64,000 bases of DNA from a virus, in the IMG/VR virus record IMGVR_UViG_3300035698_017726, positions 1 through 64,000 of that record; one strand, written 5' to 3'. This document shows positions 1-64,000 of this stretch, in pieces (the stretch's first letter is position 1; every line of letters begins with the position of its first letter). The notes under the pieces were generated by a model. It did no database searches, was not told the origin of the DNA, and saw only the letters and a program-made list of their open reading frames with translations. A program made the position numbers and the translations under genes.

Positions 1-2611
1 CGAGGATGAGGGGGCTGCCGGTCAGAGCGGAGCCATGGATGTCTTCGGGTCAATCTACCAGTACCGAGCCATCAATGGCTTCTCTGGTGGAGGCCTCTAC
101 TCGGAGACCGCTATCGGGGCAGGTAAGTTCCTATACCCGATGTATCAGGGCAATACCGACCCAACGCTAGAGCCCTACTACGGCACGGGCACGTACACCA
201 GCTTCTTTGCTCCTACTCAGCTAGGCACCGCCGGTAAGGTCTACCCCGCAGATGAGGCGGACCCGGCCAATGCGATCAACCTTCGAGTTCCTGACTACGT
301 GAAGTTCAACTTCCAGCATACAGCGGTCTTCCAGACGTCGACGTCGCTGCTCCCGCTGGCTCAGTCTCTGGTGGGTCTGACGATTCACTGCGTCTCTGGT
401 TATGGCGCGCCCTACGATGACGAATACTTCCCCATCGTAGGGACATTCGTAGACGGTGGAGACATCTATCTGGCGGTAAACCGGCCAGGTATTGCTTCTC
501 CCGTAGGAGTTACCTCTACGCAGTCAGCCATCTACGGTCAGCGTTGGGTACGAAGCTATCTAGATATCGCGGACTGGTACCAGTTGGGAACTCGCTTCCA
601 TGGGGACGAGTTGTGGCTGGCTCCTGCTACTACCGTCGGGCCACTCATCTCGGATGAGTACCGTCGGGCCACTGGAATGTCTACGGCTACCTTAGATATC
701 GATACTGAAGGGATTCTGTCTTTCCTCGGACTTCAGGCAGTAGTAGACGGCGTAGGAGTTGGAGACTTCTTGCCATTGGCCTCTATGGGCAACGTGGATG
801 TAGAGTTAGGGGCATATACAGATGGATGGCAGCAGGACGCTAATGAACCTCGCTCTCCCTTCCCCAACGTAGGCTTGATCTCTGAAGACAATCCTGCTGC
901 TGCTCTGATGGGAGTAGAAGGAAACGTTCTATCAGATAGTGTTCCGGGTAACCTAATCTCTGATGAGTTTGCGTTGGAGCGGACAGTTTCGGTAACAGCT
1001 AATGGCGTAATAGCCGGGTACGAAGCAGCGTATGGAGGCTGTCTTCGTGTAGAGTCTCACTACTCGAACATCACACCCCTCCAGACAGATACTGCTCGTC
1101 TATGGACGCGTGGAGCCAATGGGTTCGTTACGTCCCTCTTCGCACTGAAGGCTACTGTCTTGGTGCAGTTCGCCAATAGTGTCAGGGATATCTACCTGAA
1201 GTTGGTCGACGATGCCGGGTTCGAGTGGGCTACCTCTGGAGCCATCTCCACGTCTATTGCTAATACCACTCCAGAGGAGATTTCCTACACATTCACAGAG
1301 CATGACCTGGCCGATGGTGCCTTCGACAAACTCGAGGAAGATAGGGTAACAGGCCGAGGCGTCCATTTGGTCATCGATTTCGATGTCGATGGCGGTCCGA
1401 CTGGGGCAAAGTTCTATAGGTTCCTGCGGATCGCACTGGAACAAGTCTCTCGTCCCAAGAGAATTCTTGGGCACCTAGAAGTCGCCGGAGCAGTTCGAGC
1501 GGCTAGCTTCCGTCACATCAGCCCCATCAGGGGATTCCAGCCAGTAGGTCCGGCCGAAGTGGACATGCTGAACTGTCATGAGTATTCCAGGTACCTCCGA
1601 GGCCCAGCAGGCTCTCCCTACGACACCTACGTACAAGAGGGGCACTCTGTAGGAAAAATCCTCCTGCCGTCAGATGGTAGGTGGTGGTCCCCCGTGTTCC
1701 ACGCTCCTTCCTTCTTCCTGAAGGGAATTCACTCTACGGCTCTTCGATTCTTCCATCCTTACTTCGACCCCCACTGGTATGCCTACGCGGCCAGTGGAGG
1801 AGCGGGCGGAACAATCCCCTCGCTTACTTTGGATCTTCCAGGAAGAACCGGAGTGATTGGTGCCCTTAGTCCTCCTCATGGAGCTAGTCTCTCTTCCTTC
1901 CATTGGAGCATGAGCTTCCAGCCCGCAATCTCTATATTTGCCGGTGGGTCTTCTTGGGGAGTCTGGCGAGACCGTCCAAGTGATACCGCCTACGATAATT
2001 GGGTGGTCGACTGGGCTGGGCGTGAAGGAGTGGTACTGAAGCTCTGGAGACAGAACATACTGGACTTCGGTACTGACATGGACGGTAGCGCCGGATTCCA
2101 GGCCGAAACTGGAGCGGCTACGGCAGCTGAGTTTGGTTATGCCGAGGAGATCTACGCTAGAGACATCGATCTCAGTGGAGACCCGATTCCTGTATGGTCG
2201 GACAATAATGCGTGGGGCACTGAGGCATTCAAGAATGGTGGAGTCGATCTGACTACCTCGGGCCTCGACGTAGACAAACTGATCGTTGATCGGCGACATT
2301 TTGCCTACTTCTTCACTATCGAGATGTTTGGTGGTCCTCGTCGCTGGGACGATAACTACGACCCGAACCTGTACTTCCACAGCGCGCCACTGGGCAATCG
2401 TTGGCTTCCGCAGAGAGCGGTGACTATGCCAGCGGCTCTGCATGAAGATATCTGGGCAGAGCTGGTGTCCCACAGGGATAGCGCTACGGGCTTGCCCCAG
2501 AACCCGATCCTTCCTGCTGTGGCCTTAGGCTGTCCATATCCCCCAGTGTTCAAGTTCCGTGGAGCGAGGCTAGGATGGGTAACCGACAGAAGCGGTCACG
2601 GCGGGTGGTAG
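1..2611 (+). CDS. Large virion (tail fibre or baseplate-like) protein, 5' end outside window
   Basis: The reading frame is open from the first bases of the window to a TAG at 2609-2611, about 869 residues. The first ATG (35) has GGAG only 2 nt upstream, so the gene probably begins before the window. I recognise no enzyme motif. The chain is rich in Gly, Ser, Thr and aromatic residues, poor in Lys, and looks beta-rich throughout, as in tail fibres, adhesins or baseplate proteins. It lacks the E-K-x-A-S peptide found in many other virion proteins of this window. That it is a structural protein is an inference from composition and size; no family match is claimed. Confidence 0.7.
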   Translation, partial: EDEGAAGQSGAMDVFGSIYQYRAINGFSGGGLYSETAIGAGKFLYPMYQGNTDPTLEPYYGTGTYTSFFAPTQLGTAGKVYPADEADPANAINLRVPDYVKFNFQHTAVFQTSTSLLPLAQSLVGLTIHCVSGYGAPYDDEYFPIVGTFVDGGDIYLAVNRPGIASPVGVTSTQSAIYGQRWVRSYLDIADWYQLGTRFHGDELWLAPATTVGPLISDEYRRATGMSTATLDIDTEGILSFLGLQAVVDGVGVGDFLPLASMGNVDVELGAYTDGWQQDANEPRSPFPNVGLISEDNPAAALMGVEGNVLSDSVPGNLISDEFALERTVSVTANGVIAGYEAAYGGCLRVESHYSNITPLQTDTARLWTRGANGFVTSLFALKATVLVQFANSVRDIYLKLVDDAGFEWATSGAISTSIANTTPEEISYTFTEHDLADGAFDKLEEDRVTGRGVHLVIDFDVDGGPTGAKFYRFLRIALEQVSRPKRILGHLEVAGAVRAASFRHISPIRGFQPVGPAEVDMLNCHEYSRYLRGPAGSPYDTYVQEGHSVGKILLPSDGRWWSPVFHAPSFFLKGIHSTALRFFHPYFDPHWYAYAASGGAGGTIPSLTLDLPGRTGVIGALSPPHGASLSSFHWSMSFQPAISIFAGGSSWGVWRDRPSDTAYDNWVVDWAGREGVVLKLWRQNILDFGTDMDGSAGFQAETGAATAAEFGYAEEIYARDIDLSGDPIPVWSDNNAWGTEAFKNGGVDLTTSGLDVDKLIVDRRHFAYFFTIEMFGGPRRWDDNYDPNLYFHSAPLGNRWLPQRAVTMPAALHEDIWAELVSHRDSATGLPQNPILPAVALGCPYPPVFKFRGARLGWVTDRSGHGGW

Positions 2612-2742
2612 TTTCCGAGAGCACCCTTAGGGTGCTAGAGAACCGCTCCAAGCCTGTAGAAAAGAAGAAGCCGCAGACATCTCCGGAGAGGCTGTCTGCG
2701 GCTACTCGTAACCAGCTAAAAAAGCTAAAGAAGAAGCGCTAG
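2575..2742 (+). CDS. Small basic protein, 55 aa
   Basis: An ATG at 2575, inside the end of the preceding gene (37 nt overlap), opens a 55-codon frame. The product is very basic: about a third of its residues are Lys or Arg, and it ends in clusters such as KKLKKKR. GGAGCGAGG lies 5-13 nt upstream and can serve as ribosome binding site. No family is recognised; such charge suggests nucleic-acid binding. The frame contains two perfect inverted repeats (see separate entries), so part of the signal here may be RNA structure rather than protein. The stop codon overlaps the stop of the convergent minus-strand gene. Confidence 0.45.
   Translation: MGNRQKRSRRVVVSESTLRVLENRSKPVEKKKPQTSPERLSAATRNQLKKLKKKR
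2620..2636 (+). other. Hairpin just after the large virion gene
   Basis: AGCACCC-TTA-GGGTGCT is a perfect 7-bp stem with a 3-nt loop starting 9 nt after the upstream stop. No T-run follows, so it may stabilise the mRNA end rather than terminate. It lies within the small basic ORF. Confidence 0.4.
2671..2701 (+). other. Perfect 9-bp inverted repeat inside the small basic ORF
   Basis: CCGCAGACA (2671-2679) pairs with TGTCTGCGG (2693-2701). The 13-nt loop itself contains the palindrome CTCCGGAG. No T-tract follows. Its role is unknown. Confidence 0.35.
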
Positions 2743-2876
2743 GCTGAAGTACCCAGGCGGTACAGCTCTCCTAGCAGAGCTTCTTTCTCTGCGTTCGTAC
2801 TCAGATGGAGCCCGAGGCCTTCCGCAAAGGACAGTAGTTCTTTGCAGGTCATGGCCTCGAGCTCGTCGGAATCCAT
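2739..2876 (-). CDS. 45-aa protein with SAP/HeH-like helical motif
   Basis: ATG at 2876 opens a 45-residue frame ending at a TAG that overlaps the convergent plus-strand stop. The sequence reads D-E-L-E-x-M-T-x-K-E-L-L-S-F-A-E-G-L-G-L, then N-A-E-K-E-A-L-L-G-E-L. That spacing of hydrophobic and charged residues is seen in SAP, HeH and Rho-N-type helix-extended-helix DNA-binding motifs. No good Shine-Dalgarno is seen, but the frame continues directly from the stop of the upstream minus gene, so reinitiation is possible. It would be the last gene of the 16-kb minus operon. Function is inferred from the motif only. Confidence 0.5.
   Translation of the reverse strand: MDSDELEAMTCKELLSFAEGLGLHLSTNAEKEALLGELYRLGTSA
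2764..2790 (+). terminator. Candidate terminator between convergent genes
   Basis: AGCTCT (2764-2769) pairs with AGAGCT (2776-2781) around a 6-nt loop, and is followed by TCTTTCTCT. It lies 22 nt after the stop of the plus-strand small ORF, where plus and minus transcription converge. It is a weak rho-independent-like element, inside the minus-strand 45-aa gene. Confidence 0.35.
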
Positions 2877-2890
2877 GAGGACACCAGGAG

Positions 2891-2907
2891 GGGCGCTCCC
2901 GGCGCCC
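2891..2907 (-). other. GC-rich hairpin between minus-strand genes
   Basis: GGGCGC (2891-2896) pairs with GCGCCC (2902-2907), loop of 5 nt, 12 nt after the stop of the upstream minus gene. No T-run follows on the minus strand. Confidence 0.35.
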
Positions 2908-2918
2908 TCAGGGACGCA

Positions 2919-3725
2919 TCACTCGCCGCTAAAGATCTCGGAGAAATCGGCTACGCTGCCGCACTCTTCCTCGTCTTCGGGAAGCTGCGCGTTGTAGTCG
3001 TACATGAGGTACTCGAGGATGGTAGCGATCTGGCCTTCCAGCTGGAAGACCTTGGGACCGATGTCATCCAGCCGTTCCACAGTGGTGGCCTGAAGGTCAG
3101 TGAGGCCGGCAAGCAGCTTGATCACTTCGTCCAGGGACACCAATCCCTCGGCCTTGGGCTCGACTTCTGGCTCGACCTTGGGCTTACGGGAAGCCCGCCG
3201 ACGGGTAGCTGGCTTCTTGGCCGCAGGCTTCTTGGGCTTCTCTTCGACCTCTTCGACCTCTTCCTCTTCGACCTCCGGTTCCGGGTCCTTCTTGGAGGCC
3301 CGACGACGCTTGGCCGCAGGCTTCTTGGGCTTCTCTTCTGCGGGCTCTTCGCCTGCGAGCATCTCTTCGATTTCCTGATCGCTCAGGTCCTTGATGCCCT
3401 CGATTTCCTCTTCGAGCTTGTTCTCGAGCGCTTCGGTTCCCAGTGCGAAGCTCTGGGGCTTCGGCTCGATGACGCCAAGCTTGATGGCGAGCTTACGCAG
3501 GTTGTGTCGACGACTTACTTCGGCCATGTTTTTCCCGTCCTTAGGTCTGTTCGGAGGTGATTGAATCGCAGCAGGGCCGAACTCCATGAGTACTCGAACC
3601 CGTGCTTCCGCTACACCTGGTTGGGAATGCTCCCAGAGGGCTCCGCACCCTCTTCCATCCAGGATCATCTGCTCGGTTGCCCTCTCGCAGTTGTTGAGCC
3701 GGCTGCAGGTAATGCACGCTCTCAC
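2919..3725 (-). CDS. Cys-rich head plus Lys/Glu-rich (histone-H1-like) tail protein
   Basis: The frame can start at a GTG (3725) that overlaps the previous stop as GTGA and has AAGGA 9 nt upstream, giving 268 aa. A second in-frame ATG at 3527, also with AAGGA about 10 nt upstream, would give 202 aa. The first 66 residues carry Cys at C-x2-C-x5-C-x13-C spacing, as in small metal-binding modules. The rest has a helical segment, two copies of an EKPKKPAAK(R) repeat separated by an acidic stretch, and a helical C-terminus ending in acidic residues. I favour the long start because the short one would leave 194 nt without a gene in a very compact operon. Possible nucleoid-like DNA-binding protein; inference only. 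Confidence 0.6.
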   Translation of the reverse strand: MRACITCSRLNNCERATEQMILDGRGCGALWEHSQPGVAEARVRVLMEFGPAAIQSPPNRPKDGKNMAEVSRRHNLRKLAIKLGVIEPKPQSFALGTEALENKLEEEIEGIKDLSDQEIEEMLAGEEPAEEKPKKPAAKRRRASKKDPEPEVEEEEVEEVEEKPKKPAAKKPATRRRASRKPKVEPEVEPKAEGLVSLDEVIKLLAGLTDLQATTVERLDDIGPKVFQLEGQIATILEYLMYDYNAQLPEDEEECGSVADFSEIFSGE

Positions 3726-4021
3726 AGCATGTCGTCCTTGAAGCCAGCCCAGCACCGCTGAACGACAATTTCGGAACACCCATATTCAGTACATTTTCCC
3801 GTACACCCAGGGAGCTGCGTGCGTAGTCTCCGAAAGTGCTTGGCAATATGTTCCTCCATGAGGCGCCTTTTCTGTTCACTGAATCCTTCTGCAGGCGTTT
3901 TATCGTATTCCAGGGCCCTGTAAAGGACTCTTCTGTTTCTTTCCAGATTCCCGTGTCCAGCAAGACGCGCCATCTCTACAAGCTCGGTGAGATTCACGTT
4001 GTCCAGGAGGTGGTTACTCAT
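3722..4021 (-). CDS. Hypothetical protein with C-terminal cysteines, 99 aa
   Basis: ATG at 4021 overlaps the stop of the upstream RusA-like gene by 8 nt (ATGAGTAA), and its own TGA overlaps the next GTG start. The N-terminal two thirds look helical and charged. The last 30 residues carry four Cys (C-x3-C-x4-C, then one more), which may bind zinc. No family is recognised. The tight coupling on both sides supports a real gene in the recombination operon. Confidence 0.65.
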   Translation of the reverse strand: MSNHLLDNVNLTELVEMARLAGHGNLERNRRVLYRALEYDKTPAEGFSEQKRRLMEEHIAKHFRRLRTQLPGCTGKCTEYGCSEIVVQRCWAGFKDDML

Positions 4022-4565
4022 CTAGATACTCCGACGGTATGCCGTACTGTGACGGACTTTCCTCGCGCACCACTATTTCGACTCCTCCAGGAGAATCAGG
4101 GCAGCAGGTCTTCACGAGGAATAGATCGAAGAAAAGCGAGTCATCAATTCCGATTGCGGCTGAAAGACAATCCTCCAGCAGCTTACGTCGATTACCCACG
4201 TCCATACGCTTGTAACAGGTTTTGGCTCCTCGTTTTCCTGCCTTCGTTTTCTTCAACCACCCGGCGTTGAGGACCTCGGCTGGGGGGAAGTTGAAGATAA
4301 ACGTGACAGAATAGACCGACGTATCCGTATGGCCTCTAGCAAACTTCTGAATATCCACGAAGTATTGCGTCCGCATATACTCCCTGAACGCCAGCTTGTA
4401 GCCGTCGGCCTCCTTGGTGTAGGTCATGCCAAGGGGCTTGGCTCTGCCGCCTCCGACACGACCCCAACGGATCTGACGAATCTTGTTTTCGGTAGGAGGA
4501 AGCTCCGGGTACTGAATCCGGAGCTCTCTACCTGCCTCGCTTGAGACGGTCGCGTCCGGTCCCAC
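4014..4565 (-). CDS. rusA: RusA-like Holliday junction resolvase
   Basis: RusA-family enzymes resolve four-way DNA junctions during recombination and before packaging. The C-terminal half has the family pattern: a D in KRMDVGNRRKLLEDCL, then G-I-D-D-S, a beta strand (FFDLFLVK) and a closing P-G-G-V-E-I-V-V strand. These Asp residues match the family's metal-binding carboxylates. I chose GTG at 4565 because AAGGAG lies 5 nt upstream, giving 183 aa; a TTG at 4604 would add 13 residues. The first 60 residues are basic and not diagnostic. It overlaps the upstream gene by 38 nt. It sits downstream of RecA and two other nucleases. Confidence 0.75.
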   Translation of the reverse strand: MGPDATVSSEAGRELRIQYPELPPTENKIRQIRWGRVGGGRAKPLGMTYTKEADGYKLAFREYMRTQYFVDIQKFARGHTDTSVYSVTFIFNFPPAEVLNAGWLKKTKAGKRGAKTCYKRMDVGNRRKLLEDCLSAAIGIDDSLFFDLFLVKTCCPDSPGGVEIVVREESPSQYGIPSEYLDE

Positions 4566-5091
4566 GTTGACTCCTTCCCTGCGCTTGGCCCTGCTCGATC
4601 TCAATCTTCTTGGTCTCGATTAGGCGGCTCAGGACTCTGACACCTCTCTTGGATGACTCATGTAGTCCATTCATTAGGTCGAGGAACTCAGACGCTTCCA
4701 ACCATCTAGCCATTGCCTTGACGTATCTCTCGTCACAGACGGTGGAATCCTCCTTGCTCTTCTCCGACCCGGACTTGGACTTACGAATCTTGGCCTTGAC
4801 TAGTGCCAGCTGGGTGTCCGCGTTGGTCTTCTCTGCCTTCGACACAGTGACCAGCCCCGCTACGAAGTCAGCGTAGAGGGTCATCATATTGATGAGGTCA
4901 GCCAGGTCGTGCATGCTCAGCGAGTTCACATCAGCAGGAAGCCTGCCGTCGAAGTACTCTCCGTCACGCGTCTTCGGCTTCGGAGGAAACAGCTCCAGTC
5001 CTAGGTCGGCCATTCTGGTCGCCGCGTTGATTGAGGCCCGGTTGTAGTGGTCCAGACCCTCATCGATGTCAATGGTGTAGTCATGTCCCAT
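4528..5091 (-). CDS. Conserved-looking phage recombination-operon protein, 187 aa
   Basis: ATG at 5091 with AGG close upstream; the stop of the upstream nuclease gene is only 2 nt away. The protein is mostly alpha-helical: a helical stretch around residues 55-105 with a basic segment (KAKIRKSKSGSEKSK), a second helical pair around residues 115-165, and a Gln/Arg-rich tail. No family is recognised with certainty. Its place between a Cas4-like exonuclease and a RusA-like resolvase suggests a DNA-binding partner in recombination, for example an annealing or mediator protein; this is inference from position. Confidence 0.6.
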   Translation of the reverse strand: MGHDYTIDIDEGLDHYNRASINAATRMADLGLELFPPKPKTRDGEYFDGRLPADVNSLSMHDLADLINMMTLYADFVAGLVTVSKAEKTNADTQLALVKAKIRKSKSGSEKSKEDSTVCDERYVKAMARWLEASEFLDLMNGLHESSKRGVRVLSRLIETKKIEIEQGQAQGRSQRGTGRDRLKRGR

Positions 5092-5093
5092 TA

Positions 5094-5927
5094 TTACCTC
5101 GAGAACTTATCGCGGACCAAGGCCTGCGGGCAGTCGCGTTTGTAACAGCATTCTTTGCACTCGTACTTCGTAGCGTCAGGAATGGGAGGGACCCCATCCA
5201 TCAGTGCCTTTTCGATAGGCCGCCACTTTTCTCTAACCCATTGACTGAGAAGCCGTGGGTCGTACACTTCGACATACTGCTTAATGCTGTGGGGCCAGCC
5301 CTTCGAGACATATAGATAGCAGATAAACGGGCAGTCTAGGCCTGTGGCGTAGATACCGTTGGCCTGCAGCCTATGGTCCGGCTTCGGCTTGTTGAGCTTC
5401 TGAAACTCCTTCTCGCTCATGGTCTTGATTTCGAGAACGACTCGGGCCTTGGGCGCTTCCCAGAGACCGTCTGTTGAACTGCCGTAGATCAAGAAGTCAT
5501 CGATGTCGACCTTCACCTCGTCCCGGAACGTGTCTCCCAGAGCGGTGTTGAGGGCAGCTTGCACCACAGCATGGACTGCGTGGCCGATGGTGAACGTAAT
5601 CTGGAGCTCCGGGGGGATGTACTCCTCCGGTTGGAAGTCTCCGATGATGTCGTAGTACAGCCTCAGCTTGCAGCGAGCTGTCTGCGAAGCATGGATGGTT
5701 CCTACCGACCGTACAGTCGGCATGACCAGCCCTGTTCCGTCACAGGTTCCGCAAGGTAGCGGCTGGCGGGTCTTCAGGAAATTCTCCCACATGTCGTAGG
5801 AGAGTCCGATCTTCTTCCCGTCCTTCTCCATCTGCCGAGTCGCGATGAACTTCAGATTGATGGACTTACGAGCTTCCTCGATTTCCTCTTCAGTCGCGGA
5901 CTCGAGGTCAGCTATCGTTCTGATCAC
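5094..5927 (-). CDS. Cas4/RecB-type PD-(D/E)xK exonuclease with Fe-S cysteines
   Basis: The protein (277 aa) has the RecB/Cas4 nuclease order: an early Cys (about 86), G-H-A-V-H, an Asp in STDGLWE, the E-I-K catalytic triplet in VVLEIKTMS, a Q-A-N-G-I-Y-A helix, and a C-terminal C257-x2-C260-x5-C266. The single early Cys plus three late Cys is the 4Fe-4S arrangement of Cas4 and AddB. A separate C59-x2-C62 pair lies near the N-terminus. It starts at GTG 5927 (GGAG 8 nt upstream), overlapping the preceding gene by 20 nt. Likely role: end resection for RecA-dependent recombination with its neighbours. Phage homologues of this type are also annotated simply as exonucleases. Confidence 0.8.
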   Translation of the reverse strand: MIRTIADLESATEEEIEEARKSINLKFIATRQMEKDGKKIGLSYDMWENFLKTRQPLPCGTCDGTGLVMPTVRSVGTIHASQTARCKLRLYYDIIGDFQPEEYIPPELQITFTIGHAVHAVVQAALNTALGDTFRDEVKVDIDDFLIYGSSTDGLWEAPKARVVLEIKTMSEKEFQKLNKPKPDHRLQANGIYATGLDCPFICYLYVSKGWPHSIKQYVEVYDPRLLSQWVREKWRPIEKALMDGVPPIPDATKYECKECCYKRDCPQALVRDKFSR

Positions 5928-6384
5928 GGTGAGTCTCCAGTAGTTGCCAGAACCACTCTGCCGGTATCACGGCGTATTGCCTGCGCTCAGGACCGAATCT
6001 ATCGAGCTCAACCATGAAGACAGGAATCTGATCCCCCCTACAGGTAGCCTCAATCTTCTTCAGTTCCTCTAGCTTCAGCGAATAAGAGCGGTGTTTTGTG
6101 TACTTGTCCTCTTCTCTAACGTCCGAGGACTTTACGTCTCCCTTGTCGATGGGAGTAGAGCCAGAAGCGATGGTGGTACGTCCGCCGATCATCTTGGCGT
6201 TGGCTGCTTCCTGTTTGCCCGAAATGCGGCGAGTCTGAGGACGACGTTTCTTGGGGACGTATTCTTTCTTTACGGCCTCATAAGTCCTACATGTCCTAAG
6301 GCACTCGCCACACTTATAGCGTCCAATCATCCAAGATTTCAGATTACGAGAACCACAGTGCGGGCAGGTAGGCTCTATTCCCAA
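5908..6384 (-). CDS. Holliday-junction-resolvase-like PD-(D/E)xK nuclease with N-terminal zinc ribbon
   Basis: Residues 7-28 form a zinc ribbon (C-P-H-C, then C-G-E-C). From about residue 55 the protein follows archaeal Hjc-like and phage resolvases: G-K-Q-E (E58), A-K-M-I-G-G-R, K-G-D-V (D83), a catalytic E-D-K triplet (92-94), then S-Y-S-L-K-L-E-E-L-K-K-I. It starts at TTG 6384, inside the end of recA (10 nt overlap), with AAGG about 5 nt upstream. The reaction would be cleavage of branched DNA. This is a second junction-resolving candidate in the same operon as the RusA-like gene. The fold call rests on motif order and is fairly firm; the exact substrate is inferred. Confidence 0.7.
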   Translation of the reverse strand: MGIEPTCPHCGSRNLKSWMIGRYKCGECLRTCRTYEAVKKEYVPKKRRPQTRRISGKQEAANAKMIGGRTTIASGSTPIDKGDVKSSDVREEDKYTKHRSYSLKLEELKKIEATCRGDQIPVFMVELDRFGPERRQYAVIPAEWFWQLLETHRDQNDS

Positions 6385-7595
6385 GGGGCCTTGAGTCTAC
6401 GGGCGATGCCGTGGTCCCGCATCACATCGTCTTCTAGGACAGGAAGCAGTCCCTCTCGACGGATGATCTTGGTTGCCGCAGTCTCTCCCTGTACTCGCTC
6501 TCCGGCGATGGTGTACCAGGAACCCGCTTTGTCGACAGTAGGTGACCCAGCTTCGGCCGCTGCGCGGAGCCATTCCTTCTCTTCGTCGATGCCACACAGG
6601 TCCCAGATGAAGTCGTACTGACCTGTGGCTCCTTCATGGCCGCCAGCCTTCTGCTTGGTGATACCCCAGTGGATGGTCTTACCGGTTACCAGCTTGCCGC
6701 TCTTCACCTTGCCGACAGGACGCAGCTCGATAGTGACAAACCGTCCATGCTTGAGGGCATGGCCGCCACCTTCTTGGGTCATCGGGCTGTACTTGTTGGC
6801 TCGGTTCATGTTGGCGCGAATCTGGTTGATGCCCAGGATGCTGGTCAGGTTGGGATATCCGGTCTCTGCGTTCTGGCCTAGGGCCGAGGTGATGCCGCGC
6901 ATGAACCGAGAGTTCACGAACGCCGCTCCACCGGGCTTCATGGAGTCCTCCATGGAGAGGTCACCTTCGAACGCGGTCAGCAGCGCGCCGAAAGAGTCGA
7001 CCATCACAACCTGGAACAGCCCTGACTTCACCATATCGATGGCAACATCGAAGACGCTTTCTGCGGTATCCGGAGGAACGGTCACGAAGGTGCCTACACT
7101 TCTCGTAGCCCGGTGCCTCATCTCTTCGGGGAGAGCCACACCCATGGTTTCCTTCCAGTCCTTCTCCAAAGCTTCGAGCTCGAGGTCGGACATGGGACAG
7201 GCTACGCCACAAGCATGTGCGAAGATCTTGTCGTACGGCATCTCGGTACAGATCACGCCGATGCAGGCCTCCTCTCCGTAGATTTCCTGCTGACGTCGAA
7301 TGGCCAGGTTGCAGAGGTAGTTCTTACCGACTCCTTCAGGTCCCGTAATCATGGACAGCCCTCCCGCAGGCAGGCCTCCATTCACAGCGATGTCGATTCC
7401 TGGGATACCGATAGGCAGGCGCTTCACCGCCCACGGCATGGTGTACTCCTCTCCCAGGAACACTCTGCCGGGGTAGCGGCTCTTCAGCTCAGCGACGAGA
7501 GCAGCAGTCTCCTCGACTCTGGTGAGGGGTGTGGCTCCTTTCTTCGGAGCCTTGGCGCCTTTCTTGGCTCTAGCGGCGGGTCTCTTTGCGGCCAT
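6375..7595 (-). CDS. recA: RecA-like recombinase with altered P-loop
   Basis: The 406-aa product matches RecA through its ATPase core: a P-loop GPEGVGKN (residues 85-92), a hydrophobic strand ending in MVDSFGAL (Walker B), an M-R-G-I-T-S-A-L helix and I-L-G-I-N-Q-I-R with N-Q in motif 3 position. A Lys/Ala-rich segment precedes the core. The P-loop ends in G-K-N instead of G-K-T/S, so the usual Mg-coordinating hydroxyl is missing. ATG 7595 has GGGAG 4 nt upstream. It drives strand exchange, probably fed by the Cas4-like exonuclease. Alternative reading: a RecA paralogue used for regulation rather than full strand exchange. Confidence 0.85.
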   Translation of the reverse strand: MAAKRPAARAKKGAKAPKKGATPLTRVEETAALVAELKSRYPGRVFLGEEYTMPWAVKRLPIGIPGIDIAVNGGLPAGGLSMITGPEGVGKNYLCNLAIRRQQEIYGEEACIGVICTEMPYDKIFAHACGVACPMSDLELEALEKDWKETMGVALPEEMRHRATRSVGTFVTVPPDTAESVFDVAIDMVKSGLFQVVMVDSFGALLTAFEGDLSMEDSMKPGGAAFVNSRFMRGITSALGQNAETGYPNLTSILGINQIRANMNRANKYSPMTQEGGGHALKHGRFVTIELRPVGKVKSGKLVTGKTIHWGITKQKAGGHEGATGQYDFIWDLCGIDEEKEWLRAAAEAGSPTVDKAGSWYTIAGERVQGETAATKIIRREGLLPVLEDDVMRDHGIARRLKAPWE

Positions 7596-7746
7596 CGGTC
7601 TCCCATGGTTGCGTCCCACAGCGGGGGCAGTGAGGAATTGTTCCTGTGTAGTCAACAAGGGCACCACCGCACTGGGGACAGGGGTCACCCTTCTTGGAAG
7701 CTACCTTCGTCGCGTGGTCGTCTGTTACGACACCGTACTTGTCCAT
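7570..7746 (-). CDS. Zinc-ribbon microprotein, 58 aa
   Basis: A 58-codon frame from ATG 7746, with GAGGAG about 8 nt upstream. It has C-P-Q-C and C-P-R-C pairs 14 residues apart, a classic zinc ribbon, flanked by a short N-terminal segment and a charged tail. It overlaps the end of the HU-like gene by 22 nt and the recA start by 26 nt, as its neighbours do. No specific function is known; such ribbons usually bind nucleic acid or partner proteins. Confidence 0.75.
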   Translation of the reverse strand: MDKYGVVTDDHATKVASKKGDPCPQCGGALVDYTGTIPHCPRCGTQPWETDGRKETRR

Positions 7747-8015
7747 CTGTTCATCTCCTCTCGGAAGGATCGCATTGGTCGAATGCCTAGAATGATCCTT
7801 ACCAGTTCTACTCTTATCCTGGTCTTGGGACTAATGACGGACCGTTTTTGGTCCCTGGGAGTAATCTTGAAGAGCCCAGAGAAGTGGACCTCTTCTCTGT
7901 GGATAATAGCCGCTTTTATTAGCTCTGATTGGTGATCGAGAATGTGGGCTACCACGCTGCGCGGGTAGCCCGTGTTCTTAACGATCCTCCGAATCATTTG
8001 AGAACGGTTTAGCAC
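7725..8015 (-). CDS. HU/IHF-like DNA-binding protein
   Basis: From GTG 8015 (GGAGGG 4-5 nt upstream) the product is 96 aa, the usual HU length. It follows the family: a helical N-terminus (S-Q-M-I-R-R-I-V-K-N-T-G), V-V-A-H-I-L-D, a helix K-A-A-I-I, then H-F-S-G-L-F-K-I at the start of the beta arm. The arm region has a Pro (S-P-K-T-R-I-R). HU-type proteins bend and compact DNA and assist replication and recombination. A longer ATG frame (8087) exists, but it would add 24 unrelated residues and lacks a better ribosome binding site. Confidence 0.75.
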   Translation of the reverse strand: MLNRSQMIRRIVKNTGYPRSVVAHILDHQSELIKAAIIHREEVHFSGLFKITPRDQKRSVISPKTRIRVELVRIILGIRPMRSFREEMNRWTSTVS

Positions 8016-8283
8016 TGTCCCTCCGAGACATTGCCAGCACGACACCAGGAGGATTCTCTCCGGCGTCATGTCGGCAAGGCTGAACATTGGGGCGCCCGAT
8101 AGGGCCCTGCTTCCACATCTTGACTTGAGTACCCTCTGGCAGAGTGGGCAGAACTATAGTGGACATGTCCGTCCCTCGGCTCTGTCCTGCCAGCTGAACG
8201 AAGTTCAGCTGGCACTCAATCAGGCCAGTGTAGACCTTCTTTTCGGGTCGGCACTTCTGTTCTTCTTCGTTCCTGTAGGTCAT
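7978..8283 (-). CDS. Hypothetical protein, 101 aa
   Basis: ATG 8283 overlaps the previous TGA as ATGA; the gene overlaps the HU-like start by 38 nt. The central region (P-T-L-P-E-G-T-Q-V-K-M-W) resembles a short beta structure, and there are three scattered Cys. No family is recognised. Translational coupling on both sides is the main support. Confidence 0.6.
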   Translation of the reverse strand: MTYRNEEEQKCRPEKKVYTGLIECQLNFVQLAGQSRGTDMSTIVLPTLPEGTQVKMWKQGPIGRPNVQPCRHDAGENPPGVVLAMSRRDSAKPFSNDSEDR

Positions 8284-8483
8284 CCAGTACGGAGAGACAT
8301 TTCCATGTCGTAGCCCTGGATTAGCGTGCCGGTGACGATGATGTCCTTGTACCAGCATCCTAGCTCTGGGCGGTACTCCCAGCCCTTCGGGAGCTGAGAG
8401 TTGTCCACCCCCATCTCCGCATCCAGCTGCATCTGGAGCCGGTCTGCTCTGCGCTCCTCAACCCATGCGTTTGGAGTGGGCAT
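8280..8483 (-). CDS. Hypothetical protein, 67 aa
   Basis: ATG 8483 directly follows the TAG of the Tad1/Acb2-like gene, with GAGG about 6 nt upstream. The N-terminal half is helical and charged; the rest has aromatic residues (G-W-E-Y, C-W-Y-K-D). It is followed by an ATGA overlap. No family is recognised. Confidence 0.6.
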   Translation of the reverse strand: MPTPNAWVEERRADRLQMQLDAEMGVDNSQLPKGWEYRPELGCWYKDIIVTGTLIQGYDMEMSLRTG

Positions 8484-8855
8484 CTACGCCTCGTTCAGGC
8501 CTTCGACGTTCCGGCGGATCCGGTCATCGGTACGGTGGTTGGACCAGTGCAAGGCCTCCTGCAGCTTGGTGAGCACGATGGCGTTCTCACGGCAGCTGAA
8601 GGGTCCAGCCTGGAAGCTCTCCATACGGTCGATGAGAACTGCGATGAGTTCGGCATGCTGGATGCCGTTGACTCCCACTTCCCCTACTGGGCCGTGCTGG
8701 AAGTTGATCTCCAGTAGGTTGGTATATTCGCAGACACCATCACCGTCTTGACCAATGTGGTACTTGTGACAGGCTCCGCCTCCGTTCTTGTGGTCGGGCT
8801 CGTCTGCTACTGTAACGCTCAGTGGGCTGTCATTGCGGGATTTGAATTGTCTCAT
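8484..8855 (-). CDS. Tad1/Acb2-like cyclic-nucleotide sponge candidate (anti-CBASS/anti-Thoeris)
   Basis: The last 75 residues of this 123-aa protein match the helical hairpin shared by the phage proteins Acb2 and Tad1: I-N-F-Q-H-G-P, G-V-N-G-I-Q-H-A-E-L, A-V-L-I-D-R-M-E-S-F-Q-A-G-P-F, C-R-E-N-A-I, L-H-W, R-T-D-D-R-I-x-R-N-V-E-G. The first 45 residues (G-G-A-C-H-K-Y) look like a short beta segment, as expected for Tad1-type two-part proteins. Known members sequester the signalling nucleotides of CBASS or Thoeris. ATG 8855 has AGGAG 7 nt upstream. The family call is from remembered motifs; which nucleotide it binds is unknown. Confidence 0.7.
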   Translation of the reverse strand: MRQFKSRNDSPLSVTVADEPDHKNGGGACHKYHIGQDGDGVCEYTNLLEINFQHGPVGEVGVNGIQHAELIAVLIDRMESFQAGPFSCRENAIVLTKLQEALHWSNHRTDDRIRRNVEGLNEA

Positions 8856-8870
8856 TGTCGGCTCCTATGC

Positions 8871-11270
8871 CTATTTTGCGTCGCCCCATGACATCGCTAC
8901 CTCCATAGAGATGTTGATGGGAACTGCCATGTCGAAGGGGTCTTCCATGAGTTCGGGAATCAGCACCTTGGCTGCTTCGATGTACTCAGGAATGTTGGGG
9001 AACTCGAAGACGAGCTCATCGTGGATCTGGAGCAGCATTCTGCCGCCCAGAATCCTCAACTCTTCGCTGTGCTCGCAGATGAGCATGGCTTCGTTGCAGA
9101 TGTCTGCAGCAGAGCCCTGAATCTCACTGTTCACGGACTGACGTTCCGCCTGGCTACGCACTCCGCCATCCGAGGAAAGGATGTCTGGGAGCCTGCGCTT
9201 ACGGCCGAGGTAGGACCTAACGTAGAGGTTCTGCCGGCAGTATTCCCTCGTGTCTTCGATGTACTGCTTCACGTAGGGATAGACTTCGAAGTACTTGCGG
9301 ATGACTGCACCTGCCTCGGGGCACCGCTCTCTTCCGCGACGGTTGGTGATGATGGGGAGACCCAGCTGACGTCCTAGTTTGACCTCACCGATACCGTAGA
9401 TGATGCCGAAGCCTACAGCCTTGAAGTGGCTACGGATCCGGAGGAGCATCTTCTGGCGCTCTGTCGGGTTCTTAGCCTGCTTCGCAGCTAGAACTTCGTC
9501 GTAATCGTAGCCACCAGCGAGGGCACAGGTCATGCAGTGCAGGTCCTTGCCGTCGAGGATGGTATCGATCATCAGAGGGTCACCGCTCTTGTGAGCCATG
9601 ATCCGCATCTCTAGCTGCTCGTAGTCGGCAACCAGGAAGCTCATCGGAGTGTCTGGAGCCAGGTCAGGGACGGCTACCGTCCTCATGGACTCCATGCAGT
9701 GCATAGGGTCGCAGTCACTCCAGACTCCTGGGATGAACAGCTTACGAATCCGGGGGCCCCAGATCTTGTCCCTTACAGGGATGTTCTGGAGGTTAGGGTC
9801 CCCAGAAGCCAGTCTGTTGGTGACCGTACCGTGCTGCTTCAGGTCGGTGTGGATGCGGTCAAGGTGGTCCGCCCATTGTGGGAGGCCCATGATGTAGGTG
9901 TCGTGCATCTTTGTGAGTACACGGTATTCCTGCATGCTCTCCGACAGAGCGTGGCCCTTGTCCGCCCACTCTGTGATGGCTTCCTTGTTGGTAGAGGGCT
10001 TCTTGACGCCAGAGGCGCCACCCTTGGACCAGAACTTGGGCTCTTCTCCGAAGGGGTCCTTCCATCTACCCGCGCTGTCCTGTGAGTAGAAGAGCTCACG
10101 CATCTGCGTTGGGCTACGTAGGTTCACGTTCTGCCCAGCCAGAGCCACCATCTTGCGCTCCAGCTTGCCGATCTCCTTCTCCATGGGCTCGCAGTAGCTG
10201 ACAGCCTTCTCTACGTCAATTCGGATACCGCGACGCTCCATGTTCCAGAGGACTCTGGTGTAGGGGAGCATCCGCTGGTTGTAGTGGTCCAGCAGTGTCT
10301 CGTCCTCTTCATAGACCTCGCCCTCCAGATCCTCGCCCTCAAGGCTGTCCCTGAGGTAGTCGACCAGCATGTAGGAGCCCCACGCATCCAGAGACGCGTA
10401 GTCACTGACCAGGAGCTTCACCATGTCCAGTGGGTCCAGATCCACTTTGATGTGCTTTCTCAGCCCTGCGGACAGCCACTCATGAGCTTCCTTCAGGACC
10501 TCTTTATCTGTGAGCAGACACGTCCAGTCGGACCTGTCCGATAGGGCGACAGGTATCCCACCCATCATCACGGCGAAGTCGGACACGTAGGAGAGCTTTC
10601 CGGAGGAGCGAGGGGCTACTCCGTGCTTCCGGCCCATGGCCAGCAGCTTTCTAGCGTCCAGAACATAGCCGGCTCTCTTGGAGAGACTGAGCTTCTGCAG
10701 GTCCTTGAGGACGTCCGGGTCTCCCTCTGCCTTTCTGACGACTACTAGAAGGTCAGCGGCCTCTGCCTCATCGTTTGCCTCCAGGGCATCGTGCATGAGC
10801 CCGAGAGTGACGACCTCTTTGTCGATGGAGCCTACGTTACCGAAGACCTCCTTGAAGCTCGACATGCGCAGTCCGAGATAGTCCTTACAGGTGGGCTTGA
10901 GGCCGTGCTTGCCTCTTCGGTTCTCGTCTAAAGCCCAGTCCATAGGAACCGTATCGGGGGTGGCGCCACGGATGTGGATGTTGTGGCTGGCACACATATG
11001 CATATCGAACTTGGCGTTCGACATTCTCTTCTCGATGTTCGGGTCTTCCAGAATCGGGGTGAAGATCGAAAGCAGTCTGACGGGTCCGGCGATGCGGGTC
11101 TTTCCGTCACTGAACGAGAAGAACTTGATGCGGGCTCTGAACTTGTCCAGGCCTGTAGTTTCCGTATCGAAGCCGATTGCCTCGCATTCCATGTACCGTT
11201 CGGCCCACTTAATGGCCTCGCGTTCTGTCTCTACGTAGACCGGGTCCGGGGTACGAACGTACGAGTACAT
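8871..11270 (-). CDS. polA: Family A DNA polymerase with 3'-5' exonuclease
   Basis: A 799-aa replicative polymerase. The exonuclease domain has G-F-D-T-E-T-T-G (D35, E37) and S-N-A-K-F-D. The polymerase domain has motif A (V-A-D-Y-E-Q-L-E-M-R, about residue 545), an O-helix motif B R-S-H-F-K-A-V-G-F-G-I-I-Y-G (about 613-626) and motif C Q-I-H-D-E-L-V-F (about 743). There is no 5' nuclease domain, as usual for phage Pol A. An Asp/Glu-rich insertion (about residues 295-320) precedes the palm. ATG 11270 has TAGGA 7 nt upstream. A strong hairpin lies between this gene and the upstream zinc-protein gene. Confidence 0.92.
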   Translation of the reverse strand: MYSYVRTPDPVYVETEREAIKWAERYMECEAIGFDTETTGLDKFRARIKFFSFSDGKTRIAGPVRLLSIFTPILEDPNIEKRMSNAKFDMHMCASHNIHIRGATPDTVPMDWALDENRRGKHGLKPTCKDYLGLRMSSFKEVFGNVGSIDKEVVTLGLMHDALEANDEAEAADLLVVVRKAEGDPDVLKDLQKLSLSKRAGYVLDARKLLAMGRKHGVAPRSSGKLSYVSDFAVMMGGIPVALSDRSDWTCLLTDKEVLKEAHEWLSAGLRKHIKVDLDPLDMVKLLVSDYASLDAWGSYMLVDYLRDSLEGEDLEGEVYEEDETLLDHYNQRMLPYTRVLWNMERRGIRIDVEKAVSYCEPMEKEIGKLERKMVALAGQNVNLRSPTQMRELFYSQDSAGRWKDPFGEEPKFWSKGGASGVKKPSTNKEAITEWADKGHALSESMQEYRVLTKMHDTYIMGLPQWADHLDRIHTDLKQHGTVTNRLASGDPNLQNIPVRDKIWGPRIRKLFIPGVWSDCDPMHCMESMRTVAVPDLAPDTPMSFLVADYEQLEMRIMAHKSGDPLMIDTILDGKDLHCMTCALAGGYDYDEVLAAKQAKNPTERQKMLLRIRSHFKAVGFGIIYGIGEVKLGRQLGLPIITNRRGRERCPEAGAVIRKYFEVYPYVKQYIEDTREYCRQNLYVRSYLGRKRRLPDILSSDGGVRSQAERQSVNSEIQGSAADICNEAMLICEHSEELRILGGRMLLQIHDELVFEFPNIPEYIEAAKVLIPELMEDPFDMAVPINISMEVAMSWGDAK

Positions 11271-11289
11271 ACATAAATCCTAAGGAAGA

Positions 11290-11316
11290 GAGGGCGGGAC
11301 CGATGGTCCCGCCCTC
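11290..11316 (-). terminator. Perfect 12-bp hairpin upstream of the polymerase gene
   Basis: GAGGGCGGGACC pairs perfectly with GGTCCCGCCCTC around a 3-nt loop. On the minus strand it starts 14 nt after the upstream stop and is followed by TCTTCCTT, so it looks like a terminator or attenuator that would lower polymerase transcription within the operon. It is also only about 20 nt before the polymerase start. Confidence 0.7.
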
Positions 11317-11330
11317 AGTGTTGCTTCAGA

Positions 11331-12599
11331 CTATCTCTTGCGCCTCACTGGACGCCGGCGCTTGACTGGCGCCTCTTCTTCTTCCTCTTCCTTGGCCTTG
11401 GCCTTGTTCCCGTAGGTACGGGACTTCTTGGCCGGAGTCTTCTCATCCGAGCCCAGATCGTTGTCTACGTCGAGCAGGCGGCAGATGTAGTCGTTGGTCA
11501 TGGGAAGGTGGACCTGGTCGAAGTCGAACTGGTTGTCCGACAGCTTCTTGAGGTCCTCGACGAGGATGGGGTTTCCGTTGTCGTCTTCCTTGACGTAGTA
11601 CTCATCGTCTTCTTCTTCCATCTCTACGATGGGAGCACCGTTGAAGAGCTCGAACTCAGGCAGAGGGATGATCTTGTCGATCACGATGGTGGAGCTAGCT
11701 CCCTCACCGGACTTACGGACCTTGGCTACTACGTCGAAGCCAGTCAGAGGCTTGGCCTCACTGCATTCGTCGCACACCTTGACGATGTCCGTGAAGTCGA
11801 AGTGTCCGCAGTGAGGGCAGCGTTGCCGTTCTTCCGCGTACCTTGTGACATCCTCTGGGCCCATGTTGGCGTCCTCGACAGACACCAGCGAGGACTTGCA
11901 GGAAGCGCAGCTGAACTCCACCGGCTCCAGCTCGCCACCGCATGCGCAGTGGTTGCTGGCCATAGCGTCGATCTCCATCAGCGCCTGGAGGTGGCCCCAG
12001 CCTACCTCGACGTACTTCTTCCGGAAGAGACAGGCCATGCCCTCCTCGACCATGTCGTCCACTTCGTCACGCAGTTCCTTGATGTCGCGCGCCTTGGTGA
12101 CCTCTTCCCAAACCATGATGGGCTCGCCGCGCTTCTCACCCTTCTCGTACTTGACGATCTTGCCGTCACGCACGAGCTCCACTCTCTTGTAGGGGGCGAA
12201 GTGGATGGCGTTCAGACTGTAGACGTCCTTACGCTGGCTAGGGCGCTTGTCTCCGCCTTCACGGGAACGGCACGCCATGCAGAGCTCGCTGGGGTCCACA
12301 GTTTCCTGCTTCGAGAAGCAGACCCGGCAGCGTCCCTTACGGAACGAGTCCCGGCCCTTGATGATGACGCGGAAGCTGTGTGATGGGTGTACGTGATAGT
12401 GCTTCTCTGGGGGCTGTCCCTTGTTGTTCTCTACTTCTTCGGGTCTCAGGTCTGGGTACTCACCGGGGGTGAGCATCATGTATGCGGAAGTGGCCTTGGG
12501 AATGTCGAAACGGTCGGTCCAACCGCCTCTCCAGCCCTTACTTCCTCTCTGCTTTTTCTCGCCGAGCACGCTGCGTCGCAGCCCTAACGCTCTTGACAT
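11331..12599 (-). CDS. Multi-zinc-ribbon protein of the replication operon
   Basis: The 422-aa product has Cys pairs in at least four places: C-R-V-C with a later C-x2-C (about residues 92-110), C-A-C and C-A-S-C (about 217-235), C-P-H-C and C-D-E-C (about 259-278). An acidic region (about 320-370) follows, then a tail rich in Lys, Glu and Arg ending R-R-R-P-V-R-R-K-R. The N-terminus is basic with G-G-W-T-D-R-F. No named family is recognised. It lies between primase and polymerase, and no ssDNA-binding protein was found elsewhere in the window, so it may fill that role; this is inference. ATG 12599 has GGAG 8 nt upstream and overlaps the primase gene by 62 nt. Confidence 0.75.
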   Translation of the reverse strand: MSRALGLRRSVLGEKKQRGSKGWRGGWTDRFDIPKATSAYMMLTPGEYPDLRPEEVENNKGQPPEKHYHVHPSHSFRVIIKGRDSFRKGRCRVCFSKQETVDPSELCMACRSREGGDKRPSQRKDVYSLNAIHFAPYKRVELVRDGKIVKYEKGEKRGEPIMVWEEVTKARDIKELRDEVDDMVEEGMACLFRKKYVEVGWGHLQALMEIDAMASNHCACGGELEPVEFSCASCKSSLVSVEDANMGPEDVTRYAEERQRCPHCGHFDFTDIVKVCDECSEAKPLTGFDVVAKVRKSGEGASSTIVIDKIIPLPEFELFNGAPIVEMEEEDDEYYVKEDDNGNPILVEDLKKLSDNQFDFDQVHLPMTNDYICRLLDVDNDLGSDEKTPAKKSRTYGNKAKAKEEEEEEAPVKRRRPVRRKR

Positions 12600-13563
12600 T
12601 TTGTCTTCTCCACTTGGAGTATGTTTGTGAGGTTTCTATCGCTCTGATCACGTCGTCATGAGACATGTCATCAGGCTGCAGGCCAATCTCTGGGTAATTC
12701 ATGACGAGGACGTTGCAGCCAGGTAGTTTATAACCGTTCTTCAGTGTTGCTTCACGTCCCCAGACGTCATTATCCAGACAGAAAATGACCGTCCCACCAA
12801 CTCGTTGGAAGAACCGCCTCTGCATGTCGCTGATGTTTGTGCCCATCGACGCTACAACATCTGGGAATCCGCTCTGCATCATCCACAGCCGTGCTTTGAA
12901 TCCCTCGGTAAGGAGCACCACGGCTGGATCTTCCGCCCCGTATACCTGCGGGTAGACTGTCTCCCAGCCCCACAGGTAGTTGTGATTATCGAAGGAGTAG
13001 TTCGGGTACCCTAGGTCCTGAATCTCCTTGCGATATACCTTGTACTTTCCTCCTGATTCATAGGACTCACATCTACCAGAGATGCCAGCCAATCGGCCTT
13101 TGATGTCTCGAACAGGGAAAGTTATTCTCTCGCGCTTCTGGTCGTACCCGACGTCCTGCTCCCATAGTAGGTACTCGTCGAACCCCGCATCTATCAGGGA
13201 TTCTGGACAGAACTCGAAGAGTCCTAGCAGTCTCTCTGGTAAAGGATTGGGTGTCTCGAACAGCCCTGTCCGGGTCAAGATGTTCTTCTTGCGTTCAGTC
13301 TTGACCAGCGATGGTCCGAGGCGGACCATGGCTTTGTCGACGTACTCTCTGCTTTTATTGAGCCTCTTCAGCAGCTGGGGCAGTCCACCTCCTCCGCAAC
13401 CGGAGAAGCAATACCACTGTCCCGTAGCAATGTTGAAGCTGAACGAGGGCTTCGACTTACCAGCCACTTCCCCATGAATGGGGCAGCAGCCGATGTAGTT
13501 GCTTCCTGCTGTGGGCTTCAGTCCATCGATGTACTTCTTGGCGAAGTCGAGAACTTGGCTCAC
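12538..13563 (-). CDS. dnaG: DnaG-like DNA primase
   Basis: Residues 27-56 form a CHC2-type zinc finger (C-P-I-H, then C-F-S-G-C; the second pair is C-x3-C rather than the usual C-x2-C). The TOPRIM part shows V-V-L-L-T-E-G-F-K-A-R with the catalytic Glu, and V-I-F-C-L-D-N-D-V-W-G with the D-x-D pair. At 341 aa it lacks a helicase-binding C-terminal domain of normal size and ends in a basic helix. It makes RNA primers for the DnaB-like helicase and the polymerase next to it. GTG 13563 overlaps the helicase stop as GTGA. Confidence 0.9.
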   Translation of the reverse strand: MSQVLDFAKKYIDGLKPTAGSNYIGCCPIHGEVAGKSKPSFSFNIATGQWYCFSGCGGGGLPQLLKRLNKSREYVDKAMVRLGPSLVKTERKKNILTRTGLFETPNPLPERLLGLFEFCPESLIDAGFDEYLLWEQDVGYDQKRERITFPVRDIKGRLAGISGRCESYESGGKYKVYRKEIQDLGYPNYSFDNHNYLWGWETVYPQVYGAEDPAVVLLTEGFKARLWMMQSGFPDVVASMGTNISDMQRRFFQRVGGTVIFCLDNDVWGREATLKNGYKLPGCNVLVMNYPEIGLQPDDMSHDDVIRAIETSQTYSKWRRQNVKSVRAATQRARREKAERK

Positions 13564-14963
13564 GAGTAGATTCGTTTCCTCTTGGCAGGTCTCTTCTTGG
13601 TGATGGCGCCCGGTCTCTTAGCTGGAGCAGCCGTCGGAGTCTGCTTCGGCTTTGATGCGGCCTTGGCGTCAAGGAAGGCGGTCACATCACACTCTTCTTG
13701 GACCACTTCGAAGGGCTCACCAGGGTTGGCGTTGATGAGCATGGGCTTCAGGTCGGCCTCTCTGGCGCCGGAGAAGTACATGCAGATCGCAGTCTTGTTC
13801 TCTCTGGTGGGATGGGGCCCCTTGAACACGCGTGCAGCAAAGTCGGCATCCTGGCCGATAGCATCAGCGTAGGACAGGTCGTCCATGTCGTCAGACGGAG
13901 CAGCGGCTTTGGCTCTGTTGGCCTGGGTGGTACCTAGAACAGGGACCTCCAGGAATTGGGCCATGCCCTTCAGGTCCTGACTAATATGAGCAATCTGTTT
14001 CCAGTCTGCTGTCCTGGTTCCAGACCTGCCGTCGGTCAGGAGGTAGAAGCCGTCTACCACCAGAAGCTCTGGCTCGAACTGCTCAGCTCTTGCCGTAATC
14101 TCGTCCACACTGGAGCTACGCCTACGTCCTTTATCGCTGTCGAAGGCGATAGACCGTTGGTGCGCTCCTACCCGAGTCATGTCCTCGAGATCCTTCAGGC
14201 TCTCCACGATGGCAAAGTACTTCTCCTTCTCCGTCAGAGGGAGGTTGGCGGCCTTCAGGAGGAAGTAGTCCACCTCTGCGATGAGCGCCGCGACTCGACG
14301 CCTCATATCCGATACACGCATCTCTTTGCTGAATGCGTATACCCTATGGTTACAGAGGTACGCGTGAGCGATGCAGGCGCAGGCTACCCAGGTCTTCATG
14401 TTCTTCGGTCGCCCGTAGAACACGATGAAGTCCTCGGGATGCATCCCTCCAGTCGCCTTGTTGACGTGAGGCCAAGGGAATGGGACTCCTGTGACTCCGC
14501 CAGCGATCTCTTTGGTGTCGTACTCCTGCCTCAAGTCGTCGTAACCGTCGGCCATCAGAGATACAGACGTCTCCGATGCGAGGAGGCTCACCTTACGCAG
14601 CCGAGGCATGTAGGCCTGAAGGACTAGCGCAGGGTCCTCTCCATCGTCCAAGTACTCGCCCATCTCTCCGATGAGCTTATCTGCCTCTCGTCGGCCTTTC
14701 TCCGTCATCATCTCGTCGATGAGAGCCGCTACGGAGTTTCTACTCGTCACCGACCGGAAGTTGGGGAAGTGCCTGCTGAACCTAGCTAGGTCGGGCACCT
14801 CACCGCGATGAGCTGGAGAGTGAAACTGGTCCCACAACCATTGGTAGTAGTCCCTAGCCTCTTCCGTCTCGAATGAAGAAGGCGTCAGCCCCCTCTTTCG
14901 AGCCGGACGAAGGTCACCAGTCTTGACAATATTGCTGATGATTTCCAGCTCGATGTTGGCCAT
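13560..14963 (-). CDS. dnaB: DnaB-like replicative helicase with unusual P-loop
   Basis: The 467-aa protein has an N-terminal helical domain (E-L-E-I-I-S-N-I, as in DnaB), a linker, and a RecA-type motor: F-Y-G-R-P-K-N-M-K-T-W (about 183-192), L-L-V-V-D-G-F-Y-L-L (Walker B) and T-T-Q-A-N-R in the position of DnaB motif H3. The P-loop has Met where a Gly precedes the Lys. The C-terminus is Pro/Lys-rich and basic. It unwinds the template ahead of the phage polymerase. ATG 14963 overlaps the upstream TAA (TAATG), with GAGGA 8 nt upstream. Confidence 0.88.
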   Translation of the reverse strand: MANIELEIISNIVKTGDLRPARKRGLTPSSFETEEARDYYQWLWDQFHSPAHRGEVPDLARFSRHFPNFRSVTSRNSVAALIDEMMTEKGRREADKLIGEMGEYLDDGEDPALVLQAYMPRLRKVSLLASETSVSLMADGYDDLRQEYDTKEIAGGVTGVPFPWPHVNKATGGMHPEDFIVFYGRPKNMKTWVACACIAHAYLCNHRVYAFSKEMRVSDMRRRVAALIAEVDYFLLKAANLPLTEKEKYFAIVESLKDLEDMTRVGAHQRSIAFDSDKGRRRSSSVDEITARAEQFEPELLVVDGFYLLTDGRSGTRTADWKQIAHISQDLKGMAQFLEVPVLGTTQANRAKAAAPSDDMDDLSYADAIGQDADFAARVFKGPHPTRENKTAICMYFSGAREADLKPMLINANPGEPFEVVQEECDVTAFLDAKAASKPKQTPTAAPAKRPGAITKKRPAKRKRIYS

Positions 14964-15226
14964 TACAGTGGATCCTCGATATCTGCGTCAGGGTTATCGA
15001 GTACGCCTCCAATGTCCTCATCGTCAGGTACGTCCAGACCGTGGCCGATGTTGATTGCCTTCTCGATGGATGAGAAGACTCTCTGTACGGCGTCTCCGTC
15101 GATATCTTCGAGCGGGATGAACGTAGCTCCGGCAGCGATAGGTCCGTGCTCAATGACTACCGTGTAGTGAGCGCGAATCTTGTGCTCCATCAGCTCGACA
15201 GAGGTGACCTTGCAGTGAGCTCCCAT
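14963..15226 (-). CDS. Hypothetical acidic protein, 87 aa
   Basis: Coupled by TAATG at both ends. The N-terminal half alternates like beta strands (I-R-A-H-Y-T-V-V-I-E-H-G); the C-terminal third is very acidic (D-D-E-D-I-G, ending D-I-E-D-P-L). No family is recognised. Its place just before the helicase suggests an accessory replication factor, but nothing else supports that. Confidence 0.6.
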   Translation of the reverse strand: MGAHCKVTSVELMEHKIRAHYTVVIEHGPIAAGATFIPLEDIDGDAVQRVFSSIEKAINIGHGLDVPDDEDIGGVLDNPDADIEDPL

Positions 15227-15564
15227 TAGTGGAGTCCCTCGAAGACTTGGTGGGCGCTCTTGAACGCCTGTTCAACGAACTCGTTGGAGAGCCCATCAGC
15301 AACTACGAATCCATCTCGTAGGCCATCTTCTGATTGGTCACAGGTCAGGGTGACGGTAACAAAGGCCCCAAAGCCTGTGCCGAAGTCGGAGTCCTTCATG
15401 TCCTTGGAAACAGTGACTCTGGCAGCCCTGTCCCCCATCAGATCTCTCACAATGTCTACTGGCATGTCTAGTTCCTCGGCGTAGATGGGGCGTTCTATCC
15501 GCTGTGATGGGCCAACCTTATCTCGGGTGGCCCATATGTTGCCGGATAGCTTTCCTACAATCAC
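15226..15564 (-). CDS. Hypothetical protein, 112 aa
   Basis: GTG 15564 overlaps the upstream TGA (GTGA) and its TAA overlaps the next ATG. It has a beta-rich centre (F-G-A-F-V-T-V-T-L-T-C-D) followed by a C-terminal helix. No family is recognised. Confidence 0.6.
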   Translation of the reverse strand: MIVGKLSGNIWATRDKVGPSQRIERPIYAEELDMPVDIVRDLMGDRAARVTVSKDMKDSDFGTGFGAFVTVTLTCDQSEDGLRDGFVVADGLSNEFVEQAFKSAHQVFEGLH

Positions 15565-15989
15565 TGCAGAATCTTCGGGATAGACACGGCAGAGGTGGCA
15601 GCCTTCTTCTCTACGTACCCGGTGTAGATGGCCTTGAGGTCTCCAGGCAGCCTATCGAGCTGCTTGGCGATGACCGTGTGCTTTAGCACGCCGTACTCCA
15701 GGAGGACCTGCACGTCACCGCGCTCTTCGGCCTTGTCCAAGATACCAGCAGAGTCCACAACGGTGGTGGTACACTTACCTACATTGAAGTGGTGCCCGAA
15801 CAGGTCGGCAGACCCGGTCTTACGGAGAGCAGTCTTGGCCTGGTCTACGAGGTTGGGCTTGGCGGCCTTGAGCTCCAGGTAACGGTCCCAGGTCTCCTTG
15901 TGTTCATAGGCGAACCACTCTTCGATGATCTTGATCTCCTCTGCACATTCTACGAGAGAGGCTACTGCTTCTTTAGCGTCGCTTTTCAT
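15561..15989 (-). CDS. Hypothetical helical protein, 142 aa
   Basis: ATG 15989 has AGGAG 7 nt upstream and overlaps the UDG stop as ATGA. The first 60 residues are helical and charged, followed by a beta-like segment with C-T-T-T-V-V and a long helical region. No family is recognised. Position suggests a replication or repair accessory protein. Confidence 0.6.
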   Translation of the reverse strand: MKSDAKEAVASLVECAEEIKIIEEWFAYEHKETWDRYLELKAAKPNLVDQAKTALRKTGSADLFGHHFNVGKCTTTVVDSAGILDKAEERGDVQVLLEYGVLKHTVIAKQLDRLPGDLKAIYTGYVEKKAATSAVSIPKILQ

Positions 15990-16720
15990 TTTCGGCTCCT
16001 ATCAGGGAATGAATGCCCCTGATCGCTGTACTGTTTTGTCAGCAGAAGAATCGCGTACTTCAGCTGCTGAATGGTGTTGTAGGTGTCTCCCTGCTTTCTC
16101 TTGACCAGTTTCTGGTCTCCCCGCCTAAGGAGGTAAGCTGGACTGAGGATAGACATCACCGGATACCGAATATCCTGCCCCGTCACAGGGCTTGTAACCG
16201 TGATGTCCATAATGCTTCCCTGCTTGGCGGTGATCTGTACGCTCCGTCCGACTAGAGCTGTCGCGGCTACCTTTCCTGTGGTGATGATGAGCAACGGGTC
16301 TACAGCGTAAATCGTTTGGTGCAGACGATCACGACAGGTTTTGACCTCTACTGTAGATGGCGTACGGTCGTCCTCTGGACGGCAGAGAACCACGTTGGTC
16401 CAGAAGATGTACTGGTCCAGATACTCACGGAGCTGTTCGAAGAAGATCTCGTCATCCTCTACTGACCGGATGTTCGTGAGCTCATCCGTCTGAGGCCAGG
16501 CCGTAGCCAACAGGTCCATCAGCAGCTGACCCGCATCCCCCATGAAAGGAGACCCGTCTGTGTCCTCAATAGCCCCTGGGCTTTCTCCCACAATCATGAT
16601 GTCCGCACTGGCCGAGCCGCTCCCGAAGACCACCTGCAGCCTGCTCTCATAGAGGGCAGGGCACTTACCGCACTCATCGTACTCTTCCAGGAGCTCTACT
16701 AGGGAATCCAGTCCTGACAT
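15986..16720 (-). CDS. Uracil-DNA glycosylase, family 4-like (Fe-S type)
   Basis: It removes uracil from DNA to start base-excision repair. The 244-aa protein has C17-x2-C20 followed by P-A-L, then I-M-I-V-G-E-S-P-G-A-I-E-D (motif A), G-D-A-G-Q-L-L, and N-V-V-L-C-R-P with a second Cys 15 residues on. These four Cys match the 4Fe-4S site of family 4 enzymes. The C-terminal motif reads L-S-P-A-Y-L-L-R-R; family members usually have His where Ser stands. Start ATG 16720. It may protect the phage genome or help its own replication fork; the altered motif makes activity uncertain. Confidence 0.8.
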   Translation of the reverse strand: MSGLDSLVELLEEYDECGKCPALYESRLQVVFGSGSASADIMIVGESPGAIEDTDGSPFMGDAGQLLMDLLATAWPQTDELTNIRSVEDDEIFFEQLREYLDQYIFWTNVVLCRPEDDRTPSTVEVKTCRDRLHQTIYAVDPLLIITTGKVAATALVGRSVQITAKQGSIMDITVTSPVTGQDIRYPVMSILSPAYLLRRGDQKLVKRKQGDTYNTIQQLKYAILLLTKQYSDQGHSFPDRSRK

Positions 16721-16722
16721 AA

Positions 16723-17052
16723 CTACACTCCGATGAGAATACTGCTCGGAACAGTGGTGGCGATGCCTACAACGCCGGTGACTCCTGAGTAGAACTCACC
16801 CAGTTCTCGGTCCTTGGAGCAGTCGATGGCGATATCGGCTCGGATGTACAGATCGGTGGGGACCTGCAGTGGGAACACCGGTACTGGAATCGTCTCTGCG
16901 GCCATCTGGCCTCCCTGCATCTGCCTGTACCGTACGATGACCTCCACGCAGTCATGAACCAGTACGGTTCTACCTGCCTTCGCCGTCTCCTTTACCACTC
17001 CCAAATACATCTTCCCCCCGCTGTACACGGCGGTGAGGTTGCTGATTACCAT
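16723..17052 (-). CDS. Hypothetical beta-rich protein, 109 aa
   Basis: I chose ATG 17052, which overlaps the helicase stop (ATGGTAA); a longer frame to 17148 would lie inside the helicase gene. The product is mostly beta-like, with alternating hydrophobic residues, ending S-S-I-L-I-G-V. No family is recognised. Its stop is 2 nt before the UDG start. Confidence 0.55.
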   Translation of the reverse strand: MVISNLTAVYSGGKMYLGVVKETAKAGRTVLVHDCVEVIVRYRQMQGGQMAAETIPVPVFPLQVPTDLYIRADIAIDCSKDRELGEFYSGVTGVVGIATTVPSSILIGV

Positions 17053-18461
17053 CCCTGTCGTTGGCGGCGGGGCTTGCTGTCTTTCCATGTGACATTCCAT
17101 CCTTGCGCTTTGGCATAGTTGACGAGCTTCCAGACCATGCCGGTACACTCGCCGATGTGTTCGTCCTTCCAGATTCTGACCAGAGGGGTCGGCTTTCCGT
17201 CTAGGTCACGCTGAATCCGTCCAGTCAGTTGTTGTAGTGCTGGGCCTACTTTCCGGTCCTTAGTAGAGAACGGAGTCAGAATGTGGAGCATGTCCAGGTC
17301 GGTTCTGTTGAGGGCTTCACGACCCACGCCGATGGTGATGAAGGTCAAAGAGTGCTCATGCAGTCTCCTCAACCTCTCTTTTGCCCCTATTACCTTCCCA
17401 TTTATGAATGTACTCACGCCTGGGAAGTACCACTCGCTCAGAAACTCCGCATGCTCTGGGTTATGGGTAGCTGCGTAGACGATCCTGCCGGCAGCTAAGT
17501 CCTCACGGATCTGGGCTACGATGAGCTCGTTACGGGGCATATTGTTGGCTAGAACTTTGCGGAGAAGACCGATGTGAGGCTCACCAGTAGTGGCCAGCGT
17601 CTCTTCGTACTCTTCTTCCGTGAGGACCGTACCTGTATCGTGAACGATGAACTCAGGGTCCATCTCCTGGGTAAGATCCTTGTAGAGGACTGGCCCGATG
17701 TTGTTCAGGAAGACGCCCTCTAGCCCATCGGTTCTCTCTACCGTAGCGGTCAGGCCCAGCCGTGGGCCTGCACTTACCGCCGCAGATCTGGCGAAGTGGT
17801 TGGCCGCCATGACGTGTGTCTCATCGTAGATGGTGAGCCCGAAGGTAGTGGAGAAGTCAGGCGGTAGGCCTCCGTCCCTAGCTCTGTTGGCTAAGGTACT
17901 AACGGTGGCCAACACGATGTCAGCCCCGTACTCCATCTTCTTGCCCCTCACCCAGCCAACGGTACCGTCGAAGTCGAAGTTTTCCCTCAGCTCATGCAGC
18001 CAGCTCTCCAGGTGAGCTGCCTGTGGTGCCACAATCAGAGCCGGGACCTTCTTCTGGGAGACGGCATACAGACCCAAGATGGTCTTGCCTGACCCACAGG
18101 CCAGGTTCAGGATGCCGCTCCCACTCTTCTTCAGCATCTCCCAAGCCGGGGCCTGCCTTTCTCGGAGGCTAAACCCAGGTTTGGGGGCTATACGAATGCT
18201 TCTGAACTCTGTCGGTCTTTGGTCTACTAGCTCTATGCCCAATTCAGCAAGCTGCTTAGCCGTCAGGAACGCCCTAGGGACTTCCAAGTGGTGCGGATGC
18301 TCCTTCACCAGGACACGAATGTCATCGGTCTCGTCGCCATCATCCAGCCCAAACGTGAGGGCGGAGAACACAGGCTCCTCCAGGATGTGGCGACGAGGAA
18401 GGAAGAGGGTAGTGCCGACGTAGGCCTTATCGGGGCCCAGCCGCCTAAACTTGAGCCTCAT
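17046..18461 (-). CDS. SF2 DNA helicase (UvsW/DEXH-like)
   Basis: The 471-aa protein has the ordered SF2 motifs: I L-A-C-G-S-G-K-T (about residue 120), II I-Y-D-E-T-H (about 212), III G-L-T-A-T (about 237) and VI Q-L-T-G-R-I-Q-R (about 420). The first 100 residues form a separate N-terminal domain with a Pro/His-rich stretch. Such phage helicases act on branched DNA in recombination-dependent replication, which fits the RecA and resolvase genes downstream. ATG 18461 overlaps the upstream stop as ATGA. Confidence 0.88.
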   Translation of the reverse strand: MRLKFRRLGPDKAYVGTTLFLPRRHILEEPVFSALTFGLDDGDETDDIRVLVKEHPHHLEVPRAFLTAKQLAELGIELVDQRPTEFRSIRIAPKPGFSLRERQAPAWEMLKKSGSGILNLACGSGKTILGLYAVSQKKVPALIVAPQAAHLESWLHELRENFDFDGTVGWVRGKKMEYGADIVLATVSTLANRARDGGLPPDFSTTFGLTIYDETHVMAANHFARSAAVSAGPRLGLTATVERTDGLEGVFLNNIGPVLYKDLTQEMDPEFIVHDTGTVLTEEEYEETLATTGEPHIGLLRKVLANNMPRNELIVAQIREDLAAGRIVYAATHNPEHAEFLSEWYFPGVSTFINGKVIGAKERLRRLHEHSLTFITIGVGREALNRTDLDMLHILTPFSTKDRKVGPALQQLTGRIQRDLDGKPTPLVRIWKDEHIGECTGMVWKLVNYAKAQGWNVTWKDSKPRRQRQGW

Positions 18462-18853
18462 TCCGTATCTTCCTCAACATCTTCCCACTCTTCCAGGTCG
18501 AATGGGTCCGGGTATAGAATCTTGGGGATGCTCGCGATAGCGTAGACGAGCTCCCTAAAGATGGACTCTACCGATACCAACAAGGTATTGTGAACCAGAG
18601 CATGAAAGAACGAAGTAACCACCTGAGTCTCGACTCGCTCGCTCTCTTTCACGACCTTGCCTTTCTTCGTGGTAGTTACCTTGCCCTTGGACTTACGGCT
18701 GCCATCCTCATTGACTTTCTTTCGAACCACATGGCTACACAGGACCCGGAATTTGCACTTCTGACAGGCCTTGTCGTCAGTGTCATACTCGTCTACATCA
18801 CCAAAACATCCTGGCCTATTCTGCCCGTACTTACGGGTGTACGAATCAACCAC
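18458..18853 (-). CDS. Cys-containing hypothetical protein, first gene of the minus operon
   Basis: I chose GTG 18853 because AGGAGG lies about 8 nt upstream, giving 131 aa and leaving a free 77-bp divergent region. A GTG at 18940 would add 29 residues but overlap the divergent gene's start. Residues about 17-42 hold C-F-G and a C-x2-C-x5-C cluster, possibly metal-binding. A basic linker (K-G-K-V-T-T-T-K-K) follows, then a helical domain, and the end is strongly acidic. No family is recognised. Confidence 0.6.
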   Translation of the reverse strand: MVDSYTRKYGQNRPGCFGDVDEYDTDDKACQKCKFRVLCSHVVRKKVNEDGSRKSKGKVTTTKKGKVVKESERVETQVVTSFFHALVHNTLLVSVESIFRELVYAIASIPKILYPDPFDLEEWEDVEEDTE

Positions 18854-18930
18854 AGGATAAACCTCCTGTTCTTTGGGGTCGTGGAACTTATGTCTGACTA
18901 TGTTAGGCTTTATAGGCCCCAGGAGAAGTA
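18854..18930. promoter_or_regulatory. Divergent control region between replication and virion blocks
   Basis: This 77-bp region separates the 16-kb minus operon from the plus-strand virion genes, so promoters for both should lie here or in the gene ends. It contains AACTTATGTC (18885-18894) in plus orientation, also found before the RNA polymerase and (one base different) the terminase genes. AGGAGA (before 18931) and AGGAGG (minus strand, before 18853) are the ribosome binding sites. No convincing sigma-70 -35/-10 pair was seen. Confidence 0.5.
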
Positions 18931-19992
18931 ATGATTCCACTCGATTTCCATGACGACCTCGGTAAGTTCCTGCTGGATAGCGGGGTGAACCTAGACAACG
19001 AGAAGACCGCTTCTGCCTTGCAGGGAGCTCAGTTCAAGGAGAGAGCCGAACTTCAAGACCGAGACTTCGCGCTGATCATGGTGGACTATGCCGGAGAAGG
19101 TCATCCGAAGTTCGCGTGCTACGACTCGACCATGGCCGCTATCTCTGCCGAGTATCTGCTGAAGAGGGCATGCTCCCAGCTGCCCGCACCTGCAGTGAAG
19201 GTTGCTGCCGCCAATCTGGTAGCAGTTTTAGGAGAGGACTTCAGCCCAGAGCTGACAAAGATGGCCTCCGACGAGAACGAATACCGTACCGTCATCGATG
19301 AGCGTAGAGTCTACGTCTCAGAGAGTGAAATTGACGCCGGGACGAGTGAGTTCCTCAAGTCCGCCCAGGTTGACTTAGACAGCTCCGCGTACAACAAGGT
19401 GGCCAGCGCTGGGCGGCGCTGGGCGGACCTGGATGACTGGGCGCGTAGAGAACTGGCCCTGGACGTCGTGAAGATGGCTGACGCTGCTGGGGCGCCCTGT
19501 CCTTGGACGATTCGTCAGTACGCTGGAGAGGAGCTCAGTGAAAAGTTCTCTAGCCTCTGCCGCCATCGGATGCACTACACTGCTGACAAAGAGATTCTTG
19601 ACAACTACGACCGCCTGTCCAAGATGGCCGGAGTCATGAATACTGAGGACGTCTTGGAGGCGCTCTGCCTCATCGACGAGCAGGCACAGGTCATCCCCAA
19701 GTATGGAGCCGCCCTCCCTCACCCAGTCCTCTGTGTCTATGGCCAGGAGAAGCAGGCCGAATACTCCTGGATTGAAGGTGCGGACATGGTCAACGAGTCA
19801 CAGCTAAAGGCTCTCAGTGGGTCGGCCAAGCTCTATGACATTATGGGTGACGCGTTCACCAAGGATGTCTGTGACAAGTTCCGTAAGGATCCAATGGGTG
19901 TCTTCAAGAAGTCCCCCAAGGAACTGAAGATCATCTTGGCTCGCATGGCTACCCAGTCGGGTAAGCACAATGAGGGCGGAGGTCCTGCATGA
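18931..19992 (+). CDS. Virion-associated hypothetical protein with EKTAS peptide
   Basis: The 353-aa product starts at ATG with AGGAGA 5-6 nt upstream. Residues 23-28 read N-E-K-T-A-S, the short peptide repeated in many proteins of this window. The rest is mostly helical with evenly spread Cys and no enzymatic motif. It heads a run of plus-strand genes coupled to the portal gene, so I infer a head- or virion-associated role. No family is recognised. Confidence 0.65.
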   Translation: MIPLDFHDDLGKFLLDSGVNLDNEKTASALQGAQFKERAELQDRDFALIMVDYAGEGHPKFACYDSTMAAISAEYLLKRACSQLPAPAVKVAAANLVAVLGEDFSPELTKMASDENEYRTVIDERRVYVSESEIDAGTSEFLKSAQVDLDSSAYNKVASAGRRWADLDDWARRELALDVVKMADAAGAPCPWTIRQYAGEELSEKFSSLCRHRMHYTADKEILDNYDRLSKMAGVMNTEDVLEALCLIDEQAQVIPKYGAALPHPVLCVYGQEKQAEYSWIEGADMVNESQLKALSGSAKLYDIMGDAFTKDVCDKFRKDPMGVFKKSPKELKIILARMATQSGKHNEGGGPA

Positions 19993-20786
19993 GGCCGACG
20001 CTGACCGACGAACAGACTCACCCAATCATTCTACTCCGCATACTCACCAAGAAGTATGGAGTGGACTGGATGGAGTGGCCTCCGTCCGTCCTGAAGAAGA
20101 CGCTCAATGACGACTTCAAGGTCCCCATCGCTAGGATCAACGTAGCCAAGGCCATGGCTGTGGCTTCTATCGCTACCAGAGATGAGTTCTGGACCAAGTG
20201 GGAGACTTTCCACTACCTGACTCAGGCACTGAATAACAACATCCCGCATCTCACCGAGATGCAGGACCTCGGTGTGGGCCAGATGATGGTAGCTGTGGAC
20301 ATCGCTTCTACTATCCGTAAGGAACTGAAGGAGCTCAGCAGCGAGCCAGAGTTCGCTGAGGATGTAGCCAGGTTCATTGCGGCTCAAGCCAAACACGACG
20401 GCGTCTGGTACCTGCCGGAGCCTCTGGAATTCGCAGCGGCCTATGCGGCCGGAAAGTGGTTTAGTTGTCCAGACTGTGGGTCAGAGGGCGAGGTTATTCA
20501 CGACGATGGAGTCTGCGATATCTGCACTGACCGCCTCAGCACGGAGTCCTTGGGTAGTTGGGTAAGCCATCCAGAACTACTGAAGAAGAGCTGGGGCAAG
20601 AGCATCAAGACCTTTGAAAAGAATCCCACAGCCAAGGTAAAGTCTCGACTAGAGAAGGCCCTGGCCTCTCCTAATGTGACTCTGCACGAGAACTCTGCAG
20701 ATATTTGCGCTGTCAGGCTGATTGTAGCGCTCAACTACATGGGTAAGCGCAGAGAGCAGTTGAAGGAGCAAGAGAATGCCGACTGA
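19989..20786 (+). CDS. Zinc-ribbon hypothetical protein before the portal
   Basis: ATGA overlap with the previous stop. The 265-aa chain is largely helical, with a zinc ribbon at about residues 159-179 (C-P-D-C, then C-D-I-C). The C-terminal 60 residues are helical and basic. It overlaps the next gene by 11 nt. No family is recognised; conserved coupling to the portal suggests a packaging or head role. Confidence 0.65.
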   Translation: MRPTLTDEQTHPIILLRILTKKYGVDWMEWPPSVLKKTLNDDFKVPIARINVAKAMAVASIATRDEFWTKWETFHYLTQALNNNIPHLTEMQDLGVGQMMVAVDIASTIRKELKELSSEPEFAEDVARFIAAQAKHDGVWYLPEPLEFAAAYAAGKWFSCPDCGSEGEVIHDDGVCDICTDRLSTESLGSWVSHPELLKKSWGKSIKTFEKNPTAKVKSRLEKALASPNVTLHENSADICAVRLIVALNYMGKRREQLKEQENAD

Positions 20787-21702
20787 TCCCACTGTCTATT
20801 ACTACTTCTCTGAAGAGATGCAGAAAGAAGCGCTCGAAGCTGGAGCCTTCAAGGACTTTGCTGGGAGCGTCGGTAGAGATGCCTTGAACGCGGCCAAGAA
20901 AGTCCCTGAGTTCTTGTCGAGTCAAGCGGGCAACCTTGCTGCCGCAGCTACTACTAACGACGCAGGCAAGTCTCTTCCCGTCGGCGAGCAGCTGAGGAAT
21001 GTGGGTGGCGCAGCTTGGAAAGGCATCAAGGCAATTCCAGGTGCTACACTCAACACCGCTGTGGATTCTGCCAAGAACGTGACCAAGCCGCTTCGAGACT
21101 TAGTTCGGCACCCAGTAGATACGGCGCAGGCGGGGTGGGGTAAGCTCAGCCCAGGGGTGATCAAGGCCCAAGCCGCTGCCCAAGCCGCAACGCAAAATAC
21201 AGGGCGAGCATATGGGTCCACGATAGGAGATACCAATAGTCTGTCGGATAGGTTGCGTAACAGCGGCTGGTTGGCCAATGTCGCTAAGTACCAGGGCGGC
21301 GCCGAGACTGAGATTGGGGATCACCTCTCTAGAGCGAGGAACACCATCGGACGTGCGCTGCCGGGTCAGAAGGCGATCTTTACAGGCACTACTGCCTTGA
21401 GCACCGCTAATGCTCTTCGGCAAAAGGAAGACAGTAGGACGGGTAGGCAGCTAGGACTAGGAGAACGCGTAGGACGCGCCGCCGGTAGTGTAGGTGGGGC
21501 CCTGGCCATGAATACTTTTGCCCCAGGAGGCAACTTCGCAGCCCGCATGATTGGAAAGAGGTATGCAGGTAGGATGATTGGAGGAGCTACCTCTAATGCA
21601 GGTCGCGTGGTAGATACTGCGGTGAACAAGGTACGCGGTAGACTACCCCAAGATGCCGCGCAGCGACGTCTGCAGTATCCTGCTGGGTACGGAGCCAGGT
21701 AA
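20776..21702 (+). CDS. Gly/Ala-rich virion protein with glycine-zipper segment
   Basis: The 308-aa product begins with an aromatic patch (V-Y-Y-Y-F) and Q-K-E-A-L-E-A-G-A-F. The middle is Ala/Gly/Asn-rich, with small-residue spacing (G-R-A-A-G-S-V-G-G-A-L) near residue 240 like membrane-inserting glycine zippers. Many Arg and Lys residues are scattered. Its TAA overlaps the portal ATG (TAATG). Possible internal or ejected protein; inference from composition. Confidence 0.6.
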   Translation: MPTDPTVYYYFSEEMQKEALEAGAFKDFAGSVGRDALNAAKKVPEFLSSQAGNLAAAATTNDAGKSLPVGEQLRNVGGAAWKGIKAIPGATLNTAVDSAKNVTKPLRDLVRHPVDTAQAGWGKLSPGVIKAQAAAQAATQNTGRAYGSTIGDTNSLSDRLRNSGWLANVAKYQGGAETEIGDHLSRARNTIGRALPGQKAIFTGTTALSTANALRQKEDSRTGRQLGLGERVGRAAGSVGGALAMNTFAPGGNFAARMIGKRYAGRMIGGATSNAGRVVDTAVNKVRGRLPQDAAQRRLQYPAGYGAR

Positions 21703-23672
21703 TGAACACTCTCTCTAGCGAATACAACAGGTTCAACCCCAGACCTACCTCTAGCGCAACAGGTGGTCGAGGGTTCGGTGTTCGCTACCCATCGCCCTTC
21801 TTCGACGTAGCTCAACAGTTCTTACCAGAAAACATACACCAGCTCCATGTCTGGTGTCGGTACTACTTCCTTACGAACCCCATCATCAACGTCGCCTGCC
21901 AGAAGATGGCGGAGTATCCAGTCACCAAGCTGGTGTATGAGACCGAAGATGAGAAGATCCAGAAGCTCTACTCCACGCTGGAGAGGAACCTACACCTCCG
22001 CCAGTTCCAAGTAGAGGTAGGCCTCGATTACTTCGTCTATGGCAATGCCTTCGTAAGCATCTGGTATCCGCTGGAGAAATACCTCCTCTGTACCAAGTGC
22101 AACAAGCGACACAGAGCCTCCAAGTCTCGTGAGTTCTATAAGTGGAAGGACTCCAAGTTTCAGCTGAAGTGCCCTGACTGTGGCCATGAAGGCTGGGCCA
22201 AGGAAATCGACCACTATCCCCGGAAGTTCAGAGAGATCCGTCTCATCAGATGGAACACCGAGAACATTTACCTCAAGCATAATGAGGTCACGGGTGCGAC
22301 CAAGTACTACTACAAGATCCCGAAGAGCATCATCAATGACGTGAAGATGGGAGACCGGGAGACCGTAGAGACAATGCCGTCGGCGTTCCTGGAAGCTATC
22401 CGTAAGGGCCGCTCTCTCCTCTTCAAGAACGACAACTTCTTTCACCTGAAGCGGCCGACTATCGCGCAGAAGGACCAGGGCTGGGGAGCTCCCCTCATCT
22501 TTCCTCTGCTCAAGGACGCGTTCTACCTGCAGGTGATGAAGAAGGCCCAAGAGACGCTGCTCATGGAGCACGTCGTACCTCTCAGGGTCATCTTCCCTGG
22601 AGCTTCTCAGGACGGAAACGCCGGCGCGTACAGTACGTACAACCTCCAGAACTGGAAGGAGAAGATCAATACTGAGCTCAGCCTCTGGAAGAGGGACAAC
22701 AACTACATCCCAATTCTTCCGGTCAACGTAGGCTTCCAGCAGTGGGGCGGTACAGCTAAGGCTCTGATTCTCCACCAGGAATTTAGGTTCACGGCGGAGC
22801 AGATGCTGGCCGGTGCCGGTATCCCGGTCGAGTTCGTATTCGGTGGCCTTCAGTGGAGCGGTACGAACACATCTCTTCGCGCACTGGAGAACATGTTCGT
22901 TGGGTACAACCTCCAGCGGCACGAGCTGATCAACGACTTTATTATCGGTAGCATCGCCGAGTGGATGGAATGGCCCAAGGTCAAGTCCAAGTTCGACCGC
23001 TTCAAGATGGCCGACGACCTGCAGAGGTCGATGTTCTACCTTCAGCTCAACCAAGCACAGAAGATCTCCGACCGTAGGCTTCTCGAAGAGATCGGTGAGG
23101 ACTTTGACGCTGAGAACGGAAGGATGGACGAAGAGCTCAAGCGTCAGCTCCAGACTCAGCGCAAGATGCAGGTGGCCTCCGCCGATATCCAGGGCGAGTC
23201 CATGCTTCGTCAGTCACGGTACCAGGCCAAGGCTACTGCTCTGCAGACCGAAGCACAGATGGAGGCCCAGTTCGCTACCCAGGCAAAGGCAGAAGCTCAG
23301 GCGCAGGGACAGCCTCCTGCGCCAGAACCTCCTACCACGGCTTTCGATCAACAGGGCCAGCCTGGAAGTGGGCCTCCTGGCACAGAACTTCCCCCCGGTA
23401 TGCAGGGCATGGGTTCCCCTCTTCAAGAAGGGCAAGGCGGCGTAGATCTGGCGTACATGGCCAAGAGGGCTGCTTCATATCTGAAGACCGTTCAGAAGGA
23501 GTCCGGTGACGACGCCATGTATCAGGAGCTCCAGAAGATGCAGATGGATAATCCTCCTCTGTACAAGCTAGTCATTCAGGTCCTGAACGACGGCGGCTCT
23601 AAGGATAACCCCATGAGCGCCCTAGAGAATCCGAACCCATCTGGTCAGGCTGCTCCTGCTAGAACCGTATAG
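21702..23672 (+). CDS. Portal protein with zinc-ribbon insertion
   Basis: Portals form the ring through which DNA enters and leaves the capsid. Residues about 100-120 (G-L-D-Y-F-V-Y-G-N-A-F-V-S-I) match the portal wing region. F-R-F-T-A-E-Q-M-L-A-G-A-G-I-P and L-R-A-L-E-N-M-F-V-G-Y-N (about 362-410) match the stem and clip core. A zinc ribbon (C130-x2-C133, C157-x2-C160) is inserted after the first domain. The last 130 residues are Gln/Pro/Gly-rich and carry the R-A-A-S-Y-L-K-T peptide. Length 656 aa is large for the family because of these additions. Coupled to the gene before by TAATG. Confidence 0.85.
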   Translation: MNTLSSEYNRFNPRPTSSATGGRGFGVRYPSPFFDVAQQFLPENIHQLHVWCRYYFLTNPIINVACQKMAEYPVTKLVYETEDEKIQKLYSTLERNLHLRQFQVEVGLDYFVYGNAFVSIWYPLEKYLLCTKCNKRHRASKSREFYKWKDSKFQLKCPDCGHEGWAKEIDHYPRKFREIRLIRWNTENIYLKHNEVTGATKYYYKIPKSIINDVKMGDRETVETMPSAFLEAIRKGRSLLFKNDNFFHLKRPTIAQKDQGWGAPLIFPLLKDAFYLQVMKKAQETLLMEHVVPLRVIFPGASQDGNAGAYSTYNLQNWKEKINTELSLWKRDNNYIPILPVNVGFQQWGGTAKALILHQEFRFTAEQMLAGAGIPVEFVFGGLQWSGTNTSLRALENMFVGYNLQRHELINDFIIGSIAEWMEWPKVKSKFDRFKMADDLQRSMFYLQLNQAQKISDRRLLEEIGEDFDAENGRMDEELKRQLQTQRKMQVASADIQGESMLRQSRYQAKATALQTEAQMEAQFATQAKAEAQAQGQPPAPEPPTTAFDQQGQPGSGPPGTELPPGMQGMGSPLQEGQGGVDLAYMAKRAASYLKTVQKESGDDAMYQELQKMQMDNPPLYKLVIQVLNDGGSKDNPMSALENPNPSGQAAPARTV

Positions 23673-23681
23673 GACGTCTCC

Positions 23682-24011
23682 ATGCACTACACTCTCGATA
23701 AGATCGGCTCCGCCTACTCACTAGCCGCAGAGAAGCTTGCTGCTGACATGCCGGGCAGTAAGCCCCAAGTGCCGCTAAAGGTACAGCATGGTCCTGCTTT
23801 CGGGGGAGTAGGGTCGAACATCCGAAGGATGGCTACTAGTGACGTCCCGAAAAGAGGGGTCACTGGCGCGCTAAAGAATGTGGCTAGCAAGGTCGCCCCC
23901 GCTACTAAGGCCTTGGGTCCTGTGACCCAGAGTGCCGCAGCTACGGGCACCAAGGTACTGCCGAACCTAATCGGCAAAGCCGTAAAGCCTTTGGTACGGG
24001 CAGCAGCCTAG
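23682..24011 (+). CDS. Small virion-associated protein, 109 aa
   Basis: The N-terminus (M-H-Y-T-L-D-K-I-G-S-A-Y-S-L-A-A-E-K-L-A) closely resembles that of the gene at 36699 (M-E-Y-T-L-A-K-V-A-D-A-Y-K). The rest is Ala, Pro, Val and Lys-rich without Cys and ends in small residues. AGGA lies 8 nt upstream. No family is recognised. The shared N-terminal peptide suggests targeting to the same place, probably the capsid. Confidence 0.6.
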   Translation: MHYTLDKIGSAYSLAAEKLAADMPGSKPQVPLKVQHGPAFGGVGSNIRRMATSDVPKRGVTGALKNVASKVAPATKALGPVTQSAAATGTKVLPNLIGKAVKPLVRAAA

Positions 24012-24030
24012 TGGCTAAAGAGACGGCCAC

Positions 24031-24351
24031 CTAAATGGCCAGCAGCAAACACGGGGATTCGTACCCGCACTGCTGGCAGCAGCCGTCAGCCCAGTATCCT
24101 AGTGACATCATGCCCTCGGAGCACCGAGAGCAGAGCCACTTCGCCTGAGCCGCTTCAATGAGTTCCTCTACGAGCGGACAGCTGCCGCAGTCAACCCTTC
24201 CACAGAATGCTTTCTCTTCATCCACTAGGAGTAGAGGACAGTAAACTGAGATGGACGGTTCTGTACTGCCGGGCATGCTGGTAGGGAGGTCTGCCGGTTC
24301 CAGTAAGTCCCTTGCCGCTTCTCTAAGTAGTTTTTGGTATGGACTCGACAT
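24031..24351 (-). CDS. Cys-rich zinc-binding protein, 106 aa
   Basis: A minus-strand gene inside the plus-strand cluster. ATG 24351 overlaps the stop of the small membrane protein. It has a dozen Cys in pairs: C-G-R-V-D-C-G-S-C, then C-S-R-C, then C-C-Q-Q-C and a final C before L-L-L-A-I. These imply one or two zinc sites. The N-terminus is helical. No family is recognised. Confidence 0.55.
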   Translation of the reverse strand: MSSPYQKLLREAARDLLEPADLPTSMPGSTEPSISVYCPLLLVDEEKAFCGRVDCGSCPLVEELIEAAQAKWLCSRCSEGMMSLGYWADGCCQQCGYESPCLLLAI

Positions 24352-24433
24352 CTAGGCCATCTATCACATCTTTTAGGCCTAGAACGAATCCACACGCAAA
24401 CCCGAATACTATAATCCAGAGAGGGAAGTTCAC
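24323..24433 (-). CDS. Single-span membrane microprotein, about 36 aa
   Basis: From GTG 24433, overlapping the previous TGA as GTGA with AAGGA 4 nt upstream, the product is V-N followed by a hydrophobic span of about 17 residues (F-P-L-W-I-I-V-F-G-F-A-C-G-F-V-L-G-L) and a polar tail. An ATG at 24538 in the same frame would give 71 aa, but it would lie inside the 59-aa gene. Membrane location is inferred from hydrophobicity. It may be a lysis or exclusion peptide; no family match. Confidence 0.45.
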   Translation of the reverse strand: MNFPLWIIVFGFACGFVLGLKDVIDGLDVESIPKTT

Positions 24434-24609
24434 TTCTTCCTTGTACTCGCCGTTCCTTGGCTGGGCTCTTGCCCGCTTTTCTCTGTCCTCTGTTCCCCGT
24501 ATACTGCAGAACGGACCAGGTCTGCGAACTTCGCGCATGTACTGGGCCTGCTACTGCCTCCACTGCCTGTAGAAACTCCTGGAGGAGCGATTGGCTGTAG
24601 TGGTTTCAT
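24430..24609 (-). CDS. Pro/Ser/Gly-rich microprotein, 59 aa
   Basis: ATG 24609 opens a 59-codon frame ending TGA, overlapping the membrane microprotein start as GTGA. The first 25 residues are Pro, Ser and Gly-rich; the rest is polar and ends K-K. No clear Shine-Dalgarno is seen, so the gene is uncertain. It would be the first gene of a three-gene minus mini-cassette. Confidence 0.4.
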   Translation of the reverse strand: MKPLQPIAPPGVSTGSGGSSRPSTCAKFADLVRSAVYGEQRTEKSGQEPSQGTASTRKK

Positions 24610-24678
24610 GATAAAGACAGAAAGGGGTTAGAACCTCTCCTGCCACAGAACTTATGCCTAAAACCAGTGAGCTATTGA
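24610..24678 (+). promoter_or_regulatory. Upstream region of the RNA polymerase gene
   Basis: The 69-bp gap between the divergent mini-cassette and the polymerase gene holds AACTTATGCC (24649-24658), matching the element before 18931 and close to that before 41043. No AGGAG-like ribosome binding site lies within 15 nt of the ATG (the nearest is the weak GTGAG), so translation of the polymerase may be limited. Confidence 0.45.
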
Positions 24679-27600
24679 ATGGCCAACCTAAATCCAGAGG
24701 GCGCATTCGCCTCCCTCAAAGAAAGAACCAAGGATGCCATCAAAGCCCAGTTCCCCTACGTCGGAAAGAAGCATCGACTAGAGCTGGACAATCTCGAGGT
24801 AGTAGACTCCGGAGATAACCCTTCTTCGCTCTACCATGTCGACAACATTCAGTCTCAATATGATGCCAAGACCAAGGGTAGAACGTGGGCTGTCCCCATC
24901 AAGGCCGACCTTCGGCTAGTGAATGTGGATACCGGAAAGGTGATGGACAGATCCTCCATCACCCTCGGCAGACTTCCCAAGCTCACTCGTAGGTACACCT
25001 ACATCATCGATGGACAGGAGCGTCAGCACGACTCCGTCTTCCTTCTTCGAGCTCGGCCGTACCACATCAAGACCGATAGTGGCGCCATTCAGGCAAAATG
25101 GAACCTGGCCAAGGGCCATGGCTTTGACCTAACCATCGACCCATCGACGGGTGTGATGAAGATGAAGGTCGGCACCACCAATATCGCTCTGTACCCCGTA
25201 CTCAAGGCCATGGGGCTATCCGACTCGGATCTGGAGGCTAAGTGGGGACGCAGGGTCCTTGAGACCAATAAGGCCAAGGGTAAGCCAGAAGAGCTGCTGA
25301 AGTTCCACAGGTTCTTCAGCCGGCGCTACAAGGGGTACTCGACTCCGAACGTAGATGAAGCCGCAGCCTTCGTCCGAACCACCTTCGAGGCCACAGAGCT
25401 CCGCCCCGACGCCATGAAGACGGCCTTCGGAAAGGAGTTCACCAAGGTAGATGGAGAGAATCTTCTCCTGTCTTCAGCCAGAATCCTCAACATCAGTAGA
25501 GGTAAGGAAGAGGAAGACGATAGGCAGTCCCTAGCCTCCAAGGACCTGACCGGAACAGAGGACTTCATCGTCAAGTTCATTGCGCGCGGCACCAGAGACA
25601 TGAGCCGTAAGGTCAAGAACAACCTGGACCGGGCCGATAAGATCTCCGACATCATCTCGCCGAATATGTACACGCGCACCATCCTGAGCACCTTCCAGGA
25701 AGCGCAGCGCCCAGACCAGACAAATCCGCTCAACTTCATCTCTGGCTACCAGAGAACCACTATCCGTGGCGCCTCCTACGGCGGCATCAAGGGAGAGCGC
25801 GTCAACCTGGACAGGGACAAGCAGATCAACCCATCCCACCTAGGCTTCTTGGATCCTGTGCAGACGCCTGAGTCTCAGGACACTGGCGTAGTCCTTCATC
25901 TGCCCCTGGGTGTACGGAAAGAAGGAACCCAGCTCAAGATTGACGTCTACGATGTCAAGAAGAAGGCCTGGGTGGCTGTCACTCCGGGAGACCTAGAGTT
26001 CGAGGTTGTTGCCTACCCGGACCAGGTCAAGTGGGTAGATGGAAAGCCTAAGCCCATCGCCAAGAACGTAGCTGTCTACGATAAGGACCGCCAGACGGCT
26101 AAGCGTCCTTGGACCTCAGTCAGGTACATCTTGGCCTCCACCAAGGGACTCTTCTCCTTCGGCGCCAACCTGATTCCCTTCCTAGGAAACAACAACGGAA
26201 ACCGCGCCATGATGGGCGTGAAGCAGATGGAGCAGGCTGTCTCACTGGTGAACCGGGAGCAGCCCTTGGTCCAGACCAAGGCCAGCAAGAACATGTCCTT
26301 CGAGGAAGCGGTCGGCTCGTTCAGTGCCCACTTCTCTCCCATAGACGGGACAGTTACCTCTGTCACCAAGGATGAGATCGTCATTCAGGGCGCCAACAGG
26401 AAGGTCTCACGCGTCCAGATCTACAACAACTTCCCCCTCAACGGAGGAAAGGGTGTCCTCAACGCTATCGCCAAGGTGAAGCGCGGAGAGAAGGTAAAGA
26501 AGGGACAGCTCATAGCGGACACCAACTTCACTGAGAACGGGCATCTTGCTCTTGGGGCTAACATCAGAGTGGCGTACATCCCCTACAAGGGGCTGAACTT
26601 CGAGGACGGTATCGTTGTCGCTGAGTCGGCAGCGAAGAAGCTGTCCTCTATGCACATGCACCAGAACTCGGTCACTATCTTCCCCGGCATGGTGGTCAAC
26701 AAGCAGAGATGGGCTGACTACGCTCTCCCAGAACTGGCCACCCAAGAGCGGATGGCCAAGCTGGACAATGATGGTGTGGTCAAGGAAGGAGAAAAGGTCA
26801 AGGAAGGGGACATCCTCGTTGCGCTACTAGCTCCCAGTGAGAGAACCAAAGACGACGAAGACGTAGCGTCTATCCGTAAGTCTCTGGTCAAGGACTACAA
26901 AGATCGGTCATTGTCATGGGACCACTCGTACCCAGGTGAGGTCGTCAAGGTCATCAGAAGCGGCAAGAAGATCATGGTCCATGTGAAGACCGAGGAGTCT
27001 CTAGCCGTAGGAGACAAGCTCACTGCTCGTCACGGCAACAAGGGCATCGTCAGCCGCATTCTTCCTGACCATGAGATGCCTCACACCAAGGACGGCAACG
27101 CTGTCCAGGTTCTGTTGAACCCAGCAGGTGTGCCTTCTCGTATGAACGCTGGGCAGATCCTAGAGACCGCTGCCTCCAAGATTGCCAAGAAGACCGGCAA
27201 GCCCTATGTCGTGGAGAACTTTGAGCACGGTAAGGACTACACGCAACAGGTCAAGGACGACCTGAAGAAGCACGGGCTGACCGACACCGAGGAGCTAATC
27301 GATGCCAAGACCGGTAGGTCACTAGGACAGGTCCTAGTAGGTGACCAGTATCTGCTGAAGCTTCACCATATGGTAGAGAAGAAGATGACGGCTAGGTCCT
27401 TTGGTGGATCCTACAACGTCCACGGGACTCCTCCAGGTGGGGCCGGTATCCCTGGTGGAGGCCAGCGTTTTGATCAGCTGTTGACCTACGCCATGCTAGC
27501 TCATGGCGCCAAGCACAACCTACGTGAGGCCTACACCTTCAAGAGCGACGCGGACCAAGACGAGGTCTGGTACGCCGTGATGACAGGCAGACCCCTACCC

Positions 27601-30600
27601 GACCCACAGCCCACTAGAGGTATGAAGAACTTCACTACCTATCTGAAGGCGATGGGCATCAATACAGAGAAGGAGGGAGACAAGTACGTCCTATCTCCCA
27701 TGACCGATAAGCAGACCACTGCCATCTCCAATGGCTCGTTGGAGTTCCCAGAGAAGGCACTGAAGGCAAAGGGCCTACGAACCATGGAGGAGGCCGGAGG
27801 TCTCTTCGACCCACGTAAGACCGGCGGCCTAAGTGGTCAGTTCTGGACACACATGGAGCTCGAGGAGAGGATCCCCAATCCCATCTTCGAAACGGCTATT
27901 CAGTCTCTACTCGGCATGAAGAAGAAAGAGTTCGAGCATATGGTTTCCGCCAGTGGTGGAGACGGAAAGCGCTCTGGCTTCGAGATCCTAGCAGAGCAGC
28001 TGCGAGTCATTGACGTTCCCTCTGAGCTGAAGAAGACGGAAGAGTCTCTTCCCAAGCTCAAGGGTCCGCAGCTAGCCAAGGCGTACAGAAAGGTACGGTA
28101 TCTCCGCGCGCTGAAGAGCAACAACGTCTCTCCTGTGGACGCGTACACCAACAAGGTGCTGCCGGTAGTTCCGCCATCGGTGCGCAGAGTAAGCATCGGC
28201 TTGGATGGGAGTCAGATCTTCGATAGCCTCAACGGGCTGTACAGGTCCGTAGGTCAGATCAATGGACAGCTAAAGAATGCTGACCCATCTACCCCATATA
28301 GTGAGATGCAGGCCCAGCGAGCTCACCTGTACGATGCTGTTAGGGCTCTTCGCATGACCGGCATGGATATGGGCGAGGGTACCAAGTCGCGACACCACTT
28401 CGGCCTGATGGAGAAGATGAAGGGCCAGGCGCCCAAGCATTCTTTCTTCCAGGACGGAGTACTGAAGCGTCGGCAGGACCTGTCAGGTAGGTCAACCATC
28501 ATTCCCGAGCCCGACATGGGACTGGATGAGGTGGGCATTCCTCTGCCAATGGCCTTGGAGCTGTATCGTCCCTTCGTACGTAGAGAGCTCTTCCTCAACC
28601 GAGGCTACGCGCCCAACCAAACTGGGCAGCTCGTTGATAAGAAGGACCCTGCAGCTATTGAGGCGCTCCACAGAGTCATCAATGAGCGTCCGGTTCTGCT
28701 GAAGAGAGACCCAGTACTCCACAAGTTCGGAGTCATGGCCTTCAAGCCGAAGATCATCTCCGGTAAGGCCATCGCCATTCACCCGCTGGTGACTGGCGGG
28801 TTCAACGCTGACTTCGATGGGGATGCCATGAGCATCTTCGTTCCGGTCTCTCAGGAAGCCGTTGATGAGGCCAAGACTAAGCTACTGCCGTCCAAGAACC
28901 TGTTCTCCCCTACCCACGGCGGCATCATGCCGGTGCCGGGTCAGGGGTCTCTACTTGGGCTGTACCAGGCTACCAAGTGGGGAACAGTCACTGCTGTCCC
29001 TACTGGCATCACTCCAACGAAGGCTATCTCGATGCTCCGAGGAGGGAAGCTCAAGCCCTCTGACGTCATCACCATTGGCGGAAAGACGACTACTCCCGGA
29101 CGACTACTCCTGGATTCGGAGCTCCCCAAGGACATGCGAGGGAACAAGACTCTTCTGTACGACCAGACCTTCCGTCTGGACAAGAGAGGACTGAAGAGAC
29201 TGCTGACCGAGGTCGGAAAGAAGCATCCTAAGAGCTTCCCAAGGGTAGTGGATGCATGGAAGGACCACGGCAACACGCTCGCCTACATGAACGGCAGCTC
29301 CATCACGCTGAACGACATCCATGACGGCAAGGAGATTAGGGACCAGGTCCTAAAGAAGTACAAGCTCGAAGAGGACTCCATCCGGTCCAGTACATTGGAC
29401 CGGAAAACCAAAGACAAGAAGGTAGTGGCCCTGTATAGCAAGGCTATGGGTGAGCTGGAGACAGTAGGCAACGTTGCGTATACTCGTAGAGGGGACAACA
29501 ACCTTCATGAGTGGGCCGCATCCGGAGCTCGTGGAGGCTGGTCCCAGTTCAGTCAGCTAGTCATGGGGCCAATGCTGGTTCAGGATTCCAAGGGTAAGCC
29601 TGTTCCTGTTCCCATCACCAAGTCCTTCGGCGAGGGACTATCCGTTCCTGAGTACTGGGCCTCTCTACACGGTGCCAGAAAGGGGACCCTCGATAGGGCT
29701 ACTGAGACTGAGAAGCCTGGCTCGCTGACCAAGGACATTATCAACACCGTCATCAATCACCACGTCACTGCGGATGACTGCGGTACCGATAAGGGCGCCG
29801 CCATGAACCCCATGGACGCGGATTGTACGGACAGGTACTTGGCCAAGGATGTGAAGCTCAAGGGTGGAGACATCATCGCGGCCCGAACCTTGCTGACTCC
29901 TCCGTCTCTTACCCGGATTCGGAACTCCAACATCCAGAAGATCGTAGTGCGGTCTCCTCTTCACTGCCGTCAGGCCTCCGGTATCTGCGCAAAGTGCTAC
30001 GGACTCAACGAGAACGGTAAGCTCTACTCGGTAGGCACCAACGTTGGTGTCATCTCAGGGAACGCCTTGGGAGAGCCTGTCACTCAGCTCACCATGAAGA
30101 CCTTCCACACCGGAGGTACCGTCACTGGGGGCGGTGAGGATGGCGATGTAATCGATAAGTTCAAGAGGGTTCAGCAGCTTTTCTTCGTACCAAAGAAGCT
30201 TCCAGGAGCCGCAACGTTGGCCACAAAGAGCGGTACCATCACTAAGGTGGTGGCCAACAGGTCACTTGGCGGCATGGATGTCTATATCGACGCTAAGCGT
30301 CACTATGTTCCTGCTGGCCTGACGCTACTGCCTAGCGTCTCCAAGGGACTGACAGTCAAGAGAGGAGATCCCCTGTCTTCTGGTCCAATCAATCCCCATT
30401 CTCTGCTGAAAGAGACCGGGAACGTCAACGCGGTACGCGCGTACATGACCGATGAACTACAGAAGACCTACCCTTCCGGGATTAGAAGGCGTAATATTGA
30501 GACCGTCGTTCAGGCAATGACCAACCTGACACAGATTGAGGCGGCAACTGACCACCCAGAATACGATAGAGGCCAGATGCTTCCGCTGTCTCAAGTAGAG

Positions 30601-30852
30601 GCGGCCAACAGACAGGCAAAGATGACTGGAGCCACTCCGATTCTACACAAGCCTATGCTCAAGCCAATGACAGAGATGCCGTTGGCGGGGCAGGAAGACT
30701 GGTTGGCCCGTCTTAACTACCGTCGCCTAGAGAACACGTATACTGAGGGGGCCGCCCAAGGCTGGTCCTCAGACATCCATGGGCACCCAATCGCTGGCCT
30801 CGCTCACGGCGCCGAGTTTGGGACGAAGCCATTTAAGGAGATCAAGTCATGA
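24679..30852 (+). CDS. Single-chain RNA polymerase: fused beta and beta' subunits
   Basis: A continuous 2,057-codon frame covers both large subunits of bacterial-type RNA polymerase. Beta part: the fork/rif-like region (about 355-400, G-F-L-D-P-V-Q-T-P-E-S), R784-H-G-N-K-G, L-N-P-x-G-V-P-S-R-M-N, and the beta end G-G-Q-R-F (about 928). Beta' part begins near residue 1039 (G-L-F-D-P-R-K-T-G), then L-S-G-R-S-T-I (switch 2, about 1269), N-A-D-F-D-G-D (1376-1382) with the three catalytic Asp, C1701, C1763, C1770 and C1773 (second zinc site), and F-H-T-G-G (1809-1813) at the trigger helix. The first beta' zinc finger is absent. Together the bacterial subunits usually exceed 2,600 residues, so this is reduced. 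No alpha, omega or sigma gene is seen nearby. Confidence 0.93.
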   Translation: MANLNPEGAFASLKERTKDAIKAQFPYVGKKHRLELDNLEVVDSGDNPSSLYHVDNIQSQYDAKTKGRTWAVPIKADLRLVNVDTGKVMDRSSITLGRLPKLTRRYTYIIDGQERQHDSVFLLRARPYHIKTDSGAIQAKWNLAKGHGFDLTIDPSTGVMKMKVGTTNIALYPVLKAMGLSDSDLEAKWGRRVLETNKAKGKPEELLKFHRFFSRRYKGYSTPNVDEAAAFVRTTFEATELRPDAMKTAFGKEFTKVDGENLLLSSARILNISRGKEEEDDRQSLASKDLTGTEDFIVKFIARGTRDMSRKVKNNLDRADKISDIISPNMYTRTILSTFQEAQRPDQTNPLNFISGYQRTTIRGASYGGIKGERVNLDRDKQINPSHLGFLDPVQTPESQDTGVVLHLPLGVRKEGTQLKIDVYDVKKKAWVAVTPGDLEFEVVAYPDQVKWVDGKPKPIAKNVAVYDKDRQTAKRPWTSVRYILASTKGLFSFGANLIPFLGNNNGNRAMMGVKQMEQAVSLVNREQPLVQTKASKNMSFEEAVGSFSAHFSPIDGTVTSVTKDEIVIQGANRKVSRVQIYNNFPLNGGKGVLNAIAKVKRGEKVKKGQLIADTNFTENGHLALGANIRVAYIPYKGLNFEDGIVVAESAAKKLSSMHMHQNSVTIFPGMVVNKQRWADYALPELATQERMAKLDNDGVVKEGEKVKEGDILVALLAPSERTKDDEDVASIRKSLVKDYKDRSLSWDHSYPGEVVKVIRSGKKIMVHVKTEESLAVGDKLTARHGNKGIVSRILPDHEMPHTKDGNAVQVLLNPAGVPSRMNAGQILETAASKIAKKTGKPYVVENFEHGKDYTQQVKDDLKKHGLTDTEELIDAKTGRSLGQVLVGDQYLLKLHHMVEKKMTARSFGGSYNVHGTPPGGAGIPGGGQRFDQLLTYAMLAHGAKHNLREAYTFKSDADQDEVWYAVMTGRPLPDPQPTRGMKNFTTYLKAMGINTEKEGDKYVLSPMTDKQTTAISNGSLEFPEKALKAKGLRTMEEAGGLFDPRKTGGLSGQFWTHMELEERIPNPIFETAIQSLLGMKKKEFEHMVSASGGDGKRSGFEILAEQLRVIDVPSELKKTEESLPKLKGPQLAKAYRKVRYLRALKSNNVSPVDAYTNKVLPVVPPSVRRVSIGLDGSQIFDSLNGLYRSVGQINGQLKNADPSTPYSEMQAQRAHLYDAVRALRMTGMDMGEGTKSRHHFGLMEKMKGQAPKHSFFQDGVLKRRQDLSGRSTIIPEPDMGLDEVGIPLPMALELYRPFVRRELFLNRGYAPNQTGQLVDKKDPAAIEALHRVINERPVLLKRDPVLHKFGVMAFKPKIISGKAIAIHPLVTGGFNADFDGDAMSIFVPVSQEAVDEAKTKLLPSKNLFSPTHGGIMPVPGQGSLLGLYQATKWGTVTAVPTGITPTKAISMLRGGKLKPSDVITIGGKTTTPGRLLLDSELPKDMRGNKTLLYDQTFRLDKRGLKRLLTEVGKKHPKSFPRVVDAWKDHGNTLAYMNGSSITLNDIHDGKEIRDQVLKKYKLEEDSIRSSTLDRKTKDKKVVALYSKAMGELETVGNVAYTRRGDNNLHEWAASGARGGWSQFSQLVMGPMLVQDSKGKPVPVPITKSFGEGLSVPEYWASLHGARKGTLDRATETEKPGSLTKDIINTVINHHVTADDCGTDKGAAMNPMDADCTDRYLAKDVKLKGGDIIAARTLLTPPSLTRIRNSNIQKIVVRSPLHCRQASGICAKCYGLNENGKLYSVGTNVGVISGNALGEPVTQLTMKTFHTGGTVTGGGEDGDVIDKFKRVQQLFFVPKKLPGAATLATKSGTITKVVANRSLGGMDVYIDAKRHYVPAGLTLLPSVSKGLTVKRGDPLSSGPINPHSLLKETGNVNAVRAYMTDELQKTYPSGIRRRNIETVVQAMTNLTQIEAATDHPEYDRGQMLPLSQVEAANRQAKMTGATPILHKPMLKPMTEMPLAGQEDWLARLNYRRLENTYTEGAAQGWSSDIHGHPIAGLAHGAEFGTKPFKEIKS

Positions 30853-31517
30853 AGGCAGAGAAAGTAGCCTCCGCATACGCCATTGCGCTCCGAGTCAGAT
30901 CTGAGCTCGACTTCGAGAAGGCAGCGTCGTACCGCGCCAACGGACTCTCCGCCTATCAGGCGCTCTTCACTTCGATGGAGAAGGGCGCTAGCCTAGAGAA
31001 GGCGGCCATGGGGGGCATGGGCATCGGTATGGGAGGGCAGGACTGGGTAGAGCGCTTCATGGATACACCCTTCTACCAGGACGCCCTGGCGTTCGAAGCG
31101 CAGCAGGCAGAGCAGGGCGTTCAGCGTGCTCAGCGACGCGCAGAAGATCGGCAGGCCTGGGCCGAAGAGTCCCATATGGACGTCCAGCGTGCTCAGCTCG
31201 AGTCCCAGCTTGCTGGGTGGAAGCTGCAGGAAGCACAGCAGCAGGCCGCAGAGCCCGTGCCTGTAGCGTCCGGCGGTCCTCCTCCTCCAGGAGCCGAAGG
31301 TGAGCTACCTCCCGTAGAGCCCCCGGCCCCAGAAATGAACGCTCCTGCTCCTGCTGCAGCTATGCAGCAGGCACCTCCCGAAGCAGGTCCTCCTGCAGGA
31401 GGGCCACCCAAGATGGCCGGAGTCCTCGGTATTTTGGACAAAGAGCGGGAGAAGAAGGCTAAGAAGGCTAAAGGTAAAGACGGTAAGCTCAGCGAGTTCC
31501 TGAACTCCAGGAAGTAA
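30849..31517 (+). CDS. Virion-associated protein with multiple EK-x-A peptides
   Basis: ATGA overlap with the polymerase stop, so the two are translationally coupled. The 222-aa chain has A-E-K-V-A-S (3-8), F-E-K-A-A-S (about 22-27) and M-E-K-G-A-S-L-E-K-A-A near residue 43. A Gln/Ala/Arg-rich coiled-coil region follows, then a Pro-rich linker (about 133-185) and a Lys-rich tail. No family is recognised. Because it is coupled to the RNA polymerase it could be a polymerase partner or its packaging adaptor; inference. Confidence 0.65.
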   Translation: MKAEKVASAYAIALRVRSELDFEKAASYRANGLSAYQALFTSMEKGASLEKAAMGGMGIGMGGQDWVERFMDTPFYQDALAFEAQQAEQGVQRAQRRAEDRQAWAEESHMDVQRAQLESQLAGWKLQEAQQQAAEPVPVASGGPPPPGAEGELPPVEPPAPEMNAPAPAAAMQQAPPEAGPPAGGPPKMAGVLGILDKEREKKAKKAKGKDGKLSEFLNSRK

Positions 31518-32507
31518 ATGCGTCGATTTGGATCAAGAGGTTCCGCACGTCGGAACCTTACTCCTGCGTCCGTGACGGAGGCCCAGATTCTGGATGTCAA
31601 TCCGGACGCCTGGACTATGACGTTACGGACTGTAGCTAACGATGAGATCTTTACCCACGTTCCCATCGTCTCGACATACCTGCATCATTTCGCCGGTGAG
31701 GGCATTCATTACATGCCTGAGGCCGGCACTATGTGCTGGATATGTAAGCCTAGTGAGGGCGATACCAAGCCCTTCATCGTGGCCTTCAGGCCTCCCGCTG
31801 ACGAGAAAGGAACCTTCAGAGCCAACAGACCTGTTCTGAACCCAGGGGACGTCCACATCTCTACTAGAGACGGCAACGCTATCAAGATTCGTAGAGGCGG
31901 CGTCATCGAGATTGAGGCTAGCCCCCTGGCTAGGACCTTCTGGCTTCCAGTGGCGAACAAGATCATGTCCTTTGCGGCCAACCACGAGATTGTAACTCTT
32001 GGTGGGTCACAGAAGTGGAGGACCGCTCGTCCAGAAGAAGACGAGGACGGGAATCACGCCACCAAGTACACGCTCAAGGCCAAAGAGTTCTCCGAGCACA
32101 AGCAGCAGGTGGTTCAGCTGGACGCCGGCGGGCAAATAGATGGTGGAGTCTTCAAGCTCCAAGTCTTTGCCGATGGAAACATTGGCAGCGAAGACGCCCT
32201 AGATGCTCAGTTCTCTGCGACTATCGATAAAGAAGGTAAGGTCGCCATAGAAGCTGACGATGTGGACATCCACCTACATGAAGGAAAGACTGTCAGAATC
32301 TTCGACTCAGATGGCTCTGCGACAGAGGGAGTTGTCCTCGGGAAGACTTTTCTCACCGACCTTCTGACGTTCTTTACGGGTCTTCAGACTATACTTGGTA
32401 CGATAGGGCTCACTGTTCCGGGCCTCTCCGATATGATCACGAAAACTACCACTACTCTCGGTGTCGAGGGTGCCCCCTACCTCTCTACCAGAACGAAGAC
32501 AGAATAG
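31518..32507 (+). CDS. Baseplate spike / gpV-like protein
   Basis: The 329-aa product looks like the baseplate assembly protein V and gp45-type spikes of contractile tails. An N-terminal OB-like domain has G-E-G-I-H-Y-M-P-E-A-G-T-M-C-W. Next comes R-P-V-L-N-P-G-D-V-H-I-S-T-R-D-G-N-A-I-K-I-R, then repeated G-x-I-x-I-E-A beta-helix units. The C-terminal segment E-G-V-V-L-G-K-T-F-L-T-D-L is the usual end helix of such proteins. It would sit at the tail tip and pierce the outer envelope. ATG directly follows the previous TAA. Confidence 0.7.
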   Translation: MRRFGSRGSARRNLTPASVTEAQILDVNPDAWTMTLRTVANDEIFTHVPIVSTYLHHFAGEGIHYMPEAGTMCWICKPSEGDTKPFIVAFRPPADEKGTFRANRPVLNPGDVHISTRDGNAIKIRRGGVIEIEASPLARTFWLPVANKIMSFAANHEIVTLGGSQKWRTARPEEDEDGNHATKYTLKAKEFSEHKQQVVQLDAGGQIDGGVFKLQVFADGNIGSEDALDAQFSATIDKEGKVAIEADDVDIHLHEGKTVRIFDSDGSATEGVVLGKTFLTDLLTFFTGLQTILGTIGLTVPGLSDMITKTTTTLGVEGAPYLSTRTKTE

Positions 32508-32729
32508 ATGCCGATGTCCGCTACGATATGCAGTCCCTTGGCCGTAGAACAGGTCAAGCTCAAGCTCCGTGAGAAGAATCCGGAGCTAGCTACGCTGATT
32601 GACTCGGACAACGTCGACTTTGACTACTTGGTAGAGGCCATCGTAGAAGGCGTGGTAGAACAACTCATACTGCACATCGTTTCGTTCGGAGTACCCACAG
32701 TAGGCGGTACTCCGGGAACTATTCTATAG
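32508..32729 (+). CDS. Small tail/baseplate-linked protein, 73 aa
   Basis: ATG directly follows the spike stop. Two helical segments (V-K-L-K-L-R-E-K-N-P-E-L and Y-L-V-E-A-I-V-E-G-V-V-E-Q) are followed by G-V-P-T-V-G-G-T-P-G. No family is recognised. Proximity suggests a baseplate partner. Confidence 0.6.
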   Translation: MPMSATICSPLAVEQVKLKLREKNPELATLIDSDNVDFDYLVEAIVEGVVEQLILHIVSFGVPTVGGTPGTIL

Positions 32730-32737
32730 AGGAATCC

Positions 32738-35149
32738 ATGTTCCACACAGCCACCAATGAGTCCCTCTTCGTAGAGCCCGTGGATACCGACAACCTGTTG
32801 GAGAAGCAAGCAGACTCTATCGCCAGGATGCCTGACGATGAAGAGAAGTGGCCTGCCCACGCTCTCTCGGAAGTCCACAAGCAGATGCCATATCTGAGCG
32901 ACTTCGATGTGGACATCAATCTCGATAGGGTTGAGCCCGAATCAGGCTACGCGCTGGGCTCTGCGTCTCTGCGGAACAAGACTCGTGCGGACGTCCCTCC
33001 TGGGGATACCAAGCCCACGAACCTCATCAGGATCCCACTCATCATCAAGGACCGGCACCTGCAGCCGTTCCATGTCTTCGAGCTTGGGGGTAGCACATAT
33101 CCGCTCAACCAAGAGCGCGTGCGCCAGGCAATGCTGGACCCCGAAGTCTTCGAGGCCCAGCCCACTAAGCTTCCAGGAAGCAGCTCTCTCACTGACCAGC
33201 TTTTCCCTCCATACCAGCAGCGTCAGGGCTTCGGCCGCGTGTCCGAGCCTTCTGCCATGGGCATCAGCAAGATCTCCTCGTCTCCTGAGAAGATCGCTAA
33301 CATCTTCCTCAACTTCTCCATGGGGAACATGATTCCGGCGATGACTATTCTCGACAAGATCGAGGGTATGAAGCTGCGACCAGGTGTAGTCCCGCAGAAC
33401 CTGGTCTTCCACAAGATCCAAGGCACCAGCTACGTAGTCGGCTTCCCCAAGACCTTCGCCAAGAAGCTCTACGGCGTACAGGATCAGGCTCAACTTCGTA
33501 AGCTGCTGTCGACTCCTATGTACGACGAGGCCATGACGGCTCGCTCAGGTCGTCCTAGCCCCGGTAAGTTCGTTCTCCTGGAGAAGAAGGGCGACAAGTA
33601 TATCTACCAGAAGCCCAAGATGACCCCATCTCTGATGAACAAGGGACAGGGCGGCGGAGATGCTGTCCGTGAGTCCACCATGAAGATGGGCGGAGCCCGA
33701 GGCGCGGCCTTGGGTGCGGCGCTAGGACAGCTTCCGGGCCACATCTTGGAGACTCAGCAGCTCTATGGACCTGGAAACGTCGAAGGCCTTCGGGATGTCG
33801 GTGCCTTTGCGCAACCTGTAGGAGCCGCCATCGGTGCAGCCCTAGGTGCCGACTCGGGACACAGGCTGAGCTCTGCCGCTGGCGCCACTATTGGTGGCGG
33901 TCTGGGAGCTCTTGGAGGAGCTCTTGGAGGAGCGGTTCCAAGTGTCCTGGCCAACCCGGAACAGGAGGGATGGGACAATCCGATTCCTACGAAACTTACC
34001 CACGGAGGAGCTCTAGGCGGCTCCCTGCTCGGTGCAAGCCTAGGCGCCAGCCTCGCCCACGGGAAGCCTCAGCTTCCTCCAGTAGAGAAAGCAGCATCTG
34101 TACGGATGCGTGACTTCCTGAAGCTCGGCTTCGACGGCGCCTTCAACAACGTAGGCTATCAGGAAGGAGTAGCTCCTGGTGGAGACGACCTCGGTGATCC
34201 GCAAGGCGACATGCCGCAGCAGAACCCACAGGATCAAGCGCCCCCACAGGTGGGTCCTGAGGCACAGCAACGGCCTCCAGTCCCAGGACAGGACCCAGCC
34301 ATGCAGCAGGCTGCTGCAGCTCCCCAGCATCCTCCTGCTGAGCCTGCGCAACAGATGGATGAGGAGCAGGCAGCTTACCAAGAGAAGATGCAGGCAGTAA
34401 GTGACGCTCTTCAGACCCATCCTCAGGCAGCAGGACTTATTGAACTGCAGGCGCAGCTGATGTCGACCACTGACCCAGAGCAGGGCCAGAAGATGCTGAT
34501 GACCCATCCTATTGTGAAGGGTCTCGAGCAGGCGTACGGCGTCAAGTTCACCCACGTCGGCCCAGATGAGTCTGGCCAGTCTCTCACCTTCGACATCGAG
34601 AAGCCGTGGGAGAAGCGTGAGCAGGAAGGGCTCAAAGAGCAGCTCCAGCAGTCCCAGCAGGGTGGTGCCCCACAGCCAGGCAGTGAAGAGCCTAAGATGG
34701 CGAGCTTGCGGGATTTTTTCTCAAGGGCTGACCGAGGCGTCCCACAGGGCACGCACGCACGCTATACGCCCGGTCTCCTTGGCGAGGCTCAAGGAAAGAA
34801 GGGCAAGGTTTGGAAGCTGGGCAAGAAAGAGCCTGTCAAAGCAGAAGAGCCTAAGGCTGAGCCCAAGAAGGAAGAGCCCAAAGAGGCCAACGTGGCCGCA
34901 GCTCTTGCTCCTATCGCCAAAGCCATAGGTGGTCGTGCTCTCGGTGGGGCAGTAATTGGTGGAGGCCTCGGGGCCGCTACTGGGGCCGCTACTGCAGGTG
35001 AGGGCAACAGATTGAAGGGCGCACTGAAGGGTGGAGTAGTAGGTGGAGCGGCTGGTGGAGCTGTAGGCGCGGGCAGCGGTGCCTACAAAGGTATCGGGCA
35101 ACATATGGCCGGCGGCAGTATCTGGGATTCCGTAAAAGGGAACAACTAA
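32738..35149 (+). CDS. Large internal virion protein with glycine zippers and KxASLRDF peptides
   Basis: An 803-aa multi-part protein. Residues 1-300 form a globular domain. Residues about 325-445 are a long glycine-zipper region (G-A-A-L-G-A-A-L-G and G-G-G-L-G-A-L-G-G-A-L-G-G). V-E-K-A-A-S-V-R-M-R-D-F-L (449-461) follows, then a Gln/Pro-rich linker, a helical domain, K-M-A-S-L-R-D-F-F (about 654-662) and a second glycine-zipper region at the C-terminus. Glycine zippers often form membrane channels, so I infer an ejected internal protein. No named family is recognised. Confidence 0.65.
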   Translation: MFHTATNESLFVEPVDTDNLLEKQADSIARMPDDEEKWPAHALSEVHKQMPYLSDFDVDINLDRVEPESGYALGSASLRNKTRADVPPGDTKPTNLIRIPLIIKDRHLQPFHVFELGGSTYPLNQERVRQAMLDPEVFEAQPTKLPGSSSLTDQLFPPYQQRQGFGRVSEPSAMGISKISSSPEKIANIFLNFSMGNMIPAMTILDKIEGMKLRPGVVPQNLVFHKIQGTSYVVGFPKTFAKKLYGVQDQAQLRKLLSTPMYDEAMTARSGRPSPGKFVLLEKKGDKYIYQKPKMTPSLMNKGQGGGDAVRESTMKMGGARGAALGAALGQLPGHILETQQLYGPGNVEGLRDVGAFAQPVGAAIGAALGADSGHRLSSAAGATIGGGLGALGGALGGAVPSVLANPEQEGWDNPIPTKLTHGGALGGSLLGASLGASLAHGKPQLPPVEKAASVRMRDFLKLGFDGAFNNVGYQEGVAPGGDDLGDPQGDMPQQNPQDQAPPQVGPEAQQRPPVPGQDPAMQQAAAAPQHPPAEPAQQMDEEQAAYQEKMQAVSDALQTHPQAAGLIELQAQLMSTTDPEQGQKMLMTHPIVKGLEQAYGVKFTHVGPDESGQSLTFDIEKPWEKREQEGLKEQLQQSQQGGAPQPGSEEPKMASLRDFFSRADRGVPQGTHARYTPGLLGEAQGKKGKVWKLGKKEPVKAEEPKAEPKKEEPKEANVAAALAPIAKAIGGRALGGAVIGGGLGAATGAATAGEGNRLKGALKGGVVGGAAGGAVGAGSGAYKGIGQHMAGGSIWDSVKGNN

Positions 35150-35209
35150 CCTTTCCAGTGGCTTGACCGGTAAAGGTAGCCTAGCTGGCGATATGCTTGG
35201 GAGAACGAA

Positions 35210-36697
35210 ATGAGCTTGTGTGAAAAGATTGCTGGGACCGTTAACCGCGATGACTTCGCTAGGTTTGACGATGTCTTTGAGGATCGGAATTTCCGACCTC
35301 TCCTCCACAATAACGAGGCGGTTTGGGGCTGCTTGAATAAGCTGGCCTCCAAGCCTATCTTGACGGGGAAGGAGCTACTCAAGGTGGCGATGGGCTCAGC
35401 ACCTACACGTACAGACGTTGTACAGATCCGTCCACACGGCTACGGCTATCGAGTCAAGGTCTCTGCTGCTCCTGACATGGTCGCTCCCCAAGAGACCGAC
35501 ATGAGCCAGCAGCAGGCTCAGCAGACCATGCCACAGGAGGCCCTTGATGCGGCCGATCATCAGGGTGTGGCCACAATGACTGGCGTCGACGCCCAGCCTG
35601 ACCCTCTGGTAGAGAAGTCGCAGCCCATTACCGGCTTTGGTGTCTACAAGGTCTACCAAGCCGACACAGGTAAGCAGATTCTTGGCTATGTCATTCCTGG
35701 ACTGTTCGACCCCACTACGGGCGCGGCCAGCCAGATGACCCTGTTCACCAACGGTGGGCAGTACGCTATGATTCCAGGTCAGGTCTCCGGTGTGCTAGCA
35801 GGAATCAACTTCAACCTGCCTGAGAGTAACAACGTCAGGGGCATGGGTATCTTCTGGAAGACCAACGGTAAGGCGCTTCTAGCTACGGTTCCCTACACCA
35901 TCGTCTCTCAGATCACTACACCGGCCGGCGAGTACTTCGCGGCGCAGGACATGAACGGTCAGGAGATTCAGGTACGCCTCTCCCCAGGCCTGGTCCGTCC
36001 CATCGCTTCCCGACCAGGTGAGGTCATCATCCCCGATGACTTTAGCTTCCTACCTCTCGACAACCCCATTGAGATTGAGCAGGGCGACCCCATGGGCGGA
36101 GAGAAGGCAGCTTCCCTTCCCACCATGATGGAGATCCGTGCCTGGTCCACCGGCTGCCGGCTGGACGGCCCCGTGCTGGAGAAGGTCGGTTCCGGTGAAC
36201 ACTCTCTGTCCGATGGTCTCTTCTGGATGGCAGCCACAGGTATCCCACAGAATCTCGGCATGGCTCTGCTAGAGAAGGCTGCTGCCGCCAATGAAGCTAT
36301 CCGTGTCTACGGACTGCAGCCCCTCTCCACCATCGACGATGCTGTCGCCGAAGCCAGAGAGGACGCCAAAGAGGCGATGGTCAACAGCCAGTGCCCACAG
36401 AGAGTCAACCTCCTTAGGGAGATGGCTATCATCACTAGCGACAAGATGGCTTCGGCCATGGTCGATGTGAGTTCCGTGGATTCTGTGTTGGCCCTCAACT
36501 TCCTGAACCCAGAGAACCTCGAGTCCTTCGTAGACGAGATTCCCGCTCTGGAAGAGGCTGCGTCCAAGATTGCTGAGTTGGTCCTGGCGTCACAGATTGG
36601 TCTCCAGTCCGTGTCCAAGACCGCAGCAGTTAGTGCTATGAAGGGACTGGAGCAGGTCATTCAGGGCCTCAAGGCGCTGAAGAACTACGAGGTCTAG
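35210..36697 (+). CDS. Virion-associated protein with EKAAS peptide, 495 aa
   Basis: Starts M-S-L-C-E-K-I-A-G; GGGAG lies 6 nt upstream. Residues about 70-290 are beta-rich and end before G-G-E-K-A-A-S-L-P (about 296-304); the remaining 190 residues are helical, Ala-rich and contain L-E-K-A-A-A and S-K-T-A-A. The position of the peptide at the border of the two halves would suit proteolytic processing or a hinge. No family is recognised. Confidence 0.65.
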   Translation: MSLCEKIAGTVNRDDFARFDDVFEDRNFRPLLHNNEAVWGCLNKLASKPILTGKELLKVAMGSAPTRTDVVQIRPHGYGYRVKVSAAPDMVAPQETDMSQQQAQQTMPQEALDAADHQGVATMTGVDAQPDPLVEKSQPITGFGVYKVYQADTGKQILGYVIPGLFDPTTGAASQMTLFTNGGQYAMIPGQVSGVLAGINFNLPESNNVRGMGIFWKTNGKALLATVPYTIVSQITTPAGEYFAAQDMNGQEIQVRLSPGLVRPIASRPGEVIIPDDFSFLPLDNPIEIEQGDPMGGEKAASLPTMMEIRAWSTGCRLDGPVLEKVGSGEHSLSDGLFWMAATGIPQNLGMALLEKAAAANEAIRVYGLQPLSTIDDAVAEAREDAKEAMVNSQCPQRVNLLREMAIITSDKMASAMVDVSSVDSVLALNFLNPENLESFVDEIPALEEAASKIAELVLASQIGLQSVSKTAAVSAMKGLEQVIQGLKALKNYEV

Positions 36698-36698
36698 C

Positions 36699-37013
36699 AT
36701 GGAATATACTCTGGCCAAAGTGGCCGACGCGTATAAGCGTGCTGGCGGTGGGTCAGATGGCGCCGGCGGTATCGGTGAGGGTCAGACCGACCCAGTTACT
36801 GAGCTCGGTGACGCTGCGGCCCGTGGCATCGGCCAAGAGGGCAAAGAGAAGCAGCATGCCTTGGGTGAAGCTCTCCATGAGCGGCACGGCCTCAAGAAAC
36901 GCGAAAAGCCTACGCTAATCGATGCATTCAAGAAGGTGTGGGAACAGCCAGACGAAGAAAAGAACGAGAAAGGCAACAAGAACATGCCCGTCGGCGGAGG
37001 AGAAGACCGCTAA
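36699..37013 (+). CDS. Small charged virion-associated protein, 104 aa
   Basis: N-terminus M-E-Y-T-L-A-K-V-A-D-A-Y-K resembles the gene at 23682. The middle is Gly-rich, the C-terminal half is Lys/Glu-rich and helical, and the end reads G-G-G-E-D-R. Start ATG lies 1 nt after the upstream stop. No family is recognised. Confidence 0.6.
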   Translation: MEYTLAKVADAYKRAGGGSDGAGGIGEGQTDPVTELGDAAARGIGQEGKEKQHALGEALHERHGLKKREKPTLIDAFKKVWEQPDEEKNEKGNKNMPVGGGEDR

Positions 37014-37892
37014 GTGAGCCAGCATCCCGCCAGATTCTTCATCAAGTATCTGCTAGTCACGCAGGACAGGATCGGTTTAGCCAACATCAACAGTACTCTC
37101 CGTCTCTATGGGCTCTGCTCTACAGATGCGGAGCTACTGACTGAGCTGAGGGGCGAGGTCGACGAGGTCCCAGACGACTTCAGGCCTTGGTCCAAGTCCC
37201 ATACTCCTAGTTCTAGATGGCTAAGAAAGCATCGGGTATTTGGTCTGGTCCACGCAGACGACTCGGTGAAGGGGATGAAGGAGAGGATCCTAGAGGACCC
37301 TCGTCTTCGTGCCGACATCGATACGCTGCTCTTAGGTAATGTCTCCTGTAGGGAGGCCGCCTATCGCCTACAGAAGATGCGCTGTCCGGTAGATGAAGCA
37401 GAAGTAGCTGCGTACATGCATTACTTCTGGAATACCGAGCTGATGGGGCTCTCTGACTGGACTACCTACTTCGCAGAGGACGCTAAGACGCTGAAGGGGT
37501 CCGGCAGAACTACATCTGACCATCGGATGTTGGCTGCTCTGAGCGCTGGACCGGACGTAGCGCTACACAAGGTGGGAGTACGCAAGGAGATCGACACCAA
37601 GATCATCTTGGACAAGATCCAACGGGAGCTCTACCATTCCTTTCTAGAAGTCAGCGCCCTACCTATCAGCTCCAAGAAGGTAGAGATGATGCTCGGCCTT
37701 ACAGCAGGGCTATTGAAGGTGGACGAGCGCCTAGCTGCTGGAGATGCCGCACTACATGAGGTACTCAAGCGCTTCGAGAAGTTCCGCGTACTGAACGATC
37801 AAACTATGGTCCCTTCGTTAGTGGACCTTGCGCCCACAGGAACAGTGAGTGATAGAGATCGTGCGGACATTCTCGCTATGAAGGAGTCTTGA
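37014..37892 (+). CDS. Hypothetical helical protein, 292 aa
   Basis: GTG directly follows the previous TAA. The chain is helical, without the E-K-x-A peptide. It contains W-x-K-S-H-T-P-S-S-R-W-L-R-K-H, a basic segment that could contact DNA, and five Cys with no clear pairing. No family is recognised. It is coupled to the next gene by TGATG. Confidence 0.6.
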   Translation: MSQHPARFFIKYLLVTQDRIGLANINSTLRLYGLCSTDAELLTELRGEVDEVPDDFRPWSKSHTPSSRWLRKHRVFGLVHADDSVKGMKERILEDPRLRADIDTLLLGNVSCREAAYRLQKMRCPVDEAEVAAYMHYFWNTELMGLSDWTTYFAEDAKTLKGSGRTTSDHRMLAALSAGPDVALHKVGVRKEIDTKIILDKIQRELYHSFLEVSALPISSKKVEMMLGLTAGLLKVDERLAAGDAALHEVLKRFEKFRVLNDQTMVPSLVDLAPTGTVSDRDRADILAMKES

Positions 37893-38341
37893 TGAGCATC
37901 CCGCAGGATCAGGTTCAAACTGTAGACGGTAGTGTATCCCCTCGCCCAGACTGGGCATACGATGAGCGCTTGGTGATGTCCAAGGCTGACGTAGAGAAGT
38001 TCGGGAACACCGACCTAGCGGGCTGGCCAAGACTGGAGTTCGAGCCGGAGCACTTCAAGGGTGCCGCCGTTATCCTCCGTCCCCCTGGCGACATCATCTA
38101 CCAGTTCTTCGGAGTCTCTCTCCCAAAGGGGCACGAGTTTCAAGAGCTTCTGGCAGAGGCAGTGGACTCTCACTTCGGCAGCACGGATGACTTCCGTGTA
38201 GACTACGTCGAAGAAGTTGGCGCCTGGGGCCTTCTAGCCAAGGCCGTGAGAGACCGACCGTTGTACAATGAGGACCACTACATCCTCCAATTCCTCCGTC
38301 TGGTCGACGCGGCCATAGAAGGGGTAAAGAATGCCAGTTAG
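37892..38341 (+). CDS. Hypothetical protein, 149 aa
   Basis: ATG 37892 overlaps the previous TGA and has AAGGAG 6 nt upstream. A TTG codon just before it is not needed. The sequence mixes beta-like and helical parts (L-R-P-P-G-D-I-I-Y-Q-F-F-G-V). No family is recognised. The end overlaps the next gene by 11 nt. Confidence 0.6.
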   Translation: MSIPQDQVQTVDGSVSPRPDWAYDERLVMSKADVEKFGNTDLAGWPRLEFEPEHFKGAAVILRPPGDIIYQFFGVSLPKGHEFQELLAEAVDSHFGSTDDFRVDYVEEVGAWGLLAKAVRDRPLYNEDHYILQFLRLVDAAIEGVKNAS

Positions 38342-39167
38342 AGTTCGTACCTTCCCTACAGCCAGAGAAGCCGCCTCCTTCATGAACCAGAAGGGGCTGG
38401 CCCTGGATGAGATCGAGGGGCTGCATCCCAACGGCTCAAACCACATTATGGTCTTCTACGAAGAGGATGATGCGGTCATTACCGACACGACTAGAGGTAT
38501 GGCTGGAGTTTCCTACGGGGTCTCTACCAACATTCCTACGCCTGCTGGGTTCTACATTCCTCTGGGTGATGGTCGTACTACGATAGCTGGCGAGAACATC
38601 GGGCCTGTAGCTGCCGACGGCACAGCGACCGGTGTTCTGGCTCAGACAGAGACCATCCCCGGCACTGTAGAGATCACAGATGCTGGTGGTGCCGGAGAAG
38701 ATCTGGTCGATGATGGCTACGGCTTCTTGGTATTGAAGGCCCGTCCAGACCAGAAGCGCGGAACTATCGTCTACTCGACGAGTACGTTCACCGTACAGTT
38801 CCACAGAGACGAGCGGCCCACAGGTAACATGCTCTGTGACTATGACTGGTCCCTGTTCCCTGACATTACCGATGTGCCCACCAAGGCCCGACTCTCTCTT
38901 ATCTTGCTCCGCTGTGTGTCTGGAGCGGCCGTCACGGTAGTAGATTGGGAGCTCCATGAGACCAGTGCGGGCGGTACTCCTCCCCTCCACTTGGGAAGCG
39001 CCGTTCCTATCGTTGCGGGAGAGACTGTCCGTATCGAGCTGGACCTGGTGAGCATCATTATGGACCGTACAGTACGGAATGCTCGTTGGCTGTACGTGGT
39101 CCCTGACCACGCAACCAACCAGTTTGACTGCTACCTGTACTGGGAAGCCCTAGACAGAGCAGACTAG
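38331..39167 (+). CDS. Beta-rich structural protein, 278 aa
   Basis: The chain is rich in Gly, Thr and Val with repeating beta strands (T-I-A-G-E-N-I-G-P-V-A-A-D-G-T-A-T-G), like fibre, tail or decoration proteins. Last plus-strand gene before the convergent RNase HII gene, whose stop lies 1 nt away. No named family is recognised. Confidence 0.6.
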   Translation: MPVRVRTFPTAREAASFMNQKGLALDEIEGLHPNGSNHIMVFYEEDDAVITDTTRGMAGVSYGVSTNIPTPAGFYIPLGDGRTTIAGENIGPVAADGTATGVLAQTETIPGTVEITDAGGAGEDLVDDGYGFLVLKARPDQKRGTIVYSTSTFTVQFHRDERPTGNMLCDYDWSLFPDITDVPTKARLSLILLRCVSGAAVTVVDWELHETSAGGTPPLHLGSAVPIVAGETVRIELDLVSIIMDRTVRNARWLYVVPDHATNQFDCYLYWEALDRAD

Positions 39168-39824
39168 TCACCAGCCGCTGGGCTTTCTGACCCCGCCTCT
39201 CTTCTTGAGTGCGGTCTTACATGGCAGGGATCTATGGGCCTCGGTGAGGCCCAGTCTTTCCAGTGCCTCCATGTGTTCTCTGGTTCCGTACCCAGAGTTC
39301 CTCTCCCAGCCGTAACCTGGGTACTCCAGCGCCAATTTATTCATGATGTCATCACGAATCTGCTTGGCAACTATGGACGCAGCGGCGACGACGAAGTAAT
39401 CGTTGTCCGCCTTTGGCACAATCTTCTGCGGGTATGCGTACCCGGAGATGCCTTTGTTGCCGTCGACGATGGTGAGGTTGGGCACTAAGCCTGCATCTCT
39501 CGTTGCGTCCCTAGCCGCTCTCCGCATCGCCAGACTGAGAGCCTCGGAATACCCTTGCTCATCGATGTCGCCAACGGACACAAGTCCGACGCCGATTGCG
39601 CCCGTCGCCTGCGCGAGCTCTACGATCTGTTCTTCGAGGGCTCGGCGGGAGTTCCTAGTCATCTTCTTGGAGTCCTTGACCCCAGTGATGGGCCACCATC
39701 TCCGAAGAGCTGTAGTAAGCGATCTACTAGGTGGGACGTTTGCCTCGAGAGTAATAGCCACGGCCACCAGGGGTCCTGCTAGGGCCCCCAAGCCTACCTC
39801 GTCTACGCCTGTAATCAGCAACAT
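39168..39824 (-). CDS. rnhB: Ribonuclease HII
   Basis: RNase HII removes RNA primers and single ribonucleotides from DNA. From ATG 39824 the 218-aa product begins L-L-I-T-G-V-D-E-V-G-L-G-A-L-A-G-P-L, matching the family's catalytic D-E start, followed by V-K-D-S-K-K, L-T-I-V-D-G-N-K and D-N-D-Y-F-V-V-A-A-A-S-I-V-A-K. The usual G-R-G after D-E-A is G-L-G here, so an Arg known to recognise the RNA-DNA junction is missing. The start lies 98 nt inside the upstream gene; it cannot start much later because the catalytic Asp is residue 7. Confidence 0.85.
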   Translation of the reverse strand: MLLITGVDEVGLGALAGPLVAVAITLEANVPPSRSLTTALRRWWPITGVKDSKKMTRNSRRALEEQIVELAQATGAIGVGLVSVGDIDEQGYSEALSLAMRRAARDATRDAGLVPNLTIVDGNKGISGYAYPQKIVPKADNDYFVVAAASIVAKQIRDDIMNKLALEYPGYGWERNSGYGTREHMEALERLGLTEAHRSLPCKTALKKRGGVRKPSGW

Positions 39825-40131
39825 GATCCTCGTTATAGGGATTGAAGTCCATCTCTGGACCGAGTCCTCTAAGGTAAATAGTTGCCCAGAAATCGATGCC
39901 TTTCCATTCTGATTTCTTGTAGGCACTATCGTTTATGTCGGCCCACTGGATAAGAAGAGCTCGCACGAATGGCAGCTCTTTCCCCATGAAGGGACGGTGT
40001 AGTTGAAGGTGGAGGACCCGCTTCAGCGGGTCCCCCGTCTCCAGCAACTCCCAGCCGTAGACGTCACCATCGAGAGCCCGATTTACGGACTCCGCGAAGG
40101 ATTTCGCCCACTTTAAGGCTGGTGTTTCCAT
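39727..40131 (-). CDS. Hypothetical protein overlapping RNase HII
   Basis: ATG 40131 gives 134 aa. The first 100 residues look like an ordinary folded protein (aromatic and helical). The last 30, in the part shared with the RNase HII gene, are Arg/Gly-rich (Y-R-R-R-R-G-R-L-G-G), as expected from reading an overlapping frame. No family is recognised. Confidence 0.6.
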   Translation of the reverse strand: METPALKWAKSFAESVNRALDGDVYGWELLETGDPLKRVLHLQLHRPFMGKELPFVRALLIQWADINDSAYKKSEWKGIDFWATIYLRGLGPEMDFNPYNEDHVADYRRRRGRLGGPSRTPGGRGYYSRGKRPT

Positions 40132-40142
40132 GTACTCACACT

Positions 40143-40973
40143 CTAGCGGGCAGCGAACTTTTGTGCCAGATCTTCGAGAGAATCCGGCGAGGCAGCTACC
40201 ACGGGGCGATTCTTGGGTACCTCTACCTTGTAGAATCCCATGCGTGGCTGCAAAAGTACGTTATCTCCTAGAGAGAACAGGTGAGTCATATCTGCTACTT
40301 CGCTGAAGATGGCCTCATGAACGTTGGCCTCTTTCGGAAGGAGCTTTTCCCCTGGTGGTCGAATTCTGGCGTGGACTACTCTAGGCCCCTTGACCCCTTG
40401 AATCCTCACCCCGATGAGTGGCACTATCTGGGGCCCGAATACGGCTACTGGATTCCTGTAGTTTCCTACTGTCTCCCTAGGAATATACAGGGCACAGAAT
40501 CCGCACACGAACCCAGGTTTGTCCTTTTCGTGCCGTCCTGGGGTCCAAATACGGTCCTTCCGCAGCTTGAGTGGATCATTTCTGTGCTCCATTGGCTCCC
40601 CGCAGCAGGGAACCCCCTTCCGGGATCTTCTGCCGTCCTCGAAGTCGATCTTGGTCGGCCTCGGTGCTACCAGTTTCTCCAAGGTCTTGTCGCAGTCGCG
40701 ACAGTGGAGGAGCGGTATCTCCACGCGTGCCGTTGCCCCCGGCGGGCTCTGGTCTAACGAGTCCTCCAGTGCGTCGAAGGCGGCTTCTCCCGGATCCAAG
40801 AGATGCCCCAGGACAGATCCGGTGATCAGTCCCCAAGTTCCCTCCACGAATCCCTGAAAGTGAGCCTCCAGCAGCTCCTTTTCGGGATAACTAACCACTT
40901 CTCCACTGCTCGTTCTGTCTGTCTTCTCCGGAATGTGCTTGAGCACAAAGCCGGTAATCGTCAGTTCCAGCAT
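40143..40973 (-). CDS. Zinc-binding hypothetical protein, 276 aa
   Basis: ATG 40973 has GGAGG within 10 nt. Cys sites occur as C-R-D-C (about 92-95), C-C (about 123-124) and C-G-F-C (about 157-160), suitable for one zinc ribbon. The rest is beta-rich and basic in the middle. No family is recognised. It is the first gene of a short minus unit that includes RNase HII, opposite the terminase. Confidence 0.6.
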   Translation of the reverse strand: MLELTITGFVLKHIPEKTDRTSSGEVVSYPEKELLEAHFQGFVEGTWGLITGSVLGHLLDPGEAAFDALEDSLDQSPPGATARVEIPLLHCRDCDKTLEKLVAPRPTKIDFEDGRRSRKGVPCCGEPMEHRNDPLKLRKDRIWTPGRHEKDKPGFVCGFCALYIPRETVGNYRNPVAVFGPQIVPLIGVRIQGVKGPRVVHARIRPPGEKLLPKEANVHEAIFSEVADMTHLFSLGDNVLLQPRMGFYKVEVPKNRPVVAASPDSLEDLAQKFAAR

Positions 40974-40984
40974 GACACCTCCCT

Positions 40985-40999
40985 ATTTTAGCGTAAAAT
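40985..40999. promoter_or_regulatory. AT-rich inverted repeat between divergent genes
   Basis: ATTTTA-GCG-TAAAAT is a perfect inverted repeat in the 69-bp gap between the minus unit and the terminase gene. Each arm reads TAAAAT outward, resembling a -10 box for both directions. No matching -35 boxes were found. The plus side also has TTCTTATGTC (41024-41033). Confidence 0.4.
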
Positions 41000-41042
41000 T
41001 GAGGTTCAGTCTTTCGACCATCCTTCTTATGTCGGAGAAATC

Positions 41043-42839
41043 ATGTCTGTTGTTTCGAAAGAGTGGCACGGAGAGACCATCAGTAGATGGGTCACTCCTG
41101 GCTACGTATACGAAGATTACGACGAACAATGGGACTATGAGGACCCCGCACCAGAGATTGAGGACTGGGAAAGAGAGGCCGCATTAGAAGAAGTAGCGGA
41201 CAAAATCAACATGACGTGTTCTCAGTTCGTAGAGAACACCATCAAGGTGCCCAACGCAGACACGCGCACCATGGAGTACTTCTCCTACGCAGAGCGCGGC
41301 TATTTGAGGCGGGTCTACGACACCTCGTCGCGAAGAACTCTGCTCATGTGTGGCCGTCAGGTCGAGAAGAGTACGTCCCTAGGGAACAGAGCTCTAGCCG
41401 TCTCGTGCCTGATCCCTCACTTCAAGGTGCTGTATGTCTCTCCCTCCAGTACGCAGACCAAGGAGTTCTCGAAGACACGGCTAAAGGAGGTCTCTGAGAC
41501 GTCCCCGGACATCAAGGTGTGGTTCCCTTCCCACCTCACGGACAACGTCTTCGAAAAGAAGGCAATCAACAGAAGCCAGATTACTCTGCGCTACGCATTC
41601 CTCAATGCTGACCGTTGTCGAGGCCTGAGCTCCGACCTGATCTGTCTAGACGAGTTCCAGGACATCCTCCTGGACAACATTCCCGTTATCGAAGAGTCCG
41701 CCTCTCACTCTCCCTTCAAATGGTTTACCTATTCCGGTACTCCAAAGTCGCTGGACAACCCCATTGAGGTGTTCTGGCAGACTCGGTCCACGCAGAATGA
41801 GTGGGCAGTTCCTTGTGAGCGTCACGGCCACCCCAAGCAGCCCGGTACGTGGCACTGGAACATCCTCAGTGAGAAAAACATCGGTATTCAGGGCCTCATC
41901 TGCGATAAGTGCGGAAAGAGGATTTACCCCGACCACCCGATGTCTCAGTGGGTGCGTACAGCTACTCCTGACCCCAAGTTCGAAACCTTCGAAGGGTTCA
42001 GAATTCCTCAGCTTATGGTCCCCTGGATTGAGTGGACCAACATCCTCACGAAGTACAACGACTACTCCAGAGCTCGGTTCTTCAACGAGGTTCTGGGCCA
42101 GTCATTCGATTCCGGCCAGAGACCACTGACTCAGAAGGACGTCCAGGACAACTGCGACGTGAACTTCAAGATTTCGCCTGAATTCATCAAGGAGCTACAG
42201 GCGACCAGAATGTCCGGCAACAAGATCTATGCTGGCATCGACTGGGGACAGGACTCCAGCAATTCCTATACGGTCCTTTCTCTCGGCACCTACATTGAGG
42301 GACGGTTCACGATCTTCTTCATCCATAAGTTCATTGGCGCTGAGTCCGGGGCCAAAGAGCAGATGATCAAAATTAAGAAGATCATCAATGGCTTCGGAGT
42401 AGATAGAATCGGCGTTGACTACGGTGGAGGCTTCTGGCCAAACGATGAGCTCCTGCGCGCCTACGGCTCTAGTCGTGTCTTTAGGTACCAGTATTCGTCT
42501 CCGAAGCACCACCTGCAATGGGACACCAAGCTAGGCAGATACCTCGTCCATCGCTCAGAAGTAATGAGTGCGGTCTTCAACTCGATTAAGCGTCGTACCG
42601 TATTCAGGTTCCCCATGTGGACCGACTTCCAGCCCTTCGCCAAGGATATGTTGGCTATCTTCTCTGAGTACAATGAGCGCACCAGAATGACTGAGTATAA
42701 GAAGTCGCCGAACACCACGGATGACTCCTTCCACTCCATCCTGTTCTGCTTCCTTGCCTCGATGATTGACTATCCCCGTCCAGAGATCCTGGTCCCCAGT
42801 GTCCAGACAGACATGGAGATAAATAGACGACACAGCTAA
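41043..42839 (+). CDS. terL: Terminase large subunit
   Basis: It cuts concatemeric DNA and pumps it into the head. The 598-aa protein has an adenine-side helix, the P-loop C-G-R-Q-V-E-K-S-T (103-111), Walker B L-I-C-L-D-E-F (199-205), and an RNase H-fold nuclease with G-I-D-W-G-Q-D (D400), G-V-D-Y-G-G-G and a late D-D-S-F-H-S. A zinc-like cluster (C-E-R-H-G-H, C-D-K-C) lies between ATPase and nuclease. Glu stands where Gly precedes the P-loop Lys. It is alone on the plus strand between two minus blocks; no small terminase was identified. Confidence 0.9.
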   Translation: MSVVSKEWHGETISRWVTPGYVYEDYDEQWDYEDPAPEIEDWEREAALEEVADKINMTCSQFVENTIKVPNADTRTMEYFSYAERGYLRRVYDTSSRRTLLMCGRQVEKSTSLGNRALAVSCLIPHFKVLYVSPSSTQTKEFSKTRLKEVSETSPDIKVWFPSHLTDNVFEKKAINRSQITLRYAFLNADRCRGLSSDLICLDEFQDILLDNIPVIEESASHSPFKWFTYSGTPKSLDNPIEVFWQTRSTQNEWAVPCERHGHPKQPGTWHWNILSEKNIGIQGLICDKCGKRIYPDHPMSQWVRTATPDPKFETFEGFRIPQLMVPWIEWTNILTKYNDYSRARFFNEVLGQSFDSGQRPLTQKDVQDNCDVNFKISPEFIKELQATRMSGNKIYAGIDWGQDSSNSYTVLSLGTYIEGRFTIFFIHKFIGAESGAKEQMIKIKKIINGFGVDRIGVDYGGGFWPNDELLRAYGSSRVFRYQYSSPKHHLQWDTKLGRYLVHRSEVMSAVFNSIKRRTVFRFPMWTDFQPFAKDMLAIFSEYNERTRMTEYKKSPNTTDDSFHSILFCFLASMIDYPRPEILVPSVQTDMEINRRHS

Positions 42840-42848
42840 AAGGGGATT

Positions 42849-42883
42849 CTCCGAGGACCGCCCAATGGCGGCGGTCCTCGGAG
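42849..42883. terminator. Perfect 14-bp bidirectional terminator hairpin
   Basis: CTCCGAGGACCGCC pairs perfectly with GGCGGTCCTCGGAG around a 7-nt loop, between the convergent ends of terL and the membrane-protein gene. On the minus strand it is followed by AATCCCCTTTTAG, a usable T-tract; on the plus strand there is none. Confidence 0.75.
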
Positions 42884-42899
42884 ATGCTGTCTGGAAGTT

Positions 42900-43343
42900 C
42901 TAGGCCTCGGCAGCCACGACTTTCGGCTTGGCTGCCGAGGCCTTGGCGGCGGCGCTGTCCTTGGCGATGCCCTTGTTGATCGCTGCCTCGAGCACGGGCT
43001 CGAGCACGATTTCACGCTCGGCGGCGCTGTCCACGAACGCCTGCTGGGCAGCGGCGCCCTTGCTGGCCCAGCGCCGGTGGGCGCGGGCCTGCAGGTTCGT
43101 GCTGCGGACTGCATCCGCCTTCGGCGTCACCGCCAAGATGCGGAAGCCGATGCCGGTGATGGCGCCGATGGCGCCGCTGGTGATGACCGCCCAGAGGGGG
43201 ATCGTGCGCCCAGCGAGCCGGGCGATACCGAAGCTGGTGCCGATTGCGGCGCCGGCGCCAGTGGCGGGGGCGACGAGTTCAGCCGCCACGACTTGCATGG
43301 GTCGCAAGACCCAGAGAGCGAGGAGGGTACGGATGGTGAGCAT
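42900..43343 (-). CDS. GC-rich Ala-rich membrane protein
   Basis: The 147-aa product has hydrophobic spans at about residues 5-45 and 48-70 (small residues, A-G-A-A-I-G-T-S-F-G and I-T-S-G-A-I-G-A-I-T-G-I-G-F), then a long Ala/Lys helical tail. Its codons are visibly richer in G and C at third positions than those of terL or the genes after 44862. GGGAG lies 11 nt before the ATG. No family is recognised. It may be a superinfection-exclusion or lysis-related protein; inference. Confidence 0.6.
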   Translation of the reverse strand: MLTIRTLLALWVLRPMQVVAAELVAPATGAGAAIGTSFGIARLAGRTIPLWAVITSGAIGAITGIGFRILAVTPKADAVRSTNLQARAHRRWASKGAAAQQAFVDSAAEREIVLEPVLEAAINKGIAKDSAAAKASAAKPKVVAAEA

Positions 43344-43415
43344 AGTAGACAGTCTCCCTAGGGGGTGAATGCATCTAGAGAAAGAGGTTCATCAACTCTG
43401 GATACATAGATCTTA

Positions 43416-43437
43416 TGCAGGAAACTGCAGGTTTTTT
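43416..43437 (+). terminator. Plus-strand terminator-like hairpin with T6
   Basis: TGCAG-GAAA-CTGCA is a 5-bp stem with a GAAA tetraloop, followed by GGTTTTTT. It reads as a plus-strand terminator although no plus-strand gene lies just upstream, so it may stop read-through from terL. Confidence 0.45.
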
Positions 43438-43457
43438 ATCCATTTATGGGGCTATTT

Positions 43458-43481
43458 GGACGCCCCTCAGAGAGGGGGTCC
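43458..43481 (-). terminator. Hairpin after the coiled-coil gene
   Basis: GGAC-G-CCCCTC pairs with GAGGGG-GTCC (one bulged G), loop AGA. It starts 12 nt after the stop of the minus-strand coiled-coil gene. The T-run after it is weak. Confidence 0.45.
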
Positions 43482-43493
43482 ATGGCCAAAGGC

Positions 43494-44060
43494 CTAGTTG
43501 TGCATGGTCGGCCGAGGCGGCCGAAGTCTGCGACTCTTCGGCTTCGGCGCGGGCTCGTCGGCTTGTTCCACCTCGGCAGCGGCCGTCTCGATGGTAACCA
43601 CACGGCGGCTGATGCGCCCGATGGCCTCGCTGTTGCTCTCTGCGGCGTCCTCGATCCCTTGGACACGGACGGACAACTCCGAGATGGCTCCAATAGCGGT
43701 GGCTACGTCCGCCAACTCGCCGGTGAGGCGGGCCACATCCTTACCGAGAGCGGCGACCTTGGCCTTGGCCTTGGCCTTGTCCTTGCTCTGGACTTTGAGC
43801 TCCTCGGTCTGGCCGGTGAGCTGGTCCTTGAGTCCCTGGACCTGGACGGCGAGATCGGCACGGGCCTTCTCACTCGCAGCCAGCGCGGCGGTGGTGACGT
43901 TGGGCTTCGGCACGGGCTTGCGCGCGGGCTTGGCCTTCGGCTTCGTTGCCTCGACGGCAGCGTCAGAGGCTTGCTCGTGCAGCTCCTGCACGGCTGCCTC
44001 GTGGCCGTCTCCGATGGGCTCTGGCGTAGGGACGTCCTTCTTGCTTTCTGGGGTAGGCAC
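43494..44060 (-). CDS. GC-rich Ala/Lys coiled-coil protein
   Basis: From GTG 44060 (GAGAG about 8 nt upstream) the 188-aa product has a Pro/Lys-rich first third (K-P-K-A-K-P-A-R-K-P), then a continuous heptad-type helix (about 60-165, L-A-V-Q-V-Q-G-L-K-D-Q-L) and a basic Pro/Arg tail. Codons are GC-rich like those of the membrane-protein gene. No family is recognised. Together with that gene and the helix-turn-helix gene it looks like a small accessory cassette. Confidence 0.6.
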   Translation of the reverse strand: MPTPESKKDVPTPEPIGDGHEAAVQELHEQASDAAVEATKPKAKPARKPVPKPNVTTAALAASEKARADLAVQVQGLKDQLTGQTEELKVQSKDKAKAKAKVAALGKDVARLTGELADVATAIGAISELSVRVQGIEDAAESNSEAIGRISRRVVTIETAAAEVEQADEPAPKPKSRRLRPPRPTMHN

Positions 44061-44091
44061 AGATCACTCTCTCTGTTGGGGTTCACTATGC

Positions 44092-44799
44092 TTATGACCT
44101 CCTACGGAGAGCCTTTGTAACTGCGTCTTGGATAGAGCCAGGAACTTGGTCTATGGCTAGACGGGTTACTTCTGGGTCCAGAGAGGTGTAGCCCTCGGCG
44201 TAGATGACTGCGGAGACCCTGAGACGTCTACGCCCTTCGGCAAGTTGCTTATGTAGTGCTTGCAGTTCCAGAGACTGGGCGTACTCTTTCATGTCCACTA
44301 CGTGCAAGGTCATCTGCCTACATAGCAGCAGAAAAGGCTTCCATGGTTTCCTATCCTCAGTTGCCTTGGAGATTGTCCGGAAATCGTCTTCATCCATCCT
44401 GAAGAAGACCTCTACCCAAGGCTGAATCTCGTCTACGACCCAATCTCCTCTCCCTAGCTGCTGGATACATACTGTATGGAGCTGCTTGGCGTATTCTGGA
44501 GCCATACTCAAAGGATTGGACTTAGTGTCCAGTACCCGCAGAACAGTCTCCATTTGCGCCTCTAGCCGACGCATCCGCATCTTCATCTGGAGTACCTCTT
44601 TACGGGAGACTAGAGATTGCTTACCCAATTCCTCCTTCTCTCTCCGGAACTCTTCCAGTTCTGTGGCATCCAGCCACTTTCTGTTGTCGCCCTTACGTTT
44701 ACGGCCGTATAGGAGGCCCTGACTCAGGTAGCCACGGATAGTTCTGGTAGAAACCCCTAGTCTTTTGGCTGCATCTTCTATGGTAAGGTCGTTTTTCAA
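44092..44799 (-). CDS. Helix-turn-helix (MerR-like) DNA-binding protein
   Basis: Residues 5-50 match a winged helix-turn-helix of the MerR/excisionase kind: L-T-I-E-D-A-A-K-R-L-G-V-S-T-R-T-I-R-G-Y, then G-D-N-R-K-W-L-D-A-T-E-L. A coiled coil (about 55-90) and a larger helical domain follow; 235 aa in all. TTG 44799 has AGGAG 7 nt upstream. It could regulate the cassette or the divergent plus-strand head genes, or be a small-terminase-like DNA-recognition protein, since none was found; inference. Confidence 0.7.
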   Translation of the reverse strand: MKNDLTIEDAAKRLGVSTRTIRGYLSQGLLYGRKRKGDNRKWLDATELEEFRREKEELGKQSLVSRKEVLQMKMRMRRLEAQMETVLRVLDTKSNPLSMAPEYAKQLHTVCIQQLGRGDWVVDEIQPWVEVFFRMDEDDFRTISKATEDRKPWKPFLLLCRQMTLHVVDMKEYAQSLELQALHKQLAEGRRRLRVSAVIYAEGYTSLDPEVTRLAIDQVPGSIQDAVTKALRRRS

Positions 44800-44861
44800 G
44801 GTGATTCTCCTTTGATTCTAGTAAAAGCCTTGCTACCCTTCAGATAGGATAGAGGTAAGTA

Positions 44862-45740
44862 ATGAGCTGGAACAGGTCCATCACAGAGAGTGACCTCAGA
44901 AGCATGGCTTCCGAGGCTACCTCCCTACACCTAAACGATGGCATCCCACTCACTGATTCAGTGGTAAAGGTCGCCAGTGATAAGAACAATCTCACGTCTG
45001 AGCACCTGCGCAGAGTTTGTGAAATGACCTATCACGATACGTATGAGCGCATGTTCCGAGACGGAGAAGGCAGCGATAGATACGTGAGCTTCGACCCTCC
45101 TGATGCTGATGCGGTGATCCAGTCCGTAAATGGTGATGAAGCCAAAACAGCATCCGTTCCTTGGAGAGCTACCGGTATGACTCCTACTCCTTATGCAGAA
45201 AAGACCGCCTCAGTTGGTGTCCGCCGCTTTGTTCCAACTAACGCCTTCGACGCGTTGGTAAAGTCTGCTGAGGCTCCCGAGTCCAGCTGGGCTGACCCGA
45301 CTGGCGAATTACGTAGGCTTCGGAACCACATGAAGGAGGCCATGCTCGAGCTAGACTCGCGGGTAGGTAGAACTACCGCTGCGGTCAAGATTGCCGAGTA
45401 CGAGCTCTTCTCCCATGCGGACCAGGCCTGTAAGCAGGGCCATCCAGTGGACCGAGTTCTGTCTGTCTGCCTTGGTGGGCTAGAGAAGGAAGGTCACGCT
45501 ACCTCTCCCTCGGGCCAAGACGTACTTCACACTCTGGCAGAGAACCTACTCCAGAGCGGTTGGTCGCATGAAAAGACTGCTGCTGTTGAAGGAGAGGTGA
45601 ACACTTCTCACCCCATCGCGGTGACCAGTGTTAAACTGGCGGAGTTGAAGAGCCAGAGAGAGCACCTCGAGCTTTCTCTCGGTTTCATCCGTGAAGACTT
45701 CGACCGTGCCAACGAGGAACTCCTTGCCCTGCTCACATGA
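44862..45740 (+). CDS. Virion-associated protein with KTAS peptides, 292 aa
   Basis: First gene of the head block. It carries three copies of the peptide: E-A-K-T-A-S (about 92-97), A-E-K-T-A-S (about 110-115) and H-E-K-T-A-A (about 243-248). The protein is otherwise helical, with a heptad-like C-terminus. No clear ribosome binding site was found beyond AGAGG. No family is recognised. Confidence 0.65.
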   Translation: MSWNRSITESDLRSMASEATSLHLNDGIPLTDSVVKVASDKNNLTSEHLRRVCEMTYHDTYERMFRDGEGSDRYVSFDPPDADAVIQSVNGDEAKTASVPWRATGMTPTPYAEKTASVGVRRFVPTNAFDALVKSAEAPESSWADPTGELRRLRNHMKEAMLELDSRVGRTTAAVKIAEYELFSHADQACKQGHPVDRVLSVCLGGLEKEGHATSPSGQDVLHTLAENLLQSGWSHEKTAAVEGEVNTSHPIAVTSVKLAELKSQREHLELSLGFIREDFDRANEELLALLT

Positions 45741-45756
45741 GACAGAACGTGAGAGA

Positions 45757-45954
45757 ATGGCCCGTCTCAGGAAGGTGGCCAACGTCGCTAAACTGACTGA
45801 TGCGGTCGCTGGCGCGGCTAAAACTGTCGGCGGCGCCGTAATGAAGAATCCCCTTACTACTGGCGTCGCCCTAGCATTAGGGCCTGCGTCCATAGCTTCC
45901 GGGATCGGGCAGACTCTAGGCACCGCCAAGAGAAACTACAACGCTCTCAGGTAA
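45757..45954 (+). CDS. Small Ala/Gly-rich virion protein, 65 aa
   Basis: ATG 45757 has GAGAG just upstream. After R-L-R-K-V-A-N-V-A-K-L a small-residue stretch (A-V-A-G-A-A-K-T-V-G-G-A-V) leads to a hydrophobic segment L-T-T-G-V-A-L-A-L-G-P-A-S-I. It is possibly membrane-active. No family is recognised. Confidence 0.55.
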   Translation: MARLRKVANVAKLTDAVAGAAKTVGGAVMKNPLTTGVALALGPASIASGIGQTLGTAKRNYNALR

Positions 45955-45960
45955 TGAACT

Positions 45961-46986
45961 ATGATTTCTGCTGATGTATACCAGGACCAAGCGAAAGGGA
46001 TTCTGACCGAGGACGATGTTAGTGAGGTGGAGCAGTTCTCCGCCATGCTCAAGTCTGCGGGAGTTCCTCCTCCGATCCCCACTCCAATCGAGGCCGCTCC
46101 TCCGGCGGCCTTCCACGGAGGCGAGGCCCAGCAGCAGGGGAACAACGCGCAGACAGCCATGATGACCGGACTGCTGCAAGGAGTTGGAGCGGCTGGAGCT
46201 GGCCTCATCGGTCATGGCGCCACTAAGGGTATTCGCGCTGCTGGAGAGAAGCTGACCAGGGGCCGGGACCTGAAGAAGGCCCTCGACGTCTATCCGCACC
46301 TCAACGACCAGTACTCTCCTGAAGATGTGAAGCTAGTCTGGAACTCTCTACGACATCTGAATCCTTGGCTGACCAAGGACCCTCTGACTGCTGGGACTCT
46401 TCTAGGACAAACTCTTCGCAATAGAGACGTTCAGAACCCATCTGCTGCTCCTCGTATGGACCTAGGTATCGCTAAGGAACTTGTCCGTACCGAGCCCGCT
46501 AGGCAGGACCCAATGTCCCAGGCCGTGGTCGGCGGACTCCAGACCGGAGTCTCCGAAGGTGTACGTACTTACGGCAACCTCCAAGCAGGGAAGGCTCAGG
46601 CACAGCAGCGCGTTGAAGACCATTTCAACCGTCAAAGCATCTCGGATAGGGACCTTGACCTTAGAGGTCAGCAGCAGATGGAGATGGAGGGCTTCAAGGA
46701 TCGGCTCGGAGCTTACGGAGATAGAGCCACCCAGGGACAGAAAGACCAGATGGCTATGGAGGCGGAGAAGTCGCGCCTCAAGCGCCAAGGTGTTGAGACA
46801 GGGCTCGACGATCCTATGTCCAGAAGCGATACGGACTCCGTTCTTCTCCAAGCAGCTCTACGGGGGGATGCTCCTCTTGTTGAGCCTACTGCCAATGCTG
46901 GGGGAGAGGTTACTGGACAGCGTCGAGCCTGGCCGCCCCCTCCAAGAGTTCAAATGCCTCCTCCAGGAGGCAGAGGAACTTCGTAA
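45961..46986 (+). CDS. Virion-associated protein with glycine-zipper segment, 341 aa
   Basis: The N-terminus has D-V-S-E-V-E-Q-F-S-A-M-L-K-S-A-G. A zipper (G-L-L-Q-G-V-G-A-A-G-A-G-L-I-G-H-G) lies near residue 70. A Gln/Arg/Met-rich coiled coil spans about 190-290 and a Pro-rich tail ends the protein. It is immediately followed by the protease gene. No family is recognised. Confidence 0.6.
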   Translation: MISADVYQDQAKGILTEDDVSEVEQFSAMLKSAGVPPPIPTPIEAAPPAAFHGGEAQQQGNNAQTAMMTGLLQGVGAAGAGLIGHGATKGIRAAGEKLTRGRDLKKALDVYPHLNDQYSPEDVKLVWNSLRHLNPWLTKDPLTAGTLLGQTLRNRDVQNPSAAPRMDLGIAKELVRTEPARQDPMSQAVVGGLQTGVSEGVRTYGNLQAGKAQAQQRVEDHFNRQSISDRDLDLRGQQQMEMEGFKDRLGAYGDRATQGQKDQMAMEAEKSRLKRQGVETGLDDPMSRSDTDSVLLQAALRGDAPLVEPTANAGGEVTGQRRAWPPPPRVQMPPPGGRGTS

Positions 46987-48867
46987 ATGGAAAAGTACTT
47001 CACCTGTCCAGGCTCGGTAGCCGGTGGGTTTCCACTCATCCATAGGATTGAGCCGGGAACCCGCTACGGGATGGGTGAAACTAATGGCCTGTGCAAGACC
47101 GCTTCCGAAGAGCATCTCCCTGAGGTGATGGAGCTGGTCGAGTCCATCAAAGCCAAGCCCGATAGGCTGTACCTTCTCAACAGTGCCCTCGGTGCAGGTG
47201 AGAAGGTTGGCTTCAACCTCCGGGGTGACTGGTTCACAGAAGAGGGACTGACCCACGAGCCTGAGGGCTGGAAAGAAACCCCTGTTTGGGATATCGACGG
47301 CCGTAGACAGCTGGCCAACTCTGCCGAGAAAACAGCTAGTGGGGGGAAGTTGGCCTGGGGATATCCCACTTTCTACAACGCACATAAGTTCCGCCATCAT
47401 GTAAACAAAGACCCAGACAGAGCTTACGGTTTTGTCCTAGGTGCCTTCTGGGACCCCAGAATGCGTCGGGTTATCTTGGTGTCCGAGCTCATCAAGGGAA
47501 TGTGTGACCGTCTTGGCGCTAGCGATCTATACAGTCGCATCGCTGACGGTGAGTTCCCGGATACATCCATGGGGGCCAAGGTACCCTGTGACCGCTGTGC
47601 GATTTGTGGCCACACCGCTAAGACCCCAGCTCAATACTGTAAGCATGTAAAGAAGAACGCCGAGCATCCTTATGGAATGGGAAACCTTCTGGACGATGGC
47701 CGTCGGTGTGGCGTCTACAACGACCATCCTCGCTTCTTTGACGATTCTTACGTGTTTATTGGAGCTGAGCGCTCGGCCAAGAACATGACGAACCTTACGG
47801 ACAAGGTGAAGGGAGAGAAGCCTTACAGCCGCAAGGTCTACAAGTACACCTCCTCCAAGAGCAAGAAGGCATCGGCCGAAGAAGAGCACGGTCTTCCCGA
47901 GACCAAGAGGCCTGACCTCAACCTCGAGACGAAACTCAATGAGGTCATCAAACAGCTCCCAGTTACTTCCCCCAGAGAGCGGGCCATCCTCAACTACCTA
48001 GTTGAGATGCGCCTAGCAGACAATGCAGTGGCTAAGGGAGTGATGAGTCAGGGAGAACGCACTCTCATGGAGCTCATCAGTAGCCGTAGAATCGAGCGGG
48101 AGCATGGAGCACCCAAGCAGTCGATGGAGCATCTAGAGAAGATCCTAGATACCAAATTCAACGCTATCTACGGTGACCACCATAAGCGGGCCTCGGCTAA
48201 ATGGGCCGAAATGATGAAAGAGATCCCCGCTCCGGCTATTGGGGTGGCCACTGACATAGAGTCCCTGGGTAAGCAGCTTCCTTCTCTGACAGAGGAACAG
48301 CTGGATTACATGTCTCAGAACCCTATCGGAACGCTAAAGGCCGCCGCTGCACTGGGAGTAGTGCTGCGTCCGGAAGAGTTCCAGCACGTTGTACTGAAGC
48401 AAGCCAACGCCGAACTTCTCCAAGGAATGGAAGATAAGGGCGAGGTCTTTGCACCCGAACGACTGGATCCCGACAAGGATTCAAGTTTTGACTACCGCGA
48501 CGGCATCACCAAACAGATGGTATCTGGTATGCAGGAGATGCTCGAAGACGTCACAACCAACGGCCTTCCATTCCTCCTAGAGCGGTCATTTTCCCCGCAG
48601 GCTTGCCGAATCCGCATGGTGAAGACCATAGATGTGGATGAGAAGCCAAAGTGTGCGGAGGTCAGGACCCCAGCTCTAGATAAGGTCGCTCATCTTTACA
48701 ACGAATATCGTTGTGGGTTAGTCGCAAACAAGCCAGATTGGAGGGCAATAGATGCGCCCCATTCCGGCGGCGACCTACTATATGAGGAGAAGCTGGCTGT
48801 GGCTGCTCACGAGACTTCAGATCTTCTTCTTTGCCTTGCCTATTGGCCGGCCATGCGCGTAGGATAA
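46987..48867 (+). CDS. Prohead maturation protease-like protein with zinc site
   Basis: The 626-aa protein has features of herpes/HK97-type head proteases: a Gly-Asp start domain, N-A-H133-K-F-R-H-H (His133, 137, 138), a strand R-V-I-L-V-S-E-L, then D-L-Y-S-R-I-A-D-G-E-F-P-D-T-S194-M-G, matching the catalytic Ser segment of that fold. A zinc cluster (C201, C204, C207 and a later C/H pair) follows S194. The last 350 residues are helical and could act as scaffold. K-T-A-S or related peptides occur at least four times, so it might process itself. The protease call is from motif order, not from a proven match. Confidence 0.6.
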   Translation: MEKYFTCPGSVAGGFPLIHRIEPGTRYGMGETNGLCKTASEEHLPEVMELVESIKAKPDRLYLLNSALGAGEKVGFNLRGDWFTEEGLTHEPEGWKETPVWDIDGRRQLANSAEKTASGGKLAWGYPTFYNAHKFRHHVNKDPDRAYGFVLGAFWDPRMRRVILVSELIKGMCDRLGASDLYSRIADGEFPDTSMGAKVPCDRCAICGHTAKTPAQYCKHVKKNAEHPYGMGNLLDDGRRCGVYNDHPRFFDDSYVFIGAERSAKNMTNLTDKVKGEKPYSRKVYKYTSSKSKKASAEEEHGLPETKRPDLNLETKLNEVIKQLPVTSPRERAILNYLVEMRLADNAVAKGVMSQGERTLMELISSRRIEREHGAPKQSMEHLEKILDTKFNAIYGDHHKRASAKWAEMMKEIPAPAIGVATDIESLGKQLPSLTEEQLDYMSQNPIGTLKAAAALGVVLRPEEFQHVVLKQANAELLQGMEDKGEVFAPERLDPDKDSSFDYRDGITKQMVSGMQEMLEDVTTNGLPFLLERSFSPQACRIRMVKTIDVDEKPKCAEVRTPALDKVAHLYNEYRCGLVANKPDWRAIDAPHSGGDLLYEEKLAVAAHETSDLLLCLAYWPAMRVG

Positions 48868-48949
48868 ACACTGACTCGCTGTGGCCGAGGGGCCTGCCTG
48901 TCCCTGTAGACGCCCTGACTACAAATCATCCATTCCCCGAGAGACCAAA

Positions 48950-49924
48950 ATGTCCCTGATGGAAACCCTAAGAGAGCAAGGCGTCACTGCTGAAGATCTC
49001 GAGAAGGCCGCCTCTGTGCGCCTGTTCGAGAAGGTAGCTGCGTCGGAAAGCGTAGACCTCAACTCCCTCAACGAAGCCCAAGTGAACGAGCTGTACGCTC
49101 ACTTCACAGAGAACGTCCTTCCCGGTATGGGCGGAGACGAAGCCCCAGCTGCCGCAGCCGAAGAGGCTCCCGCTGCTGATGCAAAGACCGCAGCGTATCA
49201 GACAGCTGCTACCACAGTTCTGTTCCTCAAGCAGGCTAGTGACGAAAAGATCGATGTCGCTAAGATGGACCAAAGCGAGCTGGACGGCCTCTACGCTCAC
49301 TTCACAGAGAACGTTCTCCCTGGCATGCTCCAGGAAGATGCGCCTACTGGCGAGAAGGATGCAGGAATGCGTCCCCCCACCGTCTACCTCTTCGAGAAGA
49401 TGGCAGCCGCCGAAAAGATCGATTTGGGAGCAATGTCCGATGACGACCTTGGTGGTCTCTACGGTCACTTCCTGAACGACGTTCTTCCTGGAATGCTTCC
49501 TTCTGAAGAAGCTGCTGCTCCAGAAGCTGCTGCTCCAGAGAGCAAGACTGCTTCTGCTGAAGACGTAGAAGAGGCCGCAGCCAAGCTGGCCGAAGCCGAT
49601 ATCCTTGGACGTCAGATGGCCGGTAGCTTCATGGCCGAGCTCAACAAGCAGGCCTCCGGCCTTCCTCCCTTCATGAAGAAGGATGAGGACAAGGATGAGG
49701 ACAAGGACGAGAAGGACAGCAAGGACAAGAAGGAAGACAAGGACGAGAAATGCGCGTCCTCTCCTCTCTTCGAGAAGCTGGCCGACGACCGCGCTGCTGA
49801 GATTCTTCAGGCCAATGGCGTAGACGCTGCAGCTGCTCCGGCAGATGAGCCCCAGTTCGACGACCTAGTCACTGCTCGAGCAGTAGAGAAGCTCAAGGGC
49901 CTCGGCTACCAGTTTGAGGAGTAG
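48950..49924 (+). CDS. Three-repeat virion or scaffold protein with Lys/Asp-rich segment
   Basis: From ATG 48950 (GAGAG 7 nt upstream) the 324-aa product has three imperfect repeats, about residues 25-60, 91-127 and 147-183. Each begins with a L-F-E-K-V/M-A helix and ends L-Y-A-H-F-T-E-N-V-L-P-G-M or a close variant. Ala/Pro/Glu linkers separate them. Then comes E-S-K-T-A-S, a low-complexity segment made of K-D-E-D units (about 243-270), and a helical C-terminus. It lies between protease and capsid genes, as scaffold proteins do. No family is recognised. A GTG at 48881 would add 23 unlikely residues. Confidence 0.65.
   Translation: MSLMETLREQGVTAEDLEKAASVRLFEKVAASESVDLNSLNEAQVNELYAHFTENVLPGMGGDEAPAAAAEEAPAADAKTAAYQTAATTVLFLKQASDEKIDVAKMDQSELDGLYAHFTENVLPGMLQEDAPTGEKDAGMRPPTVYLFEKMAAAEKIDLGAMSDDDLGGLYGHFLNDVLPGMLPSEEAAAPEAAAPESKTASAEDVEEAAAKLAEADILGRQMAGSFMAELNKQASGLPPFMKKDEDKDEDKDEKDSKDKKEDKDEKCASSPLFEKLADDRAAEILQANGVDAAAAPADEPQFDDLVTARAVEKLKGLGYQFEE
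49022..49505 (+). repeat. Three coding repeats of about 108 bp
   Basis: Units at 49022-49129, 49220-49330 and 49388-49500 encode related 36-37-residue modules, spaced by 198 and 168 bp. The first two share the 12-residue string A-H-F-T-E-N-V-L-P-G-M plus the preceding L-Y. Confidence 0.7.
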
Positions 49925-49927
49925 GTG

Positions 49928-50167
49928 ATGGTTAGGAGCAGCCCTCTTTGGTCTGCCTTCTTCGAGGAAACCTCGAAGCTGGCAGCTACGCCTGGAATGG
50001 CTGCTCCTGGCTCAGCCGTAGCTACGCCCAACGTAGCTACTACTGGTCAAGGTGGAACGAGCTTTATGGGTACTGGACGGACCGGTTCTGGACCTAACGC
50101 CCTGGCGCTTCCCTCCCCTTCTGTGACGACTATCTCTCCTACCCCTTTTCCACGATTCAGACCGTAA
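49928..50167 (+). CDS. Small Thr/Pro/Gly-rich virion protein, 79 aa
   Basis: GAGGAG lies about 6 nt before ATG 49928. The N-terminus S-P-L-W-S-A-F-F-E-E-T-S-K-L-A matches the general helix-plus-K-x-A pattern. The rest is an extended Gly, Thr, Ser and Pro-rich chain ending F-P-R-F-R-P. No family is recognised. Confidence 0.6.
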   Translation: MVRSSPLWSAFFEETSKLAATPGMAAPGSAVATPNVATTGQGGTSFMGTGRTGSGPNALALPSPSVTTISPTPFPRFRP

Positions 50168-50178
50168 GGATCCCAATC

Positions 50179-51039
50179 ATGAGCCGGAATCAATCAATGA
50201 TCGACGAAGCTCTGGAGCACGCCAAGCAGAGACTAGGCGCCGCCGGCTCCAGGGACTCCGAAAAGACCGCTTCTTCTACCCCGGACTTCGTTAAAGAAGC
50301 CACAGAAGTAGCCAATGCTCTAGAGTTCGTAGCCCGTAGCACCGTCGACGACGGTACTCCGCAAGCTCCCCACAACCAGAGCATCCTAGACGACTTCTTC
50401 AAGGGCGCCGCAGGCAAGAAGGGGCCCGCAGCTGGGTCCACTGATGCCGGTGGCACTCAGCAGCAGCCTCCAGTAGCCGGTAAGACCAAGATGCCCATTG
50501 GCAACACCGGAGCTACCAATCCAGAGAACAGTGAGTCTCCCGAAGGCGTGATGGGCCGCGATAAGTTCAAGCAGGAGCCCCCTGCCGTCAAGAAGCCTCC
50601 CCTGGATGGCGGCGGTAAGCAGGCCGGTCTCTCCATGTTCGACATTCTGATGTCGCAGCAAACAGAGAAGGAAGCTGCTGGTGGCGGACCCAAGGAGTTC
50701 TCATCTACTGATGCGGCTCCAGGCATTCCAAGCAAGAACGAGAACTCCAATCGTGATGCTCTCCTAGGCAGCAATGAAGCTCCGGTCAGCGCAACCAAGC
50801 GCGAAGCCAAGAAGCCCACCCGTGCTCGCCTTGCCGAAGTCTTTGCGCACACCCACGACACCGTTGGTGACGCTACGGCCAAGGCTGTGTGGCCCAATGC
50901 CGCTCAGAAGGGCGACATGAAGATCGCCGGTGCCAAGGAAGGATCCCTCTACGAGTTCAGTGAGCTCTTCGACCTCGCCTCAAAGGGTGAGCTTGGTAAG
51001 GAAGCTCAGGTCTGGGCCGCGCAAGTAGAGAGTATGTAA
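50179..51039 (+). CDS. Virion-associated protein with GELGKEAQ C-terminus, 286 aa
   Basis: Carries S-E-K-T-A-S (27-32), T-E-K-E-A-A (about 169) and a C-terminal segment L-Y-E-F-S-E-L-F-D-L-A-S-K-G-E-L-G-K-E-A-Q. A closely similar segment occurs in the next gene's product (L-Y-E-F-A-S-T-G-E-L-G-K-E-A-Q). The middle is unstructured, Gly/Pro/Lys-rich. No family is recognised. The shared C-terminal helix may dock both proteins on the same partner. Confidence 0.6.
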   Translation: MSRNQSMIDEALEHAKQRLGAAGSRDSEKTASSTPDFVKEATEVANALEFVARSTVDDGTPQAPHNQSILDDFFKGAAGKKGPAAGSTDAGGTQQQPPVAGKTKMPIGNTGATNPENSESPEGVMGRDKFKQEPPAVKKPPLDGGGKQAGLSMFDILMSQQTEKEAAGGGPKEFSSTDAAPGIPSKNENSNRDALLGSNEAPVSATKREAKKPTRARLAEVFAHTHDTVGDATAKAVWPNAAQKGDMKIAGAKEGSLYEFSELFDLASKGELGKEAQVWAAQVESM

Positions 51040-51042
51040 GAG

Positions 51043-52797
51043 ATGGCTGCTCCAACCCTTTCAGTTGCCCTACAGCGGGGGAAGAAGACTTTGTTCAAGA
51101 AGCCTTCTCCTCAGCAGGGTGAGGTACCTGGAAAGGTTGCGGACATGGCCAATCCGACTACGTCCCAGTTGGACCTGCTGAACACCGTTCCGTCCGCAAG
51201 GATGGATCGGTATAAGCAGTACCTTCAGGGACACGCAGAGGCTCCGCCTATCGATGTTGTAGAGAAGGCTAGTCCAATTGCCCAAGCCGGAAGAGGCATA
51301 GGCACGGTAGCCGGGTCGGTGATTGGGGCCCCCGTCTCTGCCGTTGCTCGTTTGGGTGGTAGAGAGAGAGCACTCAGCGCGTTTAAGTCCACTCAAGGCC
51401 TAGGCGCGGATATAGGTGGTCGTCTTGGTGGGTTCGTAGGAACTGAGGCGCTAAAGGCCCAGGAAGCGAAGAGATCTCTTCGTGCCCAAGAAGCTGAGAG
51501 AGCTCTAGGGTCAGACGACCTACAAGCGAATATGGAAAACGCGGTCTGGAGTCAGCAGCTAGGCCAGAACAACACTCGTGGTGCGGCGCAAGACAAGGCT
51601 GACCTCGAAAAGGCCCGGATGAGGACCAAGCTTCTCAGCCAGGGGATGAACCTGTATGGTAAGTCTGTAGCCGGCGGTGGCCTACCTTCAGCACCTATAG
51701 ATTCCGGCCCAGGGATCGGAGAGCAGCTTAAAGACGCATTCAACTCCGTGAGGGGCTCCGTGACTGGAAAAACTGCTGGAATCGGCGAACCTAGTCAAGA
51801 TCAGTTGGATCTTCTGAATACGCATCCATCCATGCGCGCAGATAAGTACAAGCAGCATCTGCAGGGATACGTAGACCGCCCTCAGATTGACCCGGAGTCA
51901 GGGGTTGGAACGGGTAGAGTGACCGGCGGTGTTACCGGTGGGCTACTCGGAGCAGGACTTGGAAGTATTGTTGCTAGCGGCAACCCTTTGGCTGGCGCAG
52001 CTGTTGGTGGCGTCGCCGGTGCGGGTCTTGGTGCTTGGGGCGGCGGGTCTCTGGCGCGCAGTAATGCCCAGAGCACCAATGAAGATAACGCCATGTGGTC
52101 CGAGCACGCCAAGGAGCTCCTTGGTAACGAGGACCTCACTCCTCACATGGAGAACGCCGTCTGGAGACAACAGCAGCACCAAACCCAGATGCGAGAAGAG
52201 CAGGAAGCTGAAGAGCGGCAACGTCGCCAGGAGATGACGGCTAAGCTAGTCGGCCAGGCCATCGATGCCTATAAGGACCGGGGAACCCCACAGCCCGCTC
52301 TGCTACAAGAAGCTGCTCCTGCGCAAGAGCCAATGCACGTTGACCCTAGGTCGAGCTTTGGTTCTCCTCCCCCTGATGAACGTGCTCCCAAACTCAAAGA
52401 ACGAGCACCTAAGCTCAAGGCTAAGGACTCAAATCGCCCACTAGGCGATGAGGACATTCCTTCCTGGGCAGAAGACAAAGACGCGTTCCGCGCCGCACAG
52501 AAAGAAGTAGAGGGGTACAAGGCTGCGTCTCTACGTGACTACGCACAACTTTATGAATTTGCATCTACCGGTGAGCTAGGTAAAGAAGCTCAAGCGTATA
52601 TCACTGGCTTCGCCCAGCTAGTTGATGGTAAGCTTGGCAAACCATATCTCACTAAAGTCGCCGATGAAGCTTCAGTCCAAGAGTCTGCAGAGGATGCGAA
52701 AAAGCGTAGGCTTTCTTCGCTTCTGAAGAAGCAGGCACCTTCTGGGACTGTGACAGGATCGGCATCCCCGAACCCACCAATGGGATACCTACAATGA
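51043..52797 (+). CDS. Internally duplicated glycine-zipper virion protein, 584 aa
   Basis: The protein contains two copies of a unit of about 125-130 residues: Q-L-D-L-L-N-T-V-P-S begins the first (residue 42) and Q-L-D-L-L-N-T-H-P-S the second (254); M-E-N-A-V-W ends them (164 and 369). Each unit has a glycine-zipper region in the middle. A repeated K-L-K-E-R-A-P-K-L-K-A/E pair follows, then K-A-A-S-L-R-D-Y and G-E-L-G-K-E-A-Q near residue 500. I infer an ejected membrane-active protein. No family is recognised. Confidence 0.65.
   Translation: MAAPTLSVALQRGKKTLFKKPSPQQGEVPGKVADMANPTTSQLDLLNTVPSARMDRYKQYLQGHAEAPPIDVVEKASPIAQAGRGIGTVAGSVIGAPVSAVARLGGRERALSAFKSTQGLGADIGGRLGGFVGTEALKAQEAKRSLRAQEAERALGSDDLQANMENAVWSQQLGQNNTRGAAQDKADLEKARMRTKLLSQGMNLYGKSVAGGGLPSAPIDSGPGIGEQLKDAFNSVRGSVTGKTAGIGEPSQDQLDLLNTHPSMRADKYKQHLQGYVDRPQIDPESGVGTGRVTGGVTGGLLGAGLGSIVASGNPLAGAAVGGVAGAGLGAWGGGSLARSNAQSTNEDNAMWSEHAKELLGNEDLTPHMENAVWRQQQHQTQMREEQEAEERQRRQEMTAKLVGQAIDAYKDRGTPQPALLQEAAPAQEPMHVDPRSSFGSPPPDERAPKLKERAPKLKAKDSNRPLGDEDIPSWAEDKDAFRAAQKEVEGYKAASLRDYAQLYEFASTGELGKEAQAYITGFAQLVDGKLGKPYLTKVADEASVQESAEDAKKRRLSSLLKKQAPSGTVTGSASPNPPMGYLQ
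51160..52173 (+). repeat. Coding tandem duplication within the 584-aa gene
   Basis: Unit 1 is about 51160-51558 and unit 2 about 51796-52173. The start and end motifs of each unit are conserved in protein and partly in DNA; the middle zipper regions have diverged. Confidence 0.65.
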
Positions 52798-53162
52798 CTG
52801 TAAAGCTAGGATCGACACAGATCTCTGCAGTAGCTGCTCGGGGTGCCCAGACTATTCGCTCTCTGACAGAGAAGGCAGCTTCTTTGGATTCTGAGAACGA
52901 CGGTCTGCGTCAGGAACTGGCCGATCTGAGGCGTGATGCTCGCATCAGCAAGATCGCGTCGGAGATGGACGACAAGGGCCTTCAAGCAGACATGACCTTC
53001 GAAGAGAAGGTTGCAGCTCTCCGTGAACATGACAATCTCGACCTTGCAGAAGAGGCCGTGAAGTTTGCTTCTTTCGCCGTTCCGCTGGCTACCGTCTCTG
53101 AAGATGGGCCTACGGAGAATCAGGGCGGAAGTCTTCATGGCTATCTTGTGACAGGCGGATAG
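52794..53162 (+). CDS. Coiled-coil scaffold-like protein, 122 aa
   Basis: ATGA overlap with the previous stop. T-E-K-A-A-S-L (about 25) leads into a long helix L-R-Q-E-L-A-D-L-R-R-D-A-R-I-S-K-I-A-S-E, then E-E-K-V-A-A-L. It is small and helical and located two genes before the major capsid protein, so a scaffold or chaperone role is possible; inference. No family is recognised. Confidence 0.6.
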   Translation: MTVKLGSTQISAVAARGAQTIRSLTEKAASLDSENDGLRQELADLRRDARISKIASEMDDKGLQADMTFEEKVAALREHDNLDLAEEAVKFASFAVPLATVSEDGPTENQGGSLHGYLVTGG

Positions 53163-53228
53163 CAATCCGGCCTTGCATACATGCATCATAGGCCATACCA
53201 TTCAGGAAGTTAAGGAGGCCCACTTACC
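53163..53228 (+). promoter_or_regulatory. Short gap before the capsid gene pair
   Basis: 66 bp between a stop and the next ATG, longer than most plus-strand gaps here. It holds AAGGAGG 11 nt before the start, the strongest Shine-Dalgarno seen in the block, as expected for highly made capsid proteins, and the short repeat GCATACATGCATCAT. No clear promoter boxes. Confidence 0.4.
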
Positions 53229-53792
53229 ATGGCCGGAACCTATATCTCAATCCTGCAGCCAGGTTACTCCACTCTGTGGACGCGTGACCTGCTGTACACG
53301 CCAGGCACCAATGAAAGTGCCTCCATCAACCCCTTCGATCCCAACGATGATCGACCCCTCGTAGAGGGTGAGTGGCTAGAGCATTCGTCTACGGTACAAA
53401 ACCGCGTCTCACGCGGCGGCGCCAATGGTGCCGGTGCTGGAGCATGTACTGCTCCAGGTATCAAAGAAAACGAAGGCATGAACCCCTCGTATATGTACTT
53501 CATGGAACAGGGACGGTACGACGCGCAAGCAACTAAGCGCGTTCACATGATCTTGGGCCCCTACGGATACGAGTTCCGTACCAAGCTCTGTGACGATACC
53601 GTGGCTATTCCGGTGAACACCGCTCTTACCGTCTGGGACTGGGATGGCCCGGCAGGCGCATGGGGCTTGGTACGTCGTGTTCTTGGAGCTCGCGTAGATG
53701 CGGCTTCTTGGACCGTTGGTCGCGTTGTTCGTGTCTTTGGCACAAACGACGTTAGCGTCATCTTCATGCCTGGTTCCGGCCACGCGGCCTAA
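53229..53792 (+). CDS. Capsid decoration or minor capsid protein candidate
   Basis: A 187-aa beta-rich protein (V-I-F-M-P-G-S-G-H at the end, repeated W/Y-G). It sits directly before the major capsid gene with a very strong ribosome binding site, which suggests high expression. No E-K-x-A peptide is present. Gly-rich loop G-G-A-N-G-A-G-A-G at about 64-72. Decoration proteins are often encoded here, but no family match is claimed. Confidence 0.6.
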   Translation: MAGTYISILQPGYSTLWTRDLLYTPGTNESASINPFDPNDDRPLVEGEWLEHSSTVQNRVSRGGANGAGAGACTAPGIKENEGMNPSYMYFMEQGRYDAQATKRVHMILGPYGYEFRTKLCDDTVAIPVNTALTVWDWDGPAGAWGLVRRVLGARVDAASWTVGRVVRVFGTNDVSVIFMPGSGHAA

Positions 53793-53802
53793 GGAGTACA
53801 CC

Positions 53803-54960
53803 ATGGATTACACTGCTGAAATGGTCAACTCCGGCTTCCTAGAGAGACTGGACACCGATGGCCCCACTAAGGTGGCCGCCAACACCCTCAACTACATCAA
53901 GGACAGGTTGCGTGAAGCGAGCTTCGCCGACATGATCGTCCCCGCTCAACGTGTTGTGCGTGGCGATCTACAGCGTAGTACCGAGCACGACACCATGGTC
54001 AAGATCGTGGACATCGAGCCCGGCTCACGCGCCATGAGCTTGAACTTCCGTGGCCAGCCCGAGGCCGTGTACATCACCGGTAAGCGCTATGCGATCACCT
54101 TCTGGACCATCTCGTCCATGAAGTTCGAGATCGTCGAGCAGGAGCTGATGGCGTACGAGATGCCTGTGACCAAGATCATTGAGGAGAACAGCCTCAAGGA
54201 TATGGTTGAGGTAAAGGACCGCGAGTTCCTGTACCACGTCGAGGCCTGCATCGAAGCTATGCAGAGTGAGGGTAATGCTGGCGCCACCGCGTTCAACACC
54301 ACGAACGTGAACCTCGGTCCCGCGACCGTGGTTGGTGTTTCCAAGCTGAAGGGCGAGCTCGCTCTCCAGCAGGTGACTGACGACTTCGTGTCGTACGCCA
54401 TCTCCCGTCCTGACATCGTCAAGATCAAGAAGCTGCTCAAGCGTCAGATTCTGGATGCCGCCGGTAACGTCGTGCGCCAGGGACGTCTCAAGCCAGCTCT
54501 GATGCTGATGACTGAGTCGGACACCGATGACTTCGACCAGTGGACCCATGAGGACTTTGGTGACAGGCTCCAGTCTGACACCACTACCGACGGGTACACC
54601 TACAACAAGGTCCTAGGTCTGCGCATCATCCGCACGATCAAGAACGACATCCTTCGTGAAGGCAACGTCTACATCTTCACCAGCCCTGAGTTCTTCGGTA
54701 GGAACTACATCCTCAACGATGTGAAGTTCTATATCGACAAGATCGCTAACCGGATCTTCTGGCAGGCCTGGATGGACATTGGTATGGGCTTCGGAAACAT
54801 CGCTTCCGTAGTCAAGCTTGAGCTCTACTCTGGCTCCACCATCACTGGTGCTACCGATACCGGCTTTGCGGCTGCCATCCCGGTTGAGGAAGAGGAAATC
54901 GGAGCTCAGAACAACAAGGCTGCAGACGGTCTGACCTTCCCCAGCATCACCGTCTACTAG
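53803..54960 (+). CDS. Major capsid protein (HK97-fold)
   Basis: From ATG 53803 (AAGGAG 6 nt upstream) the 385-aa product has the expected layout of HK97-like capsid proteins: an N-terminal helical arm (L-N-Y-I-K-D-R-L-R-E-A-S-F-A-D), a long spine helix region, a mixed alpha/beta P-domain and a beta-rich A-domain with F-T-S-P-E-F-F-G-R-N-Y. Position after protease, scaffold-like and decoration-like genes and a double hairpin after the stop fit a highly expressed capsid gene. The family is called from length, context and layout rather than a strict motif. Confidence 0.8.
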   Translation: MDYTAEMVNSGFLERLDTDGPTKVAANTLNYIKDRLREASFADMIVPAQRVVRGDLQRSTEHDTMVKIVDIEPGSRAMSLNFRGQPEAVYITGKRYAITFWTISSMKFEIVEQELMAYEMPVTKIIEENSLKDMVEVKDREFLYHVEACIEAMQSEGNAGATAFNTTNVNLGPATVVGVSKLKGELALQQVTDDFVSYAISRPDIVKIKKLLKRQILDAAGNVVRQGRLKPALMLMTESDTDDFDQWTHEDFGDRLQSDTTTDGYTYNKVLGLRIIRTIKNDILREGNVYIFTSPEFFGRNYILNDVKFYIDKIANRIFWQAWMDIGMGFGNIASVVKLELYSGSTITGATDTGFAAAIPVEEEEIGAQNNKAADGLTFPSITVY

Positions 54961-54975
54961 TAGCCGCAAGGCTAC
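54960..54975 (+). other. Hairpin at the capsid stop codon
   Basis: GTAGCC-GCAA-GGCTAC is a perfect 6-bp stem with a GNRA tetraloop, beginning at the last base of the stop codon. It probably protects the capsid mRNA end or helps the terminator that follows. Confidence 0.55.
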
Positions 54976-54987
54976 CAGAGGCAAAAG

Positions 54988-55019
54988 CGGCCTCGGTCCC
55001 TGTGGGGCCGGGGCCGTTT
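54988..55019 (+). terminator. Strong terminator after the major capsid gene
   Basis: CGGCCTCGGTCCC (54988-55000) pairs with GGGGCCGGGGCCG (55004-55016), 13 bp with two G-U pairs and a 3-nt loop, followed by TTT. It would separate high capsid expression from the connector genes. Confidence 0.7.
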
Positions 55020-55034
55020 CGCCATGGAGCTCCG

Positions 55035-55757
55035 ATGAGATACCTACTCAGAAACACCATTCGAGACACGCAGTACAAGACGAAGCGTGCTGCGCACCCA
55101 GGAAAGGCGAATAGACGGCCGATTATCGGCGGAAAGCCTCTTCCACCCAGCTCTACCAGAATTCTCCGTCTCCCGCAATTCACCAAGAAGATGCTGGATG
55201 AGATCGAGTACCATCAGGAGGTAGGTAACGTCGTCCTGCTCAGCGTAGGAAAGGCGGGACCCTGTGTAGACATCAACGCACTTAGGAAGCGTCTGGGATT
55301 CCCGATTCCAGTGACGCCCGGCCCAGTAGTGAAGACCGTCAGTGAGCCCGCTCCTGCAGTCTCCATCTCTGAGCCTGTAGAAGAGATTCAGATTCCAGAA
55401 GTAGCCCCGGTAGAAGAGGCACCTCTTCCAGTTCCTGAGCCAGAACCCGAGCCAGAACCCGAGCCCCAGATCGAAGTTCAAGTAGGCGTCGTTACGGCTG
55501 TGGTCACCCCCGGAGAAGATGGGGAGTTCGGAACTGAGGACGATGTAGTACAGCTAGGCGGCAGCATCATAGATGAGATCACCGAGCCTGATACTCCTGT
55601 AGAGGAAGAAGACGCCAAGCCGGTCTATACTGAGTCTGAGCTCAAGAAGATGAAGAACGACAAGCTCAGAGCAATTCTGTTGATGGAGCACGGAGTGAAG
55701 CTCCACGCCAAGAAGGCTGAGCTCGTTTCCACGATCCTCGAACTTCAGGAGGACTAA
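55035..55757 (+). CDS. Protein with Pro-Glu repeat and C-terminal HeH/SAP-like domain
   Basis: ATG 55035 has GGAG 5 nt upstream. The 240-aa product has a basic N-terminus, a beta/helix domain with L-P-Q-F-T-K-K, a run of alternating Pro-Glu (P-E-P-E-P-E-P), an acidic stretch and a C-terminal helix-extended-helix: Y-T-E-S-E-L-K-K-M-K-N-D-K-L-R, A-K-K-A-E-L-V-S-T-I-L-E-L-Q. The last part is a known DNA-binding or Rho-N-like shape. Possibly a head-completion protein; inference. Confidence 0.65.
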   Translation: MRYLLRNTIRDTQYKTKRAAHPGKANRRPIIGGKPLPPSSTRILRLPQFTKKMLDEIEYHQEVGNVVLLSVGKAGPCVDINALRKRLGFPIPVTPGPVVKTVSEPAPAVSISEPVEEIQIPEVAPVEEAPLPVPEPEPEPEPEPQIEVQVGVVTAVVTPGEDGEFGTEDDVVQLGGSIIDEITEPDTPVEEEDAKPVYTESELKKMKNDKLRAILLMEHGVKLHAKKAELVSTILELQED

Positions 55758-55762
55758 AGAGC

Positions 55763-56245
55763 ATGGCTCTCGTCCAAGTCCACAACATCTCAGACCGGAA
55801 TAGCACTAAGTCTCTACCAAAGGCGTTTCGCGTAGGCGGCATCAAAATCCGTCCTGGCAGCGCCGAGCTGGTAGATGACACTAACATCAACTCAAAGGTT
55901 CGTAGACTTCACGGCACACACCTGTGGATCGGTGCCCTTCCTCCTGCTCTCCTGAAGACCGCCAAGTCGCTCGTCAGAGAAAAGGAAGCTGCCCTCTCCT
56001 TGAAGACAGATCCCATGACCATTCAGGAAGCCAGAGAGTATCTCGGCAGTCTGACGGCCAAGGACATCAGGGTATTGGCAGACGGAATGGTTCCCCCACT
56101 GACGTTCAAGCGTGAGCCTCCTGTCCGTCAACTAGTCGCCAGAGTAAGCAGAGCCATGTTCAGTGGTACTCGTATCCTGGACCCGTCTGTTTTCTTCTGG
56201 TCTCGTAGATGGACTAAGTCAGGATCCGAATACGTAGAGAAGTAG
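55763..56245 (+). CDS. Hypothetical neck-region protein, 160 aa
   Basis: A globular-looking mixed protein with I-K-I-R-P-G-S-A-E-L-V and T-I-Q-E-A-R-E-Y-L-G-S-L-T-A-K-D-I-R, the latter like a short helical DNA-binding hairpin. It ends in aromatic-basic residues. It lies between the capsid and connector genes. No family is recognised. Confidence 0.55.
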   Translation: MALVQVHNISDRNSTKSLPKAFRVGGIKIRPGSAELVDDTNINSKVRRLHGTHLWIGALPPALLKTAKSLVREKEAALSLKTDPMTIQEAREYLGSLTAKDIRVLADGMVPPLTFKREPPVRQLVARVSRAMFSGTRILDPSVFFWSRRWTKSGSEYVEK

Positions 56246-56246
56246 A

Positions 56247-56753
56247 ATGCTAGGCTTAGGTCCCACTATTGCGGTTCCTACGGCAAGCGCCCGCATGAAC
56301 GAGCTGATTGCACGCATTCGGCTCTTCACGCGGGACTTCCCCGAACTGAACCGACTCATCAAGGGTGAAGAGTCCAGCGACCGTATGATCGCTTGGGCGA
56401 TCATCGACACCCTTGATGATTGGAACTCCACCCCTCCATTTCTAAGCATGGCCGCATCCATTTCCAACTTCCCCTCGGAGCACTTGTTGGTCCGAGGGGC
56501 AGTCTGCTGTCTCCTAGAGAGTGTCGGTCTTCTTCAGACCCGGAACCACCTTCAGTTCTCTGATGGTGGCCTGTCTGTGTCGATCTCCGACAAGGCTCCG
56601 CTCATCATGAACTGGATTCAGCTCTTCAGAACGCAGTACGAGCAGAAGAAGCTCCGCATGAAGACGGCTATCAACATTGAGATGGCCTTCGATGGATCAG
56701 GAACCTTCTCAGAGTACTTCGCCGTCAACGGAATCTATATGGGAGCGTTCTAA
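56247..56753 (+). CDS. Head-tail connector-like protein, 168 aa
   Basis: A helical protein beginning M-L-G-L-G-P, with A-R-I-R-L-F-T-R-D-F-P-E-L-N-R-L-I and a long middle helix ending at E-M-A-F-D-G. Size, helical content and place after the capsid genes resemble adaptor proteins that join portal and neck. No firm family. The stop overlaps the next ATG. Confidence 0.55.
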   Translation: MLGLGPTIAVPTASARMNELIARIRLFTRDFPELNRLIKGEESSDRMIAWAIIDTLDDWNSTPPFLSMAASISNFPSEHLLVRGAVCCLLESVGLLQTRNHLQFSDGGLSVSISDKAPLIMNWIQLFRTQYEQKKLRMKTAINIEMAFDGSGTFSEYFAVNGIYMGAF

Positions 56754-57322
56754 TGCCCAAAGACATCCCGAACACCATCTGGAAGGCTGATGACCCTCTA
56801 GAGCGTAAAGTCCATGCTGCCGAGTATTGGTCCGAGCTCACAGGTAGAGATGAGTCCGCTAAGCGTGAAGCTGAGAGAGTTCCCTCTCCGCACGATGACG
56901 CTGAGGTGGAGTACGAGGATGGAGGGCACACCTTCGAAGATGAGAAGGATGCCTCTGTCCCTGAGGACCTGAAGGCACCGCTAGTTGGTGGAGCTATTGG
57001 GGGCACACTCGGTGCTGCTTCTGGGGCTGCTCTCGGCTACCACAATAGCCGTCCCGGTGCCGACGGTAAGAGCCGCTCCGAGATAGGAAGAGAGCGGAAG
57101 CTCAGGGATCATCTCGAAGACAAAGAGCGGGCCGGTAAGGCTCCAGGGCTTCGGGCCAAGTATCACCAGATGATGCTGAACGAGGCCGTCAAGAACAGGA
57201 AGTCTCCTCTTCGCGGAGCTCTAGGCACTGCCGTAGGAGTAGGAACTGTAGGAGCACTCAGCGGAGCTGGAGTCGGCGCTGAGTATCAAGGGGCTAAGAG
57301 TGATCACGCTTCGGAACTGTAG
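56753..57322 (+). CDS. Virion protein with two glycine-zipper segments, 189 aa
   Basis: Acidic N-terminal half (D-A-E-V-E-Y-E-D-G-G), then zipper G-G-A-I-G-G-T-L-G-A-A-S-G-A-A-L-G, a charged linker, and a second zipper G-T-A-V-G-V-G-T-V-G-A-L-S-G-A-G-V-G. The end overlaps the next gene by 23 nt. Probably membrane-interacting; inference. Confidence 0.6.
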   Translation: MPKDIPNTIWKADDPLERKVHAAEYWSELTGRDESAKREAERVPSPHDDAEVEYEDGGHTFEDEKDASVPEDLKAPLVGGAIGGTLGAASGAALGYHNSRPGADGKSRSEIGRERKLRDHLEDKERAGKAPGLRAKYHQMMLNEAVKNRKSPLRGALGTAVGVGTVGALSGAGVGAEYQGAKSDHASEL

Positions 57323-58169
57323 GGTCGTCTCCTTTAGCAGGGAGTACATGGATATCTTCTGGGAGGTTGAACCTACCAACGAGGATATCCAGGCCTTCGA
57401 GTTTTACGTGGAGCGGTCAGAAGCGGAAGCCGGACCTTGGCAGCAGATTGCGGGTCCCCTTATCGACAGGTACTACGTCAGAGACGACAGCGCGCCACAG
57501 CTCTACGTCGCTAGAAGGATGTTCTACCGAGTAAAGGTACGGAATACGCTACAGGGTTGGGAGTCTTACTCCGACGTCCTCATTCGTGAGGGAGAACGTG
57601 ACCTTATCTCTGAAGAGATTGTGCGCGCTGAAGCCGTCCTCTTCAGAGAGTTCGTAGGCCGCAAGTGTTGGATGTTCCCCGTACGCACCTTCGGCCAGAG
57701 ATGCCCTCAGTGCTACGACAAGGTGATGCAGAAGGCTACTGACGACAGATGCCCCACATGTTGGGGTACTGGCTACTCCGGAGGCTATCACTACCCTATC
57801 GCCTTCTGGGCGCAGCTGGATGAGGGAGAGGAGTCCATCTCGGCTGCCTCCGACCATCACAGCATGATACTGAACTTTACCATCAGAACTGGACCGTCTC
57901 CTGGGATGAAGCCAGGGGACCTGATCATCGATAATCTCAATAGACGGTCTAGAGTGCTTTCTTACTCCAGTACTCGCCGTTTAGGAGTACCTGTTAGGCA
58001 GGAATGCCGTATGGTTATGGTTCAGCCCAACAGCGTAGAAGACGCCATTCCTCTGCGCGTAGACCACGAAGACGAGGTGTTGGTGCCGCCTAGGAACTTT
58101 ACGAATCCCCAGTGTCTAGAAAGCGCTGACTCAAGCGTAGACGATATACTCGATAAGTATGGGTACTGA
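57300..58169 (+). CDS. Virion protein with fibronectin-III-like domain and zinc ribbon
   Basis: GTG 57300 with AAGGGG upstream. Residues 1-100 look like a fibronectin-III-type beta sandwich (I-F-W-E-V-E-P, F-E-F-Y-V-E-R-S, Y-R-V-K-V-R-N). C-P-Q-C (138-141) and C-P-T-C-W-G-T-G (about 153-160) form a zinc ribbon, followed by beta strands. Similar Fn3-plus-zinc proteins occur at phage necks. Length 289 aa. It may seal the neck; inference. Confidence 0.65.
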   Translation: MITLRNCRVVSFSREYMDIFWEVEPTNEDIQAFEFYVERSEAEAGPWQQIAGPLIDRYYVRDDSAPQLYVARRMFYRVKVRNTLQGWESYSDVLIREGERDLISEEIVRAEAVLFREFVGRKCWMFPVRTFGQRCPQCYDKVMQKATDDRCPTCWGTGYSGGYHYPIAFWAQLDEGEESISAASDHHSMILNFTIRTGPSPGMKPGDLIIDNLNRRSRVLSYSSTRRLGVPVRQECRMVMVQPNSVEDAIPLRVDHEDEVLVPPRNFTNPQCLESADSSVDDILDKYGY

Positions 58170-58170
58170 G

Positions 58171-58887
58171 ATGTCTGAAGAGCCTAAGACCAAGATTCAG
58201 ATTCCATGGAAGACTCATCTGACCAACGCCGGTTTGGTGGGCCTCAGCATGGGTGGTGGCTATGCTGCCGGATCCTTGGCTGGGTACGGACTGGCTAAGA
58301 TTCCTGCGGTTCGTGACCAGTGGCACAGCATGACGCCCAAGGAAAGAGCGACGTTCAAGGGAGTAGCTCTAGCGGGTCTTTCTACTGCAGCAGGTACCGC
58401 TGCAGGTTTAAGGCGTATGGGCACCAATGCTCGCATCAAGAAGTCCATGCTGGAGATGGAGAAGGCTGACAGGGAAAAGGATAGCCTCCAGAAGGAAGCT
58501 GGGGCCGTCTTCACTCAGGCATTCATCTCTGAAGTAGAGAAGATCGCAGAGCGCGAGCTCTCTGAGATGGAGAAAGAGGCCATTGTCCAGGCCGTCAAAG
58601 ACATAGCAAGTAGGGGCAAGCCCCTCTTAGCGGCAGGCATGAAGGCTGTAACAAAGGCCGCTCCAAACCTAGTCCAAGGAAGCGCCTCCAGTCCTGCCGA
58701 GGCCATATCAGGCGGGATAAAGGACGTAGCCTCTCGACTTACCCATACTGCTCCCCGTCCTCATGGAGGAGTAACCCAGTTAGCCTCTCGTCAGCTAGCT
58801 AAGAAGGGCCCAGTAGCTGGAATCGGCAAGGCCCTGAATTGGAGTGCTCCCGCATTCGGGCGCTTTGCGATGGAAGCCGCTACATGA
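58171..58887 (+). CDS. Virion-associated protein with EVEKIA peptide, 238 aa
   Basis: ATG 58171 follows the TGA of the previous gene; an ATG at 58159 in the same frame would add four residues, and neither has a strong ribosome binding site. A small-residue hydrophobic stretch (S-M-G-G-G-Y-A-A-G-S-L-A-G-Y-G-L) and a second G-L-S-T-A-A-G-T-A-A-G-L look membrane-active. Then comes A-F-I-S-E-V-E-K-I-A, E-M-E-K-E-A and a Gly/Ala/Pro-rich end. No family is recognised. Confidence 0.6.
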   Translation: MSEEPKTKIQIPWKTHLTNAGLVGLSMGGGYAAGSLAGYGLAKIPAVRDQWHSMTPKERATFKGVALAGLSTAAGTAAGLRRMGTNARIKKSMLEMEKADREKDSLQKEAGAVFTQAFISEVEKIAERELSEMEKEAIVQAVKDIASRGKPLLAAGMKAVTKAAPNLVQGSASSPAEAISGGIKDVASRLTHTAPRPHGGVTQLASRQLAKKGPVAGIGKALNWSAPAFGRFAMEAAT

Positions 58888-59696
58888 CTCAAGTTCCCGC
58901 CAGACACTCGAGTATTGATCAAGGAGTAGGAGAGGACCCCTCATTCTATATCCTTAGGCTCTACACTCAGTTTCTGCAGGGACTCTTCAACTTCATGCCC
59001 ACTGGGCACTTCCACTGGGAGCCTAGTCAGGAGCACAGTGAGATCCTTATTCGTGCAGAGGCTCCCACAGACCCAGAAGTTCTAGGTAAGCTCCCAGCCA
59101 TCGCAGTGACTATGGGTCCGTACCAGTCCTCGGGTTTGGGCATCGACAACATGCTCAGTTTCAATATGTGGACCAATGAGCGCACGAGATCTGATCTGAT
59201 GAATGGGCATCTGGTGGTATACTGCCTCGCGTCTAACGACAGAGTAGCAATGCGCCTGGCCCACATAGTTTCCCATTACACCCGAGTGCATCAGAGATTG
59301 CTGGAGTCCCCAGGGGGATTCCATGCTATTGCTCGACCCTCTCCAATGGTGAACTCTCCTAGTCCTCCAGGGGCCTTGGTTCCTGGTGACCAGAGAGGCA
59401 CAGTAATGGTACAAGTAAATGTCCCATTCGCCTTTCAGTGGACGTGGTCTACAATTCCATTGCGGCAGTCCCCACAAGACCGTTCTTTGGATATGATTAC
59501 GCAAGAAGATAGAGCATCAGACTACCCTTACACTTCCCCTTCCAGGCTTGAAAAGGTAAGGTTAGCTATGTCGACTTCTGACGTCACCGTTAGAAGAATC
59601 CGAGGTAGCTACGCTGTCCGCCCTGAGTTCGTAGAAATCGCCGTAGGACAGGATCCATTCCAGGAGTCCTGGGTGAGTTCCAGCGAGGAGTCATAA
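58884..59696 (+). CDS. Neck or tail-completion-like protein, 270 aa
   Basis: ATGA overlap fixes the start at 58884. The protein is a mix of helices and beta strands with several Trp and His residues (F-M-P-T-G-H-F-H-W-E-P), without the E-K-x-A peptide. Its place just before the sheath gene suggests a tail terminator or neck-to-tail joining protein, but no motif proves it. Confidence 0.6.
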   Translation: MTQVPARHSSIDQGVGEDPSFYILRLYTQFLQGLFNFMPTGHFHWEPSQEHSEILIRAEAPTDPEVLGKLPAIAVTMGPYQSSGLGIDNMLSFNMWTNERTRSDLMNGHLVVYCLASNDRVAMRLAHIVSHYTRVHQRLLESPGGFHAIARPSPMVNSPSPPGALVPGDQRGTVMVQVNVPFAFQWTWSTIPLRQSPQDRSLDMITQEDRASDYPYTSPSRLEKVRLAMSTSDVTVRRIRGSYAVRPEFVEIAVGQDPFQESWVSSSEES

Positions 59697-59699
59697 TCA

Positions 59700-62600
59700 A
59701 TGTCCGATACCCGCCCCGGCGTAACCGTCGTCCAAGCACTTACCGAAACTCCGGTAGTTGCCTCGTCTCCTACGCTCGTTCCTTGCATCGTCGGCGTATG
59801 CCGTCAGATCATTGAAGAGACCGAGGATGATGGGACCCCCAATTCGGACGCTCTCTACTCAGAGGACTCGTACCAGCAGTCCGAGATGTACATCCCACAG
59901 GCGTCCTTCCCGGACCCACGGGACAACATCGACGAGTTGGACATCGAAGAAGCAGAAATCGAAGTATTCCTGCGTCCAGTAGGCGGTTCGCAGGTGGAGC
60001 TTCCCCGAGGCTCTGGCGGCTCCTACGGAACCAGCTTCCTGAAGCTGATGAACCGAAGCCGTGCGACGGCTATCCGGTCCACCATTGGCGCGAACGGTAT
60101 CGCAGCCACTCTGACGTTCAGTAATGACGTCCTGCTCATCGCCTTCGACCTGATCAACTCGGCGATCACCACTAGCGATATCACTGTGTCCCTAGACGGG
60201 GCCCTGACCATCACCGAAATCGCCACTGCGATCAACACGGCTGCGGGCACCACTGTCGCCACCGCATGGCTGGATGCAGACGACGAGATGGGCGCCGGCG
60301 CTACGTTCTACTACCTGCAGATTCAGTCCACTGCTTATGGGGCTACTTCCAGCCTCACTCTCAGAAGCTGCAGCGCCATCCCTGTCCTCTGGGGTACGCT
60401 GACTGAGACCAGTGAGTACCGGGTAGATGGTTCTGGGTTCTGGGGCCAGGACGATGTAGACAGTGACCTCGTCACCCCATGGATCGAATTCTCCAGGGGC
60501 TCCGCGACCGTTACCACCGTTCTTGGGGTAACTACGGACATCACACTGGCGCCACATGTTGTCAATGAGTTGTGGGTAGGTTGGCTAGATGTCGATGACA
60601 CCTGGATTGAGTCTGTAGCCGCCGCCGTTACTTTCACCGGAACCAGTCCAACTATCCCTCTGGTGGCCGCAACTTCTACGGTGCCTGGTGACCAGTTCTG
60701 GGCCACTGGCGTACAGGTAGGTAGCGGAGAAATCACTAAGGTCGAGACCTCCCGCTTCAAGATTGGAGTTCTCAGTACATCCCTCTCTACCTACGATGAT
60801 GACGGTGAGCCCACTACACGCGTATACACCACCTACGAAGTCAACACTCCAAGCCACCAGACTCCTTTTGCTCCTAAGTATGCTTACTTTGTCGCTGACG
60901 GCCTGGTGTACGGCGAGGTCATTCCGGCTGGTGAGCAGGCCACTATTACCGGTACTACGGCGGGCCTCCCGGCTAGGCCTGCGTACGTACAGGCACCTAT
61001 CGACGTAGTCTTCCCGGCTGCTCCAGGACTGAACCTGGCGGGTATGACGCTCATCTACCAGATCACCACTGATGGTGTTGCTGCTGCGGAAGTGACCTAC
61101 ACCTTCCCCGGTGGGTCCACCGCTGTGGATATCGCAGCGCTGCTCGTACTGATGACTGCTGTCGGTATCACTGGAGTCACCGTCACCAATACCGGTGACC
61201 GGCTGCTTCTCACTACCACAGCTACTGGCGCAGACCAGACCATCAGCATCAAGAGCACCGGTACGGTAAACGCTGAGCTCGGCTTCTCCGCTGTTGCAGC
61301 CACCACTGGCAGCGGCAAGGACGTCGAGTTTGCTACCCAGGCCGCATTCGAGACTCAAGCGTTCACTCTGCCTCTGACCTACCTAAATCCCGTCACGCTA
61401 GACATGACGGTCGTCGACTCCATGGGTACCCATGACCTGTCAGCTACAGGTATTGACCTTTCCGCAGACGCTACTCTCACCGACCTAATCGCGGCTATCT
61501 CCACCGCATTCGATGGCGACGGTGTCTCTACCATCAACGACGTCGGGATCCCGGTAGCTACGTTGAGCGCGACTGCTTTCGACGCCAATGACATCTCCGG
61601 TACGATTACCTTCACCACCGTTGAAGGCGGATCTGCGGTCTCTGTTGCGCTCCAGGCTATCGATGAAACGGACGGTTTCAGATACTTCGGTACTTACGAT
61701 GACCAGGTAGGCGCGTACGCTTTCGTGCCAGCCATCAACATCATGGCGGACTTCATCTGGCTACGCGGTAGGCTAGCTGTTGATGCTGGTCCAGATGGTT
61801 TCGACATTACCATCACCAACTTTGCCAATGCGCTAGCGGTCACCAACCTCATTCTGACGGTATCTGCTGGGGCCAGTGTAGACGAACTGGCTATAGATAT
61901 TGCTGCAGCAATCAACACCGCTATCGGTGGACCACCTGCAAATCCGGTCACCTGTGTCTTCAACAGAACCACCGGCGTCTTTGACCTCGTAGACCCTGAG
62001 GGCGGTACCATCCTCATTGCGGCACGTACGGGCGGTACCGACCTATCTACTGAGCTGTTTGGCATTGCTTTCACTGCCTCTCAGATTGGCGCATGGTCCG
62101 GTAACGCTCCCGACCTCGCCAATGGCGGAATTGGCGGATCTGGTTGGGACACCATCACCCTTACCGTGGATGACGGCACCGGTCCTCTGGCTGTCTCCAA
62201 GGATGCGGATCTCACCTTCTTGCTGACTGACCCCGAAGAGCTGGTGCAGCTCTTGAACGCAGACACCGAGTTCAATGGGTTTACTGACTTCGGCTACGAA
62301 GCAGTGCAGTGGTACATGGTGGATGCGGCCGGACATATCGGCGTGCGTACCGTTCCTGGCGGAGTTGTCGCGGCCATCACCATCGGTGCGGCGCAGCAGG
62401 GCATGGTAGATATTGGCTTCGACCCAGCAGGAAACGCGGTTATCGGAACCATTGTGGGCCGTTACGACGATGACGGAGCCAACTTGCTGCTAGGTACCGC
62501 CCTTCAGTTCATGTTGGACGACAACCCTTACGTCTACACCGTCACGGCTTCCGAGAACTCTCTGGCTACCTTCATCGCGGAAATCAACACCGAGGTGGAC

Positions 62601-64000
62601 GGTTCCTCTGATGTAGCGTCCGAGACCGCAGCCAAGATGACCTTGACGTCCATGCTGTATGGCGCGGCCTCCAAGGTCGAAATCGACGACACCGGTACCG
62701 CTGACGACATCCTAGGCCTGACGGGTCTGTCGGATGAGGGCGCTGGTCGCCCCAACCCTGACTTCTACCTCGATGCCGTCGGTGCCATCACCATTGGCCC
62801 CAGCGTTCTGCGTAACGGCAGCTCCGGAATCCCTTACACGATTTCATCTGCCTATGCCGAGGTCTACATCGCCTACACGGCTATCCGTGAGGACGTGACC
62901 GCTTCCGCTGAAGAGCCGGCTCTGCTCACCTTCGACAATGTCACGGACATGGAAGCGGCTATCGGCCCCATCAGTACCAACAACCCGTTGGCGCTCGGAG
63001 TCTACCTGGCTCTCCTCAACAGCCCGACACAGAGTGTCTCCGCCCTAGGTGTTGATGAGGTCAATGCGGCTGCCCCCGAAGGTACGTTGGACGGCTGGGC
63101 CAGAGCTATCGAGTATCTCGAGGCCAAGGAAGTCTACGCCATCGCGCCTATGACCGAGGACGAGTACGTACAGCAAGTACTGTCCACTCACGTCCAGGCC
63201 ATGAGTGAGCCCGCAGAGCGTGGAGAGCGTATCGCCGTCATGTGGCGTTCTCTCCCCGATAGGGCATCGGCCATTACGGTCGGCTCCGGCGAAGACGCAG
63301 AGAGCACGGGTACTGATGACACTATCGACCTGGGTACCAACCTCGAGCCCAACCTCATTGCCTACGGCATCGATCCTACAGATCCAATCGACTACGACGA
63401 GGAGCTCTACGTCGAGGTCCTCATCACCGAAGTCGGTTCTTCTACGCTCCGCAAGTACAGTGTCTCTGAGGTCAACGGAGTCATCCTGACCTTCAGGACC
63501 ACTTTCTTGGCCACTGAGAACACCGATGGGTTCTACACCACATCTACTCTGGATGAGGACGTCACCGGACAGAGCTGGGCGCTGAAGATCCGTGGCGCCG
63601 AGTTGGTCATCACCGGTACTACCCGGCCGGACCTAGGCTCCATCGCTGACGCGGCTGCTGATGCTGGCGAAGGCTTTGCCCATCGTCGTGTCTTCCTTCT
63701 TGCCTGCAACAACGTGAATACTTCTATCGATGGCCTCACCGCCAATGTAGAGGGCTTCTACGCTGCTGCTGCTGTTGCCGGAATGGTAGGCGAGCAGCTT
63801 CCCCAGCAGTCCTTCACCAATGTAGGCATCACTGGCTTCAGCAAGGTCTACGGAACCGATGACACCTTCAGCGAGGACCAGCTCGATACGGTAGCTGACG
63901 GTGGACGTTACCTCCTGATCAATAACGGAAGTCTGGTCATGTCCAGGCATTCGAGATCCACAGCCGTTCTTACCATCGAAAGCCGCGAGCTCTCGATCAC
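59700..64000 (+). CDS. Tail sheath protein with inserted FliD-like domains, 3' end outside window
   Basis: The frame is open from ATG 59700 (GAGGAG upstream) to the window edge, over 1,430 residues; sheaths are usually 350-700. The N-terminus R-P-G-V-T-V-V-Q-A-L-T-E-T-P and I-V-G-V-C start like sheaths. The C-terminal part has A-I-A-P-M-T-E-D-E-Y-V, H-V-Q-A-M-S, R-G-E-R-I-A, G-M-V-G-E-Q-L-P-Q-Q-S-F-T-N and G-G-R-Y-L-L-I-N-N-G-S-L-V, typical sheath blocks. About residues 140-1010 are insertion: at least six divergent 80-100-residue modules resembling the flagellin/FliD IN motif. Contraction and host contact would be their context. Confidence 0.85.
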   Translation, partial: MSDTRPGVTVVQALTETPVVASSPTLVPCIVGVCRQIIEETEDDGTPNSDALYSEDSYQQSEMYIPQASFPDPRDNIDELDIEEAEIEVFLRPVGGSQVELPRGSGGSYGTSFLKLMNRSRATAIRSTIGANGIAATLTFSNDVLLIAFDLINSAITTSDITVSLDGALTITEIATAINTAAGTTVATAWLDADDEMGAGATFYYLQIQSTAYGATSSLTLRSCSAIPVLWGTLTETSEYRVDGSGFWGQDDVDSDLVTPWIEFSRGSATVTTVLGVTTDITLAPHVVNELWVGWLDVDDTWIESVAAAVTFTGTSPTIPLVAATSTVPGDQFWATGVQVGSGEITKVETSRFKIGVLSTSLSTYDDDGEPTTRVYTTYEVNTPSHQTPFAPKYAYFVADGLVYGEVIPAGEQATITGTTAGLPARPAYVQAPIDVVFPAAPGLNLAGMTLIYQITTDGVAAAEVTYTFPGGSTAVDIAALLVLMTAVGITGVTVTNTGDRLLLTTTATGADQTISIKSTGTVNAELGFSAVAATTGSGKDVEFATQAAFETQAFTLPLTYLNPVTLDMTVVDSMGTHDLSATGIDLSADATLTDLIAAISTAFDGDGVSTINDVGIPVATLSATAFDANDISGTITFTTVEGGSAVSVALQAIDETDGFRYFGTYDDQVGAYAFVPAINIMADFIWLRGRLAVDAGPDGFDITITNFANALAVTNLILTVSAGASVDELAIDIAAAINTAIGGPPANPVTCVFNRTTGVFDLVDPEGGTILIAARTGGTDLSTELFGIAFTASQIGAWSGNAPDLANGGIGGSGWDTITLTVDDGTGPLAVSKDADLTFLLTDPEELVQLLNADTEFNGFTDFGYEAVQWYMVDAAGHIGVRTVPGGVVAAITIGAAQQGMVDIGFDPAGNAVIGTIVGRYDDDGANLLLGTALQFMLDDNPYVYTVTASENSLATFIAEINTEVDGSSDVASETAAKMTLTSMLYGAASKVEIDDTGTADDILGLTGLSDEGAGRPNPDFYLDAVGAITIGPSVLRNGSSGIPYTISSAYAEVYIAYTAIREDVTASAEEPALLTFDNVTDMEAAIGPISTNNPLALGVYLALLNSPTQSVSALGVDEVNAAAPEGTLDGWARAIEYLEAKEVYAIAPMTEDEYVQQVLSTHVQAMSEPAERGERIAVMWRSLPDRASAITVGSGEDAESTGTDDTIDLGTNLEPNLIAYGIDPTDPIDYDEELYVEVLITEVGSSTLRKYSVSEVNGVILTFRTTFLATENTDGFYTTSTLDEDVTGQSWALKIRGAELVITGTTRPDLGSIADAAADAGEGFAHRRVFLLACNNVNTSIDGLTANVEGFYAAAAVAGMVGEQLPQQSFTNVGITGFSKVYGTDDTFSEDQLDTVADGGRYLLINNGSLVMSRHSRSTAVLTIESRELSI
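60120..62735 (+). repeat. At least six divergent IN-motif-like modules in the sheath
   Basis: Modules lie near 60120-60400, 61045-61290, 61396-61700, 61800-62080, 62145-62440 and 62490-62735. Each has beta strands, then a helix with A-A-I-N-T-A or a variant (E-I-N-T-E, A-I-S-T-A), then strands with L-T-x-T-S/A and an A-x-G turn. Confidence 0.5.

Follow-up and report, generated by a model that had tools for sequence, protein, structure and literature searches.

A single-chain beta-beta' RNA polymerase and candidate sigma partners in a lineage of tailed phages

Introduction

How does a tailed phage come to encode the two large subunits of a bacterial-type RNA polymerase (RNAP) as one protein, and how might such an enzyme choose its promoters? 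The question is raised by a gene in the first 64,000 nucleotides (the window) of IMG/VR virus record IMGVR_UViG_3300035698_017726. The window makes up 56% of the record, which is 115 kb long, linear and possibly a fragment. Fused rpoBC genes, with beta and beta' in one chain, occur in Helicobacter and Wolbachia; these polymerases are cellular and retain alpha, omega, the zinc finger and the flap tip. Among phages, crAss-like gp66 and P23-45 gp96 are virion RNAPs. The bacterial-type RNAPs described earlier from phages include sigma-less enzymes of many chains (phiKZ), enzymes of beta plus beta' (mReC) and very divergent single chains (crAss, P23-45).

Results

An intact polymerase in one frame

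The ORF at 24679-30852 (+ strand) runs uninterrupted from ATG to stop and encodes a 2057-aa single-chain beta-beta' DNA-directed RNAP, as identified from its frame, Pfam domains, alignment, structural models and relatives. An initial annotation, made from the sequence alone, had read beta and beta' landmarks in order along these 2,057 codons, and motif positions and Pfam placed all of them where it had put them. Profile searches returned the beta domains (Rpb2_3 at aa 346-408; Rpb2_6 at aa 593-921, E=5e-68; Rpb2_7 from aa 927) followed by those of beta' (a weak Rpb1_1; Rpb1_2 at aa 1331-1400, 3e-27; Rpb1_5 at aa 1653-1959, 1e-24), and in alignment the protein is co-linear with RpoB plus RpoC along nearly its entire length. 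The RpoB-like half covers aa 1 to about 1000 (24679-27678, +), as delimited by alignment with E. coli and Firmicutes RpoB, the Rpb2_3/6/7 matches and comparison of its model with Thermus thermophilus beta. The RpoC-like half, from about aa 1010 to 2057 (27706-30849, +), was recognized by Pfam, alignment and comparison of its model with RpoC. They join at about aa 995-1040 (27661-27798, +), where the alignment passes from the last part of E. coli RpoB to the beginning of RpoC, and no long linker intervenes; AlphaFold confidence is 70-92 in most blocks of this region. Mean pLDDT of the models is 85, and the structure prediction called for in the initial annotation yielded confident matches to both subunits in the PDB (T. 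thermophilus beta, 4oin_C, E=1.5e-72; RpoC structures, E down to 5e-64).

The fused ORF is an intact beta-beta' RNAP with its whole catalytic core. In the beta half, the active-site segment RHGNKG (aa 784-789; 27028-27045, +) was found by motif search and alignment; K780 and K788 align with E. coli beta K1065 and K1073 and are kept in 66/66 fused sequences, and counterparts of E. coli beta R678 and R1106 are also kept in the fused RNAP. The catalytic Asp triad, on which the initial annotation had staked its reading, is present in NADFDGD (aa 1376-1382; 28804-28824, +; motif search and alignment), where D1378, D1380 and D1382 correspond to E. coli D460, D462 and D464 and are invariant in all 66 fused sequences. 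The bridge helix spans aa 1656-1691, including HGARKG (29644-29751, +), as placed by alignment and by helix 657-692 of the beta' model (offset 999). GEPVTQ lies at aa 1798 and the FHTGG of the trigger loop at aa 1809-1813 (30103-30117, +; motif search and alignment), with H1810, the equivalent of E. coli H936, kept in 65/66 fused sequences. The second beta' zinc site (C1701, C1763, C1770 and C1773; 29779-29997, +) aligns with E. coli C814, C888, C895 and C898, each cysteine being kept in 62 of the 66. The hallmarks of two-barrel RNAPs are thus all present: DxDxD, two basic beta-barrel residues, bridge helix, trigger loop and fold.

Departures from the bacterial core

Hallmarks of the bacterial RNAP core are missing all the same: the enzyme is a single chain, alpha and omega were not detected, and it has neither the first beta' zinc finger nor a flap-tip helix. 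Loss of the zinc finger had been noticed from the sequence and is seen throughout the lineage. All four of its cysteine positions fall inside a deletion, E. coli C70, C72, C85 and C88 have no aligned counterpart in any of the 77 lineage members compared, and no CxC...CxxC was found at this place in the 128 fused sequences checked. The flap is reduced to a beta-hairpin (aa 753-773; 26935-26997, +; alignment and model secondary structure), with strands at 753-761 and 764-773 and no intervening helix in the model. The clamp helices of beta', the coiled coil on which sigma docks, are retained at aa 1183-1227 (28225-28359, +; beta' model helices 184-200 and 208-228, offset 999), and the docking contacts E. 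coli R275 and E295 are replaced by I and Q and are not conserved. Because the enzyme lacks the flap-tip helix, to which sigma region 4 binds, and these clamp-helix residues are changed, sigma docking must differ from that of E. coli, and promoter contacts may be altered as well.

A widespread phage lineage

Two scans of IMG/VR recovered 128 fully fused loci (102 distinct sequences). Alignment queries were required for these scans, as a single-sequence scan with poorly conserved patterns gave no matches. More than 100 distinct relatives with a single frame of this kind rule out a chance ORF or a one-off assembly error. In a related subgroup, to which Salmonella phage Arash and Vibrio phage D69 belong, the beta-beta' junction is the same and the chain is interrupted a second time, beyond the Asp triad. 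In a tree confined to phage and bacterial RNAPs, the fused and split phage enzymes form a clade that has 100% SH-aLRT support and excludes both Carin-5/YerA41 and the 15 bacterial RNAPs sampled. The phylogeny therefore clusters the polymerase with phages, as the initial annotation had anticipated. Close identity to the host enzyme was not seen: the nearest bacterial RNAPs found share about 30% identity with it and fall in their own group at 100% support. The common clade, junction and portal-RNAP gene order place the window's enzyme with that of Arash in one widespread lineage. The view of an independently fused, trimmed polymerase thus holds for the fusion, the trimming and the tailed phage; the fusion extends across a large lineage (128 loci) and is not unique to this phage.

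Each of 23 records inspected carries one PF00562 gene. T7-type RNAP (PF00940) gave no match, and none in the controls either. Relatives of the Carin-5/Y65 phages in IMG/VR were few and partial. Several candidates were discarded during these searches. L236, at first sight a case of beta and beta' on separate genes, differs from L224 only by a frameshift; PHROGs 24349 and 25354 matched strongly and were set aside as phage evidence, their lengths being those of Firmicutes RpoB and RpoC; and L004, L005 and L007 appear to be bacterial RNAPs filed under 'phage'.

Genomic surroundings

The neighbours in the window are those of a tailed phage (TerL, DNA polymerase A, a DnaB-type helicase, a UvsX-like recombinase, a head protease and a weak portal match). 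Directly 5' of the RNAP gene lies a portal-like protein (21702-23672, +; phrog_2833 portal, E=1e-4). BLAST comparison of the gene neighbours of RNAP loci placed homologues of it just 5' of RNAP in about 65 loci, including Arash gp204, annotated 'portal' (profile E=1e-131), and throughout the lineage the RNAP and portal genes are neighbours within a conserved block of structural genes. The gene that follows (31518-32507, +) encodes a 329-aa protein, possibly baseplate or spike from a weak Phage_base_V match; its homologues (49 loci, mostly less than 500 bp from the RNAP stop) follow RNAP in most fused-RNAP phages. A terminase large subunit of the GpA ATPase type (41043-42839, +; phrog_675, E=2e-60; PF05876, E=2e-7) and a probable major capsid protein (53698-54960, +; phrog_2522, E=3e-5; no Pfam match to PF07068) lie further downstream. 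A search upstream of 52 of the phage's genes found no shared promoter motif, and only tRNA motifs stood out.

Sigma factors without alpha or omega

As the initial annotation had stated, neither alpha nor omega was detectable in the window's record or its relatives: the alpha N-domain was found in 0/54 records of the lineage vs 13/14 controls, and no omega match exceeded the cut-off in 33 records. The accompanying claim that there is no sigma gene, and that promoter recognition must work differently, did not stand. Outside the window, at 85383-86180 (- strand) of the record, a 266-aa protein was identified by Pfam and PDB match as a sigma70-family member with regions 2 and 4. Sigma70_r4 matched with E=5.7e-7, region 2 scored below the cut-off (17.8 of 24 bits), and SigA in the PDB was matched with E=3.5e-12 across aa 58-255. 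Direct searches with this protein recovered almost no orthologues, and profiles were needed. A second sigma type, that of Arash gp10, occurs in 19/23 large lineage records (E<1e-30) and is absent from two unrelated control records. It was not found in the window's 115-kb, possibly incomplete record, which carries only the 266-aa sigma.

Discussion

Comparison with known phage polymerases

The crAss-like gp66 and P23-45 gp64/gp96 enzymes likewise hold both barrels in one polypeptide, but are reported to be unrecognizable by RpoB/RpoC models or to show little similarity beyond DxDxD (PMC7481178, PMC10770324); the Rpb2_6 match and near full-length co-linearity with RpoB plus RpoC set the window's RNAP apart from the crAss/P23-45/YonO type. 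The mReC phages (Weinheimer and Aylward 2020, PMC7481178) are also uncultured and tailed, and their bacterial-type beta and beta' can be aligned and form a clade away from cells. By their published description they have beta and beta' subunits, a T4-type major capsid protein (PF07068) and a PF03237 TerL, whereas the window has one chain, a PF05876 TerL and no PF07068 match. The virion and non-virion RNAPs of phiKZ/AR9-type jumbo phages likewise do without alpha or omega, but their beta and beta' are divided among at least four chains, with two RNAPs per phage and no sigma (PMC7824862), in contrast to one chain in the window phage, one RNAP and a sigma.

Arash and D69 share with the window the clade, the beta-beta' junction and the portal-RNAP order; a gp10-type sigma is a further trait of most large members of the lineage. 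Arash (Gp206 plus Gp216) is a split-gene relative, about 32% identical and not fully fused. In both phages, beta and the N-terminal half of beta' form one 1525-aa chain and the C-terminal part of beta' is a separate gene, with TKHDAK in the trigger loop where the window has TFHTGG. Gp206 is labelled 'subunit beta' in the record and the paper, and the portion of the paper drawn on here does not mention the fusion (PMC10585845).

A proposed mechanism and its rivals

We consider it probable that a core RNAP was fused in the ancestor of this lineage and works with phage sigmas. The single chain would fold as both crab-claw halves, so that the alpha dimer and omega, which help assembly in bacteria, would not be needed. 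Phage-encoded sigma70-family proteins would choose the promoters: a gp10-like sigma, packaged with the polymerase, would initiate transcription once the DNA has entered the cell, and as infection proceeds the enzyme would be redirected by another sigma (Arash gp196-like or the 266-aa protein of the window's phage). On this reading the single chain would be active, the sigmas would serve it, and labour would be divided between them into early and late. In the fuller picture, the 2057-aa chain and a phage sigma would form a two-gene holoenzyme, a complete and promoter-specific bacterial-type RNAP free of alpha and omega. It would travel in the virion with one sigma, switch targets after infection through a second, and dock sigma without a flap-tip helix. 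This picture seems to us evenly balanced between right and wrong. That the gene was recently captured from a host, or reflects contamination or mis-assembly, is extremely improbable: certain GenBank entries labelled 'phage' that matched RNAP do resemble contaminating bacterial sequence (L004, L005), but the low identity to bacterial enzymes, the fully supported separate clade and the shared fusion and gene order in more than 100 phage relatives argue against it.

Phage sigmas that act on the host RNAP are well known (T4 gp55), and the sigmas found here could do the same while the phage RNAP uses another, unrecognized specificity factor. The lack of a flap-tip helix and of the classic clamp-helix contact residues would fit, as would the report of RNAP-bearing jumbo phages without sigma (PMC7824862). 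We regard this as unlikely, since the clamp helices themselves are retained in the model, the gp10-type sigma is conserved alongside this RNAP in most large records, and in Arash it is co-packaged with RNAP (PMC10585845). The Arash authors name carry-over of an abundant protein as a possible source of RNAP in particles, and other enzymes also appear in the virion proteome (PMC10585845). The RNAP might accordingly be a non-virion enzyme made during infection for middle and late genes; no second RNAP for early genes was found, and the host enzyme could transcribe those. This reading appears rather unlikely given the proteome reported for Arash, where the fused beta-beta'N chain Gp206 has the most spectra of all proteins (3516, vs 1333 for the major capsid protein). 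The beta' C-terminal chain Gp216 (1210) and sigma Gp10 (467) are detected too, whereas the proteome table does not list Gp196, the second sigma (PMC10585845). The place of the RNAP gene beside the portal also speaks against a non-virion enzyme. By analogy with Arash, the polymerase of the window's phage is probably packaged in the virion.

Significance

With a single chain of bacterial character whose sigma partners are conserved, the lineage fills a gap among phage RNAPs. It appears able to dispense with alpha and omega as well as with the zinc finger and flap tip, which makes the minimum set for a sigma-dependent RNAP a testable question, and Arash offers a cultured entry point. Its packaged RNAP-sigma pair suggests a phage that initiates transcription independently of the host enzyme.

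The fused polymerase gene and its catalytic core

The fused RNA polymerase (RNAP) gene is an uninterrupted frame of 2057 codons, from ATG to stop, at 24679-30852 on the plus strand, as the initial annotation had described, and the bacterial-type beta and beta' landmarks it named all lie in order at their expected places. Pfam likewise gave beta and then beta' domains, and bacterial beta' chains were the top PDB sequence matches (E about 1e-108). When 66 fused and 11 two-piece phage proteins (the latter with the same beta-beta' junction and a second break within beta') were aligned by MAFFT with E. coli and Firmicutes sequences, they proved co-linear with RpoB and then RpoC, the junction being short (about aa 995-1040). 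The Asp triad, beta K1065/K1073, R678, R1106 and Q688, and beta' R352, R425 and R780 were invariant in 66/66 fused proteins; the trigger-loop His was present in 65/66, and each second-zinc Cys in 62/66. AlphaFold models built with 28 aligned lineage members as input (mean pLDDT 84.9 for aa 1-1200 and 85.0 for aa 1000-2057) matched bacterial structures in Foldseek, namely those of RpoB (E=1.5e-72) and of RpoC (E=5e-64). At the level of sequence, these data show a fused, catalytically complete chain. Immediately 5' of the gene, 667 bp (24012-24678) hold no convincing gene and are a possible regulatory region.

The first beta' zinc finger, which had been reported as lacking, was absent in 77/77 aligned lineage members, and its Cys pattern was found at the expected place in 0/128 fused sequences. 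E. coli lineage-specific insertions are likewise missing. Of the beta flap, only a hairpin is left: the alignment has a gap in place of the bacterial flap tip, and the AlphaFold model has strands at 753-761 and 764-773 with no helix in between. The clamp helices are retained in the model (aa 1183-1199 and 1207-1227), and the alignment shows changes at E. coli positions R275, N274, R278 and E295, which are sigma contacts in that species. Because the flap tip is absent, region-4 docking is predicted to be weak or different, and promoters are perhaps dominated by a -10-like element; no promoter motif was found for testing this prediction.

Distribution and relationships of the lineage

A profile-type query of IMG/VR returned at least 339 relatives. 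Among 80 that were fetched, 65 had a reading frame of 1850 aa or longer, most spanning the entire window protein; in a subgroup, one frame of 1470-1500 aa runs to about aa 1468 and a second, of 600-640 aa, supplies the remainder. A second scan gave full-length fused loci in 76/80, some on contigs shared with the first; combined, the scans yielded at least 128 fused loci and at least 102 distinct sequences. Cultured two-piece members are Salmonella phage Arash (Gp206, 1525 aa; Gp216, 606 aa) and Vibrio phage D69.

In a tree of 56 rows and 1914 columns (LG+G4, short search), 27 fused and 11 two-piece proteins formed a single group (100% SH-aLRT, branch 0.53), separate from 15 bacterial RNAPs (100%) and also from Cobetia Carin-5/Yersinia YerA41 (100% SH-aLRT). 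The two-piece proteins form one clade (100%) at the unresolved base of the group, the deep branching order not being settled by this model and short search. Since the beta-beta' junction is common to both architectures and cellular beta' is intact, we infer that the ancestor was fully fused and that the break arose later in the two-piece group. Recent host capture was ruled out by the nearest bacterial matches, which were about 30% identical in a sample of GTDB genomes.

Several records vary from this pattern. Intein-like insertions of 350-500 aa, several beginning with Cys and ending in His-Asn, lie in the DFDGD motif, in the trigger loop and close to the rifampicin pocket (after aa 398 in locus L013, after window aa 1383-1384 in L038 and L041, and after H1810 in L016 and L041). 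At L204:2587-8658 (+), the RNAP is one 2024-aa chain only if TGA is read as Trp; of its 11 in-frame TGA codons, one or more fall at a Trp position of bacterial RpoB. Contig L236, otherwise protein-identical to the intact L224, carries a frameshift near 5980-6010, exactly at the beta/beta' junction, which is either a sequencing error or a real fission. Two unverified 'phage' records with bacterial-looking rpoB/rpoC (OR846602.1, L004; OR844998.1, L005) are probably bacterial contamination, and PHROGs 24349/25354 may rest on contaminant-type bacterial sequences.

The mReC phages were reported to combine T4-type capsids with beta and beta' subunits (PMC7481178). RNAPs of the phiKZ type are described as split and without sigma (PMC7824862), and those of crAss and P23-45 as highly divergent single chains (PMC7481178, PMC10770324). 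On profile comparison, the window's TerL and head protein do not match the mReC signatures. In the literature searched, with subscription journals mostly outside it, no phage RNAP that is bacterial-like and joins beta to beta' was described, which falls short of proving novelty.

Sigma factors, alpha and omega

The initial annotation had seen no alpha, omega or sigma gene. This held for alpha and omega: by profile search, the alpha N-terminal domain family was found in 0/54 records and in 13/14 control genomes, and omega did not rise above cut-off in any of 33 records, so that the lineage, as judged by profiles, lacks both. It did not hold for sigma, which is encoded in the same genome as the fused RNAP. 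The record is 114,832 bp long, of which the window takes in 64 kb; outside the window, at 85383-86180 (minus strand), lies a 266-aa sigma70-family protein with Sigma70_r4 above cut-off (E=5.7e-7), Sigma70_r2 below it (E=0.003) and a single-sequence PDB match to C. difficile SigA (E=3.5e-12 over aa 58-255). One small gene away is a GyrB-like type II topoisomerase subunit (83,064-84,950, minus strand; L010:1064-2950), and 44 tRNA genes, with all 20 amino acids represented, occupy 87,353-106,016 (L010, L011).

Arash has both sigma types, gp10 and gp196. All 23 large records carry a single PF00562 gene, and 19 of them matched a gp10-like sigma profile at E<1e-30, as neither of two unrelated control records did. 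Some of the 19 contributed rows to the profile; non-contributing records (e.g., G009, G012, G026, G032, G036, G045 and G049) matched at 1e-35 to 1e-70. By this profile the gp10-like sigma is absent from the window's record, G003, G017 and G030; another sigma is present in the window's record and in G030.

Gene neighbourhood and a model for transcription

The RNAP gene follows a portal-like gene and precedes genes for a 329-aa protein (possibly a baseplate protein), an 803-aa protein and a 495-aa protein, with TerL further on; each neighbour keeps its position and orientation in roughly 40-65 loci. The window gene immediately upstream of RNAP is a homologue of Arash Gp204, which is annotated as a portal. 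A MerR-type DNA-binding regulator lies near the terminase gene (44092-44799, minus strand).

Published virion data place the RNAP and one sigma in Arash particles. In the available text of that study (PMC10585845), Gp206 was the most detected protein (3516 spectra, 128 unique peptides), with 1210 spectra for Gp216, 467 for sigma Gp10 and 1333 for the major capsid protein; Gp196 is missing from the virion list. The same text proposes two explanations, packaging for early transcription or carry-over, and makes no remark on a beta-beta' fusion (PMC10585845).

These observations suggest a model in which the single chain would be active alone, because fusion would take over alpha-directed assembly, and in which the phage sigmas would serve the fused RNAP. 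The packaged enzyme with the gp10-type sigma would begin transcription, and the other sigma would act later.
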